In this document: piece by piece, positions 1 to 64,000 of the stretch
Numbering within the stretch: position 1 is the stretch's first letter
Layout of the letters: each line of letters opens with the position of its first letter
From: Halostella limicola
GTDB lineage: Archaea; Halobacteriota; Halobacteria; Halobacteriales; Natronoarchaeaceae
Assembly (NCBI RefSeq): GCF_003675875.1
Contig: NZ_RCDI01000004.1
Span: 310,001-374,000 of the forward strand
Direction: 5' to 3'
Length of the DNA stretch: 64,000 nt
Translations under genes and position numbers: made by a program
The notes under the pieces: model-generated
Database searches by the model: none
The model's input: the letters and a program-made list of their open reading frames with translations, nothing else
Told to the model about the DNA's origin: nothing

Positions 1-117
1 GTCGACCCGACCGAGATGACGACCCACGAGTTCGCGTTCGACGAGATCGAAGAGGCGTTCCGGATGATGGACGAAAAGGAAGACGACGTCATCAAACCGC
101 TCATCCGCTTCGAGTAG
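1..117 (+). CDS. zinc-type alcohol dehydrogenase, C-terminal end (partial)
   Basis: The window opens inside this gene; only the last 38 codons and a TAG stop are present. The translated tail contains EEAFRMMDEKEDDVIKPLIR, the usual ending of medium-chain, zinc-dependent alcohol/sugar dehydrogenases: a helix before the last strand, then a short basic-hydrophobic end. Zinc ligands and the NAD(P) fold lie outside the window, so substrate and cofactor cannot be judged. The 324 bases after it (118-441) hold no gene that I can support. Confidence 0.65.
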   Translation, partial: VDPTEMTTHEFAFDEIEEAFRMMDEKEDDVIKPLIRFE

Positions 118-441
118 GCCCGTCGAACGTCCGTTCGGGCCGTTTTCGCACCGGCGTGCGATATCGGGGGGTCGTCCCCTCTGCAAACTCTGCTCTGTCT
201 CCCCGCAGTTCACCTCTTATCGGCCGTGGGCCGCTTGGTCGCCCAGCGAAAAGACCGAGAAGACCGCTGGCCAGGGACTCACGTCGCGGCGGCGAACAGG
301 ACGAGACCCGTCATCGATACCGGGTGGAACCGAGCAAGATCAGCGGTACTTGGAGGCAATGCCGAACGTGACGGGCGAGAGTCGTCGCGGCCGGGAGACT
401 TCGAAGACCTACGGCTTCGTCCCCGACTGTCCGAATCCGCC

Positions 442-930
442 CTACTGGTCGCTGCTCGATTGTTGGTGGAACGGATACGAAGGCGATTGCATATCGTGCT
501 TGATGCCGGTTGATTCCTCGATCCGAAACCTGTAAAACTCGTTTCCTTCCCTCTCGTTTGCCGTTTCGATCACCCCCGGCCGCCAGATGGGCATTTGAGC
601 ATCTGTGAGCTCCGATCGCTCCTCTTCGGAGAGTATCTCTATCGTCCCGGTTACGGAGACGCTCCGCCAGTGAAACATTTCGGCGTTGTACACGAGGAAG
701 CTGGCGGGCTGGGACCGCGCGGAGAGGGCCGCCTTTCGACTCTCCTCCCCGACTACGTAAAAGAAATACAGGTGCGATCCCCCGTCGTATCCGTACGACA
801 TCGGGACCAGATATGGCGCGTCCTCCGTGGAAAGCCCGAGGACCCCCTGGCTCTGATTCCTGAGGAACCTCTCGATCTCTTCGTCCCCCATCTCTCGTAG
901 CCCGTACTCGCTGAGATGCTCGATCGTCAT
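442..930 (-). CDS. pyridoxamine 5'-phosphate oxidase-family (flavin split-barrel) protein
   Basis: A 162-residue protein with the layout of the short haloarchaeal PNPOx-like family: an N-terminal helix (MGDEEIERFLRNQSQGVLGL), then a strand with YLVPMSYGYDGG and a YFFYVVGEESRKAAL segment that in relatives contacts FMN. It probably binds FMN or a related flavin and acts as a small cytoplasmic reductase or stress protein; the true substrate is unknown for this family. A TATA element (957-963) lies about 27 bases upstream of the ATG, so the transcript is probably leaderless. The C-terminus is slightly longer than typical and ends in a polar Gln/Ser tail. Confidence 0.8.
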   Translation of the reverse strand: MTIEHLSEYGLREMGDEEIERFLRNQSQGVLGLSTEDAPYLVPMSYGYDGGSHLYFFYVVGEESRKAALSARSQPASFLVYNAEMFHWRSVSVTGTIEILSEEERSELTDAQMPIWRPGVIETANEREGNEFYRFRIEESTGIKHDMQSPSYPFHQQSSSDQ

Positions 931-956
931 CCCTACTCCGAGATTCCGGGGCGAGC

Positions 957-963
957 TATATAA
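957..963 (-). promoter_or_regulatory. TATA box of the split-barrel gene
   Basis: TATATAA on either strand, centred about 30 bases before the start codon at 930; the position predicts a leaderless transcript. Confidence 0.55.
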
Positions 964-1189
964 TTTGTATCGGGTATTCTCTTATCATTTGCATCAGTGG
1001 ATACGGACTCGCTTGGGCTCGTAAGTCCTCCTGGCACACCGCCGGGACAGGAGACGCGCGGTACCGCGAGTCAGTGTCCGCGTTCTCGGAGCGCGTTCAT
1101 CGCGGTTTCCGCCCCAGTTCGTGATGCGCGAGTTGCGACGGTAGCCGCCAGCGCGGCCGGTGGTGACTTCCGCCGATCTCGGCGCGGCA

Positions 1190-1195
1190 TATATT
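1190..1195 (+). promoter_or_regulatory. TATA box of the first UspA gene
   Basis: TATATT about 28-33 bases before the ATG at 1223. This supports 1223 rather than an earlier in-frame start, because an earlier start would place the TATA box inside the gene. Confidence 0.5.
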
Positions 1196-1222
1196 GATAG
1201 TTCCGGGCGGGATACTACAGGT

Positions 1223-1714
1223 ATGACGTTCGTCGTCCCTTTCGACGGATCGGAGATCTCAGCCGCGGCTCTCGGCAGAGCCGTCGAGTACGGAAGCGTC
1301 CTTGACGAGGATACCGTGGCGGTGAGTATCGTCCCCGAGCGGAAACGGTACGCGAGGGAGAAAGGCTGGATCCGGGAGGGCGAGACGTACGACGTCGACG
1401 CCGTCATCGAGCAACTCAGAGAGCAGGTGAGCCGTCTCGCTCCGGACGCCACCTTCGAGCACGAGCGGATCCGGGAGTACCCTCCCTCGGAGGAGATCGC
1501 GGACCACATCAGGCGGATCGCCGCTCGACACGATCCGACTGTCATGTTCCTCGGCAGCGAAAACGTGGGCAGCGTCATCACTCCTCTGACGAGCGTCGCC
1601 GCCAACGTTGCCGCCGAGAAGACGTACGACGTCTACATCGTGCGCCATCGCTCGCCCCCGGAGATCGAGGAGTTGGCGGCTCGTTCGGAGCGCTCCGGAC
1701 AGTCCGATTCGTAG
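1223..1714 (+). CDS. universal stress protein (UspA family), non-canonical
   Basis: A 163-residue single UspA domain: the first strand MTFVVPFDGSE carries the conserved Asp-Gly-Ser, and the last strand reads DVYIVRH. The phosphate-binding loop of ATP-binding Usp proteins (G-x2-G-x9-G-S/T) is replaced by GSENVGSVITPL, so this copy probably does not bind ATP in the usual way. The ATG at 1223 is chosen because it begins the first strand and is correctly spaced from a TATA box. It stands alone between the split-barrel gene and the convergent small membrane gene. Confidence 0.75.
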   Translation: MTFVVPFDGSEISAAALGRAVEYGSVLDEDTVAVSIVPERKRYAREKGWIREGETYDVDAVIEQLREQVSRLAPDATFEHERIREYPPSEEIADHIRRIAARHDPTVMFLGSENVGSVITPLTSVAANVAAEKTYDVYIVRHRSPPEIEELAARSERSGQSDS

Positions 1715-1852
1715 CGGACCATTGCCGTCACGGCGGACCAGACGATCGATTCACCGTTCACACGGGGGCACGCAGCGACGGCTGCTTCCCGGGCGAGAAA
1801 CGAGGTGACCGACGAGCCGCGACCGTACACGAACGGCGTCGACGCCGACGTT

Positions 1853-2035
1853 TCAGATACCGTATCGCTCCAACAGCCGGTCGGCGATGAACACCGCGCC
1901 ACCGATGACGACCCAGAGTAACGGAACGACGGCGAGTAGTACCACCCAGTGTGGGGCCGGCGTCGTTGCGGTGGTATGTAGCTGGCCGACCACCGACGGC
2001 TCTGCGGTCACGAGCAAGTGACCATATCCCATCAC
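1853..2035 (-). CDS. small single-span membrane protein
   Basis: Sixty residues with one clear membrane segment (VVLLAVVPLLWVVIGGAVFI) followed by a short charged tail. The ATG overlaps the stop of the upstream membrane protein gene by four bases, so the two are translationally coupled and probably act together. No family recognised. Confidence 0.6.
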   Translation of the reverse strand: MMGYGHLLVTAEPSVVGQLHTTATTPAPHWVVLLAVVPLLWVVIGGAVFIADRLLERYGI

Positions 2036-2571
2036 GCGCGTTCCTCCGCCTCGCGGTCCCGGTTTCGCATCCCCGTACTGTAGACGTAGTACCCTGCGCC
2101 CACGAACAAGAGGCTAACCGCGATCCAGTGAGGGTTGTACTGTCCGCCGAGCGAGAGGGGTTCACCCCCCTGTCCGACGGGCTGGTGAAGGCCCAGAAGG
2201 GCGTGATCGACCACGGCGTCGAAGACGTCGAACACGCCGAGTCCGATCATTGCGGTACCGCCCAGCGGTCGCACGGCCAGCGGGACAGCGGTCCGGCGTT
2301 CCGCCTGCCAGAGAAGCCCCGCCCCCGTTCCCGCAATGATCACCATCCCGATCGAGAACACCCCGTCGGCGAAGACGTTGACTCGAAGGCCGTCCAGCGT
2401 GTCCATCGGGTAGATCCCTGACAGTAAGTGGTGCCACTGGAGGACGTGGTGAAGGACGAGCACGTCGATCAGTCCACTGAACCCGAATCCGAACACTCCC
2501 GCCGCGAAGAGCGCTCGTCGCGTCACTGCGGTTCGTGCGTGACCTCGTTCAGCGTTCGATCGTTCGGTCAT
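2032..2571 (-). CDS. DUF2243-family integral membrane protein
   Basis: A 179-residue protein with about four hydrophobic segments and the histidine-rich signature of DUF2243 (LVLHHVLQWHHLLSG in the second segment and DAVVDHALLGLHQ in the third). The family has no established biochemical role; the conserved His residues inside the membrane suggest metal or haem contact (inference). The start at 2571 follows the polar N-terminal stretch TERSNAERGHARTAVTRR; upstream in-frame sequence is low-quality and Arg/Cys-rich. It is followed by an overlapping 60-residue membrane protein. Confidence 0.75.
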   Translation of the reverse strand: MTERSNAERGHARTAVTRRALFAAGVFGFGFSGLIDVLVLHHVLQWHHLLSGIYPMDTLDGLRVNVFADGVFSIGMVIIAGTGAGLLWQAERRTAVPLAVRPLGGTAMIGLGVFDVFDAVVDHALLGLHQPVGQGGEPLSLGGQYNPHWIAVSLLFVGAGYYVYSTGMRNRDREAEERA

Positions 2572-2798
2572 TGCGTTCGTCGTTCGCTGTCCGCACGGAA
2601 AGTTCGGCAGGTCCGGGCTGCGATCGCGTTGACAAATCGACGCCGCCCTCTCCTTCATGTTGGCTCGTAGCGGAGGAGGCTTCGCGTCGGCGGGAAGCGT
2701 ACTCGATGGCGCACCGCTTCGTCTGCTCGACGGCTCGTTCCGACGCTTCGCCGCGGGTCCAGATCGCCTCGGTGGTGACGGAATCCGCCCTGGTGGGG

Positions 2799-2825
2799 CT
2801 AACCCCCGTTTGCGGGTCGGGTTAG
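2799..2825 (-). terminator. stem-loop over the stop codon of CoA-disulfide reductase
   Basis: CTAACCC (2799-2805) pairs perfectly with GGGTTAG (2819-2825), and an inner hairpin CCCG-TTTG-CGGG lies at 2805-2816. The outer arm includes the stop codon of the minus-strand gene ending at 2822, a position consistent with a transcript end or RNA-stability element. Confidence 0.4.
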
Positions 2826-4231
2826 AGACGGCCGCCGAGCACCTTTGCCGCCGTAAGGATAGGGTCCCACGTCGTGTTGAACGGGGGCGCGTAAGCGAGG
2901 TCGTAGTCGGAGAGCTCGTCGACGGTCACCCGTTCGGTCACCGCCGCGACGAGGGAGTGGCTCCGGTGGACCGCCCCTTCCCCGTACTCTGAGACGAGAC
3001 ACCCACCGAGAACGCGACCGGACGCGCGGTCCGCAGTAAGTGTCACCTGTACTGTTCCGCCCTCGGGATAGTAGCCCGCGCGGGACTTCGCCTCGATAGT
3101 CTCGGTGACGGGCTCGAAGCCGGCGTCGGACGCTTCCTCGGGGTGAACGATGCCGGTTCGAGCCGCCTCGACGTCGAAGGCTTTGACGGCGGCGGTTCCC
3201 GCGACGCCGCCGCCGGAGGACGGGTCGCCGGCGACCGTTTGACCGACCGCTCGACCGTGTCGGTTCGCGGTCAGAGCCAATGGACTGAAAACCGGTTCGT
3301 CGGTCACGACGTGGGTGGCCTCGGCGCAGTCGCCCGCCGCGTACACGCGTGAGAGATTGGTTTGCCGATATCGATCGGTCGCGATGGCACCCGTCGGGCC
3401 GAGTTCGATCCCGGCGTCTTCGGCCAGCTCCGTCCGCGGCCGGACACCCGTTCCGAGGAGGACCATATCCACCGGAACTCGGGTGTCTCCCGTCACGACT
3501 GCCTCTACTGTTTCGTCACCGTCGAGTCCTTCGACCGCCGCATCCAGGTAGACTGCGACGCCCTGCTCTCGGAGATGCTCGGCGATGGCGTCGCTCGTCG
3601 GCTGACTGAACGTCTTGAGGATGCGGTCGCCGCGCTGGAAGAGGTGGACTTCGAAGTCGTTCGCCACAAGCGCTTCAGCCATCTCGATCCCGATATAACC
3701 GCCACCGACGATGCCGACCGGCCCGTTGCAGTTTTCGAGGTACTGACAGGCGGGCCCCCTATCGGGTTGGTGGAAATCCTCCTCGGACCGGGCCCGTGCG
3801 ACGTATTCGCGCAGTTCCTTCCCGTCGGTCATCGACCCGAGCGTGTAGACGCCGTCGCGATCGACCCCGTCGATTGGCGGCACGACGGCATCGGCACCGA
3901 CCGCGATGAGGAGGTCGTCGTACTCCTGAACGACCTCGCCGTCGGCACTGCGCGCGGTGACGACGCGTTCGTCGGGATCGATATCGACGACCTCGTGACC
4001 GACCCGGAGATCGATATTCCGGTTCTCGCGGAATTCCTCGGGCGTTACAGAGACGAGATCGTCGAGCGACTGGATCTCGCCTTTGATGTAGTAGGGCAAG
4101 CCACAGGCCCCGTACGAGACCCACGCCCCCTTCTCGAAGACGACCACGTCGAGGTCCGGGTCGTCCCGTTTCGCCTTGCTCGCGGCCGACATCCCGGCGG
4201 CGTCGCCGCCGACGACCACAAACGTACGCAT
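2822..4231 (-). CDS. CoA-disulfide reductase (FAD-dependent pyridine nucleotide-disulfide oxidoreductase)
   Basis: A 469-residue flavoprotein that should reduce CoA disulfide (or persulfides/polysulfides) with NAD(P)H. FAD-binding motif VVVGGDAAGM is at residues 5-14 and the single redox cysteine is Cys43 in SYGACGLPYY, the signature of CoADR rather than of dithiol reductases. A second dinucleotide fold begins at VGIVGGGYIGIEMAEAL, and the FAD-flavin motif YAAGDCAE lies near residue 300. The C-terminal dimerisation domain has the Tyr-rich DYDLAYAPPF segment typical of the family. The start at 4231 is set by the FAD strand and by a TATA-like CTTTTCAATA 25 bases upstream. No rhodanese domain is attached. 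Confidence 0.88.
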   Translation of the reverse strand: MRTFVVVGGDAAGMSAASKAKRDDPDLDVVVFEKGAWVSYGACGLPYYIKGEIQSLDDLVSVTPEEFRENRNIDLRVGHEVVDIDPDERVVTARSADGEVVQEYDDLLIAVGADAVVPPIDGVDRDGVYTLGSMTDGKELREYVARARSEEDFHQPDRGPACQYLENCNGPVGIVGGGYIGIEMAEALVANDFEVHLFQRGDRILKTFSQPTSDAIAEHLREQGVAVYLDAAVEGLDGDETVEAVVTGDTRVPVDMVLLGTGVRPRTELAEDAGIELGPTGAIATDRYRQTNLSRVYAAGDCAEATHVVTDEPVFSPLALTANRHGRAVGQTVAGDPSSGGGVAGTAAVKAFDVEAARTGIVHPEEASDAGFEPVTETIEAKSRAGYYPEGGTVQVTLTADRASGRVLGGCLVSEYGEGAVHRSHSLVAAVTERVTVDELSDYDLAYAPPFNTTWDPILTAAKVLGGRL

Positions 4232-4597
4232 ACGGGAACTCCGACTGCGGTATTGAAAAGCCTGGGGCAAGGTCGGGGGACTCTGAGCGGATCTGAGGGG
4301 CATGGCGGTCGGAACTCCGTCTGTACAGCCCAGAATCATTTCTTCACTGTTTTCAGCGGAGCGGTGACGCCGGGAGAGACGACGAGCGTCTCCGAAATGA
4401 CGGCGTACCCGCGGTGGAGTTCGCGGTTGGACCGATTCGGTCACACTGCCGCAGAGTGTACGACCGTCGACGCCCTCGTCGACGACAGAGAGCTTACGTC
4501 CGCCTGTCGGTGGTTCTGGCCTCCGAAACCCTGGTCAGTGTCCCACGCTGATCGACATCGCTGGATCCCCCACACCACCGGTACTACGTCGGAAGCA

Positions 4598-4623
4598 CTC
4601 CGCCGAGCGGAGGAATACTTAAG
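4598..4623 (+). promoter_or_regulatory. inverted repeat plus TATA box ahead of a small ORF and methyltransferase
   Basis: CTCCGC (4598-4603) and GCGGAG (4607-4612) form a perfect 6-bp inverted repeat immediately before TACTTAAG (4616-4623). A start site about 25 bases on would fall at the GTG at 4648. The palindrome sits where a regulator could block or recruit TFB. Confidence 0.45.
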
Positions 4624-4647
4624 AAAGGGAACCACGTAGTGTTGGGC

Positions 4648-4794
4648 GTGAATCCCAATATCGATGACAGAGATCGAGACGCACGACTCGTGACGGGCGG
4701 ACTGCTGTCCGGTGACGGTCTCGCAAGCACCGCGGCGGCGCAGACAAGTCCTCCGTATGGGGTCATGGGCGTCGATACGGACGTCGCTCGGTAA
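4648..4794 (+). CDS. small leaderless ORF, 48 aa, possible DUF2892 remnant
   Basis: A GTG-started frame reading VNPNIDDRDRDARLVTGGLL and ending in TAA two bases before the methyltransferase ATG. The N-terminal pattern (Asn-Ile/Val, Asp-Arg, then Arg-Leu before a hydrophobic stretch) resembles the first 20 residues of DUF2892/YgaP-type membrane proteins, but the expected membrane segments do not follow; the rest is Ser/Ala/Thr-rich. It may be a short real peptide or a gene truncated by frameshift. The promoter position supports transcription from just before the GTG. Confidence 0.4.
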   Translation: MNPNIDDRDRDARLVTGGLLSGDGLASTAAAQTSPPYGVMGVDTDVAR

Positions 4795-4796
4795 CG

Positions 4797-5390
4797 ATGG
4801 AACGGTTTCAGAACACGGGGCAACCCGACTGGGACTGGTGGGGACGACTCTGGCCGACCCCCGGAGAGACACTGCGTCGCTTGGGTGTCAGGCCCCGAGA
4901 CGCGCTCGCCGAGATCGGGGCCGGGAACGGCTATTTCACACTACCTGCGGCCCGGATAACCAGTCCGGCACCGGTGTACGCGCTCGACCTCGACGAGTCG
5001 CTTCTCGAGGAACTCGACCGTCTCGCCGACCGGCAGGACGTCGAGAACGTCGTCGCCATCCACGGCGACGCCAGAGATCTGGACAGCAACCTCCCGCGTG
5101 ACGTGGATACGGTCCTCCTCGCGAACACGTTCCACGGGATCTCGGACCCCGAACCCCTCGTTCGCGCAGTCGCGGAGTTGCTCTCGCCCGGCGGGAGGTT
5201 TATCGTCATAAATTGGCACGACCGGCCGAGAGAGGAGACGACTGTGTTGGATGCGCCTCGGGGGCCTCCCACCGAGCTCAGAGTATCTCCCGCGGAGACG
5301 CGGCGCCTCGTCGAGGACGCCGCCTCGTTCGAACGAGTCCGTCAGGTAGAGCTGCCTCCCTATCACTACGCCCTCTGCTTCGAGCGGTAG
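4797..5390 (+). CDS. class I SAM-dependent methyltransferase
   Basis: A 197-residue Rossmann-type methyltransferase. Motif I is EIGAGNGYFTLP (about residues 40-51), the acidic end of strand 2 is YALDLDESLL, motif II gives IHGDARDL, and the post-motif LLANTFHGISDPEP resembles the UbiE/arsenite-methyltransferase-like group. Length is close to the usual size of a stand-alone catalytic domain. It lies two bases after a small ORF and probably shares its promoter. The neighbouring CoA-disulfide reductase and HTH regulator suggest a thiol or sulfur substrate (inference). Confidence 0.8.
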   Translation: MERFQNTGQPDWDWWGRLWPTPGETLRRLGVRPRDALAEIGAGNGYFTLPAARITSPAPVYALDLDESLLEELDRLADRQDVENVVAIHGDARDLDSNLPRDVDTVLLANTFHGISDPEPLVRAVAELLSPGGRFIVINWHDRPREETTVLDAPRGPPTELRVSPAETRRLVEDAASFERVRQVELPPYHYALCFER

Positions 5391-5449
5391 GACTACCGAG
5401 GTCGTCGTTCGGGACTACGTCTGTCCCCGTACGGATTCGTGACGGCGCC

Positions 5450-5483
5450 ATTGTGTTGCGAAATTATGTGAATAGACCACAAT
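5450..5483. promoter_or_regulatory. interrupted inverted repeat ATTGTG...CACAAT
   Basis: ATTGTG (5450-5455) is matched by CACAAT (5478-5483) across a 22-base AT-rich spacer in the gap between methyltransferase and HTH regulator. Possible operator; no partner protein can be assigned. Confidence 0.25.
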
Positions 5484-5553
5484 ACTAATGCGCCCGATCC
5501 CGTCTGCGTATCTGTTTGGGCGACCGCGTTGCTGGCTATGGGCGAACGAGCGC

Positions 5554-5587
5554 AGGATTGTATAATCCTCACACAAGTCTTTTAACC
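5554..5587 (+). promoter_or_regulatory. palindrome plus TATA box of the HTH regulator gene
   Basis: AGGATT (5554-5559) and AATCCT (5564-5569) are perfect inverted arms around GTAT. The element CTTTTAACC (5579-5587) follows and predicts transcription starting just before the ATG at 5616. The palindrome is a good candidate for autoregulation. Confidence 0.45.
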
Positions 5588-5615
5588 GCATAGCGCCTAG
5601 GTGAGCGTGATAATA

Positions 5616-6020
5616 ATGCCAGATTCGATGTCCGAACAACTCCAGCAAGACATGGAGTGCGAGGGGCTTCTCGAGTGTTTCCACGGGCTCAAGCAACTCG
5701 ACAAGGAGTGCTTCCAGGCGCTCGTCAGCACCGAGGACCCGCTTACCGTCGACGAGATCGCCGACGCCGTCGACCGCGAACGGTCGACCGCGTACCGCGC
5801 CGTCCAGCGACTGCTGCAGGCCGGCTTCATCCAGAAAGAGCAGGTCAACTACGATCAGGGCGGCTACTATCACGTCTACAAGCCGACGGACCCCTCGAAG
5901 ATCTCCGACGACATGCAGCGGATGCTCAACGACTGGTACGCGAAGATGGGCCAACTCATCCAGGAGTTCGAGACCAAATACGAGCAGCAAGACGCGACGA
6001 CGCCCTCCGTCGAAGGCTGA
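5616..6020 (+). CDS. winged helix-turn-helix regulator (TrmB/MarR-like, sulfur-cluster type)
   Basis: A 134-residue protein. Residues 30-75 form a winged HTH with LTVDEIADAVDRERSTAYRA as the recognition unit and a wing containing QVNYDQGGYYHVY; the C-terminal helix (MQRMLNDWYAKMGQLIQEFE) would dimerise. In my knowledge of haloarchaeal genomes, close relatives sit beside TusA, DsrE, DUF2892 and rhodanese-type sulfur genes; here only CoA-disulfide reductase is nearby. Two cysteines (CEGLLEC) near the N-terminus could sense redox or persulfide (inference). ATG at 5616 is preferred over upstream GTG codons because of the TATA spacing. Confidence 0.75.
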   Translation: MPDSMSEQLQQDMECEGLLECFHGLKQLDKECFQALVSTEDPLTVDEIADAVDRERSTAYRAVQRLLQAGFIQKEQVNYDQGGYYHVYKPTDPSKISDDMQRMLNDWYAKMGQLIQEFETKYEQQDATTPSVEG

Positions 6021-6312
6021 ACCGCCGTCCCGGTTGCGATCGTCTCTCCTTACGAGCCTGCTACGGCGTTCCTGCGGAAATCTCGACACGGAAGATACGC
6101 GATGCTGTGTCTCGCTGATCGCTCCCCCACATCTCGCGGAAGTTGACGAGGGGGTGCGGCAGCGCCCTCGTGGACTCGACTTGCGTTCTGGAGAAATCCT
6201 CGGTCGCTCTTAACGGAGCGGCTATCGACGGCTGACGGGTTCGCGGACACCTATTCGGCCTGAACTCAGAAGCTCAGAACGCATTTAGCGCCTGCCGCCC
6301 TACGTTTCTTCG

Positions 6313-7083
6313 ATGGACGACTCAGCGCCGTCACGAACGCAGCCACCGATACATACGGCCCCGCGAACGTCGATCTCACAGAACCAGGGCAAGTTCAGGA
6401 TCCACTTCAATTTCCCGGGGCGTACGCTCCCGGGTCACGACGACCACGGGTACGGCCCGCTGGCGACGGTCGTCGAGTCGTTCATGGACCCGGGGACGCT
6501 GATCCGGATGCACCAGCACCGCAACGAGGAAATCGTCTCGTGGGTGCCCGACGGCGTCATGCGCCACGACGACCGCCGGGGCAACGAACTCGTCACGGAT
6601 CCGGACCACTTGATGGTGATGAACGCCGGCAGCGGCTTCTGGCACGCCGAGGAGACGTACGAGGACGACCCGCCGCTCCGGATGCTACAGATCTTCGTCC
6701 GCCCGCACAGTCTCGGCCTCGATCCCGCCATCCAGCACGAGCCGATTCCCGACGCGGTCCCCAACGAGTGGCGGCACCTGTTCGGCCCCGAGGACGGGGA
6801 CGCGCCGCTGTACGTCCGGAACGCCGTCGACTTTTACGACTGCCGTCTCGACGCCGGCGCAACGGTTACGCTGCCCTCTCGACCCGGACGGGACATCTAT
6901 CTCTACGTGTTCGACGGTGCGGTGAAGGCTGGCGACGGCGCGGCCGAGATCGGCTACACCGAAAGCGCGCTCGTGACGGCCGAGGACGACGTGGCCGTGA
7001 CGGCCACCGAGCAGTCGACCGTCGTCGCGTTCAGTATCGATCCGGACGCCCCTATCACCCGACAGGGAACGATCGGTCGCTGA
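6313..7083 (+). CDS. pirin-family bicupin
   Basis: A 256-residue bicupin. The N-terminal cupin carries the metal-binding pattern of pirins: HQHRNEEIVSWVPDG followed by GSGFWHAEE, giving His, His, Glu and His ligands for iron. The C-terminal cupin is degenerate. Pirins act as quercetinases or iron-dependent cofactors; the physiological role in archaea is not known. It is a monocistronic gene with a TTTAGC element about 25 bases upstream of the ATG. Confidence 0.85.
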   Translation: MDDSAPSRTQPPIHTAPRTSISQNQGKFRIHFNFPGRTLPGHDDHGYGPLATVVESFMDPGTLIRMHQHRNEEIVSWVPDGVMRHDDRRGNELVTDPDHLMVMNAGSGFWHAEETYEDDPPLRMLQIFVRPHSLGLDPAIQHEPIPDAVPNEWRHLFGPEDGDAPLYVRNAVDFYDCRLDAGATVTLPSRPGRDIYLYVFDGAVKAGDGAAEIGYTESALVTAEDDVAVTATEQSTVVAFSIDPDAPITRQGTIGR

Positions 7084-7290
7084 GCAGGGATTACGGTCAC
7101 TACCGACATCCTCACTACCGACGCCGCTCGTGAGGGAGGACGACTACTTCGATCGAACGTTCCACTTCCGTCAGTGGTCACTAGGATCTCCCTGTCGACG
7201 GTTTGGCGTTGTAACACCTCAGACAACCAGCGCAGGCAGAGAGAGGCGTCATACGGGGTGCGATTTCCGGTCGGCACTTCTCGCCGACAG

Positions 7291-8352
7291 CTACGCTTGG
7301 TCGAGGGGGTCCTCGACGTCACCCATGATGGACTCGAACGCGTCGGTCACGGTCGCCAGACCGACGACGGCTCCGTCCTCGATGACGAGCGCGAGTTCCT
7401 GATTCTCCGCCTGGAACTGGTCGATCGCATCGCTCACGTCGGTGTCCGGGGACAGCGTCATCGGTGGGGCCGCCAACTCGGCGAAGTCGATGTCCCCCGA
7501 CGCGAGGTCTTCGCGGTGTCTCGCGAACACGGGGAAGTAGACGATCCCCCGAAAGTCCGTTAGGTCCTCGCCGACCAACGGGTACCGCGTATGTGGTGTT
7601 TCCTCCATCCGGCGGAAGTTCTCCTCGGGGTCGGCGTCCGTCGACAGGGCGACGATCTCGTCGTCGGGAATCATGATGTCTCGGACCGGCCGCTCGCCGA
7701 TCTGTAGCGCGTTCATCACCTCTTCGTAGCGTTCGTCCGTCAGATCACCCTGTTCGAGGACGCTCCCGAGGCGGTTCCGGAGGTCCGCCCGCGACTCGAT
7801 GACTTCCTCTTCCGTTTCGAGCCACGCGCCGGTCATCTCGACGCCGAAGAGTCTGAGCGTCCCTTTCGCGATCCAATCGCCCAGCGTGATGACCGGCGAG
7901 ATGAGCCGGTTGAACCAGTACAGGGGGGTCGCGCCGTATCGACACACCAGCCGGGACCGTTCGACGCCGAGATAGGTCGGCGTCTGTTCACCGTGGGTGA
8001 GATGGAGGAGGTTGATGATCAGGAACGCGATGATCCCCCCCGTTCCGATCGCGGCGAGAGCCGTGTTCTCGAACAGCGGCTCGAACAACGCCGCCAACGC
8101 CGGTTCGGCGACGATACCGACCGCGATACTCGACGCGGTGATTCCCACTTGACAACTCGTCAGGTAGATCTCGAGGTTATGAGTCATCTCCCACGCCCGC
8201 TCCAGCGATAGGTTGTCTCCGACGAACTCCTCTTCCGAGTACTGCCGAGCACGGGTCAGCGCGAACTCGATCGCGACGAAAAAGCCGTTCGTGAGAATCA
8301 GTAAGACCCCGGCGATCAGCCGTCCCGTGATCTCGAGCGTATTCATCGCCAT
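7291..8352 (-). CDS. CNNM/CorC-type membrane protein (DUF21 plus CBS pair)
   Basis: A 353-residue protein. The first 190 residues are a DUF21 domain with about four membrane segments (GVLLILTNGFFVAIEFALTR, SIAVGIVAEPALAALF, GGIIAFLIINLLHL), followed by an acidic hairpin and two CBS domains (about residues 215-345; RDIMIPDDEIVALSTD and AAPPMTLSPDTDV). It lacks the C-terminal CorC_HlyC domain. The family moves or regulates Mg2+ and possibly Na+. Two in-frame ATGs six bases apart are equally possible starts. It is divergent from thymidine kinase. Confidence 0.85.
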   Translation of the reverse strand: MAMNTLEITGRLIAGVLLILTNGFFVAIEFALTRARQYSEEEFVGDNLSLERAWEMTHNLEIYLTSCQVGITASSIAVGIVAEPALAALFEPLFENTALAAIGTGGIIAFLIINLLHLTHGEQTPTYLGVERSRLVCRYGATPLYWFNRLISPVITLGDWIAKGTLRLFGVEMTGAWLETEEEVIESRADLRNRLGSVLEQGDLTDERYEEVMNALQIGERPVRDIMIPDDEIVALSTDADPEENFRRMEETPHTRYPLVGEDLTDFRGIVYFPVFARHREDLASGDIDFAELAAPPMTLSPDTDVSDAIDQFQAENQELALVIEDGAVVGLATVTDAFESIMGDVEDPLDQA

Positions 8353-8613
8353 GGTGTCCGGATGAGTTTATCCCGGAGTGACGCGTTTAGATGTGTTGCT
8401 TCCGTAGCCCTGAGTACTCTCTTCCGGCTGGAGCTCTCGTTGACCGGTTCGAACCATCCGCCAAGAGTCGTCCTCGCGTGCGGAGAAACAGCGAACTTCG
8501 AATCCGTCTGTATCTGCGCCGTACGTAGTCGCCTGCGGGATACGTACCTCGATAGGTCAGCCCGTGGACTAAACCGACACCCATTTCCTGCCCGACTTGA
8601 ATCCATCAGTGGG

Positions 8614-9198
8614 ATGCACAAAATCACGAACAGCGGGTGGGTCGAGGTGATCACCGGGTGTATGTTCTCCGGGAAGACCGAGGAGCTCCTCCGCCGGCTC
8701 CGCCGGGCCGAGATCGCCGGTCAGGACGTCGCGGCGTTCAAGCCCGCGCTGGACGACCGCTACGGCGAGGGGACCGTCGGAACGCACAACGGTCGCCAGT
8801 GGGACGCCACCGTGGTCGACCCCGAGGAGGAGATCTGGGAGATCCCCGACCATCTCAACGGCGAAGAGGTCGTCGCTATCGACGAGGCAAACTTCTTCGG
8901 CGAGGGGCTGATCGAGGTCTGCGAGCGGCTGGCGGCCGACGACCGGCGAGTCATCGTGTCGGGCACCGACCAGACCTTCCGCGCCGAGCCCTTCGAACCG
9001 CTGCCGCGGCTCATCACGCTCGCCGAGTACGTGGACAAGTATCAGGCCATCTGCGCCCAGTGCGGGGAGCCGGCGACCCGCAACCAGCGACTCATCGGCG
9101 GCGAACCCGCTCACGTCGACGACCCGACCATCATGGTCGGCGCCGACGAGTCCTACGAGGCGCGATGCCGGAACTGCCACACGCTCCGGACCGACTAG
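8614..9198 (+). CDS. tdk: thymidine kinase (type II)
   Basis: A 194-residue enzyme phosphorylating thymidine with ATP in the salvage pathway. P-loop GCMFSGKTEEL is at residues 15-25; the DEANFF motif supplies the catalytic acid; the lasso and active-site region is GTDQTFRAEPFEPL. The C-terminal zinc knuckle is complete with CAQCG and CRNCH pairs. The start at 8614 fits the family's usual first strand (WVEVITG); an upstream in-frame extension has no family resemblance. Confidence 0.92.
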   Translation: MHKITNSGWVEVITGCMFSGKTEELLRRLRRAEIAGQDVAAFKPALDDRYGEGTVGTHNGRQWDATVVDPEEEIWEIPDHLNGEEVVAIDEANFFGEGLIEVCERLAADDRRVIVSGTDQTFRAEPFEPLPRLITLAEYVDKYQAICAQCGEPATRNQRLIGGEPAHVDDPTIMVGADESYEARCRNCHTLRTD

Positions 9199-9411
9199 GT
9201 CGGGCGCGAGTGCGCCGCGACGGGGCGGATCGAGATCGCCCAGACCGGCCGTGAGCCACGAGATTCGCGGCTATCACGCTTCGCGCTCGGAGGTCTGAAC
9301 TCTTCTATCTCCCTGTGACCGCCGTCGCGATCCGCACCGACGAGAGCGCTGACGGCGATACCGTTCACCGGTTCGGCCGATGCGGAACCCCGCCGTGACA
9401 CCTCCGTCCCC

Positions 9412-9936
9412 TCACGGCGAGGGAGTACTGTCGGGACGGAGGGCGGCGATCACCTCTCGGAGGCAGGCGTACTCGGAGTCGGTGTACGCGAGGACTTCGA
9501 CGTCCGTCAGCGTCGACGGATCGTGGCTCCGGACCGCTTCGCACACTATCCGCGCACCTTCGGCGAACTCGTACCCCTCAGTTCCGGTCCCGAGTACCGG
9601 GAGCACCAGCGACTCACAGCCCGCTGCCTCTGCTTTCCGTAAGGCGTTCCGAGTCGCGGCGCGAATGCTCTCCGCGGAGGCTTGTTCGCTCCCGTAACTT
9701 GGCGTGGCAGCGGCGTGAAGGACGTAGTCGGCGTCGAGGTCGTACGCGTCGGTGACGGCCACTTCGCCCAGATGGAGCGGGGTCTCGGCCCTCGCTTCCT
9801 CGGCGATCGGCCCGTCGGCCGCGCGACGGAGCGCGCTCGCGACGCCGTCCTCCATCCGCAGGTTCGTCTCCGCGGCGCTCACAAGGGCGTCCGCCTCCCG
9901 ATCGGCTATATCTCCACGTGCGGCGGAAAATTCCAT
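9412..9936 (-). CDS. macro-domain protein, diverged ligand pocket
   Basis: A 174-residue single macro domain, about half identical by eye to the copy starting at 11780. The family removes or binds ADP-ribose. The first strand (ARGDIADREADALV) and the C-terminal loop VLPVLGTGTEGYEF are kept, but positions that hold the distal ribose differ: Asn20 is Ser, Gly23 is Glu, and the Gly29-Ser30 of the sister copy are Glu-Asp. These changes would crowd or charge the pocket, so catalysis may be lost (inference). A TATA-like GTATAC lies about 25 bases before the ATG. Confidence 0.85.
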   Translation of the reverse strand: MEFSAARGDIADREADALVSAAETNLRMEDGVASALRRAADGPIAEEARAETPLHLGEVAVTDAYDLDADYVLHAAATPSYGSEQASAESIRAATRNALRKAEAAGCESLVLPVLGTGTEGYEFAEGARIVCEAVRSHDPSTLTDVEVLAYTDSEYACLREVIAALRPDSTPSP

Positions 9937-10013
9937 ACCGCCGACACGCGCTCGGAACGGGTATACATTACTACCACGCCAGAATTGACCATCTCTCTCC
10001 CCCCTGACAATCC

Positions 10014-10024
10014 ACTTTATGAAG
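10014..10024 (+). promoter_or_regulatory. TATA box for the tRNA gene
   Basis: ACTTTATGAAG lies 32-42 bases before the mature tRNA 5' end at 10056, a usual distance for archaeal stable RNA promoters. Confidence 0.45.
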
Positions 10025-10055
10025 ACTTTTCAATCTGAGCTCGAAAGGGACGGAC

Positions 10056-10130
10056 AGCGGGATGGGATAGCCCGGATATTCCGTCAGACTCATGATCTGA
10101 AGAGCGGTGGTTCAAATCCACCTCCCGCTA
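10056..10130 (+). tRNA. tRNA-Met (CAT), initiator-like body with elongator-like anticodon stem
   Basis: A complete 75-base cloverleaf. Acceptor arms AGCGGGA and TCCCGCT (10123-10129) pair fully and are followed by discriminator A; the terminal pair is A1-U72, the archaeal initiator hallmark. T arm is GGTGG-TTCAAAT-CCACC (10106-10122). The anticodon arm is TCAGA-CTCATGA-TCTGA (10084-10100) with anticodon CAT at 10091-10093. Initiators normally carry three G-C pairs next to the loop; here those pairs are A-U, G-C and A-U. No CCA is encoded and no intron is seen. tRNA-Ile2 with a modified C34 is less likely given the acceptor stem. Confidence 0.85.
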
Positions 10131-10191
10131 TCTACCTGTGGTCGATACCGCGGAACGGCAGCCAGAGTCCATCGAACGGCACGGGACGAGG

Positions 10192-11532
10192 TTAGACCAG
10201 CTGGATGGTGTTCCCGTTACTCGTCACGTGCAGGTCGCGGCCTAGTTCGTACCCTTCCTGTCCGGCGAGGTCGACGTAGCCGGAGAAGCCACTCATGTCC
10301 TGGTGGGCGGGGATGACGTGCTGGGGCTGGAGCGCGTCGAGCATCTCGTAGTGGCCCTCCTGACGGAGGTGACCGGAGACGTGGACGTCGTCGTAGATTC
10401 GCGCTCCCTGCATCTTCAGCAGGCGCTCGGACTGGTAGCGCTGGCCGACGTTGGTCGGTTCCGGGATGACCCGGGCCGAGAAGATCACCTTGTCGCCGTT
10501 ATCGATCTGGTAGGGCGTCTCGCCGCGGCCCATCCGGGTGAGCATCGCGCGCGGTTCGCCCTGGTGGCCCGTCACCACGGGCAGGAAGTTCTCCTTGCCC
10601 TCCTTCATGATCCGCTTGAACGCCCGATCGACGGACTGACGGTGGCCGAACATCCCGACGTCGTCGGGGAACGGGGTGCCCAGCTTGTCGGCGGTACCGG
10701 AGTACTGCTCCATCGAGCGGCCCAGAAGCACCGGCTCGCGACCGATCTCCTTCGCGAACTCGACGATGCTCATCACGCGCGCGATGTGGCTGGAGAACGT
10801 CGTCGCGACGATGCCGCCGTCGTAGTCCTCGAGGCTCCGCATCACGTCTCGGAGTTGTTCTCGAGCGACTGCCTCGCTGGGCGTTCGGCCCTTCTTGTTC
10901 GCGTTGGTGCAGTCCTCGATGTAGCAGAGGACCCCGTTGTCCTCGCGGCCGATCTCCCGGAACCGCTTCATGTCGATGGGGTCGCCCAGCACCGGCGTAT
11001 GGTCCATCCGCTTGTCGAGACCGTACACGACTGCTCCCTCCGGCGTGTGCAGGACGGGGTTGATCGCGTCGATGATGGAGTGAGTGACGTTGACGAACTC
11101 GAGTTCGCAGCGCTCGCCGATGCTCATCGTCTCGCCCGCCTCCATCGCGACGAGCTCGTTTTCCATCTCGAACTTGCTCTCGTCCTGTATCTCCTCCTTG
11201 ACGAGTTCGAGTGTGAACGGCGACGCGACGATTGGCGCGTCGTAGCGGTGGCCCAGTTTCGTGATCGCCCCGATGTGGTCGAGGTGGCCGTGGGTCGGTA
11301 CGATCGCTTTCACCTCGCCTTCGAGGTCGGACATGATGCGGTCGTCGGGGATCGCGCCCATGTCGATCAGGTCGAGGCTGTGCATCTGCTCGGTTCGAAC
11401 GTTGTCGTGAATCAGTACCTGGGAGAGGTTGAGTCCCATGTCGAAGATGACGATGTCCTCGCCCGCACGGACGGCAGTCATCTGGCGGCCGACTTCCTCG
11501 TAGCCGCCGATAGTTGCGATTTCGATTTCCAT
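10192..11532 (-). CDS. rnj: archaeal ribonuclease J (metallo-beta-lactamase/beta-CASP)
   Basis: A 446-residue 5'-3' exoribonuclease of the aRNase J group. The zinc site is THGHLDH, with His81, His83, Asp85 and His86; further ligands come from VTHSIID and the C-terminal [12 protein letters not shown] segment. The beta-CASP insertion (about residues 210-350) contains [18 protein letters not shown] and [13 protein letters not shown]. No KH domains are present, which separates it from the aCPSF group. It ends close to the tRNA gene on the opposite strand; a TATA-like repeat (GGTATAAATACC) lies about 160 bases upstream, so a leader is possible. Confidence 0.93.
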
Positions 11533-11779
11533 GATTTGGGTCCGATCAGGGCGGTCCCAGGATCCGTTACGGGTCCCATCCGGTCAGGGAGAGCGGGCCG
11601 GAAAACGAGTTCACGGCTCGACGCCGTCGAATACGCGGACCCGCTCGGGGACAGCACGTCTTTCGGCTACGTGAACCGTGGGCCTCACGGTATAAATACC
11701 CAGTGACCCATAGGGCTCGCGATTCGGCAGCGCTGCCCTCGGCGATCGGTTTTAGACGGACTATCGCGTACGATCGCGC

Positions 11780-12289
11780 ATGGAGTTCACGGTCGTCCGA
11801 GGCGATATCGCGAACGAGAGCGCCGACGCGCTCGTGAACGCTGCCGGCACGAGCCTCCGGATGGGAAGCGGGGTCGCCGGCGCGCTCCGGCGCGGTGCCG
11901 GCGGACCGATCAACGAGGAAGCCGTCTCGAAGGGACCGGTGGACCTCGGCGAGGTCGCCGTCACCGACGCGTACGACCTCGACGCCGACTACGTCCTCCA
12001 CGCCGCCGCGATGCCTCACTACGGCGACGGGCGCGCGACGACAGAGAGCATCCGCGACGCGACGGTCAACGCGCTGGAGAAGGCCGACGAACTGGACTGC
12101 GAGTCGGTCGTCCTCCCGGTACTGGGGACGGGCGCGGCGGGGCACTCGTTCGAGGAGGGGGCCAGGATCGTCTGCGAAGCCGTACGGGGCTACGACTCGT
12201 CGACCCTCGACGACGTTCGGGTGATCGCGTACTCCGAGAGCGAGTACGGGACGCTCGAACGCGTCGCCGACGAAGTCCGCGCCGAGTGA
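11780..12289 (+). CDS. macro-domain ADP-ribose-binding protein
   Basis: A 169-residue macro domain with an intact pocket: GDIANESADALVNAAGTSL gives the Asp for adenine and Asn20 for the distal ribose, MGSGVAGAL is the glycine-rich phosphate loop, and VLPVLGTGAAGHSFEEG is the second loop. It should hydrolyse ADP-ribosyl esters or O-acetyl-ADP-ribose. It starts about 250 bases from the divergent aRNase J gene, with a TTTTAGAC promoter element about 27 bases before the ATG. The sister copy at 9412-9936 has substituted pocket residues. Confidence 0.9.
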   Translation: MEFTVVRGDIANESADALVNAAGTSLRMGSGVAGALRRGAGGPINEEAVSKGPVDLGEVAVTDAYDLDADYVLHAAAMPHYGDGRATTESIRDATVNALEKADELDCESVVLPVLGTGAAGHSFEEGARIVCEAVRGYDSSTLDDVRVIAYSESEYGTLERVADEVRAE

Positions 12290-12327
12290 TCGAACCGGGG
12301 AGGTCGCTCCCCCCACAGTTCGTCCTC

Positions 12328-12996
12328 TCAACGCGGCGATGTCGGACGGTGACGACCGCTCGTCGGTTGGAACTCGAACTCGAGGTGGCCTTCGGCCGTT
12401 CGGGTGACCCAGAGGACGCCGTCGACCAGTTCCGTCAGCGCCGCCATCGTCGCCTCGTCGTGGGCGGTGTAATCGACGCCGAGTATCGTGAGCCCGCTCC
12501 CGGTCCGGAGACCGATAACCCGCTCAATGACGGAGCGGACGCGGCTCATCGGGGCGTTTTCGAGCATCGGCGTCAGCGAGCGGACGACGAGGTGACGCGT
12601 TCCGCTCGACGGGAGTCGGTTGCCGTCGAGATCCGAGATCGCCAGCACCAACCGTTCGAGATCGCCTGGCGACGGCACGAACACCACCGGGGTCTCGTCG
12701 TACAGCGCGTTCAGGTACTGCCGTTCCGAGGCCGCGTCCACGATCCCGATCGACTGCGGACCGGAGTCCGTTCGGACGGCGTCGTAGGCGGCCAGCGTCC
12801 GATCCGCGCTCTCTGTCGTCGTCACGATCATCGCGGCGTCGTCGGGGCCGCCGAGTCGGTGTAGCGCGCGGAGGCCGAGCGCATACGTCGATGGTTCTAC
12901 CGTCCCCGCGATCAGCACGGTACCCGGAGCGACATCACTCGGGAACGCGTCGGCTCCCACCGTATCTCGGTCGAGCGCTTCGGTGGTTTCGTCCAC
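12328..12996 (-). CDS. DUF7504-like haloarchaeal protein (RecA-fold signal-transduction type)
   Basis: A 222-residue protein whose layout matches the haloarchaeal DUF7504/KaiC-like group: an N-terminal Walker-like strand (PGTVLIAGTVEPSTYALGLRALHRLG, in which the classic GKT loop is lost), a middle with VVFVPSPGDLERLVLAISD, and a C-terminal strand set ending GVLWVTRTAEGHLEFEF. It is probably a non-ATPase regulatory member (inference). The GTG at 12996 is chosen because the first residues DETTEALDRD follow directly after the stop of the upstream zinc-ribbon gene; translation is likely coupled. Confidence 0.65.
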   Translation of the reverse strand: MDETTEALDRDTVGADAFPSDVAPGTVLIAGTVEPSTYALGLRALHRLGGPDDAAMIVTTTESADRTLAAYDAVRTDSGPQSIGIVDAASERQYLNALYDETPVVFVPSPGDLERLVLAISDLDGNRLPSSGTRHLVVRSLTPMLENAPMSRVRSVIERVIGLRTGSGLTILGVDYTAHDEATMAALTELVDGVLWVTRTAEGHLEFEFQPTSGRHRPTSPR

Positions 12997-12998
12997 CG

Positions 12999-13211
12999 TT
13001 AGCCGTCTCCCAGCGGTCGAGCGCCGTTCGGCGTCCCGGACAGTCGTGCGACAGTTTCCTCCGGGTAATAGCGGGCCTCGCAGGCCGGGCACTCGACGAC
13101 GGTGACCTCGCCCACCCAGTCGGTCGCGACGGAAAGCTCCCGCGCGTACACCGTTCGATCGACGAGTTCTGTCCCACAGTCCGAACACGGAATATCTGTT
13201 TCCTGAATCAT
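12999..13211 (-). CDS. small double-CxxC zinc-ribbon protein
   Basis: Seventy residues with two zinc knuckles, CSDCG and CPACEARYYPEE, joined by a 30-residue strand region. The shape is that of small haloarchaeal zinc-ribbon proteins that often accompany signalling genes. It precedes the DUF7504-like gene by two bases on the same strand, which suggests a joint function. The ATG at 13211 is used; upstream in-frame sequence is Arg-rich and improbable. Confidence 0.7.
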   Translation of the reverse strand: MIQETDIPCSDCGTELVDRTVYARELSVATDWVGEVTVVECPACEARYYPEETVARLSGTPNGARPLGDG

Positions 13212-13466
13212 GGTCGTGGCGGTACGTGTTCTGGCCCGTCGCGGTTCCCACCGCTGTCCGTGGAACGGGCAGCCGGCACGGCGCATCTCAGAGCAGTGCC
13301 ATCGGGGACGAACCCGCCGTCGGGACAGACCGATGGGCGAACGAAGAAAGACGGGACCGAATCCCTATACGTTAGTCCTTTCTTCGATGAGCGTAAGTAT
13401 GTTTTGCCGCTTCCGCCGCGCCGCACGGTCGACTGGTCTCGGTCGCGCGGCGACCTCACCGCCCCG

Positions 13467-14441
13467 TCAGTCGCCGCGGTCGGGCGGTTCGAGGTCCGCG
13501 TTCGAGCCCGGCGCACGGATCTCGGCGATAGCTCGCCGCATGGTGTCGCGACTGACGATCGTGAACCCCGCGGCGACCGCGAGGAACCCGACGACCGTCG
13601 CGGCCTCGATCGATCGACCGAAGACGAGCACCGAGACGAACGTCGCCGAGACGGGTTCGAGATACGCCACGAGCGTCGTCTCCGTCGCGCCGACGCACCG
13701 GACCAGCCGGAAGTACAGGAGGTAGCCCCCGGCGCCGGCGACCAGCGTGATGTACAGGAGCGCCCCGAGGCCGACCGGCGTCATGGACCGGATGGGGGGC
13801 ACTGATTCCCCGCGGAGGACGGCCCCGCCGAACAGCAGGGCCGCGCCGACGAGCATTGCCCATCCCTGCAGCGCTTCCGACGGCAGGTCCCCGTCGAAGA
13901 GCTGAACGGAGACCGAGCCGACGGCGAACAGCGCCGTTCCGAGGAACACGAGCCCGACGCCGATGGCTCTCGACGGGAGGGCCGCGGCCCCGAGCGACGG
14001 CTGCGAGATGACGACGACGCCGGCGAGCCCCAGACAGAACCCGCAGACGTCGGACAGGCCCCGCGATTCGCCGAGGACGGGAACGGCGACGAGCGCGGCC
14101 ACGACCGGCGACATCGTCGTCACGACCGCGGCGACCGCTCCCGAGACGTACTGCGTGCCGACGTAGAGCCCGCCCTGATACCCGCCGAACACGAAGCCGC
14201 CGACGACGGCGACGCCGAGGACTTCGCGTCGCGCTCGCGGCAGCAGCCGGTCGGTCGTGGCGGCCGCGTAGGCGAGCACGATACCGCCGGACACGGCGTA
14301 TCGGATCCCCGCCGCGCCGAGCGGCGGCAACTGCGACACGACGACGTCGATAGCCGGGAAGCCGGCCCCCCAGAGGAGCCCGAGTCCGACGATGGCGAGG
14401 CCGGCCGGGACGCGGAGCCGCGTCCGGTGTTGCGCTATCAT
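13467..14441 (-). CDS. EamA/DMT-superfamily transporter
   Basis: A 324-residue membrane protein with about ten segments arranged as two EamA repeats: the first starts at GLAIVGLGLLWGAGFPAIDV, the second at IGVGLVFLGTALFAVGSVSV, and each ends with the typical VAYLEPVSATFVSVLVFGR type helix. It is a metabolite exporter of unknown substrate. The divergent Lrp/AsnC gene is 157 bases away and could regulate it. Confidence 0.85.
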   Translation of the reverse strand: MIAQHRTRLRVPAGLAIVGLGLLWGAGFPAIDVVVSQLPPLGAAGIRYAVSGGIVLAYAAATTDRLLPRARREVLGVAVVGGFVFGGYQGGLYVGTQYVSGAVAAVVTTMSPVVAALVAVPVLGESRGLSDVCGFCLGLAGVVVISQPSLGAAALPSRAIGVGLVFLGTALFAVGSVSVQLFDGDLPSEALQGWAMLVGAALLFGGAVLRGESVPPIRSMTPVGLGALLYITLVAGAGGYLLYFRLVRCVGATETTLVAYLEPVSATFVSVLVFGRSIEAATVVGFLAVAAGFTIVSRDTMRRAIAEIRAPGSNADLEPPDRGD

Positions 14442-14598
14442 GTTCTGGTAGCGCTCGATACTCCCCGAATCGCTAATAATGGCGCTAAGGCGGCAGTCTC
14501 TCGGCGGGATCCCGGAAAATCCGGAACGAATTCGATTCCACGCCGACCTGAGGGGTGATACTCGAAACCATTACGAAACCGGGGATGTCACACCGCAC

Positions 14599-15084
14599 AT
14601 GGACGAGAAAGACGTTCGAATACTGAAGGCGATGGAAGACCTCGAAACGACGAGCACGGACGCGGTGAGCGACGCGACCGGGATCCCGGTCTCGACGATC
14701 CACTATCGACTCAACAACCTCCGGGAAGCGGGCGTCGTCCGGAACGACCGCCTGGACGTCGACCTCGACGAACTCGGGCTGGGCGTCACGATCCTCGTCG
14801 AGGTCTTTACCAAGGACGACCGGTCTCACACCGAAAGCGGCGAGGCGATCGCCGACATCGAGGGCGTGACCAAGGTGTTCTTCACAATGGGCGGCACGGA
14901 CTTCATCGCGCTCGCGAGACTTCCCGACAGCGACGCCGTCGAGCGGCTCGTCTCGGACTTCGAGGACCTCGACGAGGTGGCGCGGACGAACTCCACCTTC
15001 GTCATCGAGCGCGAACTCGACAGCCACTATCCGCTGCAAAACTACTCTGCGGGGACGCTGGTCGACGAACTCGTCGACGAGTAG
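14599..15084 (+). CDS. Lrp/AsnC-family transcriptional regulator
   Basis: A 161-residue regulator. Residues 1-55 form the HTH (MDEKDVRILKAMEDLETTST then IPVSTIHYRLNNLREAG) and residues 60-145 the RAM/effector domain with VTKVFFTMGGTDFIALAR. Such proteins bind amino acids and form octamers. ATG at 14599 starts the first helix; upstream in-frame sequence does not resemble the family. It is divergent from the EamA transporter and three bases from the convergent peptidase. Confidence 0.88.
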   Translation: MDEKDVRILKAMEDLETTSTDAVSDATGIPVSTIHYRLNNLREAGVVRNDRLDVDLDELGLGVTILVEVFTKDDRSHTESGEAIADIEGVTKVFFTMGGTDFIALARLPDSDAVERLVSDFEDLDEVARTNSTFVIERELDSHYPLQNYSAGTLVDELVDE

Positions 15085-15087
15085 TCC

Positions 15088-16200
15088 TCAGAGCGGTTCC
15101 CACCCGCGGGGGGAGTGGTTCAGGCGGTCGCACCCGTCGTCCGTGACGACGATCAGATCCTCGATGCGGACGCCGAACTCGCCGGGGAGGTACACCCCGG
15201 GCTCGACGCTGAACACCATCCCCGGTCGCAGTTCCGTCTCGTTCCCGTCGGTGATAAACGGCGCCTCGTGGACGTCCAACCCGACGCCGTGACCGGTGCG
15301 GTGAGTGAAGCGCTCGCCGTAGCCGCCCTCCTCGATCACTGACCGAGCGGCGGCGTCGATAGACTCCGCGGTGACTCCGGGTTCGACAGCGTCGACGCCA
15401 GCCTCCAGCGCGTCGTGTACGGTCTCGTGAACGTCCTCGAACTCGGCCGGCGGCGAACCGTCGAACACCACAGTTCGGGTCTGGTCGGCGGGATAGCCGT
15501 CGACGCTGCCGCCGAAGTCGAGCACGACGGGGTCCCCGGGCTCGATGACGCGGTCGCTCCGCCTGTGGTGGGGGTGAGCGCCGTTGGGGCCCGACCCGAC
15601 TATCGTCTCGAACGCCGGCCCCGAGGCACCGGCTTCCCGGAGTCGCCGGTCGATCTCGTCGGCGAGTTCGCGTTCGGTCATCCCCACGGCGTCCGCCCCC
15701 ATCGTTCGGATCGCCTCGCTGACCTCGTCGGTCAGCGCGCCCGCCTCGCGCATCGCGGACAGTTCGCGGTCGTCCTTCTCCATCCGGAGCGGGTCGAGCA
15801 CGTCGCTGGCGAGGCCGAACGTCGCGTCGGGCAGCAGCGACCGGAGATCGAGGACGAACGTCGCCCACATCGCGTCGTCGAGGAGGACTGTCCCGTCGTC
15901 GAACGGGAGGTCCCGGAGCACCGATTCGAGAATCGGTCGCGGACCCGTCGAGTCGTCCCACGTCCGCACGTCCGAGACCCAGCTCTCCCCTTCGATCTGT
16001 TCCCGGTACATGGTCGGCGCGACGAAGACCGGGTCGCCGTCGCGCGGGAGTAACAGGAGCAGGTGGCGCTCGCTCGGTTCGTCGGAGAAGCCGGAGAGGT
16101 ACAGCATGTTCGACCCCGCCGCGAGGACCACCCCGACGACGTCGTTCGCCTCCATCTCCGCCTGACACCTGCGCGTACGTCGTTCCAGCGCGTTCTCCAT
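15088..16200 (-). CDS. M24 metallopeptidase (Xaa-Pro dipeptidase/aminopeptidase)
   Basis: A 370-residue pita-bread enzyme that should cleave the first residue ahead of proline. The C-terminal half has all five metal ligands: Asp in VLDFGGSVDGYPADQTR (two), His in HRTGHGVGLDVHE, and Glu in VFSVEPGVY and GVRIEDL. The N-terminal creatinase-like domain spans about residues 1-135. The start MENALERR at 16200 fits the family; a longer open stretch upstream is antisense shadow of the phosphodiesterase gene. Confidence 0.9.
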   Translation of the reverse strand: MENALERRTRRCQAEMEANDVVGVVLAAGSNMLYLSGFSDEPSERHLLLLLPRDGDPVFVAPTMYREQIEGESWVSDVRTWDDSTGPRPILESVLRDLPFDDGTVLLDDAMWATFVLDLRSLLPDATFGLASDVLDPLRMEKDDRELSAMREAGALTDEVSEAIRTMGADAVGMTERELADEIDRRLREAGASGPAFETIVGSGPNGAHPHHRRSDRVIEPGDPVVLDFGGSVDGYPADQTRTVVFDGSPPAEFEDVHETVHDALEAGVDAVEPGVTAESIDAAARSVIEEGGYGERFTHRTGHGVGLDVHEAPFITDGNETELRPGMVFSVEPGVYLPGEFGVRIEDLIVVTDDGCDRLNHSPRGWEPL

Positions 16201-16356
16201 GGTTGTCGTCTCCGCGGACCGCGTAATGAATCTGTGTGTCTCGCGCGGGCCGATCGCGGTCGGCGGTGGCGGTCGACTGTCGCGACCCGGCGCGTCACCC
16301 TCGTCGGCCGACACACGGTGCAAAGCCCCATACTCCTGGGCGTCCCACGATGAACT

Positions 16357-16800
16357 ATGACACTCGACGTCGAGACGCCAGATCCGCCGTCGCTCAGCGG
16401 TGCACAGGACCCGGGGGACTACGACGCCGTCGACGAACCGGTGGACACCGGCGACGACTACCGTCGCGAGGCGCTGGCGGAGTTCCTGGAGAGCGGCGCC
16501 TGGGACGACGCCTTCGACGACTGGGCGGACCGCACGTACCTGACCGAGGCCGAGTTCCGGGCAGTCCTCGACGCGGACCTGATCGACGAACTGGACTTCT
16601 ACTGGAACCCGTCTGCCGAGGACGTGGGCTACCGAGCGCCGAGCGTGCCCGTCGATCTGCCGGCGACGCCCGACCTCGACAGGAGCGACGTCCGCGGCAT
16701 CGAGGAGGAACTGGACGACCTCGCCCGCACCGTGAGCGAGGTGCTCGAAAACGACTACATCCACCGCAGCAGCGAGGAGTTCGGCTACGACTGGGAGTGA
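16357..16800 (+). CDS. acidic hypothetical protein, 147 aa
   Basis: No family recognised with certainty. It is very rich in Asp and Glu (DVETPDPPSLSG, DAFDDWADRTYLTEAEFRAV) with a helical middle and a C-terminal coiled segment (IEEELDDLARTVSEVLENDY). No cysteines, signal peptide or membrane segment. Its last 16 bases overlap the end of the convergent phosphodiesterase gene. Composition and codon use match the neighbours, so it is probably a real cytoplasmic protein. Confidence 0.6.
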   Translation: MTLDVETPDPPSLSGAQDPGDYDAVDEPVDTGDDYRREALAEFLESGAWDDAFDDWADRTYLTEAEFRAVLDADLIDELDFYWNPSAEDVGYRAPSVPVDLPATPDLDRSDVRGIEEELDDLARTVSEVLENDYIHRSSEEFGYDWE

Positions 16801-18194
16801 GGCAGGGCCGCCGGGAGGACGGACTCCCGTTCGAACCCTCCGCCGACGTCGTCTCCGATCCCGAGCAGGTCCGCGACGGTCGGGGCGACCGACCGCACGT
16901 CGACTGTCTCGGGGAGCGACGCGTCGGGCGCGGCCGGTCCGCCCAGGCCGAACAGCGGGAGGGTATCCTTGTCGACGCGACCGTGGGACCCGCCGACCTT
17001 CGACGGGTCCAGCGACGCCAGTCCCGACTCCCCGACGAACAGCTCGCACGGATCGAACCCGGGTTTCGCGTGGATGTCCATGTCGGTCGCGTACGGCGGT
17101 CGCTCTCCGCCGTCGGGCCACCAGTAGTACTGGAACCAGGCGTCGCGCTCGGCGATCAGGACGAGGTCGCCAGCGTCCTCGTGGTCGACCGCCCGCGCTT
17201 GCTTGCCGTCGTCGTCGAGGATCTCGGCGATACCGGAGAGCGGTTCGAGGACGTCGCGGACCGCCGGCAGGACGCCGTCGTCGGCGTAGACGTGCGCGAC
17301 CTGGTGGTCGACCATGGCGAACGCCGCGGACTCCGCCAGGTCCACGTCGCCGTCGTCGGCCGTCGCGAGCAGGCCGGCCGCTCTGAGCGCTCGGTTCGGG
17401 AAGACGGGTGTGTCGACGTCGTGGAACCCGTACTCGCTGCAGACGGCGACCGCCGTCTCGTCCCAGCGGCCGTCCGTCCGGAGCGCGTCGAGGAACTCCT
17501 CGAACATGCCGTCGACGGTTTCGAGGGCCGCTTGCAGGACGTCCGATCCGGCCCCGTCGCGCAGGCCGGCGTAGTCGAGGTGGGGGACGTACACCCACAA
17601 CATGTCGGGGTCGTACCGCCGAACGCTCTCTCGGGCGGCGTCAAGGATCCACTCGGTGCTCTCCTCGTTCGCGCCCGGCCCCCAGTAGCGGTGCAGCGGG
17701 AAGTGGCCGAGCTCCTCCCGGAGGTCGTCGTAGAACCCGTCCGGGTTCGTCCAGCAGTTCATCTCGACCAGGTCGTTGTTCTCGTCCTCTATCGGCGACG
17801 GCGTCACGGCGACGTCGGCCGAGGTCCCGATCAGGTGCTGGAAGAAGAACGCACCGGTGGTCAGGTCCGTCTTCTCGGTCGCCGCCTCCCAGAGCCGGGT
17901 CCGCCCGTCGCGGTCACGCTCCCAGAAGGCCGCCTCGTCGGTCTCCCTGTCGTACTCGCCGCTCGCCACGTCGCCGTGGGTCCGCGGCGACCGGCCCGTC
18001 GCGATGGTCGTCTGCGCCGGGACCGTCAGCGCGGGGAACCGCGGGCGCAGGTCCGCGGCGGTCCCGTCGAGCAACTCGGCGAGGTTCGGCATCGATTCGA
18101 GGTGGTCCGCTCGCAGCCCCACGACGTCGAGGACCACGACGCGTTCCGCCTCGGCCGTTCCGTCGTCCGGGCCGCGATTCGATGGGGGAGTCAC
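16785..18194 (-). CDS. type I phosphodiesterase/nucleotide pyrophosphatase (EboF-like)
   Basis: A 469-residue alkaline-phosphatase-fold hydrolase. The first metal site is VLDVVGLRADHLESMPNL; the nucleophile region is PALTVPAQTTIATGRSPRTHG, with the Thr after PAQ as likely nucleophile; further ligands come from YVPHLDYAG, SEYGFHDV and the C-terminal GGSHGR. No signal peptide is seen, so it is probably cytoplasmic. It is divergent from a TatD-like/TIM-barrel/UbiA operon, and that set of families matches the bacterial Ebo operon, in which EboF is this type. The GTG at 18194 begins the conserved region; the longer ATG version is less likely. Confidence 0.8.
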   Translation of the reverse strand: MTPPSNRGPDDGTAEAERVVVLDVVGLRADHLESMPNLAELLDGTAADLRPRFPALTVPAQTTIATGRSPRTHGDVASGEYDRETDEAAFWERDRDGRTRLWEAATEKTDLTTGAFFFQHLIGTSADVAVTPSPIEDENNDLVEMNCWTNPDGFYDDLREELGHFPLHRYWGPGANEESTEWILDAARESVRRYDPDMLWVYVPHLDYAGLRDGAGSDVLQAALETVDGMFEEFLDALRTDGRWDETAVAVCSEYGFHDVDTPVFPNRALRAAGLLATADDGDVDLAESAAFAMVDHQVAHVYADDGVLPAVRDVLEPLSGIAEILDDDGKQARAVDHEDAGDLVLIAERDAWFQYYWWPDGGERPPYATDMDIHAKPGFDPCELFVGESGLASLDPSKVGGSHGRVDKDTLPLFGLGGPAAPDASLPETVDVRSVAPTVADLLGIGDDVGGGFERESVLPAALPHSQS

Positions 18195-18279
18195 GGTACC
18201 GTCTCGTCGTCCGCGTCGGATGTTTGTTATCCGACGTATACCCGCCCGGAGCGGCACGGTATGCGGTTCCTTACGAGGA

Positions 18280-18293
18280 TATCACATGTGATA
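18280..18293. promoter_or_regulatory. perfect 14-bp palindrome in the Ebo-like divergent promoter
   Basis: TATCACATGTGATA is its own reverse complement. It lies between the two divergent transcription units, just upstream of the TATA element TTATATT at 18299-18305 for the rightward operon, a fitting place for a dimeric regulator. Confidence 0.55.
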
Positions 18294-18342
18294 ACTGATT
18301 ATATTGGCTATAACAAAGGTCGGTCTCGTCGCCCCGTCGTCC

Positions 18343-19143
18343 ATGCGGATAATCGACCCCCACATGCACATGGTGTCGCGCTCCGCGGACGACTACGAGC
18401 GCGCCCGGCGGGCCGGCATCGAGTGCTGCATCGAACCGGCGTTCTGGAGCGGGACGGACAAGCGCCACGCGGAGTCGTTCTTCGACTACTTCGAGCACAT
18501 CATCGACTTCGAGACCGACCGCGCGGAGCGGACGGCCGGCGTCGACCACTACGCCACCATCGGACTGGAACCGAAGGAGGCGAACTACCCCGAGATGGCC
18601 GAGCGGGTCCTCGAACGCCTCCCGGAGTACCTCGACCGCGAGAACGTCGTCGGCGTCGGCGAGATCGGCCTCGACCAGGGGACCGAGGCCGAGGAGTGGG
18701 CGTTCCGCGAGCAGCTGCGGATGGCCGAGGAGCGGGAACTACCCGTCATCGTCCACACGCCGCACACCGACAAGCCCGAAGGCACCGAGCGTCTCGTCGA
18801 GATGATCCAGGAAGAGGACGTGACCGAGGAGCGGATCCTCATCGACCACAACACGGAGAACACGATCGACATCTCGCTCCGGACGGACTGCTGGATCGGC
18901 TTCACCCTGTACCCCGGCAAGATTCCCGCCGAGACAGCGATCGACCTGCTGGAGGAGTACGGCACGGACAAGATGATCTTCAACAGCGCCGCCGACTGGG
19001 ACCCCTCGGACCCGCTCGCGGTGCCGAAGGCGCGGGACCGGATGCTGGACAGGGGGTGGGACCGCGAGGAGGTGCGGAAGGTCGTCTTCGAGAACCCGTA
19101 CCGGTTCTTCGACCGCTCTCCGAACTTCGACTACGAGCCATGA
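18343..19143 (+). CDS. TatD-family metal-dependent hydrolase (EboB-like)
   Basis: A 266-residue amidohydrolase-fold protein. The metal motif HxH is DPHMHM (residues 5-10); VGEIGLDQGTEAEEWAF holds the bridging Glu; PVIVHTPH and ILIDHNTEN hold further His ligands; the closing Asp is in NSAADWDPSD. TatD proteins are usually DNases or related hydrolases, but those in Ebo operons act on an unidentified metabolite. Start ATG 18343 is preferred because the barrel begins at once (MRIIDPH). It overlaps the next gene by four bases. Confidence 0.85.
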   Translation: MRIIDPHMHMVSRSADDYERARRAGIECCIEPAFWSGTDKRHAESFFDYFEHIIDFETDRAERTAGVDHYATIGLEPKEANYPEMAERVLERLPEYLDRENVVGVGEIGLDQGTEAEEWAFREQLRMAEERELPVIVHTPHTDKPEGTERLVEMIQEEDVTEERILIDHNTENTIDISLRTDCWIGFTLYPGKIPAETAIDLLEEYGTDKMIFNSAADWDPSDPLAVPKARDRMLDRGWDREEVRKVVFENPYRFFDRSPNFDYEP

Positions 19144-19970
19144 AGTTCGGCTTCTCCACCAACGCCTTCCGGGAGTACGACCTCGACGAGACGATCGAGG
19201 TCCTCGCCGACGCGGGGTACGACGGCGTCGAACTCCTGCTCGACGAACCGCACCTCTACGCCTCCGAGGCCGACGAGGAGTCGATCGGGGCGGTCGAAGA
19301 CGCGCTCGATCGGCACGGCCTCGCCGTCAGCAACTGCAACGCGTTCATGCTGACTGCGATCGAGAGCATCCACCGGCCCTCGTTTATCGAGCCCGGAACG
19401 TCGTACCGACGCCGCCGGATCGAGTATACGCTCGACGCGCTCGACGTCGCAGCCGCGCTCGACGTGCCGCACGTCTCCATCGAGCCCGGCGGACCGATCC
19501 CGGAGGACAAGTCCCGCGAGTGGGCGATGGAGACGTTCCTCGACGGCCTCCGCGAGGTCGCCGCGAAGGCTGAGTCCGTCGGCGTCGACGTGCTGGTCGA
19601 ACCCGAACCGGACCTGCTGATAGAGACGCCCGAGCAGTTCCTCGACCTCGTCGAGCGCGTCGACTCGCCGCGGGTCAAGTGCAACTTCGACGCCGGGCAC
19701 TTCTTCTGCGTCGGCGAGGACCCCGCGGAGCTGGTCGAGATGCTCGGTGAGTACTCCCCCCACTACCACATCGAGGACATCCCCGCCGACCGGACGCACG
19801 AGCACACGCAGCTCGGCGACGGCGCGATGGACGTCGACGGCTTCCTGACCGCGCTCGACGACAGCGGCTACGACGGGTTCGTCACCGTGGAACTGTACCC
19901 CTACCAGGAGACCGCCGCGGAGACGGCGCGCGGGGCGATGCGGTTCCTCGAAGAGCGCGGGTGGGCGTAG
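19140..19970 (+). CDS. sugar-phosphate isomerase/epimerase TIM barrel (EboE-like)
   Basis: A 276-residue AP-endonuclease-2-type barrel. Conserved metal residues appear in order: Glu in DGVELLLDEPH, Glu in VLVEPEPDLL, Asp-His in CNFDAGHFFCV, His in YHIEDIPADRTHEH, and Glu in VTVELYPYQ. Its ATG overlaps the TatD-like gene (ATGA) and its stop is followed directly by the UbiA ATG, so the three are co-translated. The EPEPDLLIETPEQFLDL segment is as in EboE proteins. A paralogue lies at 22612. Confidence 0.85.
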   Translation: MKFGFSTNAFREYDLDETIEVLADAGYDGVELLLDEPHLYASEADEESIGAVEDALDRHGLAVSNCNAFMLTAIESIHRPSFIEPGTSYRRRRIEYTLDALDVAAALDVPHVSIEPGGPIPEDKSREWAMETFLDGLREVAAKAESVGVDVLVEPEPDLLIETPEQFLDLVERVDSPRVKCNFDAGHFFCVGEDPAELVEMLGEYSPHYHIEDIPADRTHEHTQLGDGAMDVDGFLTALDDSGYDGFVTVELYPYQETAAETARGAMRFLEERGWA

Positions 19971-20888
19971 ATGGGCGGGGCGGCGACCGCGAGGCGGCGA
20001 CCGTCGCTGTCCGCGGTCGCCGCGCTCGTCCGGGTACCGAACCTCTTCACCGCGCCGCCAGACGTGATCCTCGGCGCGGCGCTCGCGGCGGGAGCGGGAT
20101 CCGGGGTGGCGCCGCGGACCGTCGCGGGGCTCGCGCTCGCATCAGTGTTCCTCTACGCTGGCGGCACGGCGCTGAACGACGCGTTCGACGCCCTGCGGGA
20201 CGCCGACGAACGACCCGAGCGACCGATCCCGTCTGGAGAGATCTCCCGTCGGACGGGTTTCGAACTCGGCGCGCTGTTTCTGGTTCTCGGCGTCGCGACG
20301 GCCGGCGCGTCGGCGGGCCTCGCGGGCGGGACGATCGCGGCGGCGACCGCCGCAGGGATCCTCCTCTACGACGGCGCACTGAACGGCGGGACGTTCGGCT
20401 TTCTCGCCATGGGCGCCGTTCGCGGTCTGAACGTCGTTCTCGGGACCGCGGCCGGCGAGGGGCTGCTCCCGCCTCGGTGGTACCTCCCCGTTGTTGCAAT
20501 CGCGGTGTATATCGCAGCCGTGACCTTCATGGCCGCGGACGAGGCCCGCGACGGGAACCGTTCGGCGGTCGCGGTCGCCGCGGTGGCCACCATCGCTGCC
20601 GCGCTCACCGCTGGCGTTCATCTCGGTCTCGCGCGCGCCGGTCCAGCGGCGGCCGCCGTCGGACTCGGTCTCGCCGGCTGGTTCCTGATCAGGACCGGCG
20701 CTGCCCTCCGCGCCGCTTACGCCGACCCGTCTCCGTCGACCGTCGGACCCGCCGTGGGGACGTGCGTCCTCGGCCTCGTTGCGGTAGACGCCGCCTACGC
20801 CGCCGCGTCGGGCCTCGTGTGGGCCGGGGCGGCGGTCGCCTTTCTGGTCCCAGCCGTCTGGCTCGCACGCCTGTTCGACGTGTCATAG
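19971..20888 (+). CDS. UbiA-family prenyltransferase (EboC-like)
   Basis: A 305-residue membrane protein with about eight to nine segments. The first aspartate-rich motif is LNDAFDALRDADERPERP, matching the NDxxDxxxD consensus that binds Mg2+-prenyl diphosphate, followed by IPSGEIS. The second motif is weak (AADEARDGN near residue 185). It would transfer a prenyl chain to a small acceptor at the membrane. Immediate contact with the TIM-barrel gene and the presence of TatD-like and phosphodiesterase genes point to an Ebo-type pathway rather than haem or quinone synthesis. Confidence 0.88.
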   Translation: MGGAATARRRPSLSAVAALVRVPNLFTAPPDVILGAALAAGAGSGVAPRTVAGLALASVFLYAGGTALNDAFDALRDADERPERPIPSGEISRRTGFELGALFLVLGVATAGASAGLAGGTIAAATAAGILLYDGALNGGTFGFLAMGAVRGLNVVLGTAAGEGLLPPRWYLPVVAIAVYIAAVTFMAADEARDGNRSAVAVAAVATIAAALTAGVHLGLARAGPAAAAVGLGLAGWFLIRTGAALRAAYADPSPSTVGPAVGTCVLGLVAVDAAYAAASGLVWAGAAVAFLVPAVWLARLFDVS

Positions 20889-21143
20889 TGCGCCGCGTTC
20901 GACGACGTGTCGGGACGGTCGGCCCGTCATCGAAACGCCACTGTTTAAGTCACTTCACGACCGAATGTCTCTCGGTGCTCTGACGCCGTGCTAGGATCGC
21001 ACGGCTTCGACGGGCACCGTCTTACAGTGATACCGCATCGCCCGTGAGCCGGTCGCTTCGCGCTCTTCTCGTGTCGAAACCGGCGTCGAGACGGCGAACT
21101 ACCACTCTGCCAGACCCGCGCGTCCCGTGAAACGCCGCCGCGA

Positions 21144-22391
21144 TCAGAGGACTGACTGCGCCAGTCCGAGGAAGATGAAGAATCCGAGAACGTCCGTTGC
21201 GGTCGTGATGAAGATCGTCGCCGAGGTAGCCGGGTCCTTCCCGATCTTGTCCAGGATGAGGGGGATGGCCGTTCCGAAGAAGCCGGCGATGATGAGGCTC
21301 AACACCATCGACACCCCGAGAACGAGCCCCAGAAGCGGACTCCGGTTGAACACCGAGGCGATGATCGCGACGAGCACGCCGGTGATGGCCCCGTTGGCGG
21401 CGCCGGCGATCACCTCGTTTATCACGGCGCGGCCGCCGGTCGACAGTGATATTTGGCCGAACGCCAGCCCGCGAACCGTGACGGCCATCGACTGGGTGCC
21501 CGCGTTCCCGCCCATCCCGGCGACAACCGGCATGTACACCGCGAGCAGCGTGAACGCCGCGATGGTGTCCTCGAAGAAACCGACCGCCCCCGCGGCGAGA
21601 AACGCCGTCCCGAGATTGATGATGAGCCACTTGTACCGGTTTCGAACCTTCGAGAGCGGCCCGTCGAGGACGCTCTCTTCCTCCTGCACGCCCGTGAACT
21701 CGTACAGCGTCTCGCCGGCTTCCTCCTCGATGACCCGGAGGAGGTCCTCGGCGTAGATGACGCCGAGGATGCTGCCGTCGCCGTCCAGCACCGCGACGGA
21801 GCTCTCCGGGTTCTCCCGGAACACGTCGACGACGTCCGTGTCGGCGCTGTCGTACGCGACCGTCGGGGTCTCGTGGACGTGTTCGCGGAGGTCGATCTGC
21901 CCCTCGTCAGTCAGCGCCAGCGTCTGTCCGGGCAGTTCGCCCAGGAGGTCGTCTCCCTCGGTGACGAAGATGGTCGGAAACCTGTCGGTCCGGTCCTCGT
22001 GACGCTGCACGCGCCGCGCGACCTCCTCCACGCTCCGGTCGACGCCGACGGTGACGTAGTCCAAGTGCATCAGCCCGGCCGCGCTCTCGGGACTGAACTG
22101 GAGGAGAAACTCCACTTTCTCCTGGCGGTCCTCGTCGAGCCGCTGTAACACCTCGTCCCGCGTGGTCTCGTCCGCCAGCACGAGCGCGTCGGCTACCTCG
22201 TCCGGGTCGAGCCGACGAACGAAGTTCAGGAGCTCCTCCCGATCCATGTCCGCGACGAGCGACTCCCGAACCGATTCGGGTAACTGAAAGAAGACCTCTC
22301 GTTGCCGCCCTCGCGAGAGCTCGACGAACTCCGCAGCCGGCGTCGGCGACGTGGCGATATCTCGCTGCGCGTCGGCCAACTGGTCGGCCAT
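21144..22391 (-). CDS. mgtE: magnesium transporter MgtE
   Basis: A 415-residue Mg2+ channel with the complete layout: MgtE_N helical domain (residues 1-125; PESVRESLVADMDREELLNF), two CBS domains (about 128-250; LDYVTVGVDRSVEEV, IYAEDLLRVIEE), the plug helix (NRYKWLIINLGTAF) and five membrane segments with the pore signature MPVVAGMGGNAGTQSM. It stands alone with no Mg-responsive leader that I can see. Confidence 0.93.
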   Translation of the reverse strand: MADQLADAQRDIATSPTPAAEFVELSRGRQREVFFQLPESVRESLVADMDREELLNFVRRLDPDEVADALVLADETTRDEVLQRLDEDRQEKVEFLLQFSPESAAGLMHLDYVTVGVDRSVEEVARRVQRHEDRTDRFPTIFVTEGDDLLGELPGQTLALTDEGQIDLREHVHETPTVAYDSADTDVVDVFRENPESSVAVLDGDGSILGVIYAEDLLRVIEEEAGETLYEFTGVQEEESVLDGPLSKVRNRYKWLIINLGTAFLAAGAVGFFEDTIAAFTLLAVYMPVVAGMGGNAGTQSMAVTVRGLAFGQISLSTGGRAVINEVIAGAANGAITGVLVAIIASVFNRSPLLGLVLGVSMVLSLIIAGFFGTAIPLILDKIGKDPATSATIFITTATDVLGFFIFLGLAQSVL

Positions 22392-22611
22392 ACTCCTTGC
22401 CCATCTGCCACTGACTAAATACTTGCGTCGGGTCCGGTCGCCGCACCTGCGCTCGGCCCGGCGAGGCTGAGTAGAGAACGCCTACGTCATCCTGTACCTC
22501 TCTCACGGGGTGTTTGCGGGGGTCGTAGTCGGTCCGCTTCTGAACGGCTCCTTCGAACCGTAGGCGGCGTATATTTTACCCCTGTCGGGTCGCAGACCCG
22601 TCCGGTTAATT

Positions 22612-23469
22612 ATGTCTTCGAGCGTAGATCTGGCGTTCTCGACGAACGCCTACACCGAGTACGACCTCGACGAGGCGGTCAGACGGGTCGCTGCGTACGG
22701 GTACGACGGCGTCGAACTGCTCTGCGACGCGCCCCACGCCTACTTTCCCTCGTTCGAGACGGAGGACCGACGTGCCCTCGTCGACGCGCTCGACGAGACG
22801 GGGATCGCCGTGTCCAACGTCAACGCCAACACGGCGATGGGGTACTACGACGACGCGCCGCCCTCGGCCTTCTTCGACCCGAGCATCGTCACGGCCGACG
22901 AGGAGGACCGACGGTGGCGCGTCGAGTACACGAAACGCGCGATCGACCTCGCCGAGCGCGTCGACTCGCCGGCCGTCAGCGTCGCGACCGGTCGCCCCCT
23001 TCCCGGGACCCCGCCGGCGGAGGCGCACGAGTACCTCCGCGAGTCGCTCCGCGAGATCCTCGACTACGCCGAACCGAGGGGCGTCGACGTGGGGATCGAG
23101 TTCGAACCGGGGTTGCTCGTCGGCTGTACCGACGAGGCGCTCGACCTGATCGACGACCTCGGGCGCTCCTCGCTGGGGATCAACCTGGACCTGGGACACG
23201 CCGCAGTCGATGGGGAGAACCTCGCCGAGACGATCCGCCGCTCCGCCCGGCACATCACCGGCCTCCACGTCGAGGACATTCCCGGCGGCCGCGGGGGCAA
23301 GCACTACCACCTCGTCCCGGGCGACGGGGACCTCGACTTCCCCGCCGTCTTCGACGCGCTCGCCGCGGTCGGGTACGACGGTTTCGCCACCGTGGAACTG
23401 TACACCTACCCCGACGAACCGGACGCCGCCGCGAGACGCGCTCACGAAACGCTCTCGGAGTACGCATGA
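22612..23469 (+). CDS. sugar-phosphate isomerase/epimerase TIM barrel, second copy
   Basis: A 285-residue barrel clearly related to the EboE-like protein at 19140: both begin FSTNA-(F/Y)-(R/T)-EYDLDE and keep the DGVELL, LGH, HVEDIPGGRGGKH and TVELYTY segments. Metal ligands are therefore preserved. The two genes are 2.6 kb apart with mgtE between them, which suggests duplication followed by change of context. It overlaps a tiny zinc protein by four bases. Confidence 0.85.
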   Translation: MSSSVDLAFSTNAYTEYDLDEAVRRVAAYGYDGVELLCDAPHAYFPSFETEDRRALVDALDETGIAVSNVNANTAMGYYDDAPPSAFFDPSIVTADEEDRRWRVEYTKRAIDLAERVDSPAVSVATGRPLPGTPPAEAHEYLRESLREILDYAEPRGVDVGIEFEPGLLVGCTDEALDLIDDLGRSSLGINLDLGHAAVDGENLAETIRRSARHITGLHVEDIPGGRGGKHYHLVPGDGDLDFPAVFDALAAVGYDGFATVELYTYPDEPDAAARRAHETLSEYA

Positions 23470-23603
23470 CTGGGTGCGCCGTCTGCGGCGGTTCCGTCCA
23501 CCCCGCCGAACGGATCGACTCTGAGCACCACGGTGTCCGGTACGAGTTCTGTTCGGACGAGCACCGCACCGAGTTCGAGGCGCTGCCCGGCGAGTTCGTC
23601 TGA
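23466..23603 (+). CDS. 45-residue TRASH/YHS-like zinc-binding protein
   Basis: Overlaps the TIM-barrel stop by four bases (ATGA). The sequence has CAVCGG near the start and FCSDEHRTEF near the end, the treble-clef pattern (C-x2-C ... F-C-x3-H) of TRASH/YHS domains, which bind zinc or copper. It may deliver or sense the metal used by the preceding isomerase (inference from coupling). Confidence 0.7.
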   Translation: MTGCAVCGGSVHPAERIDSEHHGVRYEFCSDEHRTEFEALPGEFV

Positions 23604-24148
23604 GTCCAGTTCGTCTCCCGTTGGGGCTGGTCGGGATTGAACGTTGTAGCAGTCCCCAGTTGTTAATCTGTTATAACCAGCCAGTGTTACTGCCCAGTGT
23701 AACCCTAATGCTGGCGACGCTGTTCTCCGAAGCGCGAAATTCTAGTAGAAATCCTGGTAGCTATGACTAAGTACTATAAATTTTAGACATAGCTGCCGCG
23801 GGAGGTAGCGCCCCGCATTGTCAACGACGTTAACAGAAATTGTTGCGAGTAACGGCTCTGCAAGACACTCTAGAACGGTATCGGGTGTTACTAGAAAGAA
23901 TTATAGAATATAACCCACCCCGCCCCAAAATAGCACACAACCACCCTCACTGGGCTCTATCCGGTTTATTTGAAAACGAAGATGAATTCGGGGGGCTCGT
24001 GTAGTTCTATATATTTATAACCGAAATATAATACTAAATTATATTATGTTTTGGGTTAGCCAAACCGCGGTCCCGACAAGCGAAATTCGGCAAAGGGGTC
24101 TTCCCGAGTCCGACATCAACCGAAACCCTCGCGATAGACCTGTTCGGG
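23604..24148. other. AT-rich gene-free island between convergent genes
   Basis: About 540 bases, visibly AT-rich compared with the rest of the window, with no start-codon-bearing gene. It contains a perfect AT hairpin AATATAAT-ACTAA-ATTATATT (24025-24045), a second hairpin TTTGG-GTTAG-CCAAA (24050-24064), runs such as TATATATTTATAA and near-repeats CAGTGTTAC/CAGTGTAAC around 23684-23702. One stop-free stretch of 56 codons (23834-24004) has no ATG. Remnant of a mobile element or a structured RNA are both possible. Confidence 0.5.
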
Positions 24149-25246
24149 TCACCAAGAGGTGATCGTAACGTCGCGTAGCGGGCGATCGAGCGGTATCGAC
24201 ACGTCGCCGCCCGTGTAGTGCGAGACGTAGAAGCCGACGATGATCTCCAGGGAGCGCGCCGCCGCACGTCCGGGCGAGTGGTTCGTCGCGTCGCCGTTCA
24301 GGAGGTCGACGACGTGGCTCGCCGCGTTCGCGAACGACCCCTCGTAGTCGTCTTCCCACATCCACGCGTCCTCGATGCCGGGGATCGGCTGCTCGACGTG
24401 CTCGCCGTCCTCCAGCGACCAGTAGCGCCACTCGCCGTCGTCGTTGTTCATGTACAGTTTCCCCTCGCTGCCGACGAACGAGAGCGACATCGACGACGAC
24501 GCCCGCGGTATCGTGCAGTCGATCGTCGCGAACGTCCCGTCGTCCATCAGCACGTACCCGCCGCCCGCCGAGTCGTCGACCTCGTCGGCGGCGTCCAGCG
24601 AGTCGACCGCCTCGTTCTCGCCCGAGACGTAGCCGGAGACGCGGTCAGCGCGCGCGTCGAGGAGGTAGACCAGCGTGTCGAGGAGGTGCGTCGAGTTCCG
24701 GAGCAGTTCCATTCGGAACTGCGTCGACACGGAGTGAACCTCGCCGAGCAGGTCGTCGTCGCGGACCAGTTCGTGGAGGCGCCGTAGCTTGTCCGTGAAC
24801 CTGAACGAGTGGTTGACGACGAGTTCCGCGCCGGCGTCGTCGCACGCCTCGATCATCTCCTCGGCGTCGGAGACCGAAGAGGCGATCGGCTTCTCGCACC
24901 AGATGACGTCGGGGTCGGCGGCGGAGCGCGCCGCGTCGACGACGTGGTCGCGGTGGAGGTACGAGGGCGTGCAGACGGAGACGACGTCGAGGTCCTCCTC
25001 GGCCAGCATCGCCTCGTGCCCGACGTAGCGCCGGTCGGACGGTATCTCCCAGGCCTCGCCGAACTTCCGGAGGTTCTCCCGGTCGACGTCGGCGACGGCG
25101 ACGAGTTCGACATCTGTCGCGTCGTCGTAGCCGCCCGCGTGGCTTGCCCGGATCTTCTCCTCGCCGATCGCTTCCTCGTCGTGCATTCCGAGGATCCCCA
25201 TACCGGCGATCCCGCCGGTACCGACGATCCCAGCTCGGTAGCTCAT
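24149..25246 (-). CDS. Gfo/Idh/MocA-family oxidoreductase
   Basis: A 365-residue NAD(P)-dependent sugar or cyclitol dehydrogenase. The N-terminal Rossmann motif is [29 protein letters not shown] holds the catalytic Lys of the EKP motif; the second domain begins at [13 protein letters not shown], and [14 protein letters not shown] has the conserved HLLDTL pattern. The acidic first domain fits inositol-, glucose-fructose- or glycoside-dehydrogenase types, but the substrate cannot be fixed. It diverges from the FAH-family gene. Confidence 0.88.
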
Positions 25247-25487
25247 TGTGAACGTCTACCTCTCTTGCGGCGCGCATTATAACGGTTGTGTCTCCGCCGA
25301 TCCGCCACCGATTAGAGGTCGTCGCGGTCCCGAAACGTCGGTCGGCACTACCCAACGTCGCCCGGTCGATGGATACGGGAACTGCTCGAGGAGGGATGCC
25401 GTTTCGGTGTTCGACTCGCGCGCCCCGCGACCCGGGGAAGTCGCCACCATCCGAATACTTTTGACGGTCGGTCGGGATCGGACACGT

Positions 25488-26219
25488 ATGCGACGAGTTA
25501 GATTCCGCGATGCAGCAGGTAGCGTTCGGAACGGTGTCTGGTCCGACGACGGCATCGAGTTCGGCGAGCGAACGTACGACCCCGAGTCGGTCGACGTGCT
25601 CCCACCGACGGAGCCGAGCAAGATCGTCTGTGTCGGCCTCAACTACGCCGACCACGCGGAGGAGGAGGGGATGGAACTCCCCGACCGCCCGATGCTGTTC
25701 CTGAAGCCGCCGAACGCGGTGTCCGGCCATCGGGACGAGATCCCCCTGCCGGCCGGGAAGGAGACGGTCGAGTACGAGGCCGAACTCGGCGTCGTCATCG
25801 GGCAACAGTGCCGAAACGTGTCCGAGGACGAGGCGATGTCGGTCGTCGACGGGTTCACCTGTCTCAACGACGTCTCCAACCGCGACGACCAGCGGGTGGA
25901 GCAGAACTGGGTCCGGGGGAAAGCGTTCGACAACGCCGCGCCGACCGGCCCAGTTGTCGCGACGCCGGACGAGGTGCCCGACGACGCCAGCGTCGAACTG
26001 CGCGTCAACGGCGAACTCCGTCAGGAGTCAAGCCGGGAGGAGTTCATCTTCTCGGTCGAGGAACTGATCGCCGAGATCACTTCGTACATGACGCTCGAAC
26101 CGGGCGACGTCATCTCGACGGGAACTCCCGCCGGCGTCGGTCCCCTGTCCGACGGCGACACGGTAGAGGTGGAGGTCGAGGGCGTCGGCGTTCTGCGAAA
26201 CGAGTTCACGGCCCCGTAG
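25488..26219 (+). CDS. fumarylacetoacetate hydrolase (FAH)-family protein
   Basis: A 243-residue C-C hydrolase/decarboxylase or isomerase. The core is [18 protein letters not shown], then [10 protein letters not shown] and the metal-binding Glu pair in [12 protein letters not shown], an Asp in [13 protein letters not shown], and the closing [11 protein letters not shown]. Members act on acylpyruvates, 2-keto-3-deoxy or diketo sugar acids. Within this catabolic island a 2,4-diketo-3-deoxy-aldonate hydrolase role is plausible (inference). The ATG at 25488 is set by the TATA-like ATACTTTTGA about 30 bases upstream. Confidence 0.88.
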
Positions 26220-26320
26220 GCCGTCGCGGTCTGGGTCTTTTCTCGCCCGGCCGGTCTTCGCGGTCCGCCGGTGACGCGCTACTCCAGTAAGCATTTAACC
26301 CGAACCGACGGATCGGAGGC

Positions 26321-27004
26321 ATGGAACGGGAACGCCGACGCTCCTTCGTAGCGGGCGCTGCGGACGTCGGGCCGATACTGCTCGGGATCCTGCCGTTCGC
26401 GCTGATAGCCGGGGTCGCCGCGGTCGAAGCCGGGATGACCGGGATCCAGGCCGTCGCGATGTCCGTGTTCGTCTTCGCCGGGGCGTCGCAGCTCGCCGCG
26501 ATCGAACTGATCGAACAGAACGCCCACGCTCTGGTGATCGTCGGTACCGTCGCGGCGATCAACCTCCGCTTGGTGATGTACAGCGCCTCTATCGCGCCGT
26601 ATTTACGATCCGTATCAGGACGAGAACGGCTGACCCTCGCGTACTTCCTCACCGACCAGGTGTACGCGGTGTCCGTCACGCGCTTCGAGGGCGAGGAGGG
26701 GACCAGCCGCGTCTGGTACTTCCTCGGCGCAGGTCTCCCCCTCTGGGTCGTGTGGGTAGCTGGAACGTGGATCGGCGTCGTCCTGGGAGCGGGGATCCCG
26801 GACGGCCTCTCCCTGGACTTCGCGGTTCCGCTGACGTTCATCGCCCTGCTCGTCCCGAACCTGTCGGATCGGCCGTCGGTGATCGCCGCCGCTGCTGCGT
26901 CGATCGCCGCCGTGGCGGGCGCCGGACTGCCGTACAATCTGGGACTGATCGTCGGTGCCGTCGCCGGCGTCGCGACCGGCGTCGTCGCGGGGGCGGTAGA
27001 GTGA
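26321..27004 (+). CDS. azlC: AzlC-family branched-chain amino acid exporter, large subunit
   Basis: A 227-residue membrane protein with the AzlC pattern: LGILPFALIAGVAAVEAG in the first segment, FAGASQLAAIELIE in the second and LVMYSASIAPYLR after the third; about six to seven segments in all. With AzlD it exports amino acids such as branched-chain ones. It overlaps the azlD GTG start by four bases. Confidence 0.9.
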   Translation: MERERRRSFVAGAADVGPILLGILPFALIAGVAAVEAGMTGIQAVAMSVFVFAGASQLAAIELIEQNAHALVIVGTVAAINLRLVMYSASIAPYLRSVSGRERLTLAYFLTDQVYAVSVTRFEGEEGTSRVWYFLGAGLPLWVVWVAGTWIGVVLGAGIPDGLSLDFAVPLTFIALLVPNLSDRPSVIAAAAASIAAVAGAGLPYNLGLIVGAVAGVATGVVAGAVE

Positions 27005-27333
27005 CCGACATCGCCCCCGTCACGCTGTGGGCCGTCCTCGTCGCCGCCGGTCTCTGCACGTACCTCCTCCGCCTATCGTTTCTGGCCGTGTTCGGGCGGA
27101 TCGACGAGTTACCCGAGCGCGCCTCGGCCGCGCTGGGGTACGTTCCCCCGGCGGTGCTTGCGGCCTTGGTCGCACCATCGCTGGCGTACGCCGACGGGGC
27201 GGTCGCGCTGACGCCGGGGAACGAGCGACTGATCGCCGGCGGCGTCGCGATCGCCGTCGCATGGAAGGTCGAAAGCGTTCTGGCGACGATCGCCGGCGGG
27301 CTCGTTACCCTCTGGATCCTCCAGTCGCTGTAG
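27001..27333 (+). CDS. azlD: AzlD-family subunit
   Basis: A 110-residue protein with four hydrophobic segments and the AzlD motif CTYLLRLSFLAVFG followed by ALGYVPPAVLAALVAPSL. Translation starts at GTG within the end of azlC (GTGA overlap), which fixes the start. It is the small partner of the exporter. Confidence 0.88.
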   Translation: MTDIAPVTLWAVLVAAGLCTYLLRLSFLAVFGRIDELPERASAALGYVPPAVLAALVAPSLAYADGAVALTPGNERLIAGGVAIAVAWKVESVLATIAGGLVTLWILQSL

Positions 27334-27736
27334 CCTCGGATACGCCGCGCTCTTCGTTCTCGCCACCTCTCGCGGACGAGCGTTCGCTCCGTCGCTCGCG
27401 ACGCGGTCCGACGAACGAAAACCGTTATTCCAGTCGTCCACCTATTTTGAACGTTGCTTCTCCCAGATGCGGCCTGGATTGTGATTCGATCTCGCGCATC
27501 AATCACTATCTTTTCAGTGAGATGGCGACACCGCCATCGTATTACAGAAATATGGATGTAAAGACAGGGGCCGAAACATAGCTTCTGTTCCTTCTTCGGC
27601 CGTCCAATGATACTGAACCGAATTTCGAGGTGGTACCGCGAAACGATCGCCGGATCACTGAGTACGGGCCTCTCGGTTACCCGCTAGTTCCTGAGCCGTT
27701 TGTGCCCACGCACGAAGAAGAAACGAACCGACGGCC
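27334..27736. other. 403-base gap, no gene seen
   Basis: AT content rises towards the middle (around 27440-27560). One weak hairpin (GCCGAA at 27570-27575 with TTCGGC at 27595-27600) is the only structure seen. It separates two convergent genes. Confidence 0.4.
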
Positions 27737-28837
27737 TCACTCGACCCTGTACTCGTCCGCGTCGGCGAAGGAGACGCCGTGTCCCGGACGGTCGGGCGGC
27801 ACGATCTCTCCGTCGTCCACTCCGACCGGATCTTGGAGGAGTTCGTCCAGCACCGTCGAGTGGTGCTCGATGTAGGGGACGGCGTCGGACGCGCAGGCGA
27901 GGTGGGCGTGGATCGGCTCGATGTAGTGGGGTGACACGGCGAGACCGGCCGCGGACGCCTGCTCCGCGACGGTCATCCACGGGGTTATCCCGCCGACGCG
28001 ACAGACGTCGGGCTGGAGGTAGTCGACGGCGTTCCCGTCGATCACCTGCCCGAACTGCGTCTCGTTGTAGAAGTTCTCGCCCGTGGCGATGGGTACGTCG
28101 ACGCGCTGTCGAAGGTCGGCGTACGACGCGTAGTCGCCCTTGAGCAGAGGCTCTTCGAGCCACGTGATGGGAACGTCGTCGATGCGGTTGGCGAACGCCC
28201 GGGCTTCGGGCACCGTGTACGAGCAGTTGGCGTCGAGCATCAGGTCCAGATCCGCCGGGAGCGCGTCGCGAACGGCGCGGACGCGCTCGGCGTCGCGCTC
28301 GATGGACGAGCCGACCTTCATCTTCATGCCGGCGAACCCCTCGTCGGCGATCGACTCCGCGTTCTCGACCAGCTGGTCGGCGTCGTACTGGAGCCATCCG
28401 CCGTCGGTCTCGTACATCGTCACCGGCTCCCTCGTCCCACCGAGCAGCTCGCACAGCGGCAGACCGGCGCGCTTGCCGAGCAGGTCCCACATCGCGATGT
28501 CGACCGCCGCGACTGCGAACTCGCTTATCCCTTCCCGGCCGATGAACGTCGTCTCCCCGCGCAGGGTCGACCGGACAGACCGCGGCGCGACCGGCAGTCC
28601 GTCCAGCAACGGAACGATCTCGTCGTCGAGAAACCGCTTGACCGCCGCTCCGCCGCGGCCGATGGTGTACGTGAACCCGAGCCCCCGGTGACCGTCGTCG
28701 GACTCCGCGACGACGGCGACGATTTCGAGGGTGTCGAACGACTGAGTAGCGTCCTCCAGAGCCTGCTCGTTGGGTACTCGGTAGAGTTCGGTGTCGACGG
28801 ACCGGACGGTCCCGGCGCTCGTTGCTGTGTCGCTCAT
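27737..28837 (-). CDS. mandelate racemase/muconate lactonising enzyme-family dehydratase or racemase
   Basis: A 366-residue enolase-superfamily enzyme. The capping domain covers about residues 15-130; the barrel holds the Lys-x-Lys base (GMKMKVGSS), metal ligands Asp in LMLDANCSY, Glu in WLEEPL, Glu in ATGENFY, and the partner His in SPHYIEPIHAHL. The Lys-x-Lys/His pair fits acid-sugar dehydratases or mandelate-type racemases. Its own TATA box lies within an inverted repeat in the 72-base gap after the Lut gene. Confidence 0.88.
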   Translation of the reverse strand: MSDTATSAGTVRSVDTELYRVPNEQALEDATQSFDTLEIVAVVAESDDGHRGLGFTYTIGRGGAAVKRFLDDEIVPLLDGLPVAPRSVRSTLRGETTFIGREGISEFAVAAVDIAMWDLLGKRAGLPLCELLGGTREPVTMYETDGGWLQYDADQLVENAESIADEGFAGMKMKVGSSIERDAERVRAVRDALPADLDLMLDANCSYTVPEARAFANRIDDVPITWLEEPLLKGDYASYADLRQRVDVPIATGENFYNETQFGQVIDGNAVDYLQPDVCRVGGITPWMTVAEQASAAGLAVSPHYIEPIHAHLACASDAVPYIEHHSTVLDELLQDPVGVDDGEIVPPDRPGHGVSFADADEYRVE

Positions 28838-28859
28838 CTCTCGTTCGGGGATCGGACCC

Positions 28860-28890
28860 CGGGTATAAATCAGTTTACCCGTGATACCCG
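28860..28890 (-). promoter_or_regulatory. TATA box flanked by 7-bp inverted arms
   Basis: CGGGTAT (28860-28866) and ATACCCG (28884-28890) are perfect inverted arms; TATAAAT (28864-28870) overlaps the first arm and is 27-33 bases before the start codon at 28837. A regulator bound here would cover the TATA box. Confidence 0.5.
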
Positions 28891-28909
28891 GCCGCGAGAG
28901 GGGTGGCCG

Positions 28910-31123
28910 TCACCGCCTCACGGGGTCGAGGAGTTCGACCGGGTGGCGCGTTCCGGGGGCCAGCAGCGAGTCGAGCTGCTCCATGCACGACGTGCCGCTG
29001 GCGACGACTGTCCGCTCGTCGGCGGCTGGCTCGAACTGGTCGACGAGCGACTGCCCGACGTCCACGCTCAGGTCGTAGTACTCGCTCTTGTAGCCGAAGC
29101 TCCCGGCCATCCCGCAGCACTCGACGTCCGAGGTGAGCACGTCGTACCCTAGCCGCTCGAGGACTATCTTCGTATACTCCTCCAGCCCGAGCGTGCGCTG
29201 CTGGCAGTGGCTGTGGTAGGCGACGCCGTCCCCTTCGCCGCCCGGCAGGGCATCAAGCTCAGCACCGTTCTCCAACAGCCCGTAGACGAACTCCATGACC
29301 TCGTAACTCCCCTCGGCGATCCGTTCGTGGGTCTCCGCGGGGAGCAGCTTCTCGTACTCCCGCTGGAACATCGCGAGGTCGCTGGGCTCGACGACGACCA
29401 CGTCGTATCCCGCGTCGAGGTACGGCAGGAGCGACTCCGCCACACCTTCCGCTTTCTCCTCGGCCGTCGCGATCATCCCCTGCGACAGCGGCGCGCGGCC
29501 CGACCCGCCGGCGTCGGGGACGACGACCTCGCAACCGAGCGCCTCCAGCACGCGGACGGCGGCTTTCCCCCGCTCTGTCTGCACGTAGTTCGTGTACAGG
29601 TCCGGGTACAGCGCGACGCGTCGCATCGGGTCCTCGACGGCAGTGTCGCGGGCCTGCGCCCAGTCGCGCAGCGTGGTCCGCTCGAACTCGGGCAGGTCCC
29701 GCCGGGCGTCGATCCCGAGGACCGACTCCATCGCCGTCCTCGCCGCGCCGGTGCCGGCCACCGCGTTCGAGACGGGGGCCGTCGCGCTGCCCAGCTTCGC
29801 GACGGTTTCGAAGTTCCCGAAGAACCGCTTGCGCAGCGGCGTCCCGCTCTCCTCCTCGTCTGGGACCAGCCCGTCGACGAGGAGGTCGTCGAACCCGGGG
29901 TCCTTCCCGCGGTTGATGCGGTCCCGGACGACCGTGTTGATCCACGGGATGTCGATCTTCACCGGACAGGCGTTGACGCACCGCGAGCAGCCGGTACAGA
30001 GGTCGTTGAACTCCTCTGCCACGTCGAGGCCCTCGATCCCGGCCTCCCAGCCGGTGGCGATGCCGCCGGTGTACGTTTCGCCGCCGAAGGCGTGGCCGCC
30101 GACCGACTGGAAGTTCGCACAGGAGTTCGCGCAGGCGCCACACCGGATGCAGTACAGCGTCTCGCGGAGCTCGTCGTCCTGCCGCATCGCCCGCCGTCCG
30201 TTGTCGATGAGTACGAGGTGGAAGTCCCGTTCGGCGTCGCCACCCCCAAAGGCCGGCTCGTCTTCCCGGTCGAAGTCGATCGTCGGCGTGTCGACTGGCG
30301 GCGTGAGCAGCGACAGGTACTGCGGGATGTCCTGTCCGGTCGCCGACCGCGAGATGAGCTCCGCGAACGGCTCCAGCTCGGCGACAGAGGGGATTATCTT
30401 CTCGATGCCGGCGACCGCGACGTGGGTGTCGGGGATCGACGCGCACTTGCGCGCGTTGCCCTCGTTGGTCACCAGCGCGATGGAGCCGCTCTCGGCCATG
30501 ACGAAGTTCGCGCCCGTGATGCCGACGTCGGCGTCGTCGATCCGCTCGCCGAGGTACTCCCTCGCGAACGCGGTCAGCTTCTGCGCGGAGTCGAGCGACT
30601 CGTCCGGGTCGAACTCCCGCTCGAACAGCTCCGTTATCTCCTCGCGGGACTTGTGGAGCGAGGGACCGACGATGTGCGACGGCGCCTCCTCCGCGACCTG
30701 GATGACGAACTCCCCGAGGTCGGTCTCCCAGACGTCGACGTCGTTGGCCTCCAGCGCCTCGTTCAGGTCGATCTCCTCGGTCGTCATCGACTTCGACTTC
30801 ACCACGCTGTCGGCGCCCTCGTCGTCGAGCACCTCCGAGACGTACCGGTTCGCGTCGGCGGCGTCGTCCGCGACGTACACCGTCCCGCCGTTGGCCTCGA
30901 CGGCTGATCGGGTCTGATGAATGAGCTCCGGAAGCCGTTCGATCGCGTCCTCCTTGATCTCCCGCGCCCGGTCGCGGTACCCCTCGTGGGCCTCCGCCCC
31001 GACGGCCTCGACCGCGTCGTACCGTTCGGCGTTGAACAGGCGCGTGTTCTCCTTTATCTCGGCACTCTCCGTCTCGAGCAGCGTGCGGATGCGGTCGGCA
31101 TCCAGTTTCGTTGATTCACTCAT
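28910..31123 (-). CDS. fused lactate-utilisation iron-sulfur protein (LutB-LutA type)
   Basis: A 737-residue fusion. Residues 1-300 are a LUD domain (LutB type, TTEEIDLNEALEANDVDVWE; GITGANFVMAESGSIALVTN). Residues 320-390 hold two ferredoxin clusters, CIRCGACANSCANF and CTGCSRCVNACPVK. From about residue 500 a LutA/GlpC-like CCG region follows. Its second motif (HCQQ ... DVECCGMAGSFGYK ... SGTSC) is intact, but the first is GSGRAPLSQG where CCGRP would be expected. The complex should pass electrons from lactate oxidation to the chain. Its start overlaps the end of the LutC-like gene by eight bases. Confidence 0.88.
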   Translation of the reverse strand: MSESTKLDADRIRTLLETESAEIKENTRLFNAERYDAVEAVGAEAHEGYRDRAREIKEDAIERLPELIHQTRSAVEANGGTVYVADDAADANRYVSEVLDDEGADSVVKSKSMTTEEIDLNEALEANDVDVWETDLGEFVIQVAEEAPSHIVGPSLHKSREEITELFEREFDPDESLDSAQKLTAFAREYLGERIDDADVGITGANFVMAESGSIALVTNEGNARKCASIPDTHVAVAGIEKIIPSVAELEPFAELISRSATGQDIPQYLSLLTPPVDTPTIDFDREDEPAFGGGDAERDFHLVLIDNGRRAMRQDDELRETLYCIRCGACANSCANFQSVGGHAFGGETYTGGIATGWEAGIEGLDVAEEFNDLCTGCSRCVNACPVKIDIPWINTVVRDRINRGKDPGFDDLLVDGLVPDEEESGTPLRKRFFGNFETVAKLGSATAPVSNAVAGTGAARTAMESVLGIDARRDLPEFERTTLRDWAQARDTAVEDPMRRVALYPDLYTNYVQTERGKAAVRVLEALGCEVVVPDAGGSGRAPLSQGMIATAEEKAEGVAESLLPYLDAGYDVVVVEPSDLAMFQREYEKLLPAETHERIAEGSYEVMEFVYGLLENGAELDALPGGEGDGVAYHSHCQQRTLGLEEYTKIVLERLGYDVLTSDVECCGMAGSFGYKSEYYDLSVDVGQSLVDQFEPAADERTVVASGTSCMEQLDSLLAPGTRHPVELLDPVRR

Positions 31124-31628
31124 TGTCTCTGACGATAACGATGTGGACGTGTTCCGGGCCGTGGACCCCCTGCACGAGCGCGCCCATGTCGCCCGTCGAA
31201 CTCGGGCCCGTCGCGAGGATGAACGACTGCCGGCCCGCCTCGAACTCGTTCCGGAGCCAGCCGAAGGCGTCCGAGAGGTCCGCTTCGAGGTCGCGCTCCC
31301 TGACGACGGCGACGTGGCGCTCCGGGTAGAGCGCGACGAACTCGTCGCCCTCCTCCCTCGACTCGACGGCGACCGTCCCCAGCGAGGTGATCCCCATCCG
31401 GGACCCCGTCACGCCCGTCGTCGCCCCGCGGAGTTGCGCGGGCGACGGGTCGAGCGTCACCGGTGTCTCCGACAGCGAGAGGTCGTCGAACGGGAGCTCC
31501 GCCCCGACCGCCGGCGTCTCGATCACGTCGGCGATCCCCGCCTCGAACTCATCCGCGGAGACGACGGTCGACGCCGTGTCCAAACTCGAAAGCGACTGCT
31601 GGAATTCCTGTATCGTGCCCGTTTCCAT
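31116..31628 (-). CDS. lutC: LutC-like LUD-domain protein
   Basis: A 170-residue single LUD domain: RGATTGVTGSRMGITSLGTVAVES is the conserved substrate-loop region, and the C-terminus has GPSSTGDMGALVQGVHGPEHVHIVIV, the LutC signature. It is the first gene of the lut unit. ATG 31628 is favoured over 31640 because the TATA-like TTATCTT lies about 28 bases ahead of it. Confidence 0.88.
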   Translation of the reverse strand: METGTIQEFQQSLSSLDTASTVVSADEFEAGIADVIETPAVGAELPFDDLSLSETPVTLDPSPAQLRGATTGVTGSRMGITSLGTVAVESREEGDEFVALYPERHVAVVRERDLEADLSDAFGWLRNEFEAGRQSFILATGPSSTGDMGALVQGVHGPEHVHIVIVRDNE

Positions 31629-31648
31629 ACGACGTTTCATGAAGCGTG

Positions 31649-31664
31649 GCAAGATAAGTCTTGC
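31649..31664 (-). promoter_or_regulatory. lut operator candidate
   Basis: GCAAGA and TCTTGC are perfect arms around TAAG, and on the minus strand the repeat overlaps the TATA-like ACTTATCTT for the lutC promoter. Repressor binding here would occlude TBP. Confidence 0.5.
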
Positions 31665-31723
31665 AGTGTTTTCGCTCCGGTGAGGAGGCTGTCGCGCGGC
31701 ATCGTGTCCTCCGGTGTGGGACG

Positions 31724-32152
31724 CTACTCCGGCGACGTGACCGTGACGACTGGCCGCTCGGCGTTCAGGAGGATCGACTGGGTGACGCTCCCGAACAGCG
31801 CCTTCCCGACGGGGGAGCGCGCCCGACCCCCGACGACGAGGTATCGGGCATCGACCTCGTTCACGTACTCCACGACCTTCTTACCGGGATTCCCTACCCT
31901 CCCAACGACCGAGTAGTCGCTCGTAATGACCTCGTCGAGCCCGTCCGCCGCGGCGGCGGCGGCGTTGTCCTCTACCGACCCCGTGTCGGTCTCCCGCGTG
32001 CTGGACTGTTTCTCGACGAGTCGCGTGTACTCGGACTCCTCGATGACGTGGACGAGGTGGAGTTCGTCGTCGAACGCCTGCGCCAGCTCGTCTCCTCGCG
32101 CGGCGACGTCGCTCGTTCCCTCGGAGCCGCTAATCGCTGCAACGATGACCAT
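31724..32152 (-). CDS. universal stress protein (UspA family), ATP-binding type
   Basis: A 142-residue Usp domain with the full nucleotide loop GGRARSPVGKALFGSVTQSIL (G-x2-G-x9-G-S), which differs from the first Usp in this window. First strand MVIVAAISGSEG carries the usual acidic/polar end. It is monocistronic, close to the lut genes and facing the same way. Confidence 0.88.
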   Translation of the reverse strand: MVIVAAISGSEGTSDVAARGDELAQAFDDELHLVHVIEESEYTRLVEKQSSTRETDTGSVEDNAAAAAADGLDEVITSDYSVVGRVGNPGKKVVEYVNEVDARYLVVGGRARSPVGKALFGSVTQSILLNAERPVVTVTSPE

Positions 32153-32227
32153 GTCGTAAGGCGGTACTCGTTCGGATATAAATGTTCCCCCGGCGCACTC
32201 CCCTGCCCCGAACGCCCGATTACGGGG

Positions 32228-33253
32228 TCACCCCATCGCGATCACGCCTTTGATCACGCCCGGCTCCCGGGCGCGCTCGAACGCCTCCGCGATGCGGTCG
32301 AGCGGCATCTCGAAGTCGATCGTCCCCTCAGCGTCGACGGTGTCAGCGGCGAGCATGGAGAGGGCCGCCGGGTACGTGTTCGCGAACCGGTAGCTCCCGC
32401 GCACGTCGACCTGCCGGCGGACGATCTCGAACGTATCCACGGGGACCGTCTCGTCGGGAGCGAGCCCGACGAGGACCGCGGTGCCGCCCGGTCGCGGCGC
32501 GTCGAGCGTCGCCTCGATGGCCGGAGGCACGCCGGTCGCCTCGATCGCCGCGTCGACCCCGTGCCCGAACTCGTCGCGGACCGACGCCGCGATATCTTCC
32601 TCGCCGGTGTCTATGGTCAGATCCGCCCCGCGGTCGGCGGCCCGCTCGAGCTTCGAGTCCACGACGTCCGCGACGGCCAGGTTCGCGGCGCCCGCCGCCC
32701 TCGCGACGTCCATCGCGAGCGTTCCGATCGGTCCGGCGCCCGTGACGAGTACGGTGTCGCCCGCGTCGATGTCGGCCCGCCGCACTGCCTGTATGCCGAC
32801 GCTGATCGGCTCGCACAGCGCCCCCTCGCGCGTCGAGACGGACGGCGGGAGCGCGTGCACGAAGTCCGCCGGCCACGCAACGTACTCCCGGAACGCGCCG
32901 TCGGTGCCCGGCGTCGCCATGAACGACACCTCGGGACACAGGTTGTACGCGCCGCGCCGGCAGTGCTCGCACCGGCCGCAGGGGACGCCGGGTTCGACTG
33001 CCACGCGGTCGCCGACGGCCACGTCTTCGACGTCGCCTCCCGCGTCGACGACCCGGCCCGCGCTCTCGTGCCCGAGAACGAGCGGCTCGTCGACTACCCG
33101 GTCGCCCATCCGCCCGTGCTGGTACCAGTGCACGTCCGACCCGCAGATCCCCACGTCGCTCACCTCGACGAGTACTTCCGACGGCCCGGGGGTGGGTCGC
33201 TCCCGGGTCCGCGTCTCGAACGTCTGCGCCTCGACGAGTTCGGCCGCCTTCAT
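32228..33253 (-). CDS. zinc-dependent polyol/sugar dehydrogenase (sorbitol dehydrogenase-like)
   Basis: A 341-residue medium-chain dehydrogenase. The catalytic zinc ligands are in GICGSDVHWYQHGRMGD and LGHESAGRV; the structural zinc site has four Cys in CGRCEHCRRGAYNLC; the NAD fold is VLVTGAGPIGTLAM. The HWYQHG segment is characteristic of sorbitol/xylitol dehydrogenases. It probably interconverts a polyol or aldonate and a ketose in the sugar-acid pathway nearby. Confidence 0.88.
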   Translation of the reverse strand: MKAAELVEAQTFETRTRERPTPGPSEVLVEVSDVGICGSDVHWYQHGRMGDRVVDEPLVLGHESAGRVVDAGGDVEDVAVGDRVAVEPGVPCGRCEHCRRGAYNLCPEVSFMATPGTDGAFREYVAWPADFVHALPPSVSTREGALCEPISVGIQAVRRADIDAGDTVLVTGAGPIGTLAMDVARAAGAANLAVADVVDSKLERAADRGADLTIDTGEEDIAASVRDEFGHGVDAAIEATGVPPAIEATLDAPRPGGTAVLVGLAPDETVPVDTFEIVRRQVDVRGSYRFANTYPAALSMLAADTVDAEGTIDFEMPLDRIAEAFERAREPGVIKGVIAMG

Positions 33254-33422
33254 GCCGCCGCCTCCGTCGAGGACGGTCGGATAGTCGGTGCGTCGGGCCG
33301 GCCCGGTCGAGTCGCGCTATGTGGGCCGGTCTGTCGGCTATCGGCTCGGTAGGGCGTCATCGGGAGTCGGTACGGCCATGGCGGTCTTTATTCTTTCTTC
33401 CGGGCCGCCCGCCCGAGGACCG

Positions 33423-34562
33423 TCACAGCGACGGCCCGACCCGGCTTATCGCGAACTTCGTCAGGCCGTGCTCCTCCGCGGCGGTCCGGCCGCCGTCCGC
33501 GACCCGGACGAGGTCGTCGAGAACGTCGGCTGGACTCGCCTCCCGGGCGTCGACGTCGACGTCAGCGGCGAGCGCCTCGGCCGTCGTCCCGTCGCCGGTA
33601 ACCTTGAGGACCGGAACGACCGGATGACCGGTCGGGATCCCGTCCGCCGTGACGTGGACGACGACGGACGCGCCGGCCGCCGCGAGCGCCGTGGCGGCCT
33701 CCTCGAAGCGCGACGGGGCGTCGACGAGCGCCAGTCCGCGGTCGATGGTCGCGCGGCCGCCGTAGGGGACGAACTCGTCGACGGGGGCGCTGCCCCACGT
33801 CCCGACGACGGACTCGAACTCCGCGTTCGCTGCCTCGCGGACGACCCGTCGCGCGTTCCCGGGGCGGCCGGCGTCGCGCTCGCAGGCCTCGCCGATCGCC
33901 TCGGCGACGCCGTCCGTCGCGGCGCGGTCCGCGGCCGCCGCCGAGTGCGGGGCGAGCCGCTCGGTCCCGGCGACGACGACGCGGGCGCCCGCGTCGAGCA
34001 GGGCGTCGACCGTCTCCCCTACGAGCGGGTCCGCCACGTCGCGGGTCGACCGGTCGAGGTCGGAGCTCACGACCCCGACGGTGAGATCACCGAGCGCCGC
34101 CTCCGTCCGGTCAGTGGTCGCGGCGGTTCTCGCCAGCTCCGCGGCAGCGGCGGACCCCTCCTCGACGCAGGCCTCCGTCCCGCCGGCGTCCTGGATCGCG
34201 GTCTCGCGGACGGGGACGCCGTCAGCGGCGATCCGCTCGGCGAACGGCTCGCTCTGGAGGTGCTCGCAGCCGAGCCCGACGACGGTCGCCCCGGCGACGT
34301 TGGGGTTGCGCGCGAGGTTCCGCAGGGTGCGTTCGGTCTGCTCGTGGTCGGCCCCGATCTGGCCGCAGCCGTGGTCGTGGGGGACGCAGACGGCGCGATC
34401 GTCCGCCTCGGCGATCCGCTCGGCGACGATGTGCGAGCAGATGACCGACGGGGCGACCAGAACGCGGTTCCGGACGCCGAGCCGGTCGTCGTCCCGCCGG
34501 AAGCCCGCGAACGATCCCCGGCCGGCCCGGACCGCGTCGACGTCGGCGGTCGGCGTCGACAT
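33423..34562 (-). CDS. UxaA-family dehydratase large subunit, type A (N-terminal cysteine motif kept)
   Basis: A 379-residue UxaA_C-like protein. It keeps the N-terminal cysteine motifs of altronate/galactarate dehydratases (VPHDHGCGQIG and VVGLGCEHL), but where the family has the CGGSD-x-SG-ANP loop it reads VGVVSSDLDRSTRDVADPLV, and the C-terminal TTGRG loop is also altered (HVTADGIPTGHPVVPVLKV). Its ATG overlaps the stop of the SAF gene (ATGA). The pattern suggests it works with the type B subunit encoded two genes upstream rather than alone. Confidence 0.82.
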   Translation of the reverse strand: MSTPTADVDAVRAGRGSFAGFRRDDDRLGVRNRVLVAPSVICSHIVAERIAEADDRAVCVPHDHGCGQIGADHEQTERTLRNLARNPNVAGATVVGLGCEHLQSEPFAERIAADGVPVRETAIQDAGGTEACVEEGSAAAAELARTAATTDRTEAALGDLTVGVVSSDLDRSTRDVADPLVGETVDALLDAGARVVVAGTERLAPHSAAAADRAATDGVAEAIGEACERDAGRPGNARRVVREAANAEFESVVGTWGSAPVDEFVPYGGRATIDRGLALVDAPSRFEEAATALAAAGASVVVHVTADGIPTGHPVVPVLKVTGDGTTAEALAADVDVDAREASPADVLDDLVRVADGGRTAAEEHGLTKFAISRVGPSL

Positions 34563-34876
34563 CAGGCCACCTCCCCCGCGTCGGCGTCGCGGTCGCCCCG
34601 GCCGCGCGTGCTCTCGCAGTTGTGCGTGTGCACCCATTCGCCGGGCCGGATCGGCTCGACCGCCTCCCCGATCGTCTCCCCGTACTTCACGACCTCGTCG
34701 CCCGGCTCGATCGGCTCCAGGGCGACCTTGTGACCGAAGGGGACCGGCTCGTCGAGTTCGACCGTCCCGTCGTCCCAGGGGATCTTCGCGCCGGCGTCCA
34801 GGTCGTCGATGGCCGTGACGACGTTGTCCGCCGCCGCCATGTGCAGACCGGCTTCGCCGAGGACTTCCCCCTTCAT
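34562..34876 (-). CDS. UxaA small subunit (SAF domain)
   Basis: A 104-residue SAF-domain protein, the N-terminal part of fused bacterial UxaA. The strand pattern is VPFGHKVALEPIEPGDEVVKYG then IGEAVEPIRPGEWVHTHN, matching the family including the closing His-x-His-Asn. Both ends overlap the neighbouring genes by four bases or one base (ATGA and TGATG type), so the three are co-translated. Confidence 0.88.
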   Translation of the reverse strand: MKGEVLGEAGLHMAAADNVVTAIDDLDAGAKIPWDDGTVELDEPVPFGHKVALEPIEPGDEVVKYGETIGEAVEPIRPGEWVHTHNCESTRGRGDRDADAGEVA

Positions 34877-36060
34877 GCTCCCCCTCGCAGTTCGGCCAAT
34901 TCGTTCGGCTGGAGCTCGTTGATCGCGAACTCCTCCAGGCGCCGCCGTTCCGCGGCCGTCCGCTCCCCGCTCGCGACGGACAGCAGCCGCTCGTAGATAC
35001 GGTCGCCGACCGAGTCGATCGGCTCGCCGTCGATGACGGTGCTCGCGTCCACGTCCATGTTCGACGCCAGCCGGTCCGCGGTCTTCGGGTTCCCGGTCAC
35101 CTTGATCACCGGCGCGAGCGGGTTCCCGGTCGTCGACCCGCGCCCGGTGGTGAACGCGACGACCTGCGCTCCGCCCGCGACCTTCCCCACGACGCTCTCG
35201 ATGTCGTAGCCCGGGGTGTCCATCAGCACCAACCCGCTGCCGGTCGGCAGGGATTCGGCGTAGTTCACGATACCGCGGATCGGGGTCGTCCCGCCCTTCG
35301 AGATGGCGCCGAGGCTCTTCTCCTCGATGGTCGTCAATCCGCCCTCCTGGTTCCCGGGGCTCGGCTGCGCGCCGCGGAGGTCGACCCCCATCAGCCGGGC
35401 GGTCGACTCCCGGCGCTCGACGCGGTCGAGGAGCCGCTCGCGCACCTCGCCGTCGGCGCACCGGTCGGCGAGGATGTGCTCCGCGCCGATGAACTCGGGC
35501 GTCTCGGAGAAGGTCGCGGTGCCGCCGTCCCGGACGAGCCGGTCGCAGGCCGCCCCGACCGCCGGGTTCGCCGCGATCCCGCTCGTCGCGTCCGACCCGC
35601 CGCACTCGACGCCGAAGACGAGTTCGCTCGCGTCCCGCTCCTCCCGGGTCGCGTCCGCGATCCCGCTCCAGAGATCCTGAGCGAGTTCGACTCCCGCCTC
35701 GACCGCCGCGGCCGTGCCGCCGGCCTCGCGGATCGAGAGCACTTCGACGTCGCGGCCGGCGTCCGCTATCTCGTCAGCGACGTCGTCGGCCGCGATACGT
35801 TCGGGGCCGAGACCGACGACGAGCGCCGCCCCCACGTTGGGGTTCCGACCGACACCCGAGAGCGTTCGTTCGATCTGGTCGCGGGCCGCGTCGGGCGGAT
35901 CGATCCCCATCTGGTGGGGCGTCGATCGGACGTTCTCCGCCGAGCGGTCGGCCACGGCCTCCGCGACGGCCGACGCCGCGACCGACGTCGGTACCACGGC
36001 GACGTAGTTGCGGACGCCGGCCGGTCCGGAGTCCCGCGGATACCCTTCGAAAGTCTCCAT
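34873..36060 (-). CDS. UxaA-family dehydratase large subunit, type B (CGGSD loop kept)
   Basis: A 395-residue UxaA_C-type protein and first gene of the overlapping trio. The C-terminal active-site loops are kept: FGVECGGSDATSGIAANP, ATFSETPEFIGAEHIL, GGLTTIEEKSLGAISKGGTT and AFTTGRGSTTGNPLAP. The N-terminal cysteines of the family are lost (TPHQMGIDPPD and VGLGPERI). It thus complements the type A subunit. The start at 36060 gives METFEGYPRDSGPAGVRNYV, the conserved opening of UxaA_C. Substrate is an aldonate such as altronate (inference). Confidence 0.85.
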   Translation of the reverse strand: METFEGYPRDSGPAGVRNYVAVVPTSVAASAVAEAVADRSAENVRSTPHQMGIDPPDAARDQIERTLSGVGRNPNVGAALVVGLGPERIAADDVADEIADAGRDVEVLSIREAGGTAAAVEAGVELAQDLWSGIADATREERDASELVFGVECGGSDATSGIAANPAVGAACDRLVRDGGTATFSETPEFIGAEHILADRCADGEVRERLLDRVERRESTARLMGVDLRGAQPSPGNQEGGLTTIEEKSLGAISKGGTTPIRGIVNYAESLPTGSGLVLMDTPGYDIESVVGKVAGGAQVVAFTTGRGSTTGNPLAPVIKVTGNPKTADRLASNMDVDASTVIDGEPIDSVGDRIYERLLSVASGERTAAERRRLEEFAINELQPNELAELRGGA

Positions 36061-36258
36061 ACTCGGTGCTCAGCTTCCACCGAAAAAACGCTTTCGTCCG
36101 CCCTGACCCCGCCGATTCGTTCGGTCACCGGGCCTGCGCGGATCGACCGGACTGGCCGACTTTCGGATACGGATCCATTCTCGCCGTGGACGGGCGAGCG
36201 ATGCCGGCGACTGATGCCTGCGGTCGAAACGGCGAAAAAAACGGAGTCGGCGGCCGCG

Positions 36259-37563
36259 TCAGATCCCGATCAGTTCGGTCGCCGGGTAGGTGACGATCTC
36301 CGGGATGAAGATCGTGAGCAGCAGCACCAGGAGGATCGGGACGTAGTACGGCAACACCGCCTTCATCGCCTCCTCTAAGCTCGCGTCGGTCACCTTCTCG
36401 AGGACGAACAGGATGACGCCGAACGGCGGCGTGAGAAGGCCGAGCATCAGCGTCAGGATCATCACGATGCCGAAGTGGAGCGGGTCGATCCCCGTGATGT
36501 CCAGAATCGGCATGAAGATCGGGACGAGGATGGTGATCGCCGCGATCGTCTCCATGAACGTCCCGACGACGAGCAGGATCCCGACCAGGAGCAGGATGAC
36601 GACGGTCGGGTCGCCGGAGAAGTTCGTGATCGACTCGGCCATCAGGATGGGGAGCCGCAGCTGGAGCGCGACGAGACCGTACAGCGACGCGACGCCGACG
36701 ATGAACGTCAGCGAGAACGTCTCGACCATCCCGTACTGCAGCTCCTCGAACAGCCCCCTGAGGGTTAGCTCGTTGTACACGAACATCCCCAGGAGGATAG
36801 TGTAGACGACGGCTATCGCGCCGGCCTCGGTCGCGGTGAACGTCCCCGTCAGGATCCCGCCGATGATGAGGATCGGCGCGAAGAGCGGGAACACCGCCTC
36901 CTTCAAGCTCTTCCAGAAGTTCGCGAGGTCGAAGTGGTCGTCGGTCTCGTACCCCCGCCGGTAGACGAAGAAGAACACGAGCGCCATCAGGAACAGCCCG
37001 ATGAGGACCCCGGGGAGGATGCCCCCGAGGAACAGCTGCCCGATCGACTCCTCGGCCAGCACGGCGTAGATGATGATCGGGACGCTCGGCGGGATGATCG
37101 GCCCGATGATGGCCGACGACCCCGTGACACCGAGCGAAATGTCCTTCTCGTACCCCTGGTCGCGCATCGCGGTGTACTCGACGCGGCCGAGACCCGCCGC
37201 GTCCGCGACGGCCAGTCCCGACATGCCGGAGAAGATCATGCTCGCCACGATGTTGACGTGGGCGATCCCCCCGCGGAACTGCCCGACCATGGAGTTGGCG
37301 AGGCTGAAGATCCGCTGGGTCATCCCGATCCTGTTCATCAACCGCCCGAGGAGGAGGTAGAACGGGATCGCAAGCAGCGTGAAGCTGTTCAGTCCGTAGA
37401 GCAGCTGCTGCGCGATGACGCCGATGTTGAGCCCCCTGCCGAACGGCGACACCATCACGATGACGCAGGTCGCGCCCATCGCCATCCCGACCGGGACGCC
37501 GACGGCGTACAGGACCAGCAGCGTCCCGAGGAAGAGAGTGCCGATGAGGAGCAGCTCACTCAT
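36259..37563 (-). CDS. dctM: TRAP transporter large permease (DctM family)
   Basis: A 434-residue membrane protein with about 12 segments; the conserved GVPVGMAMG, FSGMSGLAVADAAGLG and ATEAGAIAVVYTI sequences identify DctM. It imports an organic acid with Na+ using the soluble receptor. Its start overlaps the end of dctQ by eight bases. Confidence 0.93.
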   Translation of the reverse strand: MSELLLIGTLFLGTLLVLYAVGVPVGMAMGATCVIVMVSPFGRGLNIGVIAQQLLYGLNSFTLLAIPFYLLLGRLMNRIGMTQRIFSLANSMVGQFRGGIAHVNIVASMIFSGMSGLAVADAAGLGRVEYTAMRDQGYEKDISLGVTGSSAIIGPIIPPSVPIIIYAVLAEESIGQLFLGGILPGVLIGLFLMALVFFFVYRRGYETDDHFDLANFWKSLKEAVFPLFAPILIIGGILTGTFTATEAGAIAVVYTILLGMFVYNELTLRGLFEELQYGMVETFSLTFIVGVASLYGLVALQLRLPILMAESITNFSGDPTVVILLLVGILLVVGTFMETIAAITILVPIFMPILDITGIDPLHFGIVMILTLMLGLLTPPFGVILFVLEKVTDASLEEAMKAVLPYYVPILLVLLLTIFIPEIVTYPATELIGI

Positions 37564-38128
37564 CCGGGATCCCCTCCTCGAAGCCGCCCTCGGTGGTGTC
37601 GCTCGTTCCGGCCGTCACGTGTCCTCGGACCAGTTCGACGATGTCGACGACGGCGTAAAGCAACATTAGCCCGACGCCGACGGCGATGCCGAGATAAAGA
37701 TGCCCGGAGGTGACGATATCGATCCCTCCTATCGACGTCGTCCAGTCGTCGATCGCTCTGAGGGTAGTTCCCCAGAAGGCGATCGCCAGGAACCCGATGG
37801 CGACGACCTTGCCCAGAAGCTGGACGGTCACACCGACTCGCGGCTTCCACCGGGTGAGGCGCTCTAACAGGAACTGGATCGCGATGTGTTCGTTGTTCCG
37901 AACGGCGACGGCGGCGCCGACGTACGTCGCGACGATGAGGACGAAACGGGCCGCTGGTTCGGTCCAGTGAAGGAAGCCGAACGTCGGCAGGTCCAACCAG
38001 CGGATGAAGACCTGAAGCGTCGTCAGGACGATCGTCAACCCGAACAGCGCCGTTGCACCGTACAGTACGAGCTTGTCGAAAACGTGATCGCGCTTCAGGT
38101 CGAGTGATTGGTCGATTTCCATTGTCAA
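37556..38128 (-). CDS. dctQ: TRAP transporter small permease (DctQ family)
   Basis: A 190-residue protein with four membrane segments; the YVGAAVAVRNNEHIAIQFL region is the DctQ signature. It lies between dctP and dctM and is co-transcribed with both. The acidic tail (TEGGFEEGIPDE) is a halophilic trait. Confidence 0.9.
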   Translation of the reverse strand: MTMEIDQSLDLKRDHVFDKLVLYGATALFGLTIVLTTLQVFIRWLDLPTFGFLHWTEPAARFVLIVATYVGAAVAVRNNEHIAIQFLLERLTRWKPRVGVTVQLLGKVVAIGFLAIAFWGTTLRAIDDWTTSIGGIDIVTSGHLYLGIAVGVGLMLLYAVVDIVELVRGHVTAGTSDTTEGGFEEGIPDE

Positions 38129-38174
38129 TGAAACGGTGGTGGTTTGAGATACTTTACTGTACGCCCGTCTCCGC

Positions 38175-39197
38175 TCACATGTTCCGGACGGTTTCCCAGT
38201 CGAAGGCCCACGTCTCCTCGAACAGCTGCTCCACGGCGGGGGCGGCCTGTTCCTGGAACGCTTCGGTGTCGACGTCCTCGACGATCTCCATGCCCTGCTC
38301 GCCTAGTTCGTTGATGAGCTCCTCCTCGCGGCTCTGCGACGTTTCAGAGGCGGACTGGGTCGCTTCCTGTCCGGCCTCCATGATCAGGTCCTGGTGGGTC
38401 TCGTCGAGGCTCTGGTAGAACGACTCGTTGATGTAGATGTTGCCGTTCGCGATCAGGTGGCCCGTGAGGCTCAGGTGGCTCTGGACCTCGTGGAGGTTGA
38501 AGGAGCTGATCTGCTCCGCGCCACCCTCGGAGGCGTCGGCGGTTCCCTGTTCGAGCGCGCTGTACAGCTCGTCCAGCGCGACCGGCGTCGGCGACGCGCC
38601 GACCGACTCCCAGATCTGGACCCACGGGTCGAGCTCCGGGAGGCGCAGGTTGAGCCCCTCCACGTCGGCGGGGGACTGCACCGGGGAGTTAGAGGTGAAG
38701 TGACGAGCCCCGCGGTAGATCTGCTGGCCGATCGGGCGCTGGTTCCCGTTCTCGGCGAGCGTGTCGTGTGCCTCCTGCATCTCGTCGCTTTCGAGCACCG
38801 ACAGGAGCTGGTCGTAGCCCGAGAGGACGAACGGACAGCCGAAGAACCAGTACTCCGACGCGAACTGGAAGTACGGGAAGCTCCCCGCGGAGTGGGCCTC
38901 GACGCCGCCCTGACTGACCAGCTCGCCGATCTCGTCCTCCGAACCGTAGGAGCCGCCGGGACTGATCTCGACCGAGATGTCGCCGTCGGACTCCGATTCG
39001 ACCTGTTCCTTGAAGTTCTCGGCAGCCTGGACGAGGATGTGTCCCGGCTCGAAGGTGCTCGCGATCGTCATGTCGACGCCGTCGCCGCCCCCGCCGCCGC
39101 CGGTCAGGTCCGAACAACCCGCGGTTGCCGCGACCGCGCCTGCGCCGATACCTTTGATAAGCGACCGTCTACTGACTGCCAGCCCTCTATCTGACAT
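38175..39197 (-). CDS. dctP: TRAP transporter substrate-binding lipoprotein (DctP family)
   Basis: A 340-residue exported receptor. The Tat signal is SRRSLIKGIGAGAVAATAGC, ending in a lipobox Cys; a Gly linker and then the DctP fold follow (IASTFEPGHILVQAAENFKEQVE). RHFTSNSPVQSPADVEGLNLRLP contains the Arg that binds the ligand carboxylate. DctP proteins bind sialate, uronates, aldonates or dicarboxylates; neighbours favour a uronate or aldonate (inference). It leads the operon with a TATA box and operator just upstream. Confidence 0.92.
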   Translation of the reverse strand: MSDRGLAVSRRSLIKGIGAGAVAATAGCSDLTGGGGGGDGVDMTIASTFEPGHILVQAAENFKEQVESESDGDISVEISPGGSYGSEDEIGELVSQGGVEAHSAGSFPYFQFASEYWFFGCPFVLSGYDQLLSVLESDEMQEAHDTLAENGNQRPIGQQIYRGARHFTSNSPVQSPADVEGLNLRLPELDPWVQIWESVGASPTPVALDELYSALEQGTADASEGGAEQISSFNLHEVQSHLSLTGHLIANGNIYINESFYQSLDETHQDLIMEAGQEATQSASETSQSREEELINELGEQGMEIVEDVDTEAFQEQAAPAVEQLFEETWAFDWETVRNM

Positions 39198-39202
39198 GGT
39201 TC

Positions 39203-39213
39203 ATCACAGTGAT
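39203..39213 (-). promoter_or_regulatory. dctP operator candidate
   Basis: ATCAC-A-GTGAT is a perfect palindrome between the TATA box and the dctP ATG at 39197, a classic repressor position. Its arms match those of the palindrome at 18280-18293. Confidence 0.5.
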
Positions 39214-39223
39214 TCGCGCTTAG

Positions 39224-39230
39224 TTATAAA
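39224..39230 (-). promoter_or_regulatory. TATA box of the TRAP operon
   Basis: TTATAAA, 27-33 bases ahead of the dctP start; implies a leaderless dctPQM transcript. Confidence 0.55.
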
Positions 39231-39303
39231 AATGTTTTCGTTGGGGTAATTCTCCCCACCGAGACCGGTCAGTTCGCGCCCCCTGAATGCCGACCCTCGC
39301 CGA

Positions 39304-40092
39304 CTACGCGCGACCCTCGTGGTACCGCCACGCGTCGGACGTCCAGCCGCCGTCGGCACGGAGCACCTCACCGGTGACGAACGTGTCGCCACGCGCCAGG
39401 AAGGAGACGCAGTTGGCCATCTCCTCGACCGTCCCGTATCTGGCCATCGGCGTCCGTCGCCGGATGTCGTCGTCGGTGTACCCGGCGGCGTCCTGCGTCT
39501 GGTCCGTGATGTCGGTCTGGATGAACCCCGGCGCGAGTGCGTTCACCCGGACGTCGTCCTCGGCCCACTCGACGGCGAGCGTCTTCGTGAGGTTGATGAC
39601 GCCCGACTTCGCCGCGCAGTACGGTGCCCGACGGTGATATCCCATCGTCCCCATCATCGACGCGACGTTCACGATGGCTCCGCCGTCGGCCTGCTCCCGC
39701 ATCCGGCGGCCCGCGATCTGACTGCCGATGAACACGCCCGTGAGATCGACGTCGATCACCCGCCGCCAGTCCTCGACGTCGAGCTCCGCGGCCGGGCCGA
39801 TCTTCGTCATGCCGGCGTTGTTCACGAGGACGTCCAGCGAGCCGAACCGATCGACGGTCGCGTCCACCATTGCCTCGACGTCCGCGTAGTCGCTCACGTC
39901 GGCCTGCACGGCGACGGCGGTTCCGCCGTCGTCCTCGATCTCGTCGACCACCGCCTCGGCTTTCTCCTCCGAGGACCGATAGTTGACCACGACCGACGCC
40001 CCGTGGTCGGCCAGTTTGGTCGCGATCCCGCTTCCGATACCTCTCGACGCTCCGGTGACGATAGCCGTATCGCCTTCGAACAGGTCGCTCAT
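39304..40092 (-). CDS. SDR-family oxidoreductase
   Basis: A 262-residue classical SDR: cofactor loop VTGASRGIGSGIA, NNAGM motif, catalytic Ser-Tyr-Lys in NVASMMGTMGYHRRAPYCAAKSG (Tyr-x3-Lys as YCAAK), and C-terminal GEVLRADGGW. The Arg after Gly-Ala-Ser with Asn-Tyr-Arg-Ser after strand 2 (VVNYRSS) suggests NADP(H). It may reduce fructuronate or a related keto acid next to mannonate dehydratase (inference). It diverges from that gene. Confidence 0.88.
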   Translation of the reverse strand: MSDLFEGDTAIVTGASRGIGSGIATKLADHGASVVVNYRSSEEKAEAVVDEIEDDGGTAVAVQADVSDYADVEAMVDATVDRFGSLDVLVNNAGMTKIGPAAELDVEDWRRVIDVDLTGVFIGSQIAGRRMREQADGGAIVNVASMMGTMGYHRRAPYCAAKSGVINLTKTLAVEWAEDDVRVNALAPGFIQTDITDQTQDAAGYTDDDIRRRTPMARYGTVEEMANCVSFLARGDTFVTGEVLRADGGWTSDAWRYHEGRA

Positions 40093-40261
40093 TCGAGATA
40101 CACCGGAGTTCGTTTCCGCCGGTATTTCTGTCTTGTCCCGGCGTGGACGCCGAAATCACGAGTATCCCCCCGTCGCGCCGCGCTGATGTCGCGTCCGACT
40201 CCCGCGATGAGGGATTACCCGAAGAGAAAGTTATTTGAGTGTCGTAGGAATTCGTTCGGCC

Positions 40262-41224
40262 ATGGTCGAATTCGCGCTAGTCCTACCGCCGCAGCCGGAC
40301 GAGAGGTGGCAGCTCGCCAAACAGATGGGCGTAACGAACGCCGTCGTCCACCCGCTCGAGATAGGCGACGGGAAGTCCTCGTGGACCTACCACGACCTGT
40401 TACACCTGAAGAACTGGTACGAGGACGCCGGCCTCGAGTTCAGCGTCCTCGAGGGGAGCGTCCCCCTGACCGACCGCGTCAGACTGGGACTGGAGGGCCG
40501 CGACGAGGACATCGAGACGTTCAAGGAGTTCCTCCGGAACTGCGGTCGCCTCGACATCCCGGTCGTCTGCTACGACTGGATGGTCGGCATCCGCTGGGCG
40601 CGGACGGAGTCCCACGTCGAGTCCCGCGGCGGGTCGCTGGTCACGGCGTACTCCGACGCGAAGATGCACCGCGGCGACGCGCCACAGGTGGTCGATGCGT
40701 CCCGCGAGCAGATATGGGACGCCCTGGAGTACTTCCTGCAAGAGGTCGGGCCCGTCGCGGAGGAAGCCGGCGTCAAACTCGGCCTCCACCCGGACGACCC
40801 CCCGAGGGAGTCTCTCGCCGGCGTGCCCCGGATCATCAACAGCCCGGAGGCGTACCAGCGCGTGCTCGACGCCTACGACAGCGAGTACAACGGGGTCACC
40901 TTCTGTCAGGGGAACTTCGCAGCGATGGGCGTCGACGTCCCCGAGACGATCCGTCGGTTCGGCGACCGGATCAACTTCGTCCACTTCCGCGACGTGGAGG
41001 GAGACGCCGACGACTTCGTCGAGACCTGGCACGACGAGGGGCCGACCGACATGCTCGCCGCGATGCGGGCCTACGACGAGGCCGTCGACGACGACGTGCC
41101 CATGCGCCCGGACCACGTTCCGACGATGGCCGGCGAGGACAACTCCAACCCGGGGTATCACACGAAGGGTCGACTCTTCGCGATCGGATACATGCGGGGC
41201 CTGCTCGAACAGGCCGAGCAGTAG
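40262..41224 (+). CDS. uxuA: mannonate dehydratase (UxuA family)
   Basis: A 320-residue TIM-barrel enzyme converting D-mannonate to 2-keto-3-deoxygluconate. Metal and substrate residues are in LGLHPDDPPRESLAGVPRI, VTFCQGNFAAMG, INFVHFRDVEG and RPDHVPTMAGED, and the end GRLFAIGYMRGLLE is as in UxuA. It is shorter than the E. coli enzyme because it lacks one insertion. A TATA-like AGTTATTT about 27 bases upstream supports the start. The IclR gene follows on the same strand. Confidence 0.9.
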   Translation: MVEFALVLPPQPDERWQLAKQMGVTNAVVHPLEIGDGKSSWTYHDLLHLKNWYEDAGLEFSVLEGSVPLTDRVRLGLEGRDEDIETFKEFLRNCGRLDIPVVCYDWMVGIRWARTESHVESRGGSLVTAYSDAKMHRGDAPQVVDASREQIWDALEYFLQEVGPVAEEAGVKLGLHPDDPPRESLAGVPRIINSPEAYQRVLDAYDSEYNGVTFCQGNFAAMGVDVPETIRRFGDRINFVHFRDVEGDADDFVETWHDEGPTDMLAAMRAYDEAVDDDVPMRPDHVPTMAGEDNSNPGYHTKGRLFAIGYMRGLLEQAEQ

Positions 41225-41403
41225 CGCTTCGCTCCCTACACCGTCACTTCCGCCTTTTCTCGAGCCTCGATCGTCGCAGAGGGTGCTGCGGACCTATCTC
41301 CCACGAATGATGATCAACAACGTTGCTGAATGCGGCGATGGCCTTCCACTAATATTGGACGCGATCAGAAACTGATAATGCGAAGCACCGAGTTGTTACG
41401 CGC

Positions 41404-42177
41404 ATGACCGGGGACGCGTCGAACGAACCGAATCGGATCCAGGCGGTCGAGAACGCCTTCGACATCGTCGAGGAGGTGGGCGAGCTCGACGGCTGCGGCG
41501 TCAGGGAGCTCGCCGACCACATGGACCTCCCGAAGAGCACCGCCCACGTCTACCTGAAGTCCCTCGAGGACGCCGGGTACGTGATCAACCGGAACGGCGA
41601 GTACCGGCTCGGCCTGCGGTTCCTGAACGTCGGCGGTCGAGTCCGGCACAACAAGCGCCTCTATCAGGTCGGGCGCAGCGAGGTCGACGAGCTGGCGCAG
41701 ACGACCGGCGAGGTGGCGACCATCGGACGCGAGGAGGACGGGTACCGCGTCATCCTGTACCGGACGGAACCCACCGGCGCCATCTTCAACAACGCGCCGA
41801 CGGGCGAGTACACGCGGATGCACTGGACCGCGCTCGGCAAAGCGATGCTCTCGCAGAAGACCGACGAGGAGATCGAGGACATCGTTTCCCGCCGCGGACT
41901 CCCGCGTGCGACCGAGTACACTATCGTCGACCGGGACGAGCTGTTGACGGAGATCGAGACGATCCGCTCTCAGGGGTACGCCGTCGAGGACGAGGAGCGC
42001 GTCAAGGGCGTCAAGTCTGTCGCGGTCCCGATCGAGAGTGACGGCGAATCGCCCCCCGCGGCCATCTCTGTGGCCGGTCCGAAACACGACCTCGACGCGG
42101 ACCGCATCGAGAACGACCTCGTGCCGGCGCTACAGAACACCGCGAACGTCATCGAACTCAAGACGAAGCACTACTGA
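41404..42177 (+). CDS. IclR-family transcriptional regulator
   Basis: A 257-residue regulator with an N-terminal winged HTH (GCGVRELADHMDLPKSTAHV) and a C-terminal effector domain (TALGKAMLSQKTDEEIEDIV, VAVPIESDGESPPAAISVAG). It probably controls the adjacent uxuA/TRAP genes in response to a sugar-acid intermediate (inference from position). Confidence 0.9.
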   Translation: MTGDASNEPNRIQAVENAFDIVEEVGELDGCGVRELADHMDLPKSTAHVYLKSLEDAGYVINRNGEYRLGLRFLNVGGRVRHNKRLYQVGRSEVDELAQTTGEVATIGREEDGYRVILYRTEPTGAIFNNAPTGEYTRMHWTALGKAMLSQKTDEEIEDIVSRRGLPRATEYTIVDRDELLTEIETIRSQGYAVEDEERVKGVKSVAVPIESDGESPPAAISVAGPKHDLDADRIENDLVPALQNTANVIELKTKHY

Positions 42178-42211
42178 AGCCCGCGTGCCCCGGCGTTCGG
42201 CCGGGCTGTGA
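42178..42211. terminator. hairpin between convergent genes
   Basis: CCCGGC (42189-42194) pairs with GCCGGG (42200-42205) around GTTCG in the 34-base gap between the IclR gene and the convergent SDR gene, a likely two-way transcription stop. Confidence 0.4.
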
Positions 42212-42955
42212 TCACGCCGTCGAGCCGCCGTCGAGGTGGATGACCTCCCCGGTCAGGTACTCCGATTGGTCGCGCGCGAGAAACGCCGCGAGGTCGCTGA
42301 CGTCCTCCGGTTTCCCGAGTCGGCCGTACGGGATCTCCTCCGCTCGTTCGCTCACCCACGAGGGGTCGCGCTCCCTGACCGCCTCGTTCATCGACGTCTT
42401 CGTCGTCCCCGGCGCTATCGCGGTCACCGAGACGCCGTCGGAACCGTAGTCGACGGCCAACTGTCTGACCAGAGCGTCGAGGCCCCCTTTGCTGGCGCAG
42501 TACGCTGGAAGATCCGGGACGCCGACGGACCCCGCTTCAGACGACACGTGGATGAGGCTGCCTTCCGTCTCCATCAGCGACGGCAGGGCGTGTTTGCTGA
42601 CCCGAAGCGCGCCGAGGAGGTTCACGTCCAGGACGAACGCCAGGTCCTCGTCGTCGGCCTCGTGGAGGCGCCCCCGGCTGATCGTCCCGGCGCTGTTGAC
42701 GACGACGTCCACGGCCCCGAGCGCGTCGGTCGCGGTCGCCACGGCGCGCTCGACGGACTCCCCGTCGCGGAGGTCGCACTCGACCGGAACGCACTCGGTC
42801 GGCACCGACGCGGCGAGGTCCTCCAGTTCGCTCACCGATCGGGCCGCGACCGCGAGGTCCGCCCCTCGGTCGGCGTACTCCTCCGCGATGGCGCGCCCGA
42901 TCCCGCGGCTCGCTCCGGCGACGAACGCGCTCTTTCCGCTCAAGCTATCGGCCAT
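42212..42955 (-). CDS. SDR-family oxidoreductase
   Basis: A 247-residue SDR with GASRGIGRAIAEE, NSAGT, the Ser-Tyr-Lys set in HVSSEAGSVGVPDLPAYCASK and the ending GEVIHLDGG. AARSVSE after strand 2 suggests NADP(H) preference. Cofactor and place make it another sugar-acid oxidoreductase; substrate unknown. Confidence 0.88.
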   Translation of the reverse strand: MADSLSGKSAFVAGASRGIGRAIAEEYADRGADLAVAARSVSELEDLAASVPTECVPVECDLRDGESVERAVATATDALGAVDVVVNSAGTISRGRLHEADDEDLAFVLDVNLLGALRVSKHALPSLMETEGSLIHVSSEAGSVGVPDLPAYCASKGGLDALVRQLAVDYGSDGVSVTAIAPGTTKTSMNEAVRERDPSWVSERAEEIPYGRLGKPEDVSDLAAFLARDQSEYLTGEVIHLDGGSTA

Positions 42956-43230
42956 ATTCCCGGGTCCGTCACCCGGCGCAATTAATTTTCGGGGTAGCGG
43001 ACGTCGCCAACGGGATCACTGACGCTCAGGGACATCCATTATAGTTGGACGACGTGCGTTACCACATCGATTACGAAAGTCGCCCGCTGGGCTGGCGTCA
43101 CCGCGGTCGTCGTCCGCTCAACCGCAACTGACTGGGGGACGGACGTTGGACGGCGAACGCGGCGGACACCGCCGGATCGCGACGACGGAAAGGAATTTGT
43201 GCGTCCGCGTTCACCACCGATTCACGACGC

Positions 43231-44202
43231 ATGAGCGCCATCGACGTCCTGATACTGCGCGGCGGAACGCACGGGATGCCGGCCGCCGATTACGCGGCCG
43301 AGCTGCGGGACCGACTCCCGGACCACGAGATCGAGGTGGCACGAACGCCTCGAGAGGAGCGAGCCCTCGCCGACGACGCGAGGGTGATCACTTCGACCGA
43401 CCTCGACCCGGACCTGTTAGACGGCGCGTCGAACCTCGAACTGTTCGCCGGTGTCGCGGCAGGGTACGACCACCTGCCGCTCGACGCGCTGTCGGAGCGC
43501 GGCGTCGCCGTCACGAACGCGTCGGGGATCCACGCCCCCAACATCGCGGAGCAGGTGCTCGGCTACGCGTTGCAGCACGCTCGGCGCCTCGACGAGGCCA
43601 GACGGCGGCAGAAGCGCCGCGAGTGGCGGCACTTCCAGGCGGGCGAACTGCACGGAAGCACCGTCACCATCGTCGGTCTCGGCGCGATCGGCAAAGCCGT
43701 CGCGGAGCGCGTCTCGGCGTTCGGCGTGGACACCGTCGGCGTCCGCTACACGCCGGAGAAGGGCGGGCCGACCGACGAAGTCGTCGGGTTCGACGAGGAC
43801 GAGATCCACGACGCGCTGGCCGATACCGACTTCCTCGTCGTCGCGTCGCCGCTGTCGGAGACGACGCGGGGCCTCATCGGGGCCGAGGAGTTCGAGACGC
43901 TCCCGCCGAACGCGTACCTCATCAATGTTGGACGGGGACCGATCGTGGACACCGACGCGCTCCTCGAGGCGCTCCGGAAAAACGCCATCGCCGGCGCGGG
44001 GCTCGACGTCACGGACCCCGAACCGCTCCCGCACGACCACCCGCTGTGGCGGTTCGAGAACGTGAACATCACCCCGCACAACGCCGGGCACAGCCCGGAG
44101 CACTGGGCCCGCCTCGCCGACATCGTCGCCGGGAACGTGCGGCGGTTGGACGCCGGAGACGACCTCTCTGAACTGGAGAACCTAGTCCGCGCGCCCAACT
44201 GA
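43231..44202 (+). CDS. D-isomer-specific 2-hydroxyacid dehydrogenase
   Basis: A 323-residue NAD-dependent dehydrogenase. The NAD fold is VTIVGLGAIGKAVAERV; catalytic Arg in INVGRGPIVDTDALL, Glu in GLDVTDPEPLP and His in NITPHNAGHSPEHW complete the site. It could reduce glyoxylate, hydroxypyruvate or tartronate-type intermediates. The ATG at 43231 is the only one before the first strand. Convergent with the dehydratase gene. Confidence 0.9.
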   Translation: MSAIDVLILRGGTHGMPAADYAAELRDRLPDHEIEVARTPREERALADDARVITSTDLDPDLLDGASNLELFAGVAAGYDHLPLDALSERGVAVTNASGIHAPNIAEQVLGYALQHARRLDEARRRQKRREWRHFQAGELHGSTVTIVGLGAIGKAVAERVSAFGVDTVGVRYTPEKGGPTDEVVGFDEDEIHDALADTDFLVVASPLSETTRGLIGAEEFETLPPNAYLINVGRGPIVDTDALLEALRKNAIAGAGLDVTDPEPLPHDHPLWRFENVNITPHNAGHSPEHWARLADIVAGNVRRLDAGDDLSELENLVRAPN

Positions 44203-44294
44203 AGGGGTCGGCGGGCGGGCCTACGGGGCGGTCCGGTGCGAGATGGCCGTCCCGGTGCGCGAGTCGAATCGGAGATTCGCCGGCTCGATCCGGC

Positions 44295-45527
44295 TCACGC
44301 CGGATCGAACAGCTCCTCGCCCTCGGCCATGTGCTCCTCGACGGCGTCGAGGTCGAGCGTCAGGCCGAGTCCCGGCTCCTCCGGGATCTCCATGTAGCCG
44401 TCCTGTATGAGTTCGTCTTCCTCGACTAAGTCCTCCCACCAGCCGAGCTCGTAGGAGTGGTACTCGACGGCGAGGGAGTTCGGGATCGCGGCCCCGACGT
44501 GTGCGGAGGCCATCGTGCCGATCGGCGAGGAGACGTTGTGCATCGCGACGGGGACGTAGAACATGTCCGCGAGCGTCGCGATCTTCGCCGACTCCCGCAT
44601 CCCGCCGACCTTGGGCACGTCGGGGGCGACGATGTCGACCGCCTGCTCCGTGATGAGCCGGCGCTGGCCGTGGGTCCGGTAGACGTTCTCGCCGACCGCG
44701 ATGGGCGTCCCGGTCGACTGCGTGACCTCGCGCTGGACGTCGTGGTTCTCCGGCGGGACGGGGTCTTCGAGCCACCACACGTCGTACTGTTCGAGTTCCC
44801 GGGCCAGGCGCTTCGCGCTCCCCGCGCTGAACGCCCAGTGGCAGTCGAACGCGGCGTCTGCGTCGTCGCCGACGCGCTCGGTGACCTTCTCCACGATCTC
44901 GGCCTTGTGGTCGATCTCCGGGCCGCGGAGGTGGCGGTTGGCGCGGTCCTTCTCGTGGCCGCTCGGAACGTCGAGGTCGAACTTCAGCGCGTCGAAGCCG
45001 AGTTCGTCGACGACGCGCTCGGCCTCGTCAGCGCAGGCGTCGGGGTCTGCCTCGTCTTCGGTGTGGCAGTCGCAGTAGACGCGCACCTCGTCGCGGTACT
45101 TGCCGCCGAGCAGTTGATAGGCGGGCACGTCCAGGATCTTGCCGGCGGCGTCGTGGAGCGCGAGTTCGATGCCGGAGATGGCGGCGATGTCCTTGCCGGC
45201 GATCGAGCCCTCCCCGGACATCTTCTGGACCATGTGCTCGTAGAGGCGGTCGATGTCGAGCGGGTTCTCCCCGACGACGAACGGCGTGAGCCGTTCGATG
45301 ATCTCGGAGAGCGCGCCGCCCCAGTACGCTTCCCCGTTGCCGACGACGCCGGCATCGGTGTAGACGCGCACCAGCGTCCAGGGGTAGTTGCCGTCGACGA
45401 TCGTCGTCTGTACGTCCGTGATCTCCACGTCGCGGTCGCCGCGGGACTTGGTCACGCCCATCGTCTCCGCGGACAGATCGCGCATAGTGTACTCCGCGTT
45501 CGGATCAGAGAGATGTCTGTAGTCCAT
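44295..45527 (-). CDS. xylonate/gluconate-type dehydratase (enolase superfamily)
   Basis: A 410-residue acid-sugar dehydratase resembling haloarchaeal XacD/gluconate dehydratase. The opening MDYRHLSDPNAEYTMRDLSA is the haloarchaeal group's own N-terminus; ALKFDLDVPSGHEKDR holds the Lys-x-Asp base, DCHWAFSAG the Asp/His pair, WLEDPVPPENHD and VGENVYRTHGQ the Glu ligands, VAMHNVSSPIGTMAS the His acid. It should dehydrate a pentonate or hexonate to a 2-keto-3-deoxy acid. It follows the zinc dehydrogenase gene at 75 bases, probably in one unit. Confidence 0.9.
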   Translation of the reverse strand: MDYRHLSDPNAEYTMRDLSAETMGVTKSRGDRDVEITDVQTTIVDGNYPWTLVRVYTDAGVVGNGEAYWGGALSEIIERLTPFVVGENPLDIDRLYEHMVQKMSGEGSIAGKDIAAISGIELALHDAAGKILDVPAYQLLGGKYRDEVRVYCDCHTEDEADPDACADEAERVVDELGFDALKFDLDVPSGHEKDRANRHLRGPEIDHKAEIVEKVTERVGDDADAAFDCHWAFSAGSAKRLARELEQYDVWWLEDPVPPENHDVQREVTQSTGTPIAVGENVYRTHGQRRLITEQAVDIVAPDVPKVGGMRESAKIATLADMFYVPVAMHNVSSPIGTMASAHVGAAIPNSLAVEYHSYELGWWEDLVEEDELIQDGYMEIPEEPGLGLTLDLDAVEEHMAEGEELFDPA

Positions 45528-45602
45528 CAGCGTCCGTAGATCACGGGCGGTGCTCCTAAAACTTCCGCAGCAGGGTCGGGGTGATCCCCCGATGCGGTCG
45601 AC

Positions 45603-46646
45603 TCAGTCGCGCAGGACCGAGGCATCGAACACAGGCTTGCAGGTGCCACCCCGCAGGAACGTCTCGAACGCCTCGTCCGCGTCCAGCAGGCTGAACCGGT
45701 CGTCGAGGAACGTCTCGTGGTCGACGTCGCCGGCTTCGATCATTCGGAGCGACCGCTCGAAGTCGTCGTACATCGAGGCGTACGAGCACTGGAGGTCGAT
45801 CTCCGAGCGGACGAGCGGGGAGTACTCCATCGTCGTCTCGCCGGTCTGGCCGACGAGGACGATCTGGCCGCCCTTTCGCACCTCGTCGACGGCCATCGTC
45901 AGCCCGGACGGATGGCCGGTCGTGTCGAAGACGACGTCGTAGCCGACGCCGTCGGTCAGTTCGTCCCGATAGGCGTCCAGGTCGTCGGCCTCCACGTTGA
46001 CCGTCTCGAAGCCGAGGTCCTCCGCGAGGGGGAGGCGGTAATCGGCGTCTCGCCCGACGCCGGCGACGACCACCTCGCCGCCCTGCGCGTCCGCGATCTG
46101 GGCCGTCAGCTGGCCGATCGGCCCGGGGCCGGCGACCATGACGCGGTCGCCGGGGCTCACCCGCGAGTTCTCGATGACGGCGCGAGCGCCGATGCTCGTC
46201 GGTTCGACCAGCGCGGCGTGGCGCGGGTCGACACCGTCCGGGACCGCGTGGAGAGCCGTCTCCGGGACGGCGATGTACCCCGCGTACGCGCCGTCGTGAT
46301 CGACGCCCGTGATCACGGCGTTCTGACAGACGTTCTCCTCCCCGACCTCGCACTGATAGCAGTCGCCGCAGCCGCGGATCGGTCGCTCGACCACGCGGTC
46401 GCCGACCGAGAACTTCGCGACGGCGTCGCCGACTTCGACGACGCGCCCGGTGTACTCGTGCCCGATGACGTTGGGAAGGTCCATCCGCTCGAACGCAGAC
46501 TCGAACTCGTAGATGCCCGCGTCGCTCCCGCAGAGCCCGGCGTAGTCGACCTCGATAAGCGCCTCGTCGGCCGCCGGCTTCGGTCGGTCGCGGTCGACGA
46601 GTTCCACGGCTCCGCTGCTGCGACCCGTTTTGGCAAGTGCGCGCAT
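45603..46646 (-). CDS. zinc-dependent alcohol/sugar dehydrogenase
   Basis: A 347-residue medium-chain enzyme with catalytic zinc ligands in GLCGSDAGIYEFE and IGHEYTGRV, structural Cys set CGDCYQCEVGEENVC and NAD fold VMVAGPGPIGQLTA. It shares the same ending (FLRGGTCKPVFDAS) and most of its length with the copy at 54749, so these are paralogues. It is upstream of the xylonate-type dehydratase and may supply its aldonate or process the product. Confidence 0.88.
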   Translation of the reverse strand: MRALAKTGRSSGAVELVDRDRPKPAADEALIEVDYAGLCGSDAGIYEFESAFERMDLPNVIGHEYTGRVVEVGDAVAKFSVGDRVVERPIRGCGDCYQCEVGEENVCQNAVITGVDHDGAYAGYIAVPETALHAVPDGVDPRHAALVEPTSIGARAVIENSRVSPGDRVMVAGPGPIGQLTAQIADAQGGEVVVAGVGRDADYRLPLAEDLGFETVNVEADDLDAYRDELTDGVGYDVVFDTTGHPSGLTMAVDEVRKGGQIVLVGQTGETTMEYSPLVRSEIDLQCSYASMYDDFERSLRMIEAGDVDHETFLDDRFSLLDADEAFETFLRGGTCKPVFDASVLRD

Positions 46647-46787
46647 ATCCACTGGTTCTCCGCACTGGCGGTAGAAGGTTACGGAGTCCGCCGCTCGGAC
46701 CGCACTGGTCGGTCGACGGTACCGTCGTGCCGCCGATCCGGTTCCCCACCAGCAAGAGTAAAGGAGCGCGACCGAGTCGTCGCGACC

Positions 46788-47561
46788 ATGACGGAGTACG
46801 AACACAGCCCGGTAACGGTCGAGGGGAAGCGGGCGGTCGTCGTCGGCGGGACGAGCGGCATCGGACAGGCCATCGCGCTCGGGTTCGCGAGCGAGGGCGC
46901 GGACGTCGTCGCGACCAGTCGCGACGAGGGGAGAGTCGCGGAGACGGCGGCGATGATCGAGGACCGCGGCGCGGAGACCGCGCGGGTGACCTGCGACGTG
47001 ACCGACCCCGACTCGCTGGAGCGGGTCCGCGATCGGGCGGAGGACGAACTCGGCGGTATCGACGTCGTCGTCGCGTCTCAGGGGGCGATCTCCCGGGAGT
47101 CGGTCGCGGACATCTCCGACGAGGACTGGGACTTCGTCACGGACGTGGCGCTCGACGGCGTCCGCCGCGTCACGCAGGCGTTCGCGCCGGCGATGGCAGA
47201 CGGCGGCAGCATCGTCAACGTCTCCTCGCTCGCCGCCAGGCTCTCGATGGCGAACTTGCCCGCCTACTCTGCGGCGAAAGGCGGCGTCGAAGCGTTCACC
47301 CGAGCGGCGGCCAAGGAACTCGCGCCCGAACTGAGGGTCAACGCCGTCGCCCCCGGGTTCGTCATCACTCCGCAGAACGAGGACACGTACGCCGAAGGGA
47401 CCGAGAAGCGCGAGCGAATCGACGAGCGGACGCCCATGGGCCGGGTTGCGGACCGAGGGGAGATCGTCGGCGCGGCGGTGTACCTCGCCAGCGACGCCGC
47501 CTCCTACGTCACCGGTGAGGTCGTCACGGTCGACGGTGGGTTCGCCGACAGCGCGTTCTGA
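46788..47561 (+). CDS. SDR-family oxidoreductase
   Basis: A 257-residue SDR: VVVGGTSGIGQAIALG, SQGAISRE in place of the usual NNAG loop, Ser-Tyr-Lys in NVSSLAARLSMANLPAYSAAK, and GEVVTVDGGF at the end. Replacement of NNAG by ASQGA is unusual but occurs in the family. It diverges from the zinc dehydrogenase, with AGAGTAAAGG-type promoter sequence about 30 bases before the ATG. Confidence 0.88.
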   Translation: MTEYEHSPVTVEGKRAVVVGGTSGIGQAIALGFASEGADVVATSRDEGRVAETAAMIEDRGAETARVTCDVTDPDSLERVRDRAEDELGGIDVVVASQGAISRESVADISDEDWDFVTDVALDGVRRVTQAFAPAMADGGSIVNVSSLAARLSMANLPAYSAAKGGVEAFTRAAAKELAPELRVNAVAPGFVITPQNEDTYAEGTEKRERIDERTPMGRVADRGEIVGAAVYLASDAASYVTGEVVTVDGGFADSAF

Positions 47562-47627
47562 GCGGTCGTCGGTGTTCGTTATTGATGAATACTCGTTCGC
47601 GAAAATTCGGCCATTCACCCTCCGGCC

Positions 47628-48392
47628 TCAGGCGTAGGTGAGGTTCAGTTCGATGACGTTCGCCGCGCTCTTCAGCATCTGCGGCAGTTCGGTCTCGAAG
47701 CGCTCGCCCTGCATGCGGCTCGTCGGCCCCGCGACGCTGATCGCGCCGACCGGCCGGTCGTCGAGGTCCAGAATCGGGACGGCGACGCAGCAGAGCCCGC
47801 CGATCCGTTCCTCGCGGTCGAACGCGACGCCACGTTCGCGGACCGCGGCCAGCTCGGAGGCGAGTTCGTCGCGGTCGGTGATGGTTCGCTCGGTCTCCGC
47901 CGACATCCCGTGCCCGTCGAGGATGGCGTCGACGCGTTCTTCCGGCATGTGCGAAAGGATCGCCTTTCCGAGGGCGGTGTTGTGCAGCGACACGCGGTGG
48001 CCCGTGCTCGCCGCGACGTTGACGGCCTGGTCGCCCCGCACCCGACAGACGTACACGCCCTGCCCGTGCTCCTCGACGAGCAGGTTGACGAGCTCGCCCG
48101 TCTCGTCGGCGATCGACTCCAGTTCGGGGCGCGCCGTCTCGTAGAGGTCGTTGCGCTGGCGCGCGTACCGCCCCAGGTCGAGAAACCGGAGCCCGACGTA
48201 GTACTCCGACCCCTCCTTGACGACGTACTCCTCCTGTTCGAGCGTGCTGAGGTAGTTGTACGCGCTGCTTTTCGGCAGGTCGAGCTCGTCCGCGAGCTCG
48301 GTCACGCCGGCCCCGTCGAGCCGTCGCAGCGTCTGCAGGACCTCGAACGTCGTCACGACGGATTTCACCGGGTTGTTCGCTTCCGATCCCAT
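47628..48392 (-). CDS. IclR-family transcriptional regulator
   Basis: A 254-residue IclR protein with HTH GVTELADELDLPKSSAYNYL and effector domain (NTALGKAILSHMPEERVDAI; CVAVPILDLDDRPVGAISVAG). It lies convergent to an SDR in the middle of the sugar-acid cluster. The TATA element TATTTATG is about 25 bases ahead of its start. Confidence 0.9.
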   Translation of the reverse strand: MGSEANNPVKSVVTTFEVLQTLRRLDGAGVTELADELDLPKSSAYNYLSTLEQEEYVVKEGSEYYVGLRFLDLGRYARQRNDLYETARPELESIADETGELVNLLVEEHGQGVYVCRVRGDQAVNVAASTGHRVSLHNTALGKAILSHMPEERVDAILDGHGMSAETERTITDRDELASELAAVRERGVAFDREERIGGLCCVAVPILDLDDRPVGAISVAGPTSRMQGERFETELPQMLKSAANVIELNLTYA

Positions 48393-48526
48393 GCTCTTCC
48401 GTTATCGGCGTTTCCCATAAATAGCTACGTGTTCTTCTCTCACGAACGGTTGCGTGCGAACGTCGGTCAAACGGTCGAACGCCGTTGCGTCTCGTTACGT
48501 CTCAGGAGAACAGTCCTCAGAAGTGC

Positions 48527-48543
48527 GTTCACCTATAGTGAAC
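48527..48543. promoter_or_regulatory. perfect inverted repeat GTTCAC-CTATA-GTGAAC
   Basis: Six-bp arms with a five-base centre, about 140 bases upstream of the IclR gene starting at 48392 and beyond its TATA box. Possible binding site for this IclR or another dimeric protein. Confidence 0.35.
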
Positions 48544-48676
48544 ATTTTCCTGAATAGTGGTGCGATCACCTCTGTTCTTACAGCCCTATTTCTGTAAAGG
48601 GTGTGCAGAGAGCGGATCGCGAAGAGGCCCGAGAGACAGCGGAGAGCCGGATCGCCGCGACCGAGCGCAGAGAGAA

Positions 48677-49996
48677 TCACCAGTCGTGTCCGCACGCGCA
48701 CTCTCCGATACAGTACGACGTGCCCGAGTCCGAGTCGACCGCGAGGGTCGCTAATCGCTTCAATCGGTTGCCGGACCCGCTACCGGCTGGTCGGATTCCG
48801 GCCGCCGTGGCGCCGTAGGGGTCCGGTCCGACCTCGATCCTCTCGGTGACCTCCCGTGCCTCGTGGTCGACGACGGCGACCTCGTCGCTCGTCTGGACAG
48901 GGACGTACAGTTTCTCGTGGGCCGGCCCCCACGTCCCGACGAAGGCCTGCCCCCCGAGGTCGAGACGCTTCGCCACCGCTTCGCCCTCCACGTCGATCAC
49001 GCTGACGTCCTCGGTGTCGGGTGTGAACACGTAGCCGATGTCGCCGTCCGGGCCGATCTCGCTGGTGAGCGGCAGGTGGCCGAGGCCGTCGTCGCTCGTC
49101 AGGCGAGCCACCTCCCGCGGCGTCTCCGGATCGCTCACGTCCCAGATGCTCTCCGTTCCGGTCTCCCCCTCGTTGTTCTCGATGAGCAGCGTCTCGCCGT
49201 CCATCGCGGCAGTACCCATCCACGGCGCCGGGGGAGTCCCCTCCTCGACGGGGTCGACCGCGACCTGCGTCGCTATCTCGAACGACTCGACGTCGAGGAC
49301 AGTGAGCGTGTCGCCGTAGAGGTCCGGCACGTAGGCGTACTCCCCGTCCGGATGGATCGTGACGTCGCACGGCCCCGGCCCCGGCCCCTCTCTGTCGCCG
49401 CGACCGCCCTCGTCCGCGCGGTCGATCCGCGCCGTCACCTCGCCGAAGGTGTCCGACGCTGGATCCGCGTCGATCCGGTACTGCTCGTGGCTGGGCTCCC
49501 GAGCGCTCACGACGAGGTGCTTCCCGTCGGGCGTCAGTTCCTGCCAGTTCGCCCCGGACCCGGTGTCCACCGAGGCGACCTCGGAGAGCGACCCGACCTC
49601 GACGGCGCGGACCCCCTCGTCCACGTTGAGCCAGAGCGGATCGCTCGGCTCCTCCGTGATACCCGGCGCGTACTGGTTCGAGGGGAACGAGGCGGTCAGT
49701 GACAGCTGACGGGTCGCGACCACCGCGTCGTCAGTCGCGTCGACGACGCTCACCGTCCTGTCGCCCGTGTTGAACACGAACACCGAGTCCGCCTCGGTGA
49801 CGCCGTCGTCGCCGGAACTCCCGCCGCTGTCGTCCGATCCCCCGGAGTCCCCTTCACTGGACCCACTGTTCGCGCAGCCGGCGGCCGCCGCGCCTGCGGC
49901 CGCCGAACCGGCAAGCATCGTCCGTCGCGAAACGCCCGCGGAGCGGTTTTCCCCGTCCCCGTTCGGGAAGAGCACGTCGTCCGATCGTTCGTCCAT
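48677..49996 (-). CDS. Tat-exported beta-propeller lipoprotein with Cys-rich tail
   Basis: A 439-residue protein. The Tat signal is GVSRRTMLAGSAAAGAAAAGC, ending in a lipobox; then a Ser/Gly/Asp-rich linker. Residues 70-400 show seven YVTN/YncE-like blades (VFVFNTGDRTVSVVDATDDA, YVFTPDTEDVSVIDVEGEA). The tail ends YCIGECACGHDW, three Cys and one His within ten residues, unusual for this fold and a possible metal or haem site. Substrate unknown. Confidence 0.8.
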   Translation of the reverse strand: MDERSDDVLFPNGDGENRSAGVSRRTMLAGSAAAGAAAAGCANSGSSEGDSGGSDDSGGSSGDDGVTEADSVFVFNTGDRTVSVVDATDDAVVATRQLSLTASFPSNQYAPGITEEPSDPLWLNVDEGVRAVEVGSLSEVASVDTGSGANWQELTPDGKHLVVSAREPSHEQYRIDADPASDTFGEVTARIDRADEGGRGDREGPGPGPCDVTIHPDGEYAYVPDLYGDTLTVLDVESFEIATQVAVDPVEEGTPPAPWMGTAAMDGETLLIENNEGETGTESIWDVSDPETPREVARLTSDDGLGHLPLTSEIGPDGDIGYVFTPDTEDVSVIDVEGEAVAKRLDLGGQAFVGTWGPAHEKLYVPVQTSDEVAVVDHEAREVTERIEVGPDPYGATAAGIRPAGSGSGNRLKRLATLAVDSDSGTSYCIGECACGHDW

Positions 49997-50106
49997 ATGC
50001 GTGATACGGTACCGAGAGACAAAACAGTGGTCCCCGCTGGCGCAGCGGTCGCCCGACCGCAGGTTGGATCGAACGACAGAAAAGGGCGAGCGTACTCCGG
50101 CCCGGT

Positions 50107-51015
50107 ATGGAAGTGCTGGGACGGCTGCTCGCGCTGCTCGCGTTGCTGCTGACGGGGACCGGTCTGCGCGCGGCGGGCGTCCTGAACGAGGCGCGGACCG
50201 ACTGGCTGAACGCGGTGGCCTACTACGTCGCTCTCCCGGCGCTGATCTTCGTCGCCACGTACGACCGATCGGTCGCCGACCTGCTCACTCCGGCGCTGCT
50301 CGTCGGCCTCCTGGTCGTCCTGTTCGGGACGGCGGCGCTGGCGTGGGTAGTCCACCGAAACCTCCCCTCGCGGCCCCGGCGGAGCGTGGCGGTCATCCAG
50401 TCGTACCACTCGAACCTGGGCTATCTGGGCCTCCCGCTCGTCGCGGCGACCTTCGACGGCGACGTGACCGCCGTGGCGAGCGTGGTCCTCGGCGTCGTGT
50501 CGCTCGTCCAGGTCCCGCTGACGGTGTTCGTCCTCGTCGGCGTCAACGACGCGGACGCCGCCTTCGGTCACGAGCTCCGCCGCCTAGCGACGAACCCCGT
50601 CCTCGCCGCGCTGGTCGGCGGGCTCGCCGTCGGCTCTGCCGGACTCGCGGTCCCCTCGCCTGTCGCCGCGGGGCTCGACGCTCTGGGTACGCTCTCCCTG
50701 CCGCTGGCGCTGCTTTGCGTCGGCGCCTCTCTCGACCTCGACCTCCCGTCGGTTGATTACGGCACCACCGCCGCCGTCATCGCGGTCAAGATGGGCTGGA
50801 TGCCGCTGCTCGCGTGGGCCGTCTTCTCCGTGCTCGGCGTCGATACCGCGACGTTCACCGCGAGCGTCGTGATGCTCGGCACGCCGACCGCAGTGTCGAC
50901 GTACGTCTTCGCGAACGAACTCGGCGGCGACGAGGAGTTCGCGTCGCTGAACGTGTTCGTCACGACGCTCGCTTCCGTCGGGACGCTGTTTCTCCTCATC
51001 GAACTCGTCGGCTGA
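50107..51015 (+). CDS. AEC-family (auxin efflux carrier-like) transporter
   Basis: A 302-residue membrane protein with ten predicted segments in two five-segment halves; PALIFVATYDRSVADLL and the GLPLVAATFDG region carry the family's conserved turns, and the C-terminal half has MLGTPTAVSTYVFANELGG. Such proteins export organic anions such as malonate, malate or lactate. It starts near the divergent beta-propeller gene. Confidence 0.87.
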   Translation: MEVLGRLLALLALLLTGTGLRAAGVLNEARTDWLNAVAYYVALPALIFVATYDRSVADLLTPALLVGLLVVLFGTAALAWVVHRNLPSRPRRSVAVIQSYHSNLGYLGLPLVAATFDGDVTAVASVVLGVVSLVQVPLTVFVLVGVNDADAAFGHELRRLATNPVLAALVGGLAVGSAGLAVPSPVAAGLDALGTLSLPLALLCVGASLDLDLPSVDYGTTAAVIAVKMGWMPLLAWAVFSVLGVDTATFTASVVMLGTPTAVSTYVFANELGGDEEFASLNVFVTTLASVGTLFLLIELVG

Positions 51016-51085
51016 ACGGGCGGTACTGTCTGAGCGGGCAGCCACGGGGGCCAGCCGGCAAGTACCGCGGTCGCCGCTGGAGACA

Positions 51086-51214
51086 CACCTCTATCGATTT
51101 GTTCCGTCGCCGGGGATCTGGACCGTACGCCGCGCTCTACGGCGTCGACTCGTGCCGCGGTCGTCTCCACGAAACCCGCAGATTGCGAGACCTTCGAACT
51201 AATCGATAGAGGTG
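51086..51214. mobile_element. 129-bp element with 14-bp perfect terminal inverted repeats (MITE-like)
   Basis: CACCTCTATCGATT (51086-51099) is exactly matched in inverse by AATCGATAGAGGTG (51201-51214). The 101 bases between carry no ORF. No target-site duplication is visible at the flanks. Size, location in a gene-free gap and perfect ends resemble a miniature inverted-repeat element. Confidence 0.4.
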
Positions 51215-51351
51215 CGTCGGCGGGACTACGACTAGGTCTCGCTGGCCACCCGATCTCCCGAGGGGTTCGAACAGTGTCCGTCGCGGATCCGGAACTGGCT
51301 ATTTAGTGATACATCCGAACGACCATGTAGCATCGCATAGTTGCGTCACGC

Positions 51352-51516
51352 ATGACCGCCACAACGTACGACTGCACCTGCGGCGCGACCCTCCGATTCA
51401 AGCAGGACCTCGCGAAGGAGCAGGGCGTTCCCTACCCGACGTGGAAGTGCCGGCAGTGCGGCACGCCAGTCCCGGGGACGGTCGCCGAGAAGTTGCGGCA
51501 TCAGCATCCGTCGTAA
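51352..51516 (+). CDS. small zinc-binding protein, 54 aa
   Basis: Begins ATGACCGCCAC; the protein has DCTCGATLRFK, then WKCRQCGTPVPG, giving a C-x-C and C-x2-C zinc ribbon, and ends RHQHPS. It resembles small haloarchaeal zinc-ribbon proteins. No partner gene is coupled; the transcript may start at the TATA-like TATTTAG about 50 bases upstream. Confidence 0.6.
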   Translation: MTATTYDCTCGATLRFKQDLAKEQGVPYPTWKCRQCGTPVPGTVAEKLRHQHPS

Positions 51517-51819
51517 CTGCCCGGCCCCTCCAGCACTATCTCTGTCGACGGTTTCGTGGGCGCCGAACCGACGTTCTCCCACGGAAATAGATGTCCAGAT
51601 GGGTTGAACGGCCCCGTCGCGATCGTCCGCTCGTCGGAGGCTGTTCCTTACAAAAATAGTATCGTAATACGATGAAAGCGGAGTCGCGTAACCGAAGGCG
51701 GAGTTCGCTCAAGACGTCGCCGGGGTGTCGGGGTTTGGGGCTCGGACAGACTGGACAGCGTTCAATACGGTTGAACACTACGTATCGTGACGATCCACAT
51801 CCATCCGGACGCCGACGAG
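51517..51819. other. 303-base gap with two palindromes
   Basis: ATCGTA-A-TACGAT (51661-51673) and GTTCAA-TACGG-TTGAAC (51760-51776) are both perfect inverted repeats. The second begins about 45 bases beyond the end of the lactate-racemase homologue (minus strand) and may end its transcript. No gene is supported here. Confidence 0.4.
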
Positions 51820-53154
51820 TCAGGTCTCGTGGGGCGGGGGCGCGGCGAACGCGCCGTCGTCGAACTCGATCGGTGCCGGCTCCCGCACCACGCGGAGGTC
51901 CTCGCGTTTCCGCGCTGCGTCGACGAGCGCCGGCGAGGCGTAGAGGCGGTTCAGATGCATCGTGTCGGCGGCGCGGAGGACGCGCACCTCGTCGGGGTCG
52001 ACGACGCCGATGGTCGACAGTGCGGCGGCGAGTCCGGCCCGGTCGGTCTCGACGACCGGCGGCAGGCGGACGCCCCGGATCGTGCTCGCGGTGATGGCGT
52101 TGATAAGCGTCGTGGGCGCGTCGAGTTCGGCAGCGACGTCCTCGTGGACGAGGTCGGCCGACCCCATCCCCATCGCGTTGCCGTGGGTGGTCTGCGTGAG
52201 GCCGCGGACGTAGATCCGTTTGACGTGGGGGAGCTCCGGCTCCGGCTCGTTGATCGCGAACGGCCGCCTGCCGATGACGTTCGTGTCCAGGCCCTGCCCG
52301 CTGATGTCCTTCCCCTGGCGGTCGAGGACGAGGGCGTCGACCTCGTCGAACGGGACCTTCGGCATGATCTCGTAGGCGGTTTCGAGTAGTTCGGCCTCGC
52401 GGTCGAGGAAGCCCTCGGGCCGGATCCCCTCCACGATGGTGGTGTCGTCGTGCTGGTCCTCGACGATCGCGACCCCGCCGACGACCGGGAGCTCCGCCAG
52501 CAGTCGCTCGGTGATCTCGGGGATCATGTTGCGGAAGCTCCAGTCGACCGCCCACTCGTGGGCGATCTTCGCGCCGCGTTGCTTCCCCATGCCGATGACG
52601 AGCATCTTCGAGAGCCCGCTCTCGACGGTCCCGTCGAAGTCGGTGTGGGGCTTGACCCGGTTGACGGGCAGGACGGCGTCCGCTGTGACGGCGTTGGCGT
52701 CCGCGACCACGGGCACGCCCCTGTCGGGGGTCTCGCCGACCTGCACGACGTCCATGCTCGATCTGATCTCGCAGCCGACGCGCTCCTCCGTGACGCCCAG
52801 CTCCTCGATCATCTCGCGCTGGCCCTCGCCCGTCGCGCCGCCGTGACTCCCCATCGCGGGGAAGATGAAGGGGCGGTAGCCGCGGTCGTCGAGCCCCTGA
52901 ACGACGCCCCGGACCAGTTCCGGGAGGTTGGCGATCCCGCGACTGCCGACGCCGACGGCCACCTCGCCGCCCACCGGAACGTCGTCGAGCGCGAGGGCCC
53001 CCACCGCCGCGGCGGCCCGGTCCGCGATCTCGTTTTCGGGGATCGGGTCGGTGTCCCACACCTGCTCGATCAGGCCGAACTCGGGGATGACGGTGTCGCC
53101 GCACGCCTCCAGTACGGTCTCCTCCGGTACCGATAGGTCCTCTACGGTGTCCAT
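51820..53154 (-). CDS. lactate racemase (LarA)-superfamily protein
   Basis: A 444-residue member of the LarA superfamily (nickel-pincer enzymes that racemise or epimerise 2-hydroxy acids). Residue positions match LarA: His104 in MGSHGGAT, His170 in KPHTDF, Lys183 in SKMLVIGMGKQRGA, and His199 in AKIAHEWAVDW. Not all relatives racemise lactate; substrates include malate and gluconate epimers. It diverges from glycerate 2-kinase, so an aldonate or glycerate role is possible (inference). Confidence 0.78.
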   Translation of the reverse strand: MDTVEDLSVPEETVLEACGDTVIPEFGLIEQVWDTDPIPENEIADRAAAAVGALALDDVPVGGEVAVGVGSRGIANLPELVRGVVQGLDDRGYRPFIFPAMGSHGGATGEGQREMIEELGVTEERVGCEIRSSMDVVQVGETPDRGVPVVADANAVTADAVLPVNRVKPHTDFDGTVESGLSKMLVIGMGKQRGAKIAHEWAVDWSFRNMIPEITERLLAELPVVGGVAIVEDQHDDTTIVEGIRPEGFLDREAELLETAYEIMPKVPFDEVDALVLDRQGKDISGQGLDTNVIGRRPFAINEPEPELPHVKRIYVRGLTQTTHGNAMGMGSADLVHEDVAAELDAPTTLINAITASTIRGVRLPPVVETDRAGLAAALSTIGVVDPDEVRVLRAADTMHLNRLYASPALVDAARKREDLRVVREPAPIEFDDGAFAAPPPHET

Positions 53155-53280
53155 ACCGGAGACGCGTGCCTGAAACGCATAAAGATACTGTCCGCGACGG
53201 GTCGATCTCTTGCGGCGGTCGAAGGCTTGCAGTCGTTGCGCTCCGGGACAACTATGTGGCTACCGATACGTGGTGGAGGT

Positions 53281-54609
53281 ATGATCGAGAACAGAGACAG
53301 GATCGGGAAGAGCGCGGACCACGCCCTGGCGCTCGACTGCGTCGTGGCCGGGATCGAGGCCGCCGATCCGGCGCGGGTCGTCACGGATCGGATCGACCGA
53401 GACGGATCGACGCTCGACATCGACGGCGATCGGTACGACCTCGACGAGTACCGACGGGTGGTCGCGGCCGGCGGCGGCAACGCGGCGGCGACGATGGCTC
53501 GAGCGCTGGAGGGGCTTCTCGGCGACCGGCTCGACGGCGGCGTCGTCGTCACGGACAACCCCGTCGAGACGAACCGCGTGACCGTCCGTCTGGGCGACCA
53601 TCCCGTTCCGAGCGATCGCGGGGCGGAGAGCACGCGCGAACTCCTCGCCGTCGCGGACGACGCGGGGGAGGACGACCTCCTGATCGCCGTGGTCACAGGC
53701 GGCGGAAGCGCCCTCATGCCCGCGCCGGCCGGCGACCTCGCGGTCGACGACCTCCGGCGGACGACGGAGGCGCTCCTCGCGTCCGGCGCGACGATCCACG
53801 AGATAAACGCCGTCCGCAAGCACCTCTCCGAACTGAAGGGCGGCCGCCTCGCGCGTCGGGCAGCGCCGGCGACCGTGGTCGGACTCGTGGTGAGCGACGT
53901 CGTGGGTAACGACCTCGACGTCATCGCGAGCGGCCCGCTGACGCCGGACGAGTCGACGTACGGTGACGCCCGCTCCGTGCTGGACCGGTACGACGTCGAC
54001 GTTCCTGCGGCGGTCCGGCGCCACCTCGACCGCGGTGCCGAGGGTGACGTTCCGGAAACCCCGTCGGCGGCGGACCCAGCGTTCGACCGCGTCCGCCAGC
54101 ACGTCCTCGCGGATGGCAACACTGCGCTGGAGGGGGCAGCGGCGATCGCCCGAGAGCGCGGCTACGAACCCCTGATACTCAGTTCCCGGATCCGGGGCGA
54201 GGCGAAGGAGGCTGCGAAGTCGCTGGTCGGCATCGCGGAGGAGTGCGCGGCGACCGGAACGCCGGTCGAACCTCCGGCCGTGCTGCTCTCCGGCGGCGAG
54301 ACGACCGTGAAGATCCGCGGTGACGGTCGGGGCGGCCCGAACCAGGAGTTCGCCCTGAGCGCTGCGCTCGAACTGGACGACGCGTCGATCACGGTCGCCA
54401 GCGTCGACACCGACGGGATCGACGGCAACTCCGACGCCGCGGGCGGAATCGCCGACGCCGGAACGGCGACGCCGCGGGCGGCCGCGCAGCGGGCGCTCGA
54501 CGAGAACGACGCCGGCGGGTTCCTCGACGACCGCGACGGTGTCATCCGAACGGGGCCGACGAACACCAACGTCAACGACCTCCGCGTGTTCGTGGTGTCG
54601 TCAGAATAG
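53281..54609 (+). CDS. gck: glycerate 2-kinase (MOFRL family)
   Basis: A 442-residue kinase. The N-terminal domain has VVAAGGGNAAATMARALEG and VVTGGGSALMPAPAG; the C-terminal MOFRL-like domain is LLSGGETTVKIRGDGRGGPN and DTDGIDGNSDAAGG. It phosphorylates glycerate, or 2-keto-3-deoxy-gluconate-derived glycerate, to 2-phosphoglycerate. The ATG at 53281 begins MIENRDRIG; an earlier in-frame start is hydrophobic and improbable. Confidence 0.9.
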   Translation: MIENRDRIGKSADHALALDCVVAGIEAADPARVVTDRIDRDGSTLDIDGDRYDLDEYRRVVAAGGGNAAATMARALEGLLGDRLDGGVVVTDNPVETNRVTVRLGDHPVPSDRGAESTRELLAVADDAGEDDLLIAVVTGGGSALMPAPAGDLAVDDLRRTTEALLASGATIHEINAVRKHLSELKGGRLARRAAPATVVGLVVSDVVGNDLDVIASGPLTPDESTYGDARSVLDRYDVDVPAAVRRHLDRGAEGDVPETPSAADPAFDRVRQHVLADGNTALEGAAAIARERGYEPLILSSRIRGEAKEAAKSLVGIAEECAATGTPVEPPAVLLSGGETTVKIRGDGRGGPNQEFALSAALELDDASITVASVDTDGIDGNSDAAGGIADAGTATPRAAAQRALDENDAGGFLDDRDGVIRTGPTNTNVNDLRVFVVSSE

Positions 54610-54748
54610 CAGCCATCGGTCGCCGTTCGTCGGCAACCGAAGGTCGTTCAGCACTGCACCGATAGACTAGTTACTCTCCTCGGCCACGACCGTCCTGATC
54701 CAAAGCTATTAGAGGTAGCCGCCGGGATCGACACGTGCTCGTTCATCC

Positions 54749-55780
54749 ATGAAGACGATAGTACAGACGGACCCCCAGTCCGTCGAGATGCAGGAGCGCG
54801 ATGCACCTTCGCCGGACGCCGGGGAGGTACTCGTGAAGGTTCACTCGGCCGGGCTCTGCGGGAGCGACGCCCACGCCTACAAGTACGAGGGCGGCTACGA
54901 GTGGATCCCGATCCCCCGGATCATGGGCCACGAGTACTCCGGCGAGGTCGTCGAGGTCGGCGCCGACGTGACAGACTACGAAGCGGGCGACAAAGTGGTC
55001 GAGGAACCGATTCACGACTGCGGCCGCTGCTTCCAGTGCAATAACGGCCAGCCGAACGTCTGTCAGAACTTCTCCATCACCGGGATGCACCGGGACGGGG
55101 CATATGCGGAGTACGTCACAGTCGAGTCGCGGCACCTCCATCCGGTCCCCGACGATGTTCCGCTCCGCCATGCGGCGATCACGGAGCCGACCAGCATCGC
55201 TACGCGCGCGGTGTTCGACCAGTCGGAGACGACGCCGGGCGATACCGTCCTCGTCGAGGGGCCGGGCCCGATCGGCGTCCTCACGGCCGCCGTGGCGGAC
55301 TCGCTCGGCGCGAACGTCCTCGTCTCCGGGCTCTCGCAGGACACGAAGTACCGGTTGCCCCTGCTCGACGACCTCGGGATCGAGACGGTCAACGCCGAAG
55401 AGGCGGACGTCGAGGAGCGCGCGGCGGCGTTCACCGACGGTCTCGGCTTCGACGTCGTGTTCGACACGACGGGCCACAGGAGCGGCGTCGAGATGGCCGC
55501 CGACCGCGTCCGGAAGGGCGGCCAGATCGTCGTCGTCGGCCTCCCGGGCGAGGACAGCGAGCTGTTCATGACGCCGCTGGTCAGGGGCGAGGTCGACCTG
55601 AACACGTCGTACGGTTCCACGTGGCGGAACTTCGAGCAGGCGCTCCGGCTCATGGAGCGCGGCGAGATCGCCGTCGACGAGATCGTCGACGATTCGTTCG
55701 ACGTCGCCGACCCGGACGCGGCGTTCGAGGCGTTTCTCGCCTCGGAAACCTGCAAACCCGTGTTCAGCTTCGACCGCTGA
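54749..55780 (+). CDS. zinc-dependent alcohol/sugar dehydrogenase, paralogue
   Basis: A 343-residue medium-chain enzyme closely related to the one at 45603: GLCGSDAHAYKYEGGYEWIP, MGHEYSGEV, CGRCFQCNNGQPNVC, VLVEGPGPIGVLTA and the shared ending SETCKPVFSF. The active-site residues are intact. It is the first gene of a rightward unit with a small ORF and a lactonase. Confidence 0.9.
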   Translation: MKTIVQTDPQSVEMQERDAPSPDAGEVLVKVHSAGLCGSDAHAYKYEGGYEWIPIPRIMGHEYSGEVVEVGADVTDYEAGDKVVEEPIHDCGRCFQCNNGQPNVCQNFSITGMHRDGAYAEYVTVESRHLHPVPDDVPLRHAAITEPTSIATRAVFDQSETTPGDTVLVEGPGPIGVLTAAVADSLGANVLVSGLSQDTKYRLPLLDDLGIETVNAEEADVEERAAAFTDGLGFDVVFDTTGHRSGVEMAADRVRKGGQIVVVGLPGEDSELFMTPLVRGEVDLNTSYGSTWRNFEQALRLMERGEIAVDEIVDDSFDVADPDAAFEAFLASETCKPVFSFDR

Positions 55781-55781
55781 T

Positions 55782-55979
55782 ATGACACCTCATGTTGGGG
55801 ACCTCTACCGCAGTGATAACGGTCCCGCCGAGCCCCCGGTTCCGGGGATCCACTGCGCCGAGATCCACGAGGGCGCAGGCTTTCGCACGATCGACGGCCG
55901 CGAGTACTGGACCGGTACGCCACATATCGAAGACGACCGACAAGGGGGTGATACGGACGGCACGTCAACCACCGATTGA
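55782..55979 (+). CDS. small acidic ORF, 65 aa, function unknown
   Basis: Begins one base after the dehydrogenase stop. The sequence has VPGIHCAEIHEGAGFRTIDG and a negatively charged end. No family recognised. Contact with the upstream gene supports translation; low information content and a Gly/Asp/Thr-rich tail argue for caution. Confidence 0.4.
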   Translation: MTPHVGDLYRSDNGPAEPPVPGIHCAEIHEGAGFRTIDGREYWTGTPHIEDDRQGGDTDGTSTTD

Positions 55980-56071
55980 GACCCGCTGCCTCTGTGACTT
56001 TCGAGCCGACGTTTTCCTCGTTTTCGACGCCGTTCGGTACACCGAAGTTCCCGGTCGACGTTCCGGTCAGT

Positions 56072-57112
56072 ATGAGCGACATCGGGCTGATGGGATCGTA
56101 CACGCCGTCGGGCGGCACCGGACTCTACAGCTACCGCGTCGACCGCGACGGAACGTTCGAACGGCTTGATGAAGCCTCCGAGCGCGACCCGTCCTTTCTG
56201 GCGGTCCACCCGTCGGGCGAGTTCCTCGTCGCGGTCAACGAGGTCGACGACGGCGCGCTGACGACGTACGCGGTCGACCGGGAGTCTGACGCGCTCTCCC
56301 ATCGCGACCGGGCGGGAACGGGCGAAGCGGGACCGTGCCACGTCGCCGTCGACGCGACTGGGTCGTACGCGGTCGCCGCGCACTACGTCGGCGGTGCGGT
56401 GACGGTACATCCCCTCGGCGAGGACGGGTACGTCGGCGAGCCCGCGGACGTCGTTCGCCACGATGGGTCGAGCGCACACCCGGAGCGACAGACCGAACCC
56501 CATCCGCACTCGGCGGTGTTCGGTCCCGAGAACGAGTACGTCTACGTCCCCGACCTCGGCACCGACCGCGTGTACGCCTACGCGTTCGACGCCGCCGACG
56601 GGACGCTCCGCCCGGCGTCGACGCCGCACGTCGACCTCCACGACGGGGCCGGACCGCGACACGCAGCCGTTCACCCTGACCGCGAGGTCCTGTACGTGCT
56701 CAACGAGCTCGACGCGACGCTCGCTGCGTTCGATCTGGGAGACGAGGGGCGGCTCACACGGTCCGCGACTGTCGAATCGATCCCGGGCGGAGCGCCCGAG
56801 GGGACCATTGCAGCCGACGTGAACGTACACCCCTCTGGCGACTGGGCGTACGCATCGAACCGCGGCCACGACTCGATAACGTGGTTCGGCCTCCGCGACG
56901 ACCCCCGTCGCCCCAATCGCGCAGGGTCGACGCCGACGGGCGGCGAGTGGCCCAGGAACTTCGCGCTCTCGCCAGCGGGGGACCGGCTGTTGGCCCTCAA
57001 CCAGCGGTCGGACTCGGTCGTGCCGTTCCGGGTCGGCGAATCGGACGGGACGTTGCGGAGAACCGGAGACCCCGTCGCCGTCGACAGGCCGTCCTGCCTC
57101 CGCTTTCTCTAG
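56072..57112 (+). CDS. lactonase-family protein (6-phosphogluconolactonase-like beta-propeller)
   Basis: A 346-residue seven-bladed propeller. Family blocks: GSYTPSGGTGLYSYRVD at the start, HPSGEFLVAVNEVDDG, GPCHVAVDATGSYAVAAHY, EPHPHSAVFGPENEYVYVPD and YASNRGHDSITWF, with GGEWPRNFALSPAG near the end. It would open the lactone produced by the uronate or sugar dehydrogenase next to it. The ATG at 56072 gives MSDIGLMGSYTPSGG. Confidence 0.88.
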   Translation: MSDIGLMGSYTPSGGTGLYSYRVDRDGTFERLDEASERDPSFLAVHPSGEFLVAVNEVDDGALTTYAVDRESDALSHRDRAGTGEAGPCHVAVDATGSYAVAAHYVGGAVTVHPLGEDGYVGEPADVVRHDGSSAHPERQTEPHPHSAVFGPENEYVYVPDLGTDRVYAYAFDAADGTLRPASTPHVDLHDGAGPRHAAVHPDREVLYVLNELDATLAAFDLGDEGRLTRSATVESIPGGAPEGTIAADVNVHPSGDWAYASNRGHDSITWFGLRDDPRRPNRAGSTPTGGEWPRNFALSPAGDRLLALNQRSDSVVPFRVGESDGTLRRTGDPVAVDRPSCLRFL

Positions 57113-57120
57113 GCACCCGG

Positions 57121-58002
57121 TTAGAGGTCCCGCCAGCTGACCTCGGGTTCCCAGCCGAGCAGGTCGCGGGCTTTGTCGACGCTGATGAGCGACTCCGTCC
57201 CGTCGAGGTTCTGGCGGACTTCGGCGTCGGGAAAGTACTTCTCGGCGAGCGCGTCGGAGGCGGCGTCGGCCGACGTGTCGGCGGCCACCGCCCAGAACGC
57301 CTCGTGGCCGTCGAACTCCGTCTCGACGGCGCGGCGCGCGATCCGGGCTGCGTCGTCGATGTGGACGTACGAGAACACCACGTCTCGGGTGGTGTGGTGC
57401 CACCGGTCGTCGAGCGCCGCGAGCGGGCGATTCTTCTCCACGAACTCCTCGCGCAGTTCGTCGCTCGTCGCGACCCAGGGGTAGCGCAGCGAGGCGATCG
57501 ACGGGGAATCGGGGAGCCGGCCCACCCCGTCGGCGGTCACCTCCATCGCGTGCTTGCTGACGGCGTAGGGGTCCCGCGGCGTGAGGGGGTGCTCCTCGTC
57601 GACGGGGAGGTACTCCACTTCCGTGGGCTCCTCCTGGTACGCGGCGCCCATGACGTTGATGCTCGACGGGAGGATCACCGAGTCGAGGCCGAGCTCGCGA
57701 GCGGCCTCCAGTACGTGGTAGGCGGATTCCACGTTACTCTCGTATGTCCGGAAGCCCGGATGGTTCGTGGGTCCCGGAATGGTCCCCATGTGGACCACCG
57801 CGTCGGCGTCGATACGCGCGAGCGACCCGTACACCTCGCCCGCGTCGAGCATGTCGGTCGTTCGGTACTCGTCGGAGACATCTTCGTCGCGCTTCCCGCG
57901 AGAGAGGTTCGCGGTCCGGTAGCCGGTGTCGTTTAGTTCCGCCAGGATCGCCTCGCCGATCTTGCCGTTCCCCCCGGTGACAGCGACGCAGTCTATCGCC
58001 AT
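57121..58002 (-). CDS. NAD-dependent epimerase/dehydratase-family protein (uronate dehydrogenase-like)
   Basis: A 293-residue extended SDR: VAVTGGNGKIGEAI for NAD, catalytic Ser-Tyr-Lys in LPSSINVMGAA and DPYAVSKHAMEV (Tyr-x3-Lys). Short length, HMGTIPGPTNHPGF and the missing sugar-nucleotide loop favour a uronate/sugar dehydrogenase over a nucleotide-sugar epimerase. It is convergent to the lactonase, with a TTATATATTT element about 30 bases before its start. Confidence 0.82.
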   Translation of the reverse strand: MAIDCVAVTGGNGKIGEAILAELNDTGYRTANLSRGKRDEDVSDEYRTTDMLDAGEVYGSLARIDADAVVHMGTIPGPTNHPGFRTYESNVESAYHVLEAARELGLDSVILPSSINVMGAAYQEEPTEVEYLPVDEEHPLTPRDPYAVSKHAMEVTADGVGRLPDSPSIASLRYPWVATSDELREEFVEKNRPLAALDDRWHHTTRDVVFSYVHIDDAARIARRAVETEFDGHEAFWAVAADTSADAASDALAEKYFPDAEVRQNLDGTESLISVDKARDLLGWEPEVSWRDL

Positions 58003-58026
58003 ACGTCACGTTCGAAGGGTACCCTG

Positions 58027-58036
58027 TTATATATTT
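58027..58036 (-). promoter_or_regulatory. TATA box of the uronate dehydrogenase-like gene
   Basis: TTATATATTT on the plus strand; about 25-34 bases from the start codon at 58002; predicts a leaderless transcript. Confidence 0.5.
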
Positions 58037-58797
58037 CCGACCTCGCGCCGGGCTGCGGGCGGGGGCGACGAACCATCCGCACACACAGTGCAGAGCAAAT
58101 ATCGGTCTGCGACCGCCGCCAGCGAGGCCACGAAGGTTGGCCAGGTCCTAACGTGTCGGACCACAAAGCGAGGAACGTTTAGTGCTACCTCACATCTCCC
58201 ACGAGCGGTGGACCTCGCGGCAAGTCGGTGTCACAGGCGCGCTCGTCCACTCTAGGACTGGTCACCGTTCGCCATGGCAGTCCCCCTCGCTTAACTGTCC
58301 GTCGTTGGAGCACGTAGATATACCTTACTCGGTTAGGTGTGTCTTATCGTCAACTTCTGACCGGACCGCGCGCGGTGCCGCCGTGTACACCGACGGAACT
58401 CTCAGCCCGAATCCGGGGCAGTAACCACTCCGTGATCCCCGCAGAGAGCGCCGAATTCCCCCGAATTGCTCCGTAGAAGAGCGAACGAGAACGAGGTAGC
58501 GTCTGCTGTTACCTCGCCGAATTCTATATATCGTAATAGAATTTAAAATTCGCCGAATCGGCCCAGACGGCCGCCAGGGCCAATCAGAGTCGGAATCTCT
58601 GATTCGGACTGCCGTTCTATGTTACGCACGCTTAGTTGAGAAAGCGTGCGTAAGATATTCAACGTCCCCCTACGTCCCCCCATGCTGACGAGAACCGCGA
58701 TACATGCGCCACCGCCGCTCCCCCGCCGAAACGCGGGCACGAACCGACAGAAACGCCGCCTCAGGTACCCAATGTCCAGTACAGCGGGTGATCCGGA
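58037..58797. other. hairpin-rich leader before the recombinase
   Basis: No gene is supported. Within it are the inverted repeats CGAGGTA...TACCTCG (about 58492-58516), AATCAGAG-TCGGAAT-CTCTGATT (58582-58604) and TTACGCACGCTT/AAGCGTGCGTAA (58622-58653), and recurring GCCGAATT words near 58449-58560. The AT-rich part at 58520-58555 is the likely promoter area. Confidence 0.45.
58622..58653. repeat. perfect 12-bp inverted repeat upstream of the recombinase
   Basis: TTACGCACGCTT (58622-58633) and AAGCGTGCGTAA (58642-58653) around an eight-base centre. Two 12-bp arms with an 8-bp centre is the usual size of a tyrosine-recombinase core site, so this could be an attachment site as well as an RNA hairpin. 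Confidence 0.4.
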
Positions 58798-60111
58798 GTG
58801 CGTAACGAGCGGTCGTCGGAGACGCCCATCGCCAGCACGTTCCCGAAGTTCCTCACGGACAAGGGGAAAGGCCAGCGCGGCGACGACGGGAACTACCGAC
58901 GCGACGCCGAACGCGAGCTCGACCGGTTCCTACGCTGGTGCCGGGGCGACGCCGCCGACCCGGCGAACGCCGAACCGCCGGCAGAATGGGACGGCCTCCG
59001 TCCGCCGTCCGAGCGCGACCGGGACGTGACGTTCGCCGACCTGGACGCGACCGCGTTCGGGGATTACGCCCGTTACCTTCGGGCCTCGGGGCTCTCGAAC
59101 GGCACGGTCAGGACGTACTACGCCCACGTCGCTTCGTGGTGCGGCTGGGCCCACGGGCAGGGGTACGTGCCCCGACACTACGCGAGAGAATCGGACGCGG
59201 AGGATCCGCTGCCGAACGACGACGGGCGCCGCCCCGGTGACCAGCAGGCCTGGACGCCCGACCACCGAGACCGCATCACCCGATTCGTCGACGAGCGGGC
59301 CGAGGCGGCGATAGACCGGTTCGCGGACCTCGACGTACCGCCGTGCGAACGCGATGACCCCGAGAGCACGGCCCGTAGAGAGAAGGAGAGCGCCCGGTTC
59401 GAGGCGGTGAAGCGATGCCGGGAGCGCGCACTGGCGTACGTCCTCGCCTACACGGGACTGCGGGCCGCCGAGTTCCTGAACGACCCGGACGACGACCGCG
59501 CGGGTCGAAACGGACTCCGGTGGGCCGACGTCTCGTTCGCGGACAAGAACGCGACGGTGTTCAGGAAGAAGCAAGCGTGGGACGAGGCCTCCCTTCCGGA
59601 CCCGCTTCTCGGCCCGCTACGTCGGTATCGGCGCCTCCTCGATCCGCCGTCGGAGTGGCCCGTCTTCCCCACGCTGCACCGTCCTACCCTCGCGCGACAC
59701 GTCACGAGCGAGCTGGCGGAGAACGGTCACGACGAGGGCGAGATCGTCCGAATACGCGAGGGGACATCCGACCTCCTCGTCGCCGCGGAACACGACCTTT
59801 CCCCGCCGCCGGCGCTGAAGCCGAACGGCGCTCGACGGGTCATGAAGCGCCTGTGCGACGACGCCGGGATCGACCTCGACGGCGACCGACACGGCTATCT
59901 GGCCCCGCACGGCGGCCGCCGCGGAATGGGCGAGGTGTTCGTCCGCGAGTTCGGCTACGCCGCCGCCGCGCGGTACCTCGACAACTCAGAGGAGCAGGTG
60001 CGAGACGCCTACCAACACATCGAGGCAGCCGAACAGGCCGACATGGCCGCGCAAGCGCTCGCCAGAACCGACGGGCGGGTTCGCGGCCCGTCGGACGCCG
60101 AACGCGACTGA
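58798..60111 (+). CDS. tyrosine recombinase (phage integrase family)
   Basis: A 437-residue recombinase. N-terminal SAM-like DNA-binding domain at about 10-130 (LDRFLRWCRG, NGTVRTYYAHVASWCGWAH). Catalytic residues: Arg222 (TGLRAAEFL), Lys258 or 259 (VFRKKQ), His371 and Arg374 (HGGRRG), and Tyr405 in AYQHIE as nucleophile. The usual His/Trp box reads YLDNSEEQ instead of GHSS. GTG at 58798 is the first start in frame; upstream in-frame sequence is closed. No other element genes are adjacent. Confidence 0.85.
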   Translation: MRNERSSETPIASTFPKFLTDKGKGQRGDDGNYRRDAERELDRFLRWCRGDAADPANAEPPAEWDGLRPPSERDRDVTFADLDATAFGDYARYLRASGLSNGTVRTYYAHVASWCGWAHGQGYVPRHYARESDAEDPLPNDDGRRPGDQQAWTPDHRDRITRFVDERAEAAIDRFADLDVPPCERDDPESTARREKESARFEAVKRCRERALAYVLAYTGLRAAEFLNDPDDDRAGRNGLRWADVSFADKNATVFRKKQAWDEASLPDPLLGPLRRYRRLLDPPSEWPVFPTLHRPTLARHVTSELAENGHDEGEIVRIREGTSDLLVAAEHDLSPPPALKPNGARRVMKRLCDDAGIDLDGDRHGYLAPHGGRRGMGEVFVREFGYAAAARYLDNSEEQVRDAYQHIEAAEQADMAAQALARTDGRVRGPSDAERD

Positions 60112-60261
60112 CGCTTCCGTGGACGACGCGGATCGGTCGATTAGAGAGACCAGCCGGCAACTGATCTCCTCGGCCAAACCGTCCGCGGGATTTAGTAAGA
60201 TCACCTATAGATCATCCCAACGTGTTTTGGTCGAGGAACCTTGCTTTTAGAGCCGGTAAAT

Positions 60262-60453
60262 ATGGGTATGCACGGAAAACTGGCGTTCTTCAAAGACAGA
60301 CTTCTCGGATCCGGTGATGGAACCGAGACCCCGGGTGAGCAGGACAGCTCAGATTGCGTCCTCTTCGAGTGTCCGGCATGCGGCTCCGTCCTCATCGAAT
60401 CCTCCAACGACCAGTGCCCACAGTGCGACTCGGCGGAGCTCGTCGAGGTTTGA
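60262..60453 (+). CDS. small zinc-ribbon protein, 63 aa
   Basis: The sequence has FECPACGSVLIESSNDQCPQCDS, a two-CxxC zinc ribbon after a helical N-terminus (MHGKLAFFKDRLLG). TTTTAGA lies about 20 bases before the ATG. Family unknown; small haloarchaeal zinc-ribbon proteins of this type are common near mobile or accessory genes. Confidence 0.6.
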   Translation: MGMHGKLAFFKDRLLGSGDGTETPGEQDSSDCVLFECPACGSVLIESSNDQCPQCDSAELVEV

Positions 60454-60655
60454 GAGGCCAGCGATACTATAAACCTCATACCGCTATACTGAATTTCACC
60501 CCTGAGGCGCGTAATGACGGATCAACCGGAAGCGGTGTCTCTGGGGAATCGCGGGAGTCGATACAGCACTACGGGGAGTGACAGTGGCGTAGGCGACTTT
60601 CGACGCCCGTGCCAGAACCGCCTTACCGAGCGGCGTGATTCTTTCCCAGTGGACC

Positions 60656-61258
60656 ATGACCGAAAGATCGCCGAGGGCGAACGACAGTTCGACTCCTGAA
60701 AGCACGAACCGTCGGCGGTTCCTCAGAGGAACCGCCGCCGTCGCGACGACGGGCGCTGGCATCTCCGCATTCGGGGGCGTCGTGGCGGCGCACTTCCCGG
60801 CAGAACTCGACGTCGACGTACAGCCGGGCAACGAGGACAACTTCGTCGACCTCGACGAGCACGAGTCCGTCACCGTCGCGGTGTTTCGCAGCGAGTTCCT
60901 CGACGGCGACGGCGAGGCGGCGGTGTTCGACCCCACGGACGAACCCGTCCGGTATCGGTTCGGATCCCGGAGCGAACTGGACGACGGGGACGGTGCTCGG
61001 CCGACCGACGGCGGAACCGTGGAGACGTTCGACGCTCACAGCGAGGAGGGAGAGAGTCGCGCGGCGCTCGTGCTCGACTTCCCGGTCGCGGAGACGGGGT
61101 TCGACGGCGGCGAGGAGACGGCGTGGCTGTACTGGGAGCGCGACGACTCGGGCGAGCACGGCTACGCCGGGTACGATACCCTCACGGTGTATGAGAACGA
61201 GGTCTCGAACCACGAAATCGTCGACCTTCTCAGGGCATCGATGAACTCGACGTCGTAA
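60656..61258 (+). CDS. Tat-exported acidic protein, function unknown
   Basis: A 200-residue protein with a Tat signal (NRRRFLRGTAAVATTGAGIS) and no lipobox, so it is soluble outside the cell or cell-surface bound. The mature part is very acidic with beta-strand-like blocks (VTVAVFRSEFLDGDGEAAVF, TAWLYWERDDSGEHG). No domain recognised; it could be a cell-surface or metal-binding protein. Confidence 0.7.
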   Translation: MTERSPRANDSSTPESTNRRRFLRGTAAVATTGAGISAFGGVVAAHFPAELDVDVQPGNEDNFVDLDEHESVTVAVFRSEFLDGDGEAAVFDPTDEPVRYRFGSRSELDDGDGARPTDGGTVETFDAHSEEGESRAALVLDFPVAETGFDGGEETAWLYWERDDSGEHGYAGYDTLTVYENEVSNHEIVDLLRASMNSTS

Positions 61259-61374
61259 CGGGCGATCTTCGGGGCCACCTTCGAACGGTCCGACGCGGTC
61301 GATGATCCGGCGTTCTCGGGTTCTGGACTCGGAGAGCGTCTCCGCTGGTAAACTGGATCGCTTCTTCGAGTCGT

Positions 61375-61587
61375 CTACTGCTCATCCTCCGGAACGTCGA
61401 TTGCCAGCGTGATCGAGACCGGATCGACCTGCTGGGACAGCATCACGTTCTCTACGGTCTCCTCGTCGACGTTGCGTACCGTTCCTTCGACGGAAAAGTC
61501 GATCGTCTGACCGTCGTCGCGTCGCGATAGTTCGAGGTCGCTGACGTCGGTCTGGCCGAGGTTTATCGAGACTTCTTTCGTGGGCAT
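61375..61587 (-). CDS. hypothetical protein, 70 aa
   Basis: Begins MPTKEVSINLGQTDV and forms an all-beta pattern (DGQTIDFSVEGTVRNVDEETV; VSITLAIDVPEDEQ) with alternating charges. No cysteines or signal peptide. Compatible with a small halophilic beta domain, function unknown. Codon use like the neighbours. Confidence 0.55.
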   Translation of the reverse strand: MPTKEVSINLGQTDVSDLELSRRDDGQTIDFSVEGTVRNVDEETVENVMLSQQVDPVSITLAIDVPEDEQ

Positions 61588-61837
61588 CAGGTTAGGTGAT
61601 TCGACGGGAACACGCATAAAGACCGGGTGAGATTTGCGTCATAGAACCCGCGTAACAACCGATATCGACGGAATCTTCCCGTCCATCGAATGCGCAGATC
61701 GGGAGACTGCGAGTTCCCGCGGCGACCGACGACCGCCGCGCAACGCCTTACCGCGTCAGTCGGCGCAGAGCGCCTCACGGGACCGTAAGTAAGCCTCGAC
61801 GGGTAGGTTTATCAGTTCAGTCGCCGAACTCGGGGCG

Positions 61838-62599
61838 ATGACAGACGCCTCGCGGACGATCGGCGCGGTCGAGACGGCCTGCACCGTCATCGACGTGCTG
61901 GAGGACCGCCTCGAGGTCGGCGTCTCCGAACTCGCCGACGAACTGGGAGTGACGAAAGGGACCGCGCACAGCTATCTCGCGTCCCTGGAAAAACGCGGGT
62001 TCGTCGTCGCGGAAGACGGCCGTTACAGCCTCAGCCTCCGGTATCTCGGGCTGGGCGAGACGGTGCGGAACCGGATCGAGGCCGTCGACGTGGTCGAGGC
62101 GGAGCTCGCAGGGCTCGCGAGCGAGTTCGGCGAACGTGCCCAGTTCGGGATGCCGGAGGGCGGCAGAGCCGTCTACGTCCACCGCGAGACGGGATCCGAG
62201 GCGGTGAACTCGACGTTTCGCGTCGGCGACTACGAGTACCTCCACGCCGTCGCGCTCGGAAAGGCGATGCTCGCGCACCTCCCCGACGAGCGGGTCGACG
62301 CCGCGGTGGACGAGCACGGGCTTCCGGCGTACACGGAAAACACCGTCGCGACGCGAGCGGAGCTTGACGAGCACCTGGAGCGGATCCGGGAGCGAGGGTA
62401 CGCGGTCGACGACGAGGAGCGGGTCCGTGGCGTCCGATGTCTCGCCGTGCCGGTGCTTCGCGACGGCGGCGACGTCGTCGGCGCGATGAGCGTCTCCGGG
62501 CCGAAGCGACGGATGACCGACGAGCGGCTGGAAGGGGAAATTCTGGACGGCCTCCGACGTGCCGTCAACGTGGTCGAGGTGAACGCCCAGCTGTCGTAA
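61838..62599 (+). CDS. IclR-family transcriptional regulator
   Basis: A 253-residue regulator with HTH VGVSELADELGVTKGTAHSYL and the effector domain (HAVALGKAMLAHLPDERVDA; AVPVLRDGGDVVGAMSVSG). GTTTATC about 25-30 bases upstream predicts a leaderless transcript. It is convergent and touching the CoA-transferase gene, which it might control. Confidence 0.9.
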   Translation: MTDASRTIGAVETACTVIDVLEDRLEVGVSELADELGVTKGTAHSYLASLEKRGFVVAEDGRYSLSLRYLGLGETVRNRIEAVDVVEAELAGLASEFGERAQFGMPEGGRAVYVHRETGSEAVNSTFRVGDYEYLHAVALGKAMLAHLPDERVDAAVDEHGLPAYTENTVATRAELDEHLERIRERGYAVDDEERVRGVRCLAVPVLRDGGDVVGAMSVSGPKRRMTDERLEGEILDGLRRAVNVVEVNAQLS

Positions 62600-63838
62600 C
62601 TACTCCGGCGGCGCGACCACGTCCTCGTCGACGAGCCGGTCGACGGTCGCGTCGTCGTACCCCGCCGCGGTCAGGATCTCCCGCGTGTGTTCGCCGAGCA
62701 GCGGCGGATACCGTCGGATCGACGTCGGCGTTCGGGAGAAGTGCATCGGCGACCCCGGCATCTCCACCTCGCCGGCGGTCGGGTGCTCGACGGACCGGCG
62801 CATGCCGCGGGCCTTCACCTGCGGGTCGTCGAACACGTCCGCCATGTCGCGGACGTCGCTGGCGGGAACGCCGTGTTCGTCCATGACGTCGAGGAACGCG
62901 TCCGTCGAATACGTGGCAATCTCCTCGGCGAGGAGGGCGTCGAGGTCGTCGCGGTTGTCCACGCGGTCGGCGTTGGTCGCGAAGCGGTCGTCGTCCGCCA
63001 GTTCCTCGCGACCGATCGCCTCGCAGAACCGCGGCCAGATGTTCTCGGACGCGACGGCGACGACGACGTACCCGTCGCACGTCTCGAACGCTTGATACGG
63101 GGCGATCGTGGGGTGCTTGCTCCCCATCCGTCCCGGCGGATCGCCGGTCGCGAAGTAGTTCGAGGCCATGTACGTCATCCACGCCACCTGCCCGTCGAGG
63201 AGGCTGACGTCGATCTTCTGGCCGCCCCCGCCACCGATCTCTCGCTCAAGCAGCGCCGCCAGAACGGCCTGCGTCGCGTACATCCCCGCGCCGATGTCGG
63301 CGATGGCGACGCCCACCCGGACCGGTATGCTGTCCTCCGCGCCGGTGATGCTCATGAGCCCGCCCTCCGCCTGCATGATGATGTCGTACGCCGGGCGGTC
63401 CCGGTCCGGCCCCCACTCGCCGTAGCCCGACAGCGAGCAGTAGATCAGTTCGGGGTTTCGCTCCCGCAGGTCCTCGTAGCCGAGACCCCACTCGTCCATC
63501 TTCCCGACGCGGAAGTTCTCGACGACGACGTCGGCGTCGGCCGCGAGGTCCCGGAACACGTCCCGACCCTCCTCGCTGGCCAGGTTCAGCGCTATCGAGC
63601 GCTTGTTCCGGTTGACGCTCAGGTAGTACGCCGCCTCGTCGCTCTCGCCGTACGTCGGCGGGTGCCAGCCGCGGGTCTGGTCGCCGACGCCGGGTCGCTC
63701 GACCTTGATCACGTCCGCGCCGAGGTCGCCCAGCTGCATCGTGCAGAACGGGCCGACGAGGACGCGGGACGCGTCGAGGACGGTCAGGCCGTCGAGCGGT
63801 CCCGCGTCGCCGTCCGGGTCTCTCGCTTCGCCGGTCAT
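62600..63838 (-). CDS. class III CoA-transferase (CaiB/BaiF family)
   Basis: A 412-residue enzyme moving CoA between carboxylic acids via an enzyme-anhydride. Opening: GLTVLDASRVLVGPFCTMQLGDLGADVIKVE; catalytic Asp in PAYDIIMQAEGGLMSITG; closing ends with LLGEHTREIL. Likely acts on an organic acid such as mesaconate, succinate or formate/oxalate; substrate not determinable. ATG 63838 begins MTGEARDPDGDAGPLDG. Its upstream sequence near 63921-63940 contains repeated GTTAA words. Confidence 0.9.
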   Translation of the reverse strand: MTGEARDPDGDAGPLDGLTVLDASRVLVGPFCTMQLGDLGADVIKVERPGVGDQTRGWHPPTYGESDEAAYYLSVNRNKRSIALNLASEEGRDVFRDLAADADVVVENFRVGKMDEWGLGYEDLRERNPELIYCSLSGYGEWGPDRDRPAYDIIMQAEGGLMSITGAEDSIPVRVGVAIADIGAGMYATQAVLAALLEREIGGGGGQKIDVSLLDGQVAWMTYMASNYFATGDPPGRMGSKHPTIAPYQAFETCDGYVVVAVASENIWPRFCEAIGREELADDDRFATNADRVDNRDDLDALLAEEIATYSTDAFLDVMDEHGVPASDVRDMADVFDDPQVKARGMRRSVEHPTAGEVEMPGSPMHFSRTPTSIRRYPPLLGEHTREILTAAGYDDATVDRLVDEDVVAPPE

Positions 63839-63862
63839 GATCGCTGACTGCGCGGGCCCCAC

Positions 63863-64000
63863 AGATGTTTCTCCCGGTTTCCGATCCTGGTTGCCGACGC
63901 GCGAGAAGGAACGTACAGTTCGTTAACACTTGGTTAATTAGGGGACGGCTCCGCGTAGCAACGGCGACCCTATCCCACGGCGTCGGCCGAAGCACACGAG
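63863..64000. other. window end, no gene seen
   Basis: The 138 bases between the CoA-transferase start region and the window end carry a repeated GTTAA (GTTAACACTTGGTTAATTAG at 63922-63941), perhaps an operator. Confidence 0.3.

Follow-up and report, generated by a model that had tools for sequence, protein, structure and literature searches.

Judged from its sequence, the variant tRNA gene of Halostella limicola described here is an extra, accessory and structurally maintained initiator-type tRNA, and it is one of a scattered family of extra initiator genes in several haloarchaeal genera. Most of these sit on accessory replicons, in plasmids and islands, and many are accompanied by a paralogous RNase J and other duplicated genes for RNA handling. 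It is rather probably a usable second initiator, called tRNAi2 below, which folds and would have a weaker grip in the P site. The surprising parts, so far as sequence comparison goes, are the repeated link with an accessory RNase J, the untouched G30-C40 pair, and a genus in which a G37 initiator is the only one found. The window, meaning the whole 64,000-nucleotide stretch of DNA that was analysed, is part of a contig of 449,505 bp (C5) in a 4.12-Mb genome of 9 contigs that is 99.9% complete. C5 is probably a secondary replicon: of the 44 tRNA matches to Rfam in this genome it has one, and two Orc1/Cdc6 genes lie on it. The features discussed are collected in Table 1.

Table 1. Features around the variant tRNA gene, in window positions.
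Feature	Position	Strand	Evidence
TTTATG, a TATA-like box and possible promoter element, some 40 nt before the tRNA	10016..10021	+	Inferred by eye
Variant initiator-type tRNA gene, anticodon CAT	10056..10130	+	ARAGORN; Rfam RF00005; 84% identity to this genome's canonical initiator
Anticodon arm TCAGA-CTCATGA-TCTGA (stem strands 10084-10088 and 10096-10100, loop 10089-10095)	10084..10100	+	Sequence; comparison with 12 other variants and 11 canonical initiators
RNase J2, a paralogue of RNase J, convergent with the tRNA gene, 61 bp apart	10192..11532	-	TIGR00649, 420.9 bits (cut-off 400); PF22505
Macro-domain protein upstream of the tRNA; block membership unsure	9412..9936	-	PF01661, E 3.3e-23
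Second macro-domain protein	11780..12289	+	PF01661, E 3.2e-26
DUF7504 protein	12328..13251	-	PF24336, 44.7 bits

The variant gene and its canonical counterpart

ARAGORN finds a single tRNA in the 64-kb window, a tRNA-Met(cat), and the Rfam tRNA model scores it at 61.0 bits (E 9.4e-11; gathering score 29). The initial annotation had described an initiator-type body, and the sequence bears this out: the acceptor stem is AGCGGGA/TCCCGCT with A1-U72, the T-arm is GGTGG/CCACC, and acceptor, D-arm and T-arm are together of the haloarchaeal initiator type, with the anticodon CAU. The anticodon stem had also been read correctly as TCAGA/TCTGA, with A-U, G-C and A-U next to the loop; its five pairs are U27-A43, C28-G42, A29-U41, G30-C40 and A31-U39. 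The statement that the three G-C pairs of archaeal initiators are lacking holds for two of the three and overstates the case, because the central G30-C40 remains, the only G-C pair among them. A second anomaly, absent from that annotation, is the G at position 37 (10094). A37 is present in all 11 distinct canonical haloarchaeal initiators compared, which were collected with a search pattern that itself required A37, and a canonical core with A37 is also held by 386 of 391 genomes. We presume that G37 would exclude t6A and that the modification at this position is probably m1G.

Neither of two other classes of tRNA-like gene fits. The broken stems or truncation of a pseudogene are not seen, all 20 stem pairs being standard and the score being 61 bits, and the body is not the G1-C72-type elongator body of a tRNA-Ile2 (CAU). 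A CAU gene whose body is of elongator type, and which we take to be tRNA-Ile2, lies elsewhere in the genome, at C3:997174-997248.

The canonical initiator of this genome is at C3:62114-62188 (G000), has the anticodon arm GCGGG CTCATAA CCCGC and is 84% identical to the variant. With a canonical gene present, the variant is rejected as the sole altered initiator of the lineage. In each of the other four Halostella genomes the variant query gives one full-length match, which is a canonical gene in all four, so the variant is found in one of five. The initial annotation had left a choice between a lineage that tolerates an altered initiator and an extra variant gene; the former fails for Halostella and survives for one other genus (g14, below), where the only initiator found is non-canonical, while the latter stands and extends to a family in several genera. 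The search for a canonical gene elsewhere, which that annotation had proposed, marks the variant as a spare, one whose fold is kept and which belongs to a recurrent, mobile-looking set.

A separate observation concerns the canonical genes. Of 40 distinct canonical initiator loci, 22 repeat the 3' tail of their tRNA within 700 bp downstream (mostly 90-140), while reverse-complement and reversed-tail controls give 0 of 40. The repeated tail is 19 nt long with at most 4 mismatches, mostly 0, and follows a stretch of about 100 nt; some loci have two or three tandem units. Examples are L030 (the canonical Halostella initiator, G000:C3), L061, L065, L076-L079, L102 and L103. An 18-row alignment has the tail paired with an upstream GTGGATTTGAA arm; the upstream half of the element appears hairpin-like by eye and falls outside the 18-row consensus fold. 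One locus was checked against Rfam and gave no match for the element. The candidates are a mini-element that targets the tRNA end and a structured trailer RNA.

Initiators across Halobacteria

The canonical core pattern is found in 386 of 391 Halobacteria genomes. The five genomes without it are G019 and G044 of genus g14 (99% complete) and G098, G370 and G394 (89-91% complete). The G37 pattern is matched in 7 of 391 genomes, a count for forms with TAGCC, since the pattern demanded it; forms with TAGCT were found by the pattern in which position 29 is not G. The latter pattern (A29 forms) is matched in 6 of 391 genomes, and the two sets overlap. Given these frequencies, the variants appear to be additions to the canonical gene, genus g14 excepted.

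The two g14 genomes (loci L101 and L100) are about 2.1-2.2 Mb each, and in both the sole match to the canonical query, at E values up to 1, is a gene with the stem CCGGC/GCCGG and G37. Its third pair is inverted (C31-G39) and three G-C pairs are kept. As far as the search shows, this G37 gene would be the only initiator of the genus, and G37 alone therefore looks compatible with initiation. Since g14 retains three G-C pairs, it is no proof that the stem in the window works.

A family of extra initiator genes

Ten named plasmid records carry a similar gene. The carriers include Haloplanus sp. HW8-1, Halorussus limi, Halorussus aquaticus, Halomicrobium urmianum, Haloarcula sinaiiensis, Halarchaeum sp. 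CBA1220 (two plasmids), Halococcus dombrowskii (two) and Salinibaculum sp. KK48, whose copy is degenerate. Some copies lie in plasmid tRNA arrays, with seven further tRNAs on Haloplanus sp. HW8-1 unnamed2 (L179:58-1158) and ten on Salinibaculum sp. KK48 unnamed2 (L185:4930-8512). No report of a plasmid-borne or second haloarchaeal initiator was recognised in the open-licence literature, subscription papers being mostly outside the search, and one initiator-like pattern gave 0 matches among the viral contigs of IMG/VR.

The nearest relative of the Halostella variant is in Halegenticoccus soli (NZ_PEND01000003.1), with 6 differences in 75 positions. The differences include changes in two pairs: C27-G43 in Halegenticoccus is U27-A43 in Halostella, changed on both sides, and the wobble pair G31-U39 is A31-U39. 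Loops among the lines of extra genes are CTCATGA, CTCATAA, CTCATAT and TTCATAT, with the anticodon CAT in all. The plasmids p02 and p03 of Halarchaeum sp. CBA1220 (L180, L181) have the stem CTGGG/CCCGG and the loop CTCATAT.

A gap-free alignment was made of 13 distinct 75-nt variants, each set of identical genes being represented once; the degenerate Salinibaculum gene and the Halococcus pair of 74 nt were left aside. Standard pairs occupy all 260 cells (13 variants by 20 stem pairs). Double-sided changes are seen in 8 of the 20 pairs, against a shuffled mean of 2.3 with 0 of 500 shuffles as high and 0-2 in slid controls, in a test that ignores the relatedness of the 13 variants. Pair 29-41 is A-U in seven variants and G-C in six; pair 31-39 is G-C in eight, C-G in two, G-U in two and A-U in one, the window gene. 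Pair 30-40 is G-C in 13 of 13, A1-U72 is likewise kept in all 13, and G37 is present in 11 of 13. The anticodon arm within the family has drifted under constraint, with 29-41 and 31-39 varying together with their partners and 30-40 never; of the 13 stems compared, that of the window gene is the weakest, yet it is unbroken.

Gene neighbourhood

The Halostella genome has all four of the elements in question: the variant with its nearby RNase J paralogue, and elsewhere the canonical initiator and a further RNase J (G000:C4:600508-601845). Neighbours were tabulated for 22 extra loci, 9 kb on each side where available; Halarchaeum p03, whose tRNA is the same as that of p02, and Salinibaculum lie outside this table. 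RNase J is within 9 kb in 14 of the 22 loci, and in 11 of these 14 the two genes converge, with 136-563 bp between the tRNA start and the nearer end of RNase J. Several of these loci are near-copies (four of Halorussus type, the Haloplanus/G304 pair and the G318/G253 pair), so that independent lines are fewer, about seven. The eight loci without RNase J are Halarchaeum p02, two in Halococcus, one on the Halomicrobium chromosome, two in g44 and two in g14.

Other partners recur less regularly. A HisI-like gene (phosphoribosyl-AMP cyclohydrolase, NF000768 164.9 bits) adjoins the tRNA in 10 of 22 loci, and in the Halostella window no such gene is present between the tRNA and RNase J. A TFS-like gene is near the tRNA in 10 of 22 loci (TFS_arch 38.2 bits, under the cut-off of 64.75); in named plasmids these genes are annotated as RNA polymerase subunit M. 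Relatives of the downstream macro-domain protein are near a variant tRNA in 4 of 21 other loci, and relatives of the DUF7504 protein (cluster 4) in 6 of 21. In the window itself the tRNA and RNase J2 lie between the two macro-domain genes, of which the downstream one has a weak DarG-like PADLOC match (26.4 bits), and a thymidine kinase gene (8611-9198; PF00265, 157.7 bits) is close to the tRNA. In Halarchaeum sp. CBA1220, p02 carries a plasmid-borne aCPSF1 117 bp from the second initiator tRNA, and p03 also has an RNase Z.

RNase J is present in all 13 genomes searched, in two or three copies in 12 and in one copy in G001, which has no variant tRNA. A tree of 35 RNase J proteins, in which the Halomicrobium plasmid copy is entered twice and which leaves out the G253 chromosomal copy and one H. 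pelagica duplicate, separates 22 of 23 accessory rows from the 12 chromosomal rows at a support of 92/91, below the tool's star; the remaining accessory row, a long one, falls outside the accessory group. Nine accessory rows (eight distinct records) have no adjoining variant tRNA, including the closest one, from H. pelagica. The RNase J2 on this Halostella pelagica plasmid (CP040679.1) is a close one (93%), yet neither the variant nor a tRNA remnant was seen beside it; the pair can therefore be split. We infer that RNase J2 is a wider accessory gene of which the tRNA is a frequent, not obligatory, companion. Two other origins for the block were considered and rejected: the flanks (about 1.5 kb) of seven chromosomal RNase J loci are without the block's other genes, which speaks against a segmental copy of that region, and no strong PADLOC match among ten window proteins points to a defence island.

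Possible function

If tRNAi2 is a second initiator, it would be transcribed, carry methionine, bind aIF2 by way of A1-U72 and enter the P site chiefly through G30-C40. Compared with the canonical tRNA, it would initiate less strongly and perhaps with lower selectivity, serving as a backup or under particular conditions. Toeprinting in Pyrococcus abyssi is reported to show that the preference of the initiation complex for the initiator follows the three G-C pairs (available text of PMC6237735), so a stem with A29-U41 and A31-U39 may be taken up poorly. For the archaeal 30S complex, the A-minor contacts are described as using pairs 29-41 and 30-40, with uS13 and uS19 touching G30; the central pair, G30 above all, is the most crucial according to work in E. 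coli, and the authors note agreement (available text of PMC7005279). The Halostella tRNA keeps both this central pair and the purines at 29-31.

A redundant copy in slow decay, acquired with the accessory block and held under relaxed selection without a job, is a possible though unlikely account of the same gene. The window stem is the most changed of the family, a CTTATCC/CTTAATT-like box near -30 that is common in relatives is not recognisable by eye upstream of the window tRNA (25 loci), the variant is missing in all four other Halostella genomes and around the RNase J2 gene of H. pelagica, and a clearly degenerate relative exists on the Salinibaculum plasmid. A decaying gene should break pairs, however, and this argues against decay: all 20 pairs are standard, and the differences from Halegenticoccus at U27-A43 and A31-U39 keep the pairing. 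That the gene is an elongator methionine tRNA is scarcely tenable; the loss of two G-C pairs would remove a P-site feature of initiators, but A1-U72, the D-arm and the T-arm are those of the initiator, and the 84% identity is to the initiator as well.

Other readings concern what the tRNA is for. With an altered anticodon arm, a spare initiator could escape a ribonuclease of the anticodon loop (VapC, MazF or viral) by which the canonical one is cut, and so sustain initiation during an attack; this proposal seems improbable here. VapC is reported to act on initiator tRNA (PMC4105405, in the text available), other extra copies alter loop positions 32 or 38 while CAU is kept, and on the Haloplanus plasmid a pair of MazF genes and seven further tRNAs lie close to the copy. 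Non-canonical bases in the 13 variants occupy 9 of 14 anticodon-arm sites (anticodon excluded) and, in the rest of the molecule, 17 of 58 (Fisher p 0.027); as this excess is post hoc and uncorrected for relatedness, it is a lead only. Set against it, Pfam and PADLOC give no toxin gene among the ten window proteins beyond the one weak DarG-like macro match, and MazF near the tRNA recurs only in Haloplanus and G304 (clusters 26-27), whereas the widely recurring partner is RNase J. Altered start selection, in which the weak stem and G37 would steer the tRNA towards leaderless or non-AUG starts on some mRNAs, perhaps the messages of the accessory replicon, is very unlikely. Inversion of 30-40 in E. 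coli is reported to lower discrimination against CUG (available text of PMC11497404), which shows a link there between stem grip and codon choice, and G37 is shared by most of the family (11 of 13), but the E. coli effect is seen at 30-40, the pair that is unchanged in Halostella. Decidedly speculative is the idea that the accessory blocks are a replacement kit for gene expression, spread by haloarchaeal accessory replicons, that reroutes or takes over initiation and RNA decay under stress or attack. As one part of it, with the same doubt attached, the second initiator would go with the second RNase J (aCPSF1 instead in the Halarchaeum plasmids), the TFS-like gene and sometimes RNase Z; as another, no less speculative, the altered anticodon arm would make the spare initiator resistant or selective, and in g14 the G37 initiator would have replaced the canonical one.

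The second-initiator reading matters because initiators are taken to have the three G-C pairs nearly without exception, and because in archaea these pairs are regarded as the feature that the initiation complex recognises. The natural series relaxes these pairs stepwise, from three G-C through G-U at 31-39 and A-U at 29-41 to A-U at both, with G30-C40 untouched. It occurs in culturable haloarchaea beside canonical controls, so the question of which G-C pairs are needed becomes testable in vivo. RNase J, as the recurrent neighbour, gives a handle on why accessory replicons carry extra initiators.

Comparison with known systems

The Halostella variant shares with the canonical haloarchaeal initiator the A1-U72 acceptor, the D-arm, the T-arm and CAU. 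It differs in having A-U, G-C and A-U for the three G-C pairs and G37 for A37, and in its place on an accessory contig near RNase J. Ayyub et al. are said to have described in 2018 unusual initiator tRNAs of mycoplasmas, reportedly with departures in the three G-C pairs in what is there the main initiator. These are likewise natural departures from the usual form, whereas that of Halostella is in an extra gene beside a canonical one, and in archaea. The plasmid tRNA arrays of Haloplanus sp. HW8-1 and Salinibaculum sp. KK48 are likewise extra haloarchaeal tRNA genes with an initiator type among them; unlike these, the Halostella copy is the only tRNA gene of the window. The “3GC mutant” initiator of E. 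coli (U29-A41/C30-G40/A31-U39) is reported as inactive in initiation (available text of PMC10486304). Both it and the Halostella variant have A31-U39, and both have an A-U-type pair at 29-41, flipped in E. coli, but the mutant inverts 30-40 while the Halostella tRNA keeps G30-C40.

Follow-up and report, generated by a model that had tools for sequence, protein, structure and literature searches.

The window analysed here, a stretch of 64,000 nucleotides from Halostella limicola, contains a cluster of ebo-type genes in a divergent arrangement (Table 1). All four genes described in an earlier note are present, with domain profile matches to PF01663, PF01026, PF01261 and PF01040, and the coordinates agree with the layout given there: three genes overlap or touch on the plus strand (18343–20888) and the fourth is divergent. 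More specifically, the EboB and TIM1 genes overlap in the ATGA at 19140–19143 and the UbiA gene directly abuts TIM1. TIM2, which the earlier note overlooked, is a further cluster gene and is found in the cluster of nearly all relatives. Genes for Gfo/Idh, FAA hydrolase and mandelate-racemase proteins are located near the cluster.

Table 1. Features of the ebo-type locus, in positions of the window.
Feature	Position	Strand	Evidence or remark
EboF-type phosphodiesterase, alkaline-phosphatase superfamily	16785..18257	-	PF01663, 161 bits; likely start GTG at 18194
Perfect 14-bp palindrome TATCACATGTGATA	18280..18293	.	divergent EboF/EboB intergenic region
EboB, TatD-like metal-dependent hydrolase	18343..19143	+	PF01026
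TIM1, xylose-isomerase-like TIM barrel, archaeal clade	19140..19970	+	PF01261, 158 bits; tree; alignment
EboC-type UbiA prenyltransferase homologue	19971..20888	+	PF01040; NF035940 EboC profile; tree; alignment
MgtE-type Mg transporter, between UbiA and TIM2	21144..22391	-	outside cluster in relatives
TIM2, second xylose-isomerase-like TIM barrel	22612..23469	+	cluster member; 63–75% identity to UbiA-adjoining gene of relatives

The palindrome reported earlier between the divergent genes is indeed there. It is absent from the 32 other divergent haloarchaeal gaps and from every other distinct locus compared, and a conserved operator was therefore rejected. Base-composition arithmetic predicts several 14-bp palindromes per 64 kb at the local G+C, so that this one would be weak evidence of anything.

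The earlier note had matched the four proteins to EboF, EboB, EboE and EboC. For three of them the match holds. The phosphodiesterase scores 339 bits with a profile of bacterial EboF, as compared to 35 bits for the next PF01663 paralogue of the same genome. SEYG replaces SDHG in it, and the motif is common to bacterial and thaumarchaeal EboF in the alignment. EboB has 42–45% full-length identity to EboB of annotated bacterial ebo clusters and 79–86% to the haloarchaeal copies, and outside archaea most of its best plasmid matches lie in ebo clusters. The UbiA protein reaches 188 bits with the NF035940 EboC profile, below the curated NCBIfam cut-off of 250 bits, and 153 bits with SCO3242; lipid-type profiles give 48–58 bits, DGGGP synthase being at 48. 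Its NDxxDxxxD motif is retained and the second DxxxD loop is missing, as in all aligned ebo-linked UbiA proteins. The expected grouping with EboC rather than with quinone or lipid UbiA is thus borne out by scores, by the tree and by the lost loop. Membership in PF01040 would also fit a lipid or quinone prenyltransferase (DGGGP synthase, MenA, haem O) with incidental neighbours, but we regard this as almost certainly wrong: besides the scores, tree and lost loop, the genome encodes five further UbiA proteins and 254 of 292 Halobacteria genomes have no UbiA of this kind. Window EboB, EboC-type UbiA and EboF share descent with the bacterial families of the same names.

The fourth match, TIM1 as EboE, was rejected. 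EboE proteins form a separate, fully supported clade (support 100) far from both TIM1 and TIM2, and these two score only 19–23 bits with the EboE profile, whose cut-off is 250; no EboE member was found at the window cluster. Both barrels have an intact metal site in the alignment (E/D/H/E in TIM1). TIM1 has an IolI-like match (1i60), while TIM2 matches MJ1311, IolI and TM_0416 and belongs to a TIM2 clade of its own.

The families were predicted to recur together in haloarchaea, and they do. Among 292 Halobacteria genomes, 38 encode EboB and the identical 38 encode this UbiA; the clusters are collinear in nearly all. The full haloarchaeal set is EboF–MIPS divergent from EboB–TIM1–UbiA–TIM2, with MIPS, a myo-inositol-phosphate synthase, usually between EboF and EboB. 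A dedicated MIPS is encoded in 37 of the 38 genomes and in one other among the 292; the closest solved structure to the cluster MIPS is Archaeoglobus fulgidus myo-inositol-1-phosphate synthase (PDB 1u1i, E 6e-90). Several haloarchaeal clusters are adjoined by a secreted-type GSDH/copper protein. Methanogen EboB-like proteins (about 160–180 bits) were considered as further archaeal ebo and set aside, with no UbiA or TIM in the short flanks examined. Could the locus be an ordinary sugar-catabolic operon of common families, unrelated to ebo? The TIM barrels do score as sugar isomerase/epimerase families, and the neighbouring Gfo/Idh, FAA hydrolase and mandelate-racemase genes would suit such an operon. 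However, UbiA and EboB accompany each other reciprocally in 38 of 292 genomes, EboB and EboF are far closer to their ebo counterparts than to the generic families, and an intramembrane prenyltransferase is out of place in sugar catabolism. Such an operon is therefore very unlikely.

The 38th genome with EboB and UbiA is that of the window, and it has neither MIPS nor EboD nor EboA. The earlier observation that EboA and EboD are absent from the window was borne out and extends to the whole genome. EboD, the sugar-phosphate cyclase (PF01761), gave no match there in a search that was positive in 11 of 14 control genomes. EboA was found neither in this genome nor in 12 other archaeal ones; the same search was positive in four of five bacterial genomes with ebo clusters, the fifth being a Lentisphaerota genome whose cluster is without EboA in the cluster comparison too. 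Some ebo operons are known to have EboG, or neither EboG nor EboA (PMC5133447). Genome search revealed no MIPS in the window genome, and no MIPS remnant was detected in the window, the best tblastn match (E 0.045) lying elsewhere. Haloarcula pellucida is a second case without MIPS that keeps the rest of the set; the flanks of its locus offer no compensating gene, just topoisomerase VI, a lactamase-fold protein and a DNA ligase. A single clade of the two genomes, as a single shared MIPS loss would require, is not rejected (p-AU 0.143). The description of the locus as a "reduced archaeal form" is therefore only partly right: the archaeal form has a six-gene set of its own, and it is the copy in this genome that is reduced, because MIPS has been lost.

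The loss of MIPS from locus and genome raises the question whether the window copy has ceased to make the original product, the rest decaying or recruited to another substrate. Such a history would fit the second MIPS-less genome, the MgtE gene, which separates UbiA from TIM2 in the window genome alone among the relatives compared, and the absence of the cluster from the rest of the sampled genus and family. On the other hand, the five remaining genes are intact, with roughly 50–88% identity to relatives, and the metal-site and NDxxDxxxD residues are kept. We consider loss of the original product to be rather unlikely. Retention of the whole rest of the set in two genomes without MIPS suggests that the MIPS step can be bypassed.

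Comparison with other ebo clusters shows what stands in place of EboD. The canonical operon, eboABCDEF, is found in Bacteroidetes, cyanobacteria, proteobacteria and eustigmatophyte plastids (PMC5133447, PMC6282210). Haloarchaeal clusters share with it the tight linkage of EboB, EboC-type UbiA and EboF and a patchy, apparently mobile distribution. They differ in the divergent transcription of EboF and in the absence of EboA, EboD and EboE, having instead MIPS (missing in the window genome) and two IolI-like TIM barrels. In 91 clusters with UbiA and EboF, a sample drawn by an EboB-seeded search and not phylogenetically independent, EboD never occurs alongside linked MIPS, TIM2 or the actinobacterial TIM; the exclusion gives a Fisher p of 3e-13 for the non-haloarchaeal clusters. 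The Azospirillum, Mycetohabitans and Aureibacter clusters have EboD and no MIPS. Where a cluster has neither EboD nor adjacent MIPS, MIPS is encoded elsewhere in the genome, and this unlinked MIPS is of ebo type in three non-actinobacterial bacteria and in most Streptomyces and Lentzea tested. An ebo-type MIPS without EboD thus characterises most actinobacterial clusters as well as 37 of the 38 haloarchaeal genomes.

The actinobacterial SCO3242-type clusters (Streptomyces L074, L080) resemble the haloarchaeal form in ebo-type MIPS for EboD, an extra sugar-isomerase TIM, EboB, EboF and an EboC/SCO3242-like UbiA. Unlike it, they have EboA and EboE in a single operon of another gene order (in Streptomyces MIPS–SCO3242 UbiA–TIM–EboA–EboB–EboE–EboF), and their extra TIM is a clade separate from TIM1 and TIM2. 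Thaumarchaeal clusters (Nitrosarchaeum, Nitrosopelagicus, Nitrososphaerales; L089, L115, L116) have EboB, TIM1, UbiA and EboF, and TIM2 in two of them. They also lack EboA, EboD and EboE, but they are single-stranded in arrangement and their MIPS is unlinked and of housekeeping type. Gammaproteobacterial UbiAs paired with MIPS and TIM2 (L097, L103) fall among EboD-associated UbiAs (SH-aLRT 99).

In the archaeal set, a dedicated MIPS and the TIM barrels fill the place of EboD, EboE and EboA. The window locus as a whole is best explained, with a probability of about 0.6, as a haloarchaeal MIPS-type ebo variant, which probably makes a prenylated inositol-derived membrane compound; in this genome the cyclitol-forming step is lost or outsourced. 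MIPS would convert glucose 6-phosphate to inositol phosphate. Dephosphorylation, isomerisation or other tailoring by EboF, EboB and both metal-dependent TIM barrels may then yield a cyclitol corresponding to the product of EboD. UbiA, an intramembrane enzyme, would couple this cyclitol to an isoprenoid, probably the geranylgeranyl group in haloarchaea, giving a membrane-anchored prenylated cyclitol. Such a compound may be, or carry, something needed outside the cytoplasm, as with ebo in Nostoc, where five ebo genes were deleted and each proved to be required for the scytonemin monomer to reach the periplasm (PMC6282210). H. limicola could scavenge the cyclitol or make it by another route, or its pathway may be decaying. 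The earlier idea of a prenylated compound from a different precursor is plausible, and the candidate can be named as inositol phosphate.

Loss of the second Asp motif counts against this explanation, since it leaves the donor chemistry of UbiA not fixed. So do the lack of MIPS in the window genome and in Haloarcula pellucida, the UbiA score below the EboC cut-off, and the non-independence and EboB-seeded origin of the cluster counts. The EboC of Maribacter, Ubi-297, likewise the UbiA of an ebo cluster, transfers farnesyl in vitro; it comes from an EboD-type lineage and was tested on aromatic and quinoline acceptors, farnesylating quinoline carboxylates, with cyclitols absent from the substrates in the accessible part of that report (PMC9235831). 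Alternatively, UbiA might transfer a phosphorylated cyclitol to polyprenyl phosphate and so make a lipid carrier for export of another molecule, like DPPR synthase Rv3806c with phosphoribose. Rv3806c is a UbiA-fold phosphoribosyltransferase with decaprenyl phosphate as substrate (PMC10994848), and the secreted-type GSDH/copper protein beside several haloarchaeal clusters could be in line with export. However, no export gene is consistently linked to the clusters, and DPPR synthase profiles are far below EboC (no match at E 0.01 for the window UbiA; 18.7 bits for a haloarchaeal relative). A lipid carrier therefore seems doubtful, if still a serious candidate. More tentatively, ebo clusters in bacteria and two archaeal phyla might share a single type of product, prenylated cyclitols, whose cyclitol part is supplied by EboD or, through non-orthologous replacement, by a dedicated MIPS and an IolI-like isomerase; we put this at somewhat short of even odds.

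The ebo cluster is widespread and has passed into algal plastids. Scytonemin export requires it, and so does the resistance of Pseudomonas to nematodes. To our knowledge the cluster has no known product. Judged from sequence, the haloarchaeal MIPS-type cluster appears to be a variant of this known family, itself new, and it comes with a predicted product. The range of ebo thereby comes to include haloarchaea and ammonia-oxidising archaea, two groups absent from the published surveys as far as these are accessible, and inositol is not mentioned in the ebo literature within reach of our search. Since EboD is swapped for a synthase of well-known chemistry, the precursor is narrowed to inositol phosphate. 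If the archaeal and actinobacterial versions do use MIPS and an IolI-like isomerase for EboD, inositol would be the ebo precursor and the ebo product would become directly testable. The swap provides organisms and labelled substrates for finding that product, with the H. limicola genome as a natural MIPS-minus case.

All four genes described in the earlier note are in the window. The phosphodiesterase gene (PF01663) is on the minus strand; the plus strand carries a TatD-like hydrolase, TIM1 (a TIM barrel of the xylose-isomerase-like kind) and a UbiA, with an ATGA overlap between the hydrolase and TIM1 genes and with TIM1 directly abutting UbiA. A fifth gene had been missed, a second TIM barrel (TIM2). 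Only an inverted mgtE gene lies between UbiA and TIM2, and mgtE is absent there in the relatives examined. Downstream of TIM2, genes for a Gfo/Idh oxidoreductase, an FAA hydrolase, a mandelate-racemase-like protein and LUD/iron-sulfur proteins have the look of a region for sugar-acid catabolism; in several relatives, too, an FAA hydrolase gene lies 3' of TIM2.

Coordinates of the cluster genes and of related loci
Feature	Position	Strand	Remark
EboF	window 16785-18257	-	PF01663 phosphodiesterase
EboB	window 18343-19143	+	TatD-like hydrolase
TIM1	window 19140-19970	+
UbiA	window 19971-20888	+
TIM2	window 22612-23469		~40% identical to TIM1
Downstream region	window 24149-31123
Haloarcula pellucida cluster	L085, 6388-11475		MIPS-less
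Cluster-free ebo-type MIPS	G208 C1:2810759-2811955 (L176)
Second ebo-type MIPS	G272 C12:438681-439814		apparently broken, in three pieces

The ebo identity proposed earlier holds for three of the proteins and fails for the TIM barrel. Window EboB is 42–45% identical over its full length to EboB of annotated bacterial ebo clusters. With a profile built from bacterial EboF only, the phosphodiesterase scores 339 bits and the next best of the other tested PF01663 proteins of its genome 35 bits; a SEYG motif is common to window, bacterial and thaumarchaeal EboF, in place of the SDHG of other family members. With the EboC model the UbiA reaches 188 bits, below the curated cut-off of 250 bits; it scores 153 with SCO3242 and 48–58 with lipid-type UbiA. 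In the tree, ebo-linked UbiAs of all phyla form one group apart from the DGGGP synthase and the MenA-, CtaB- and lycopene-elongase-like proteins of the window's genome, outgroups that sit on long branches and whose names beyond family membership are our reading of the sequences. All aligned ebo-linked UbiAs, the window's included, retain NDxxDxxxD, but the loop bearing the second DxxxD motif is missing from them. EboE, as which the TIM barrel had been read, forms its own fully supported clade far from TIM1 and TIM2. Both barrels keep the metal-site residues E, D, H, E in the alignment, and their sequence relatives are inosose isomerase IolI, 5-keto-gluconate epimerase TM_0416 and tagatose epimerases. 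Among solved structures, the one nearest to EboB is that of A. fulgidus AF_1765, an uncharacterised protein (PDB 3guw, E 8e-31). Other Halobacteriota commonly have distant EboB-like proteins, with no ebo neighbours in the short flanks examined.

The set recurs across haloarchaea: UbiA and EboB are found in the identical 38 of 292 Halobacteria genomes (17 of 77 genera). The usual neighbourhood is EboF-X divergent from EboB-TIM1-UbiA-TIM2, where X carries both Pfam domains of myo-inositol-1-phosphate synthase (MIPS) and has Archaeoglobus MIPS as its nearest solved structure (E 6e-90). Of the 38 cluster genomes, 37 have MIPS; outside them it turned up in a single genome, a haloarchaeon lacking cluster EboB and UbiA. 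Another genome has a second, apparently broken copy near a second EboB. The one cluster genome without MIPS is that of the window, where protein and Pfam searches found none, and the window locus holds no MIPS remnant. The absence of EboD and EboA, noted earlier for the window, extends to the whole genome, with no PF01761 sugar-phosphate cyclase and no EboA found. In Haloarcula pellucida, too, MIPS is missing from the locus and from the genome; its cluster is flanked by topoisomerase VI genes, as are several other haloarchaeal clusters.

Streptomyces plasmid clusters have the order MIPS, SCO3242 UbiA, TIM, EboA, EboB, EboE, EboF, whereas EboD is present and MIPS absent in those of Azospirillum, Mycetohabitans and Aureibacter. 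An EboB-seeded scan of genome contigs gave 80 loci from many phyla. Among them, ammonia-oxidising archaea (Nitrosarchaeum L089, Nitrosopelagicus L115, Nitrososphaerales L116) have EboB-TIM1-UbiA-EboF without EboA, EboD or EboE, the first two also with TIM2. The closest non-haloarchaeal relative seen is a deltaproteobacterial MAG (L086) with MIPS, TIM2, UbiA and an EboB 55% identical to haloarchaeal EboB; its lineage is a possible donor. Glucose/sorbosone dehydrogenase-like (PF07995) genes adjoin clusters in several haloarchaea (L041, L042, L045, L051, L064, L068, L069, L083), one with an additional copper-binding domain, and in some bacteria, L117, L119 and L127 being further loci with such neighbours; a ScyD/ScyE-family gene adjoins Streptomyces cluster L080.

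Among 91 clusters having UbiA and EboF, EboD occurs in 32, none with linked MIPS, TIM2 or the actinobacterial TIM (a clade apart from TIM1 and TIM2); TIM2 or the actinobacterial TIM occurs in 56, none with EboD. Outside haloarchaea the association has a Fisher p of 3e-13, computed over related clusters that are not independent and include a few duplicated loci. Clusters with neither EboD nor adjacent MIPS have MIPS elsewhere in the genome, Haloarcula excepted. For three non-actinobacterial bacteria and for most Streptomyces and Lentzea examined, one copy falls in the ebo-type clade, which the tree separates from the enzyme of the mycothiol type; in Thaumarchaeota unlinked MIPS lies outside it and is of the other, housekeeping type. 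The best evidence that the EboD and MIPS+TIM2 gene sets serve the same prenyltransferase is that gammaproteobacterial UbiAs of MIPS+TIM2 clusters group among EboD-type UbiAs (quick tree, SH-aLRT only).

The analysis establishes gene content, orthology for three proteins, the pattern of substitution and the retention of metal-site residues in both TIM barrels. In the pathway we propose, MIPS would supply an inositol phosphate for tailoring by EboF, EboB and the TIM barrels, and UbiA would attach an isoprenoid; a live alternative, on the model of Rv3806c (PMC10994848), is a lipid-carrier mechanism. The original ebo paper posited an isoprenoid-cyclitol product from EboD, reported operons without EboD solely as probable losses, mentioned actinobacterial TIM-EboA fusions and nowhere mentioned inositol (PMC5133447). 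No paper combining ebo terms with inositol-3-phosphate synthase was found in the literature searched; most subscription papers lie outside its coverage, and novelty is therefore provisional. EboA domains and a prenyltransferase of the SCO3242 family already feature in the NCBI annotation of these loci, so the actinobacterial variant has in part been recognised by curators.

The finding stands and tells more than the earlier note had it: a MIPS-type ebo variant is shared among haloarchaea, Thaumarchaeota hold a related set, and the window copy has lost its MIPS.
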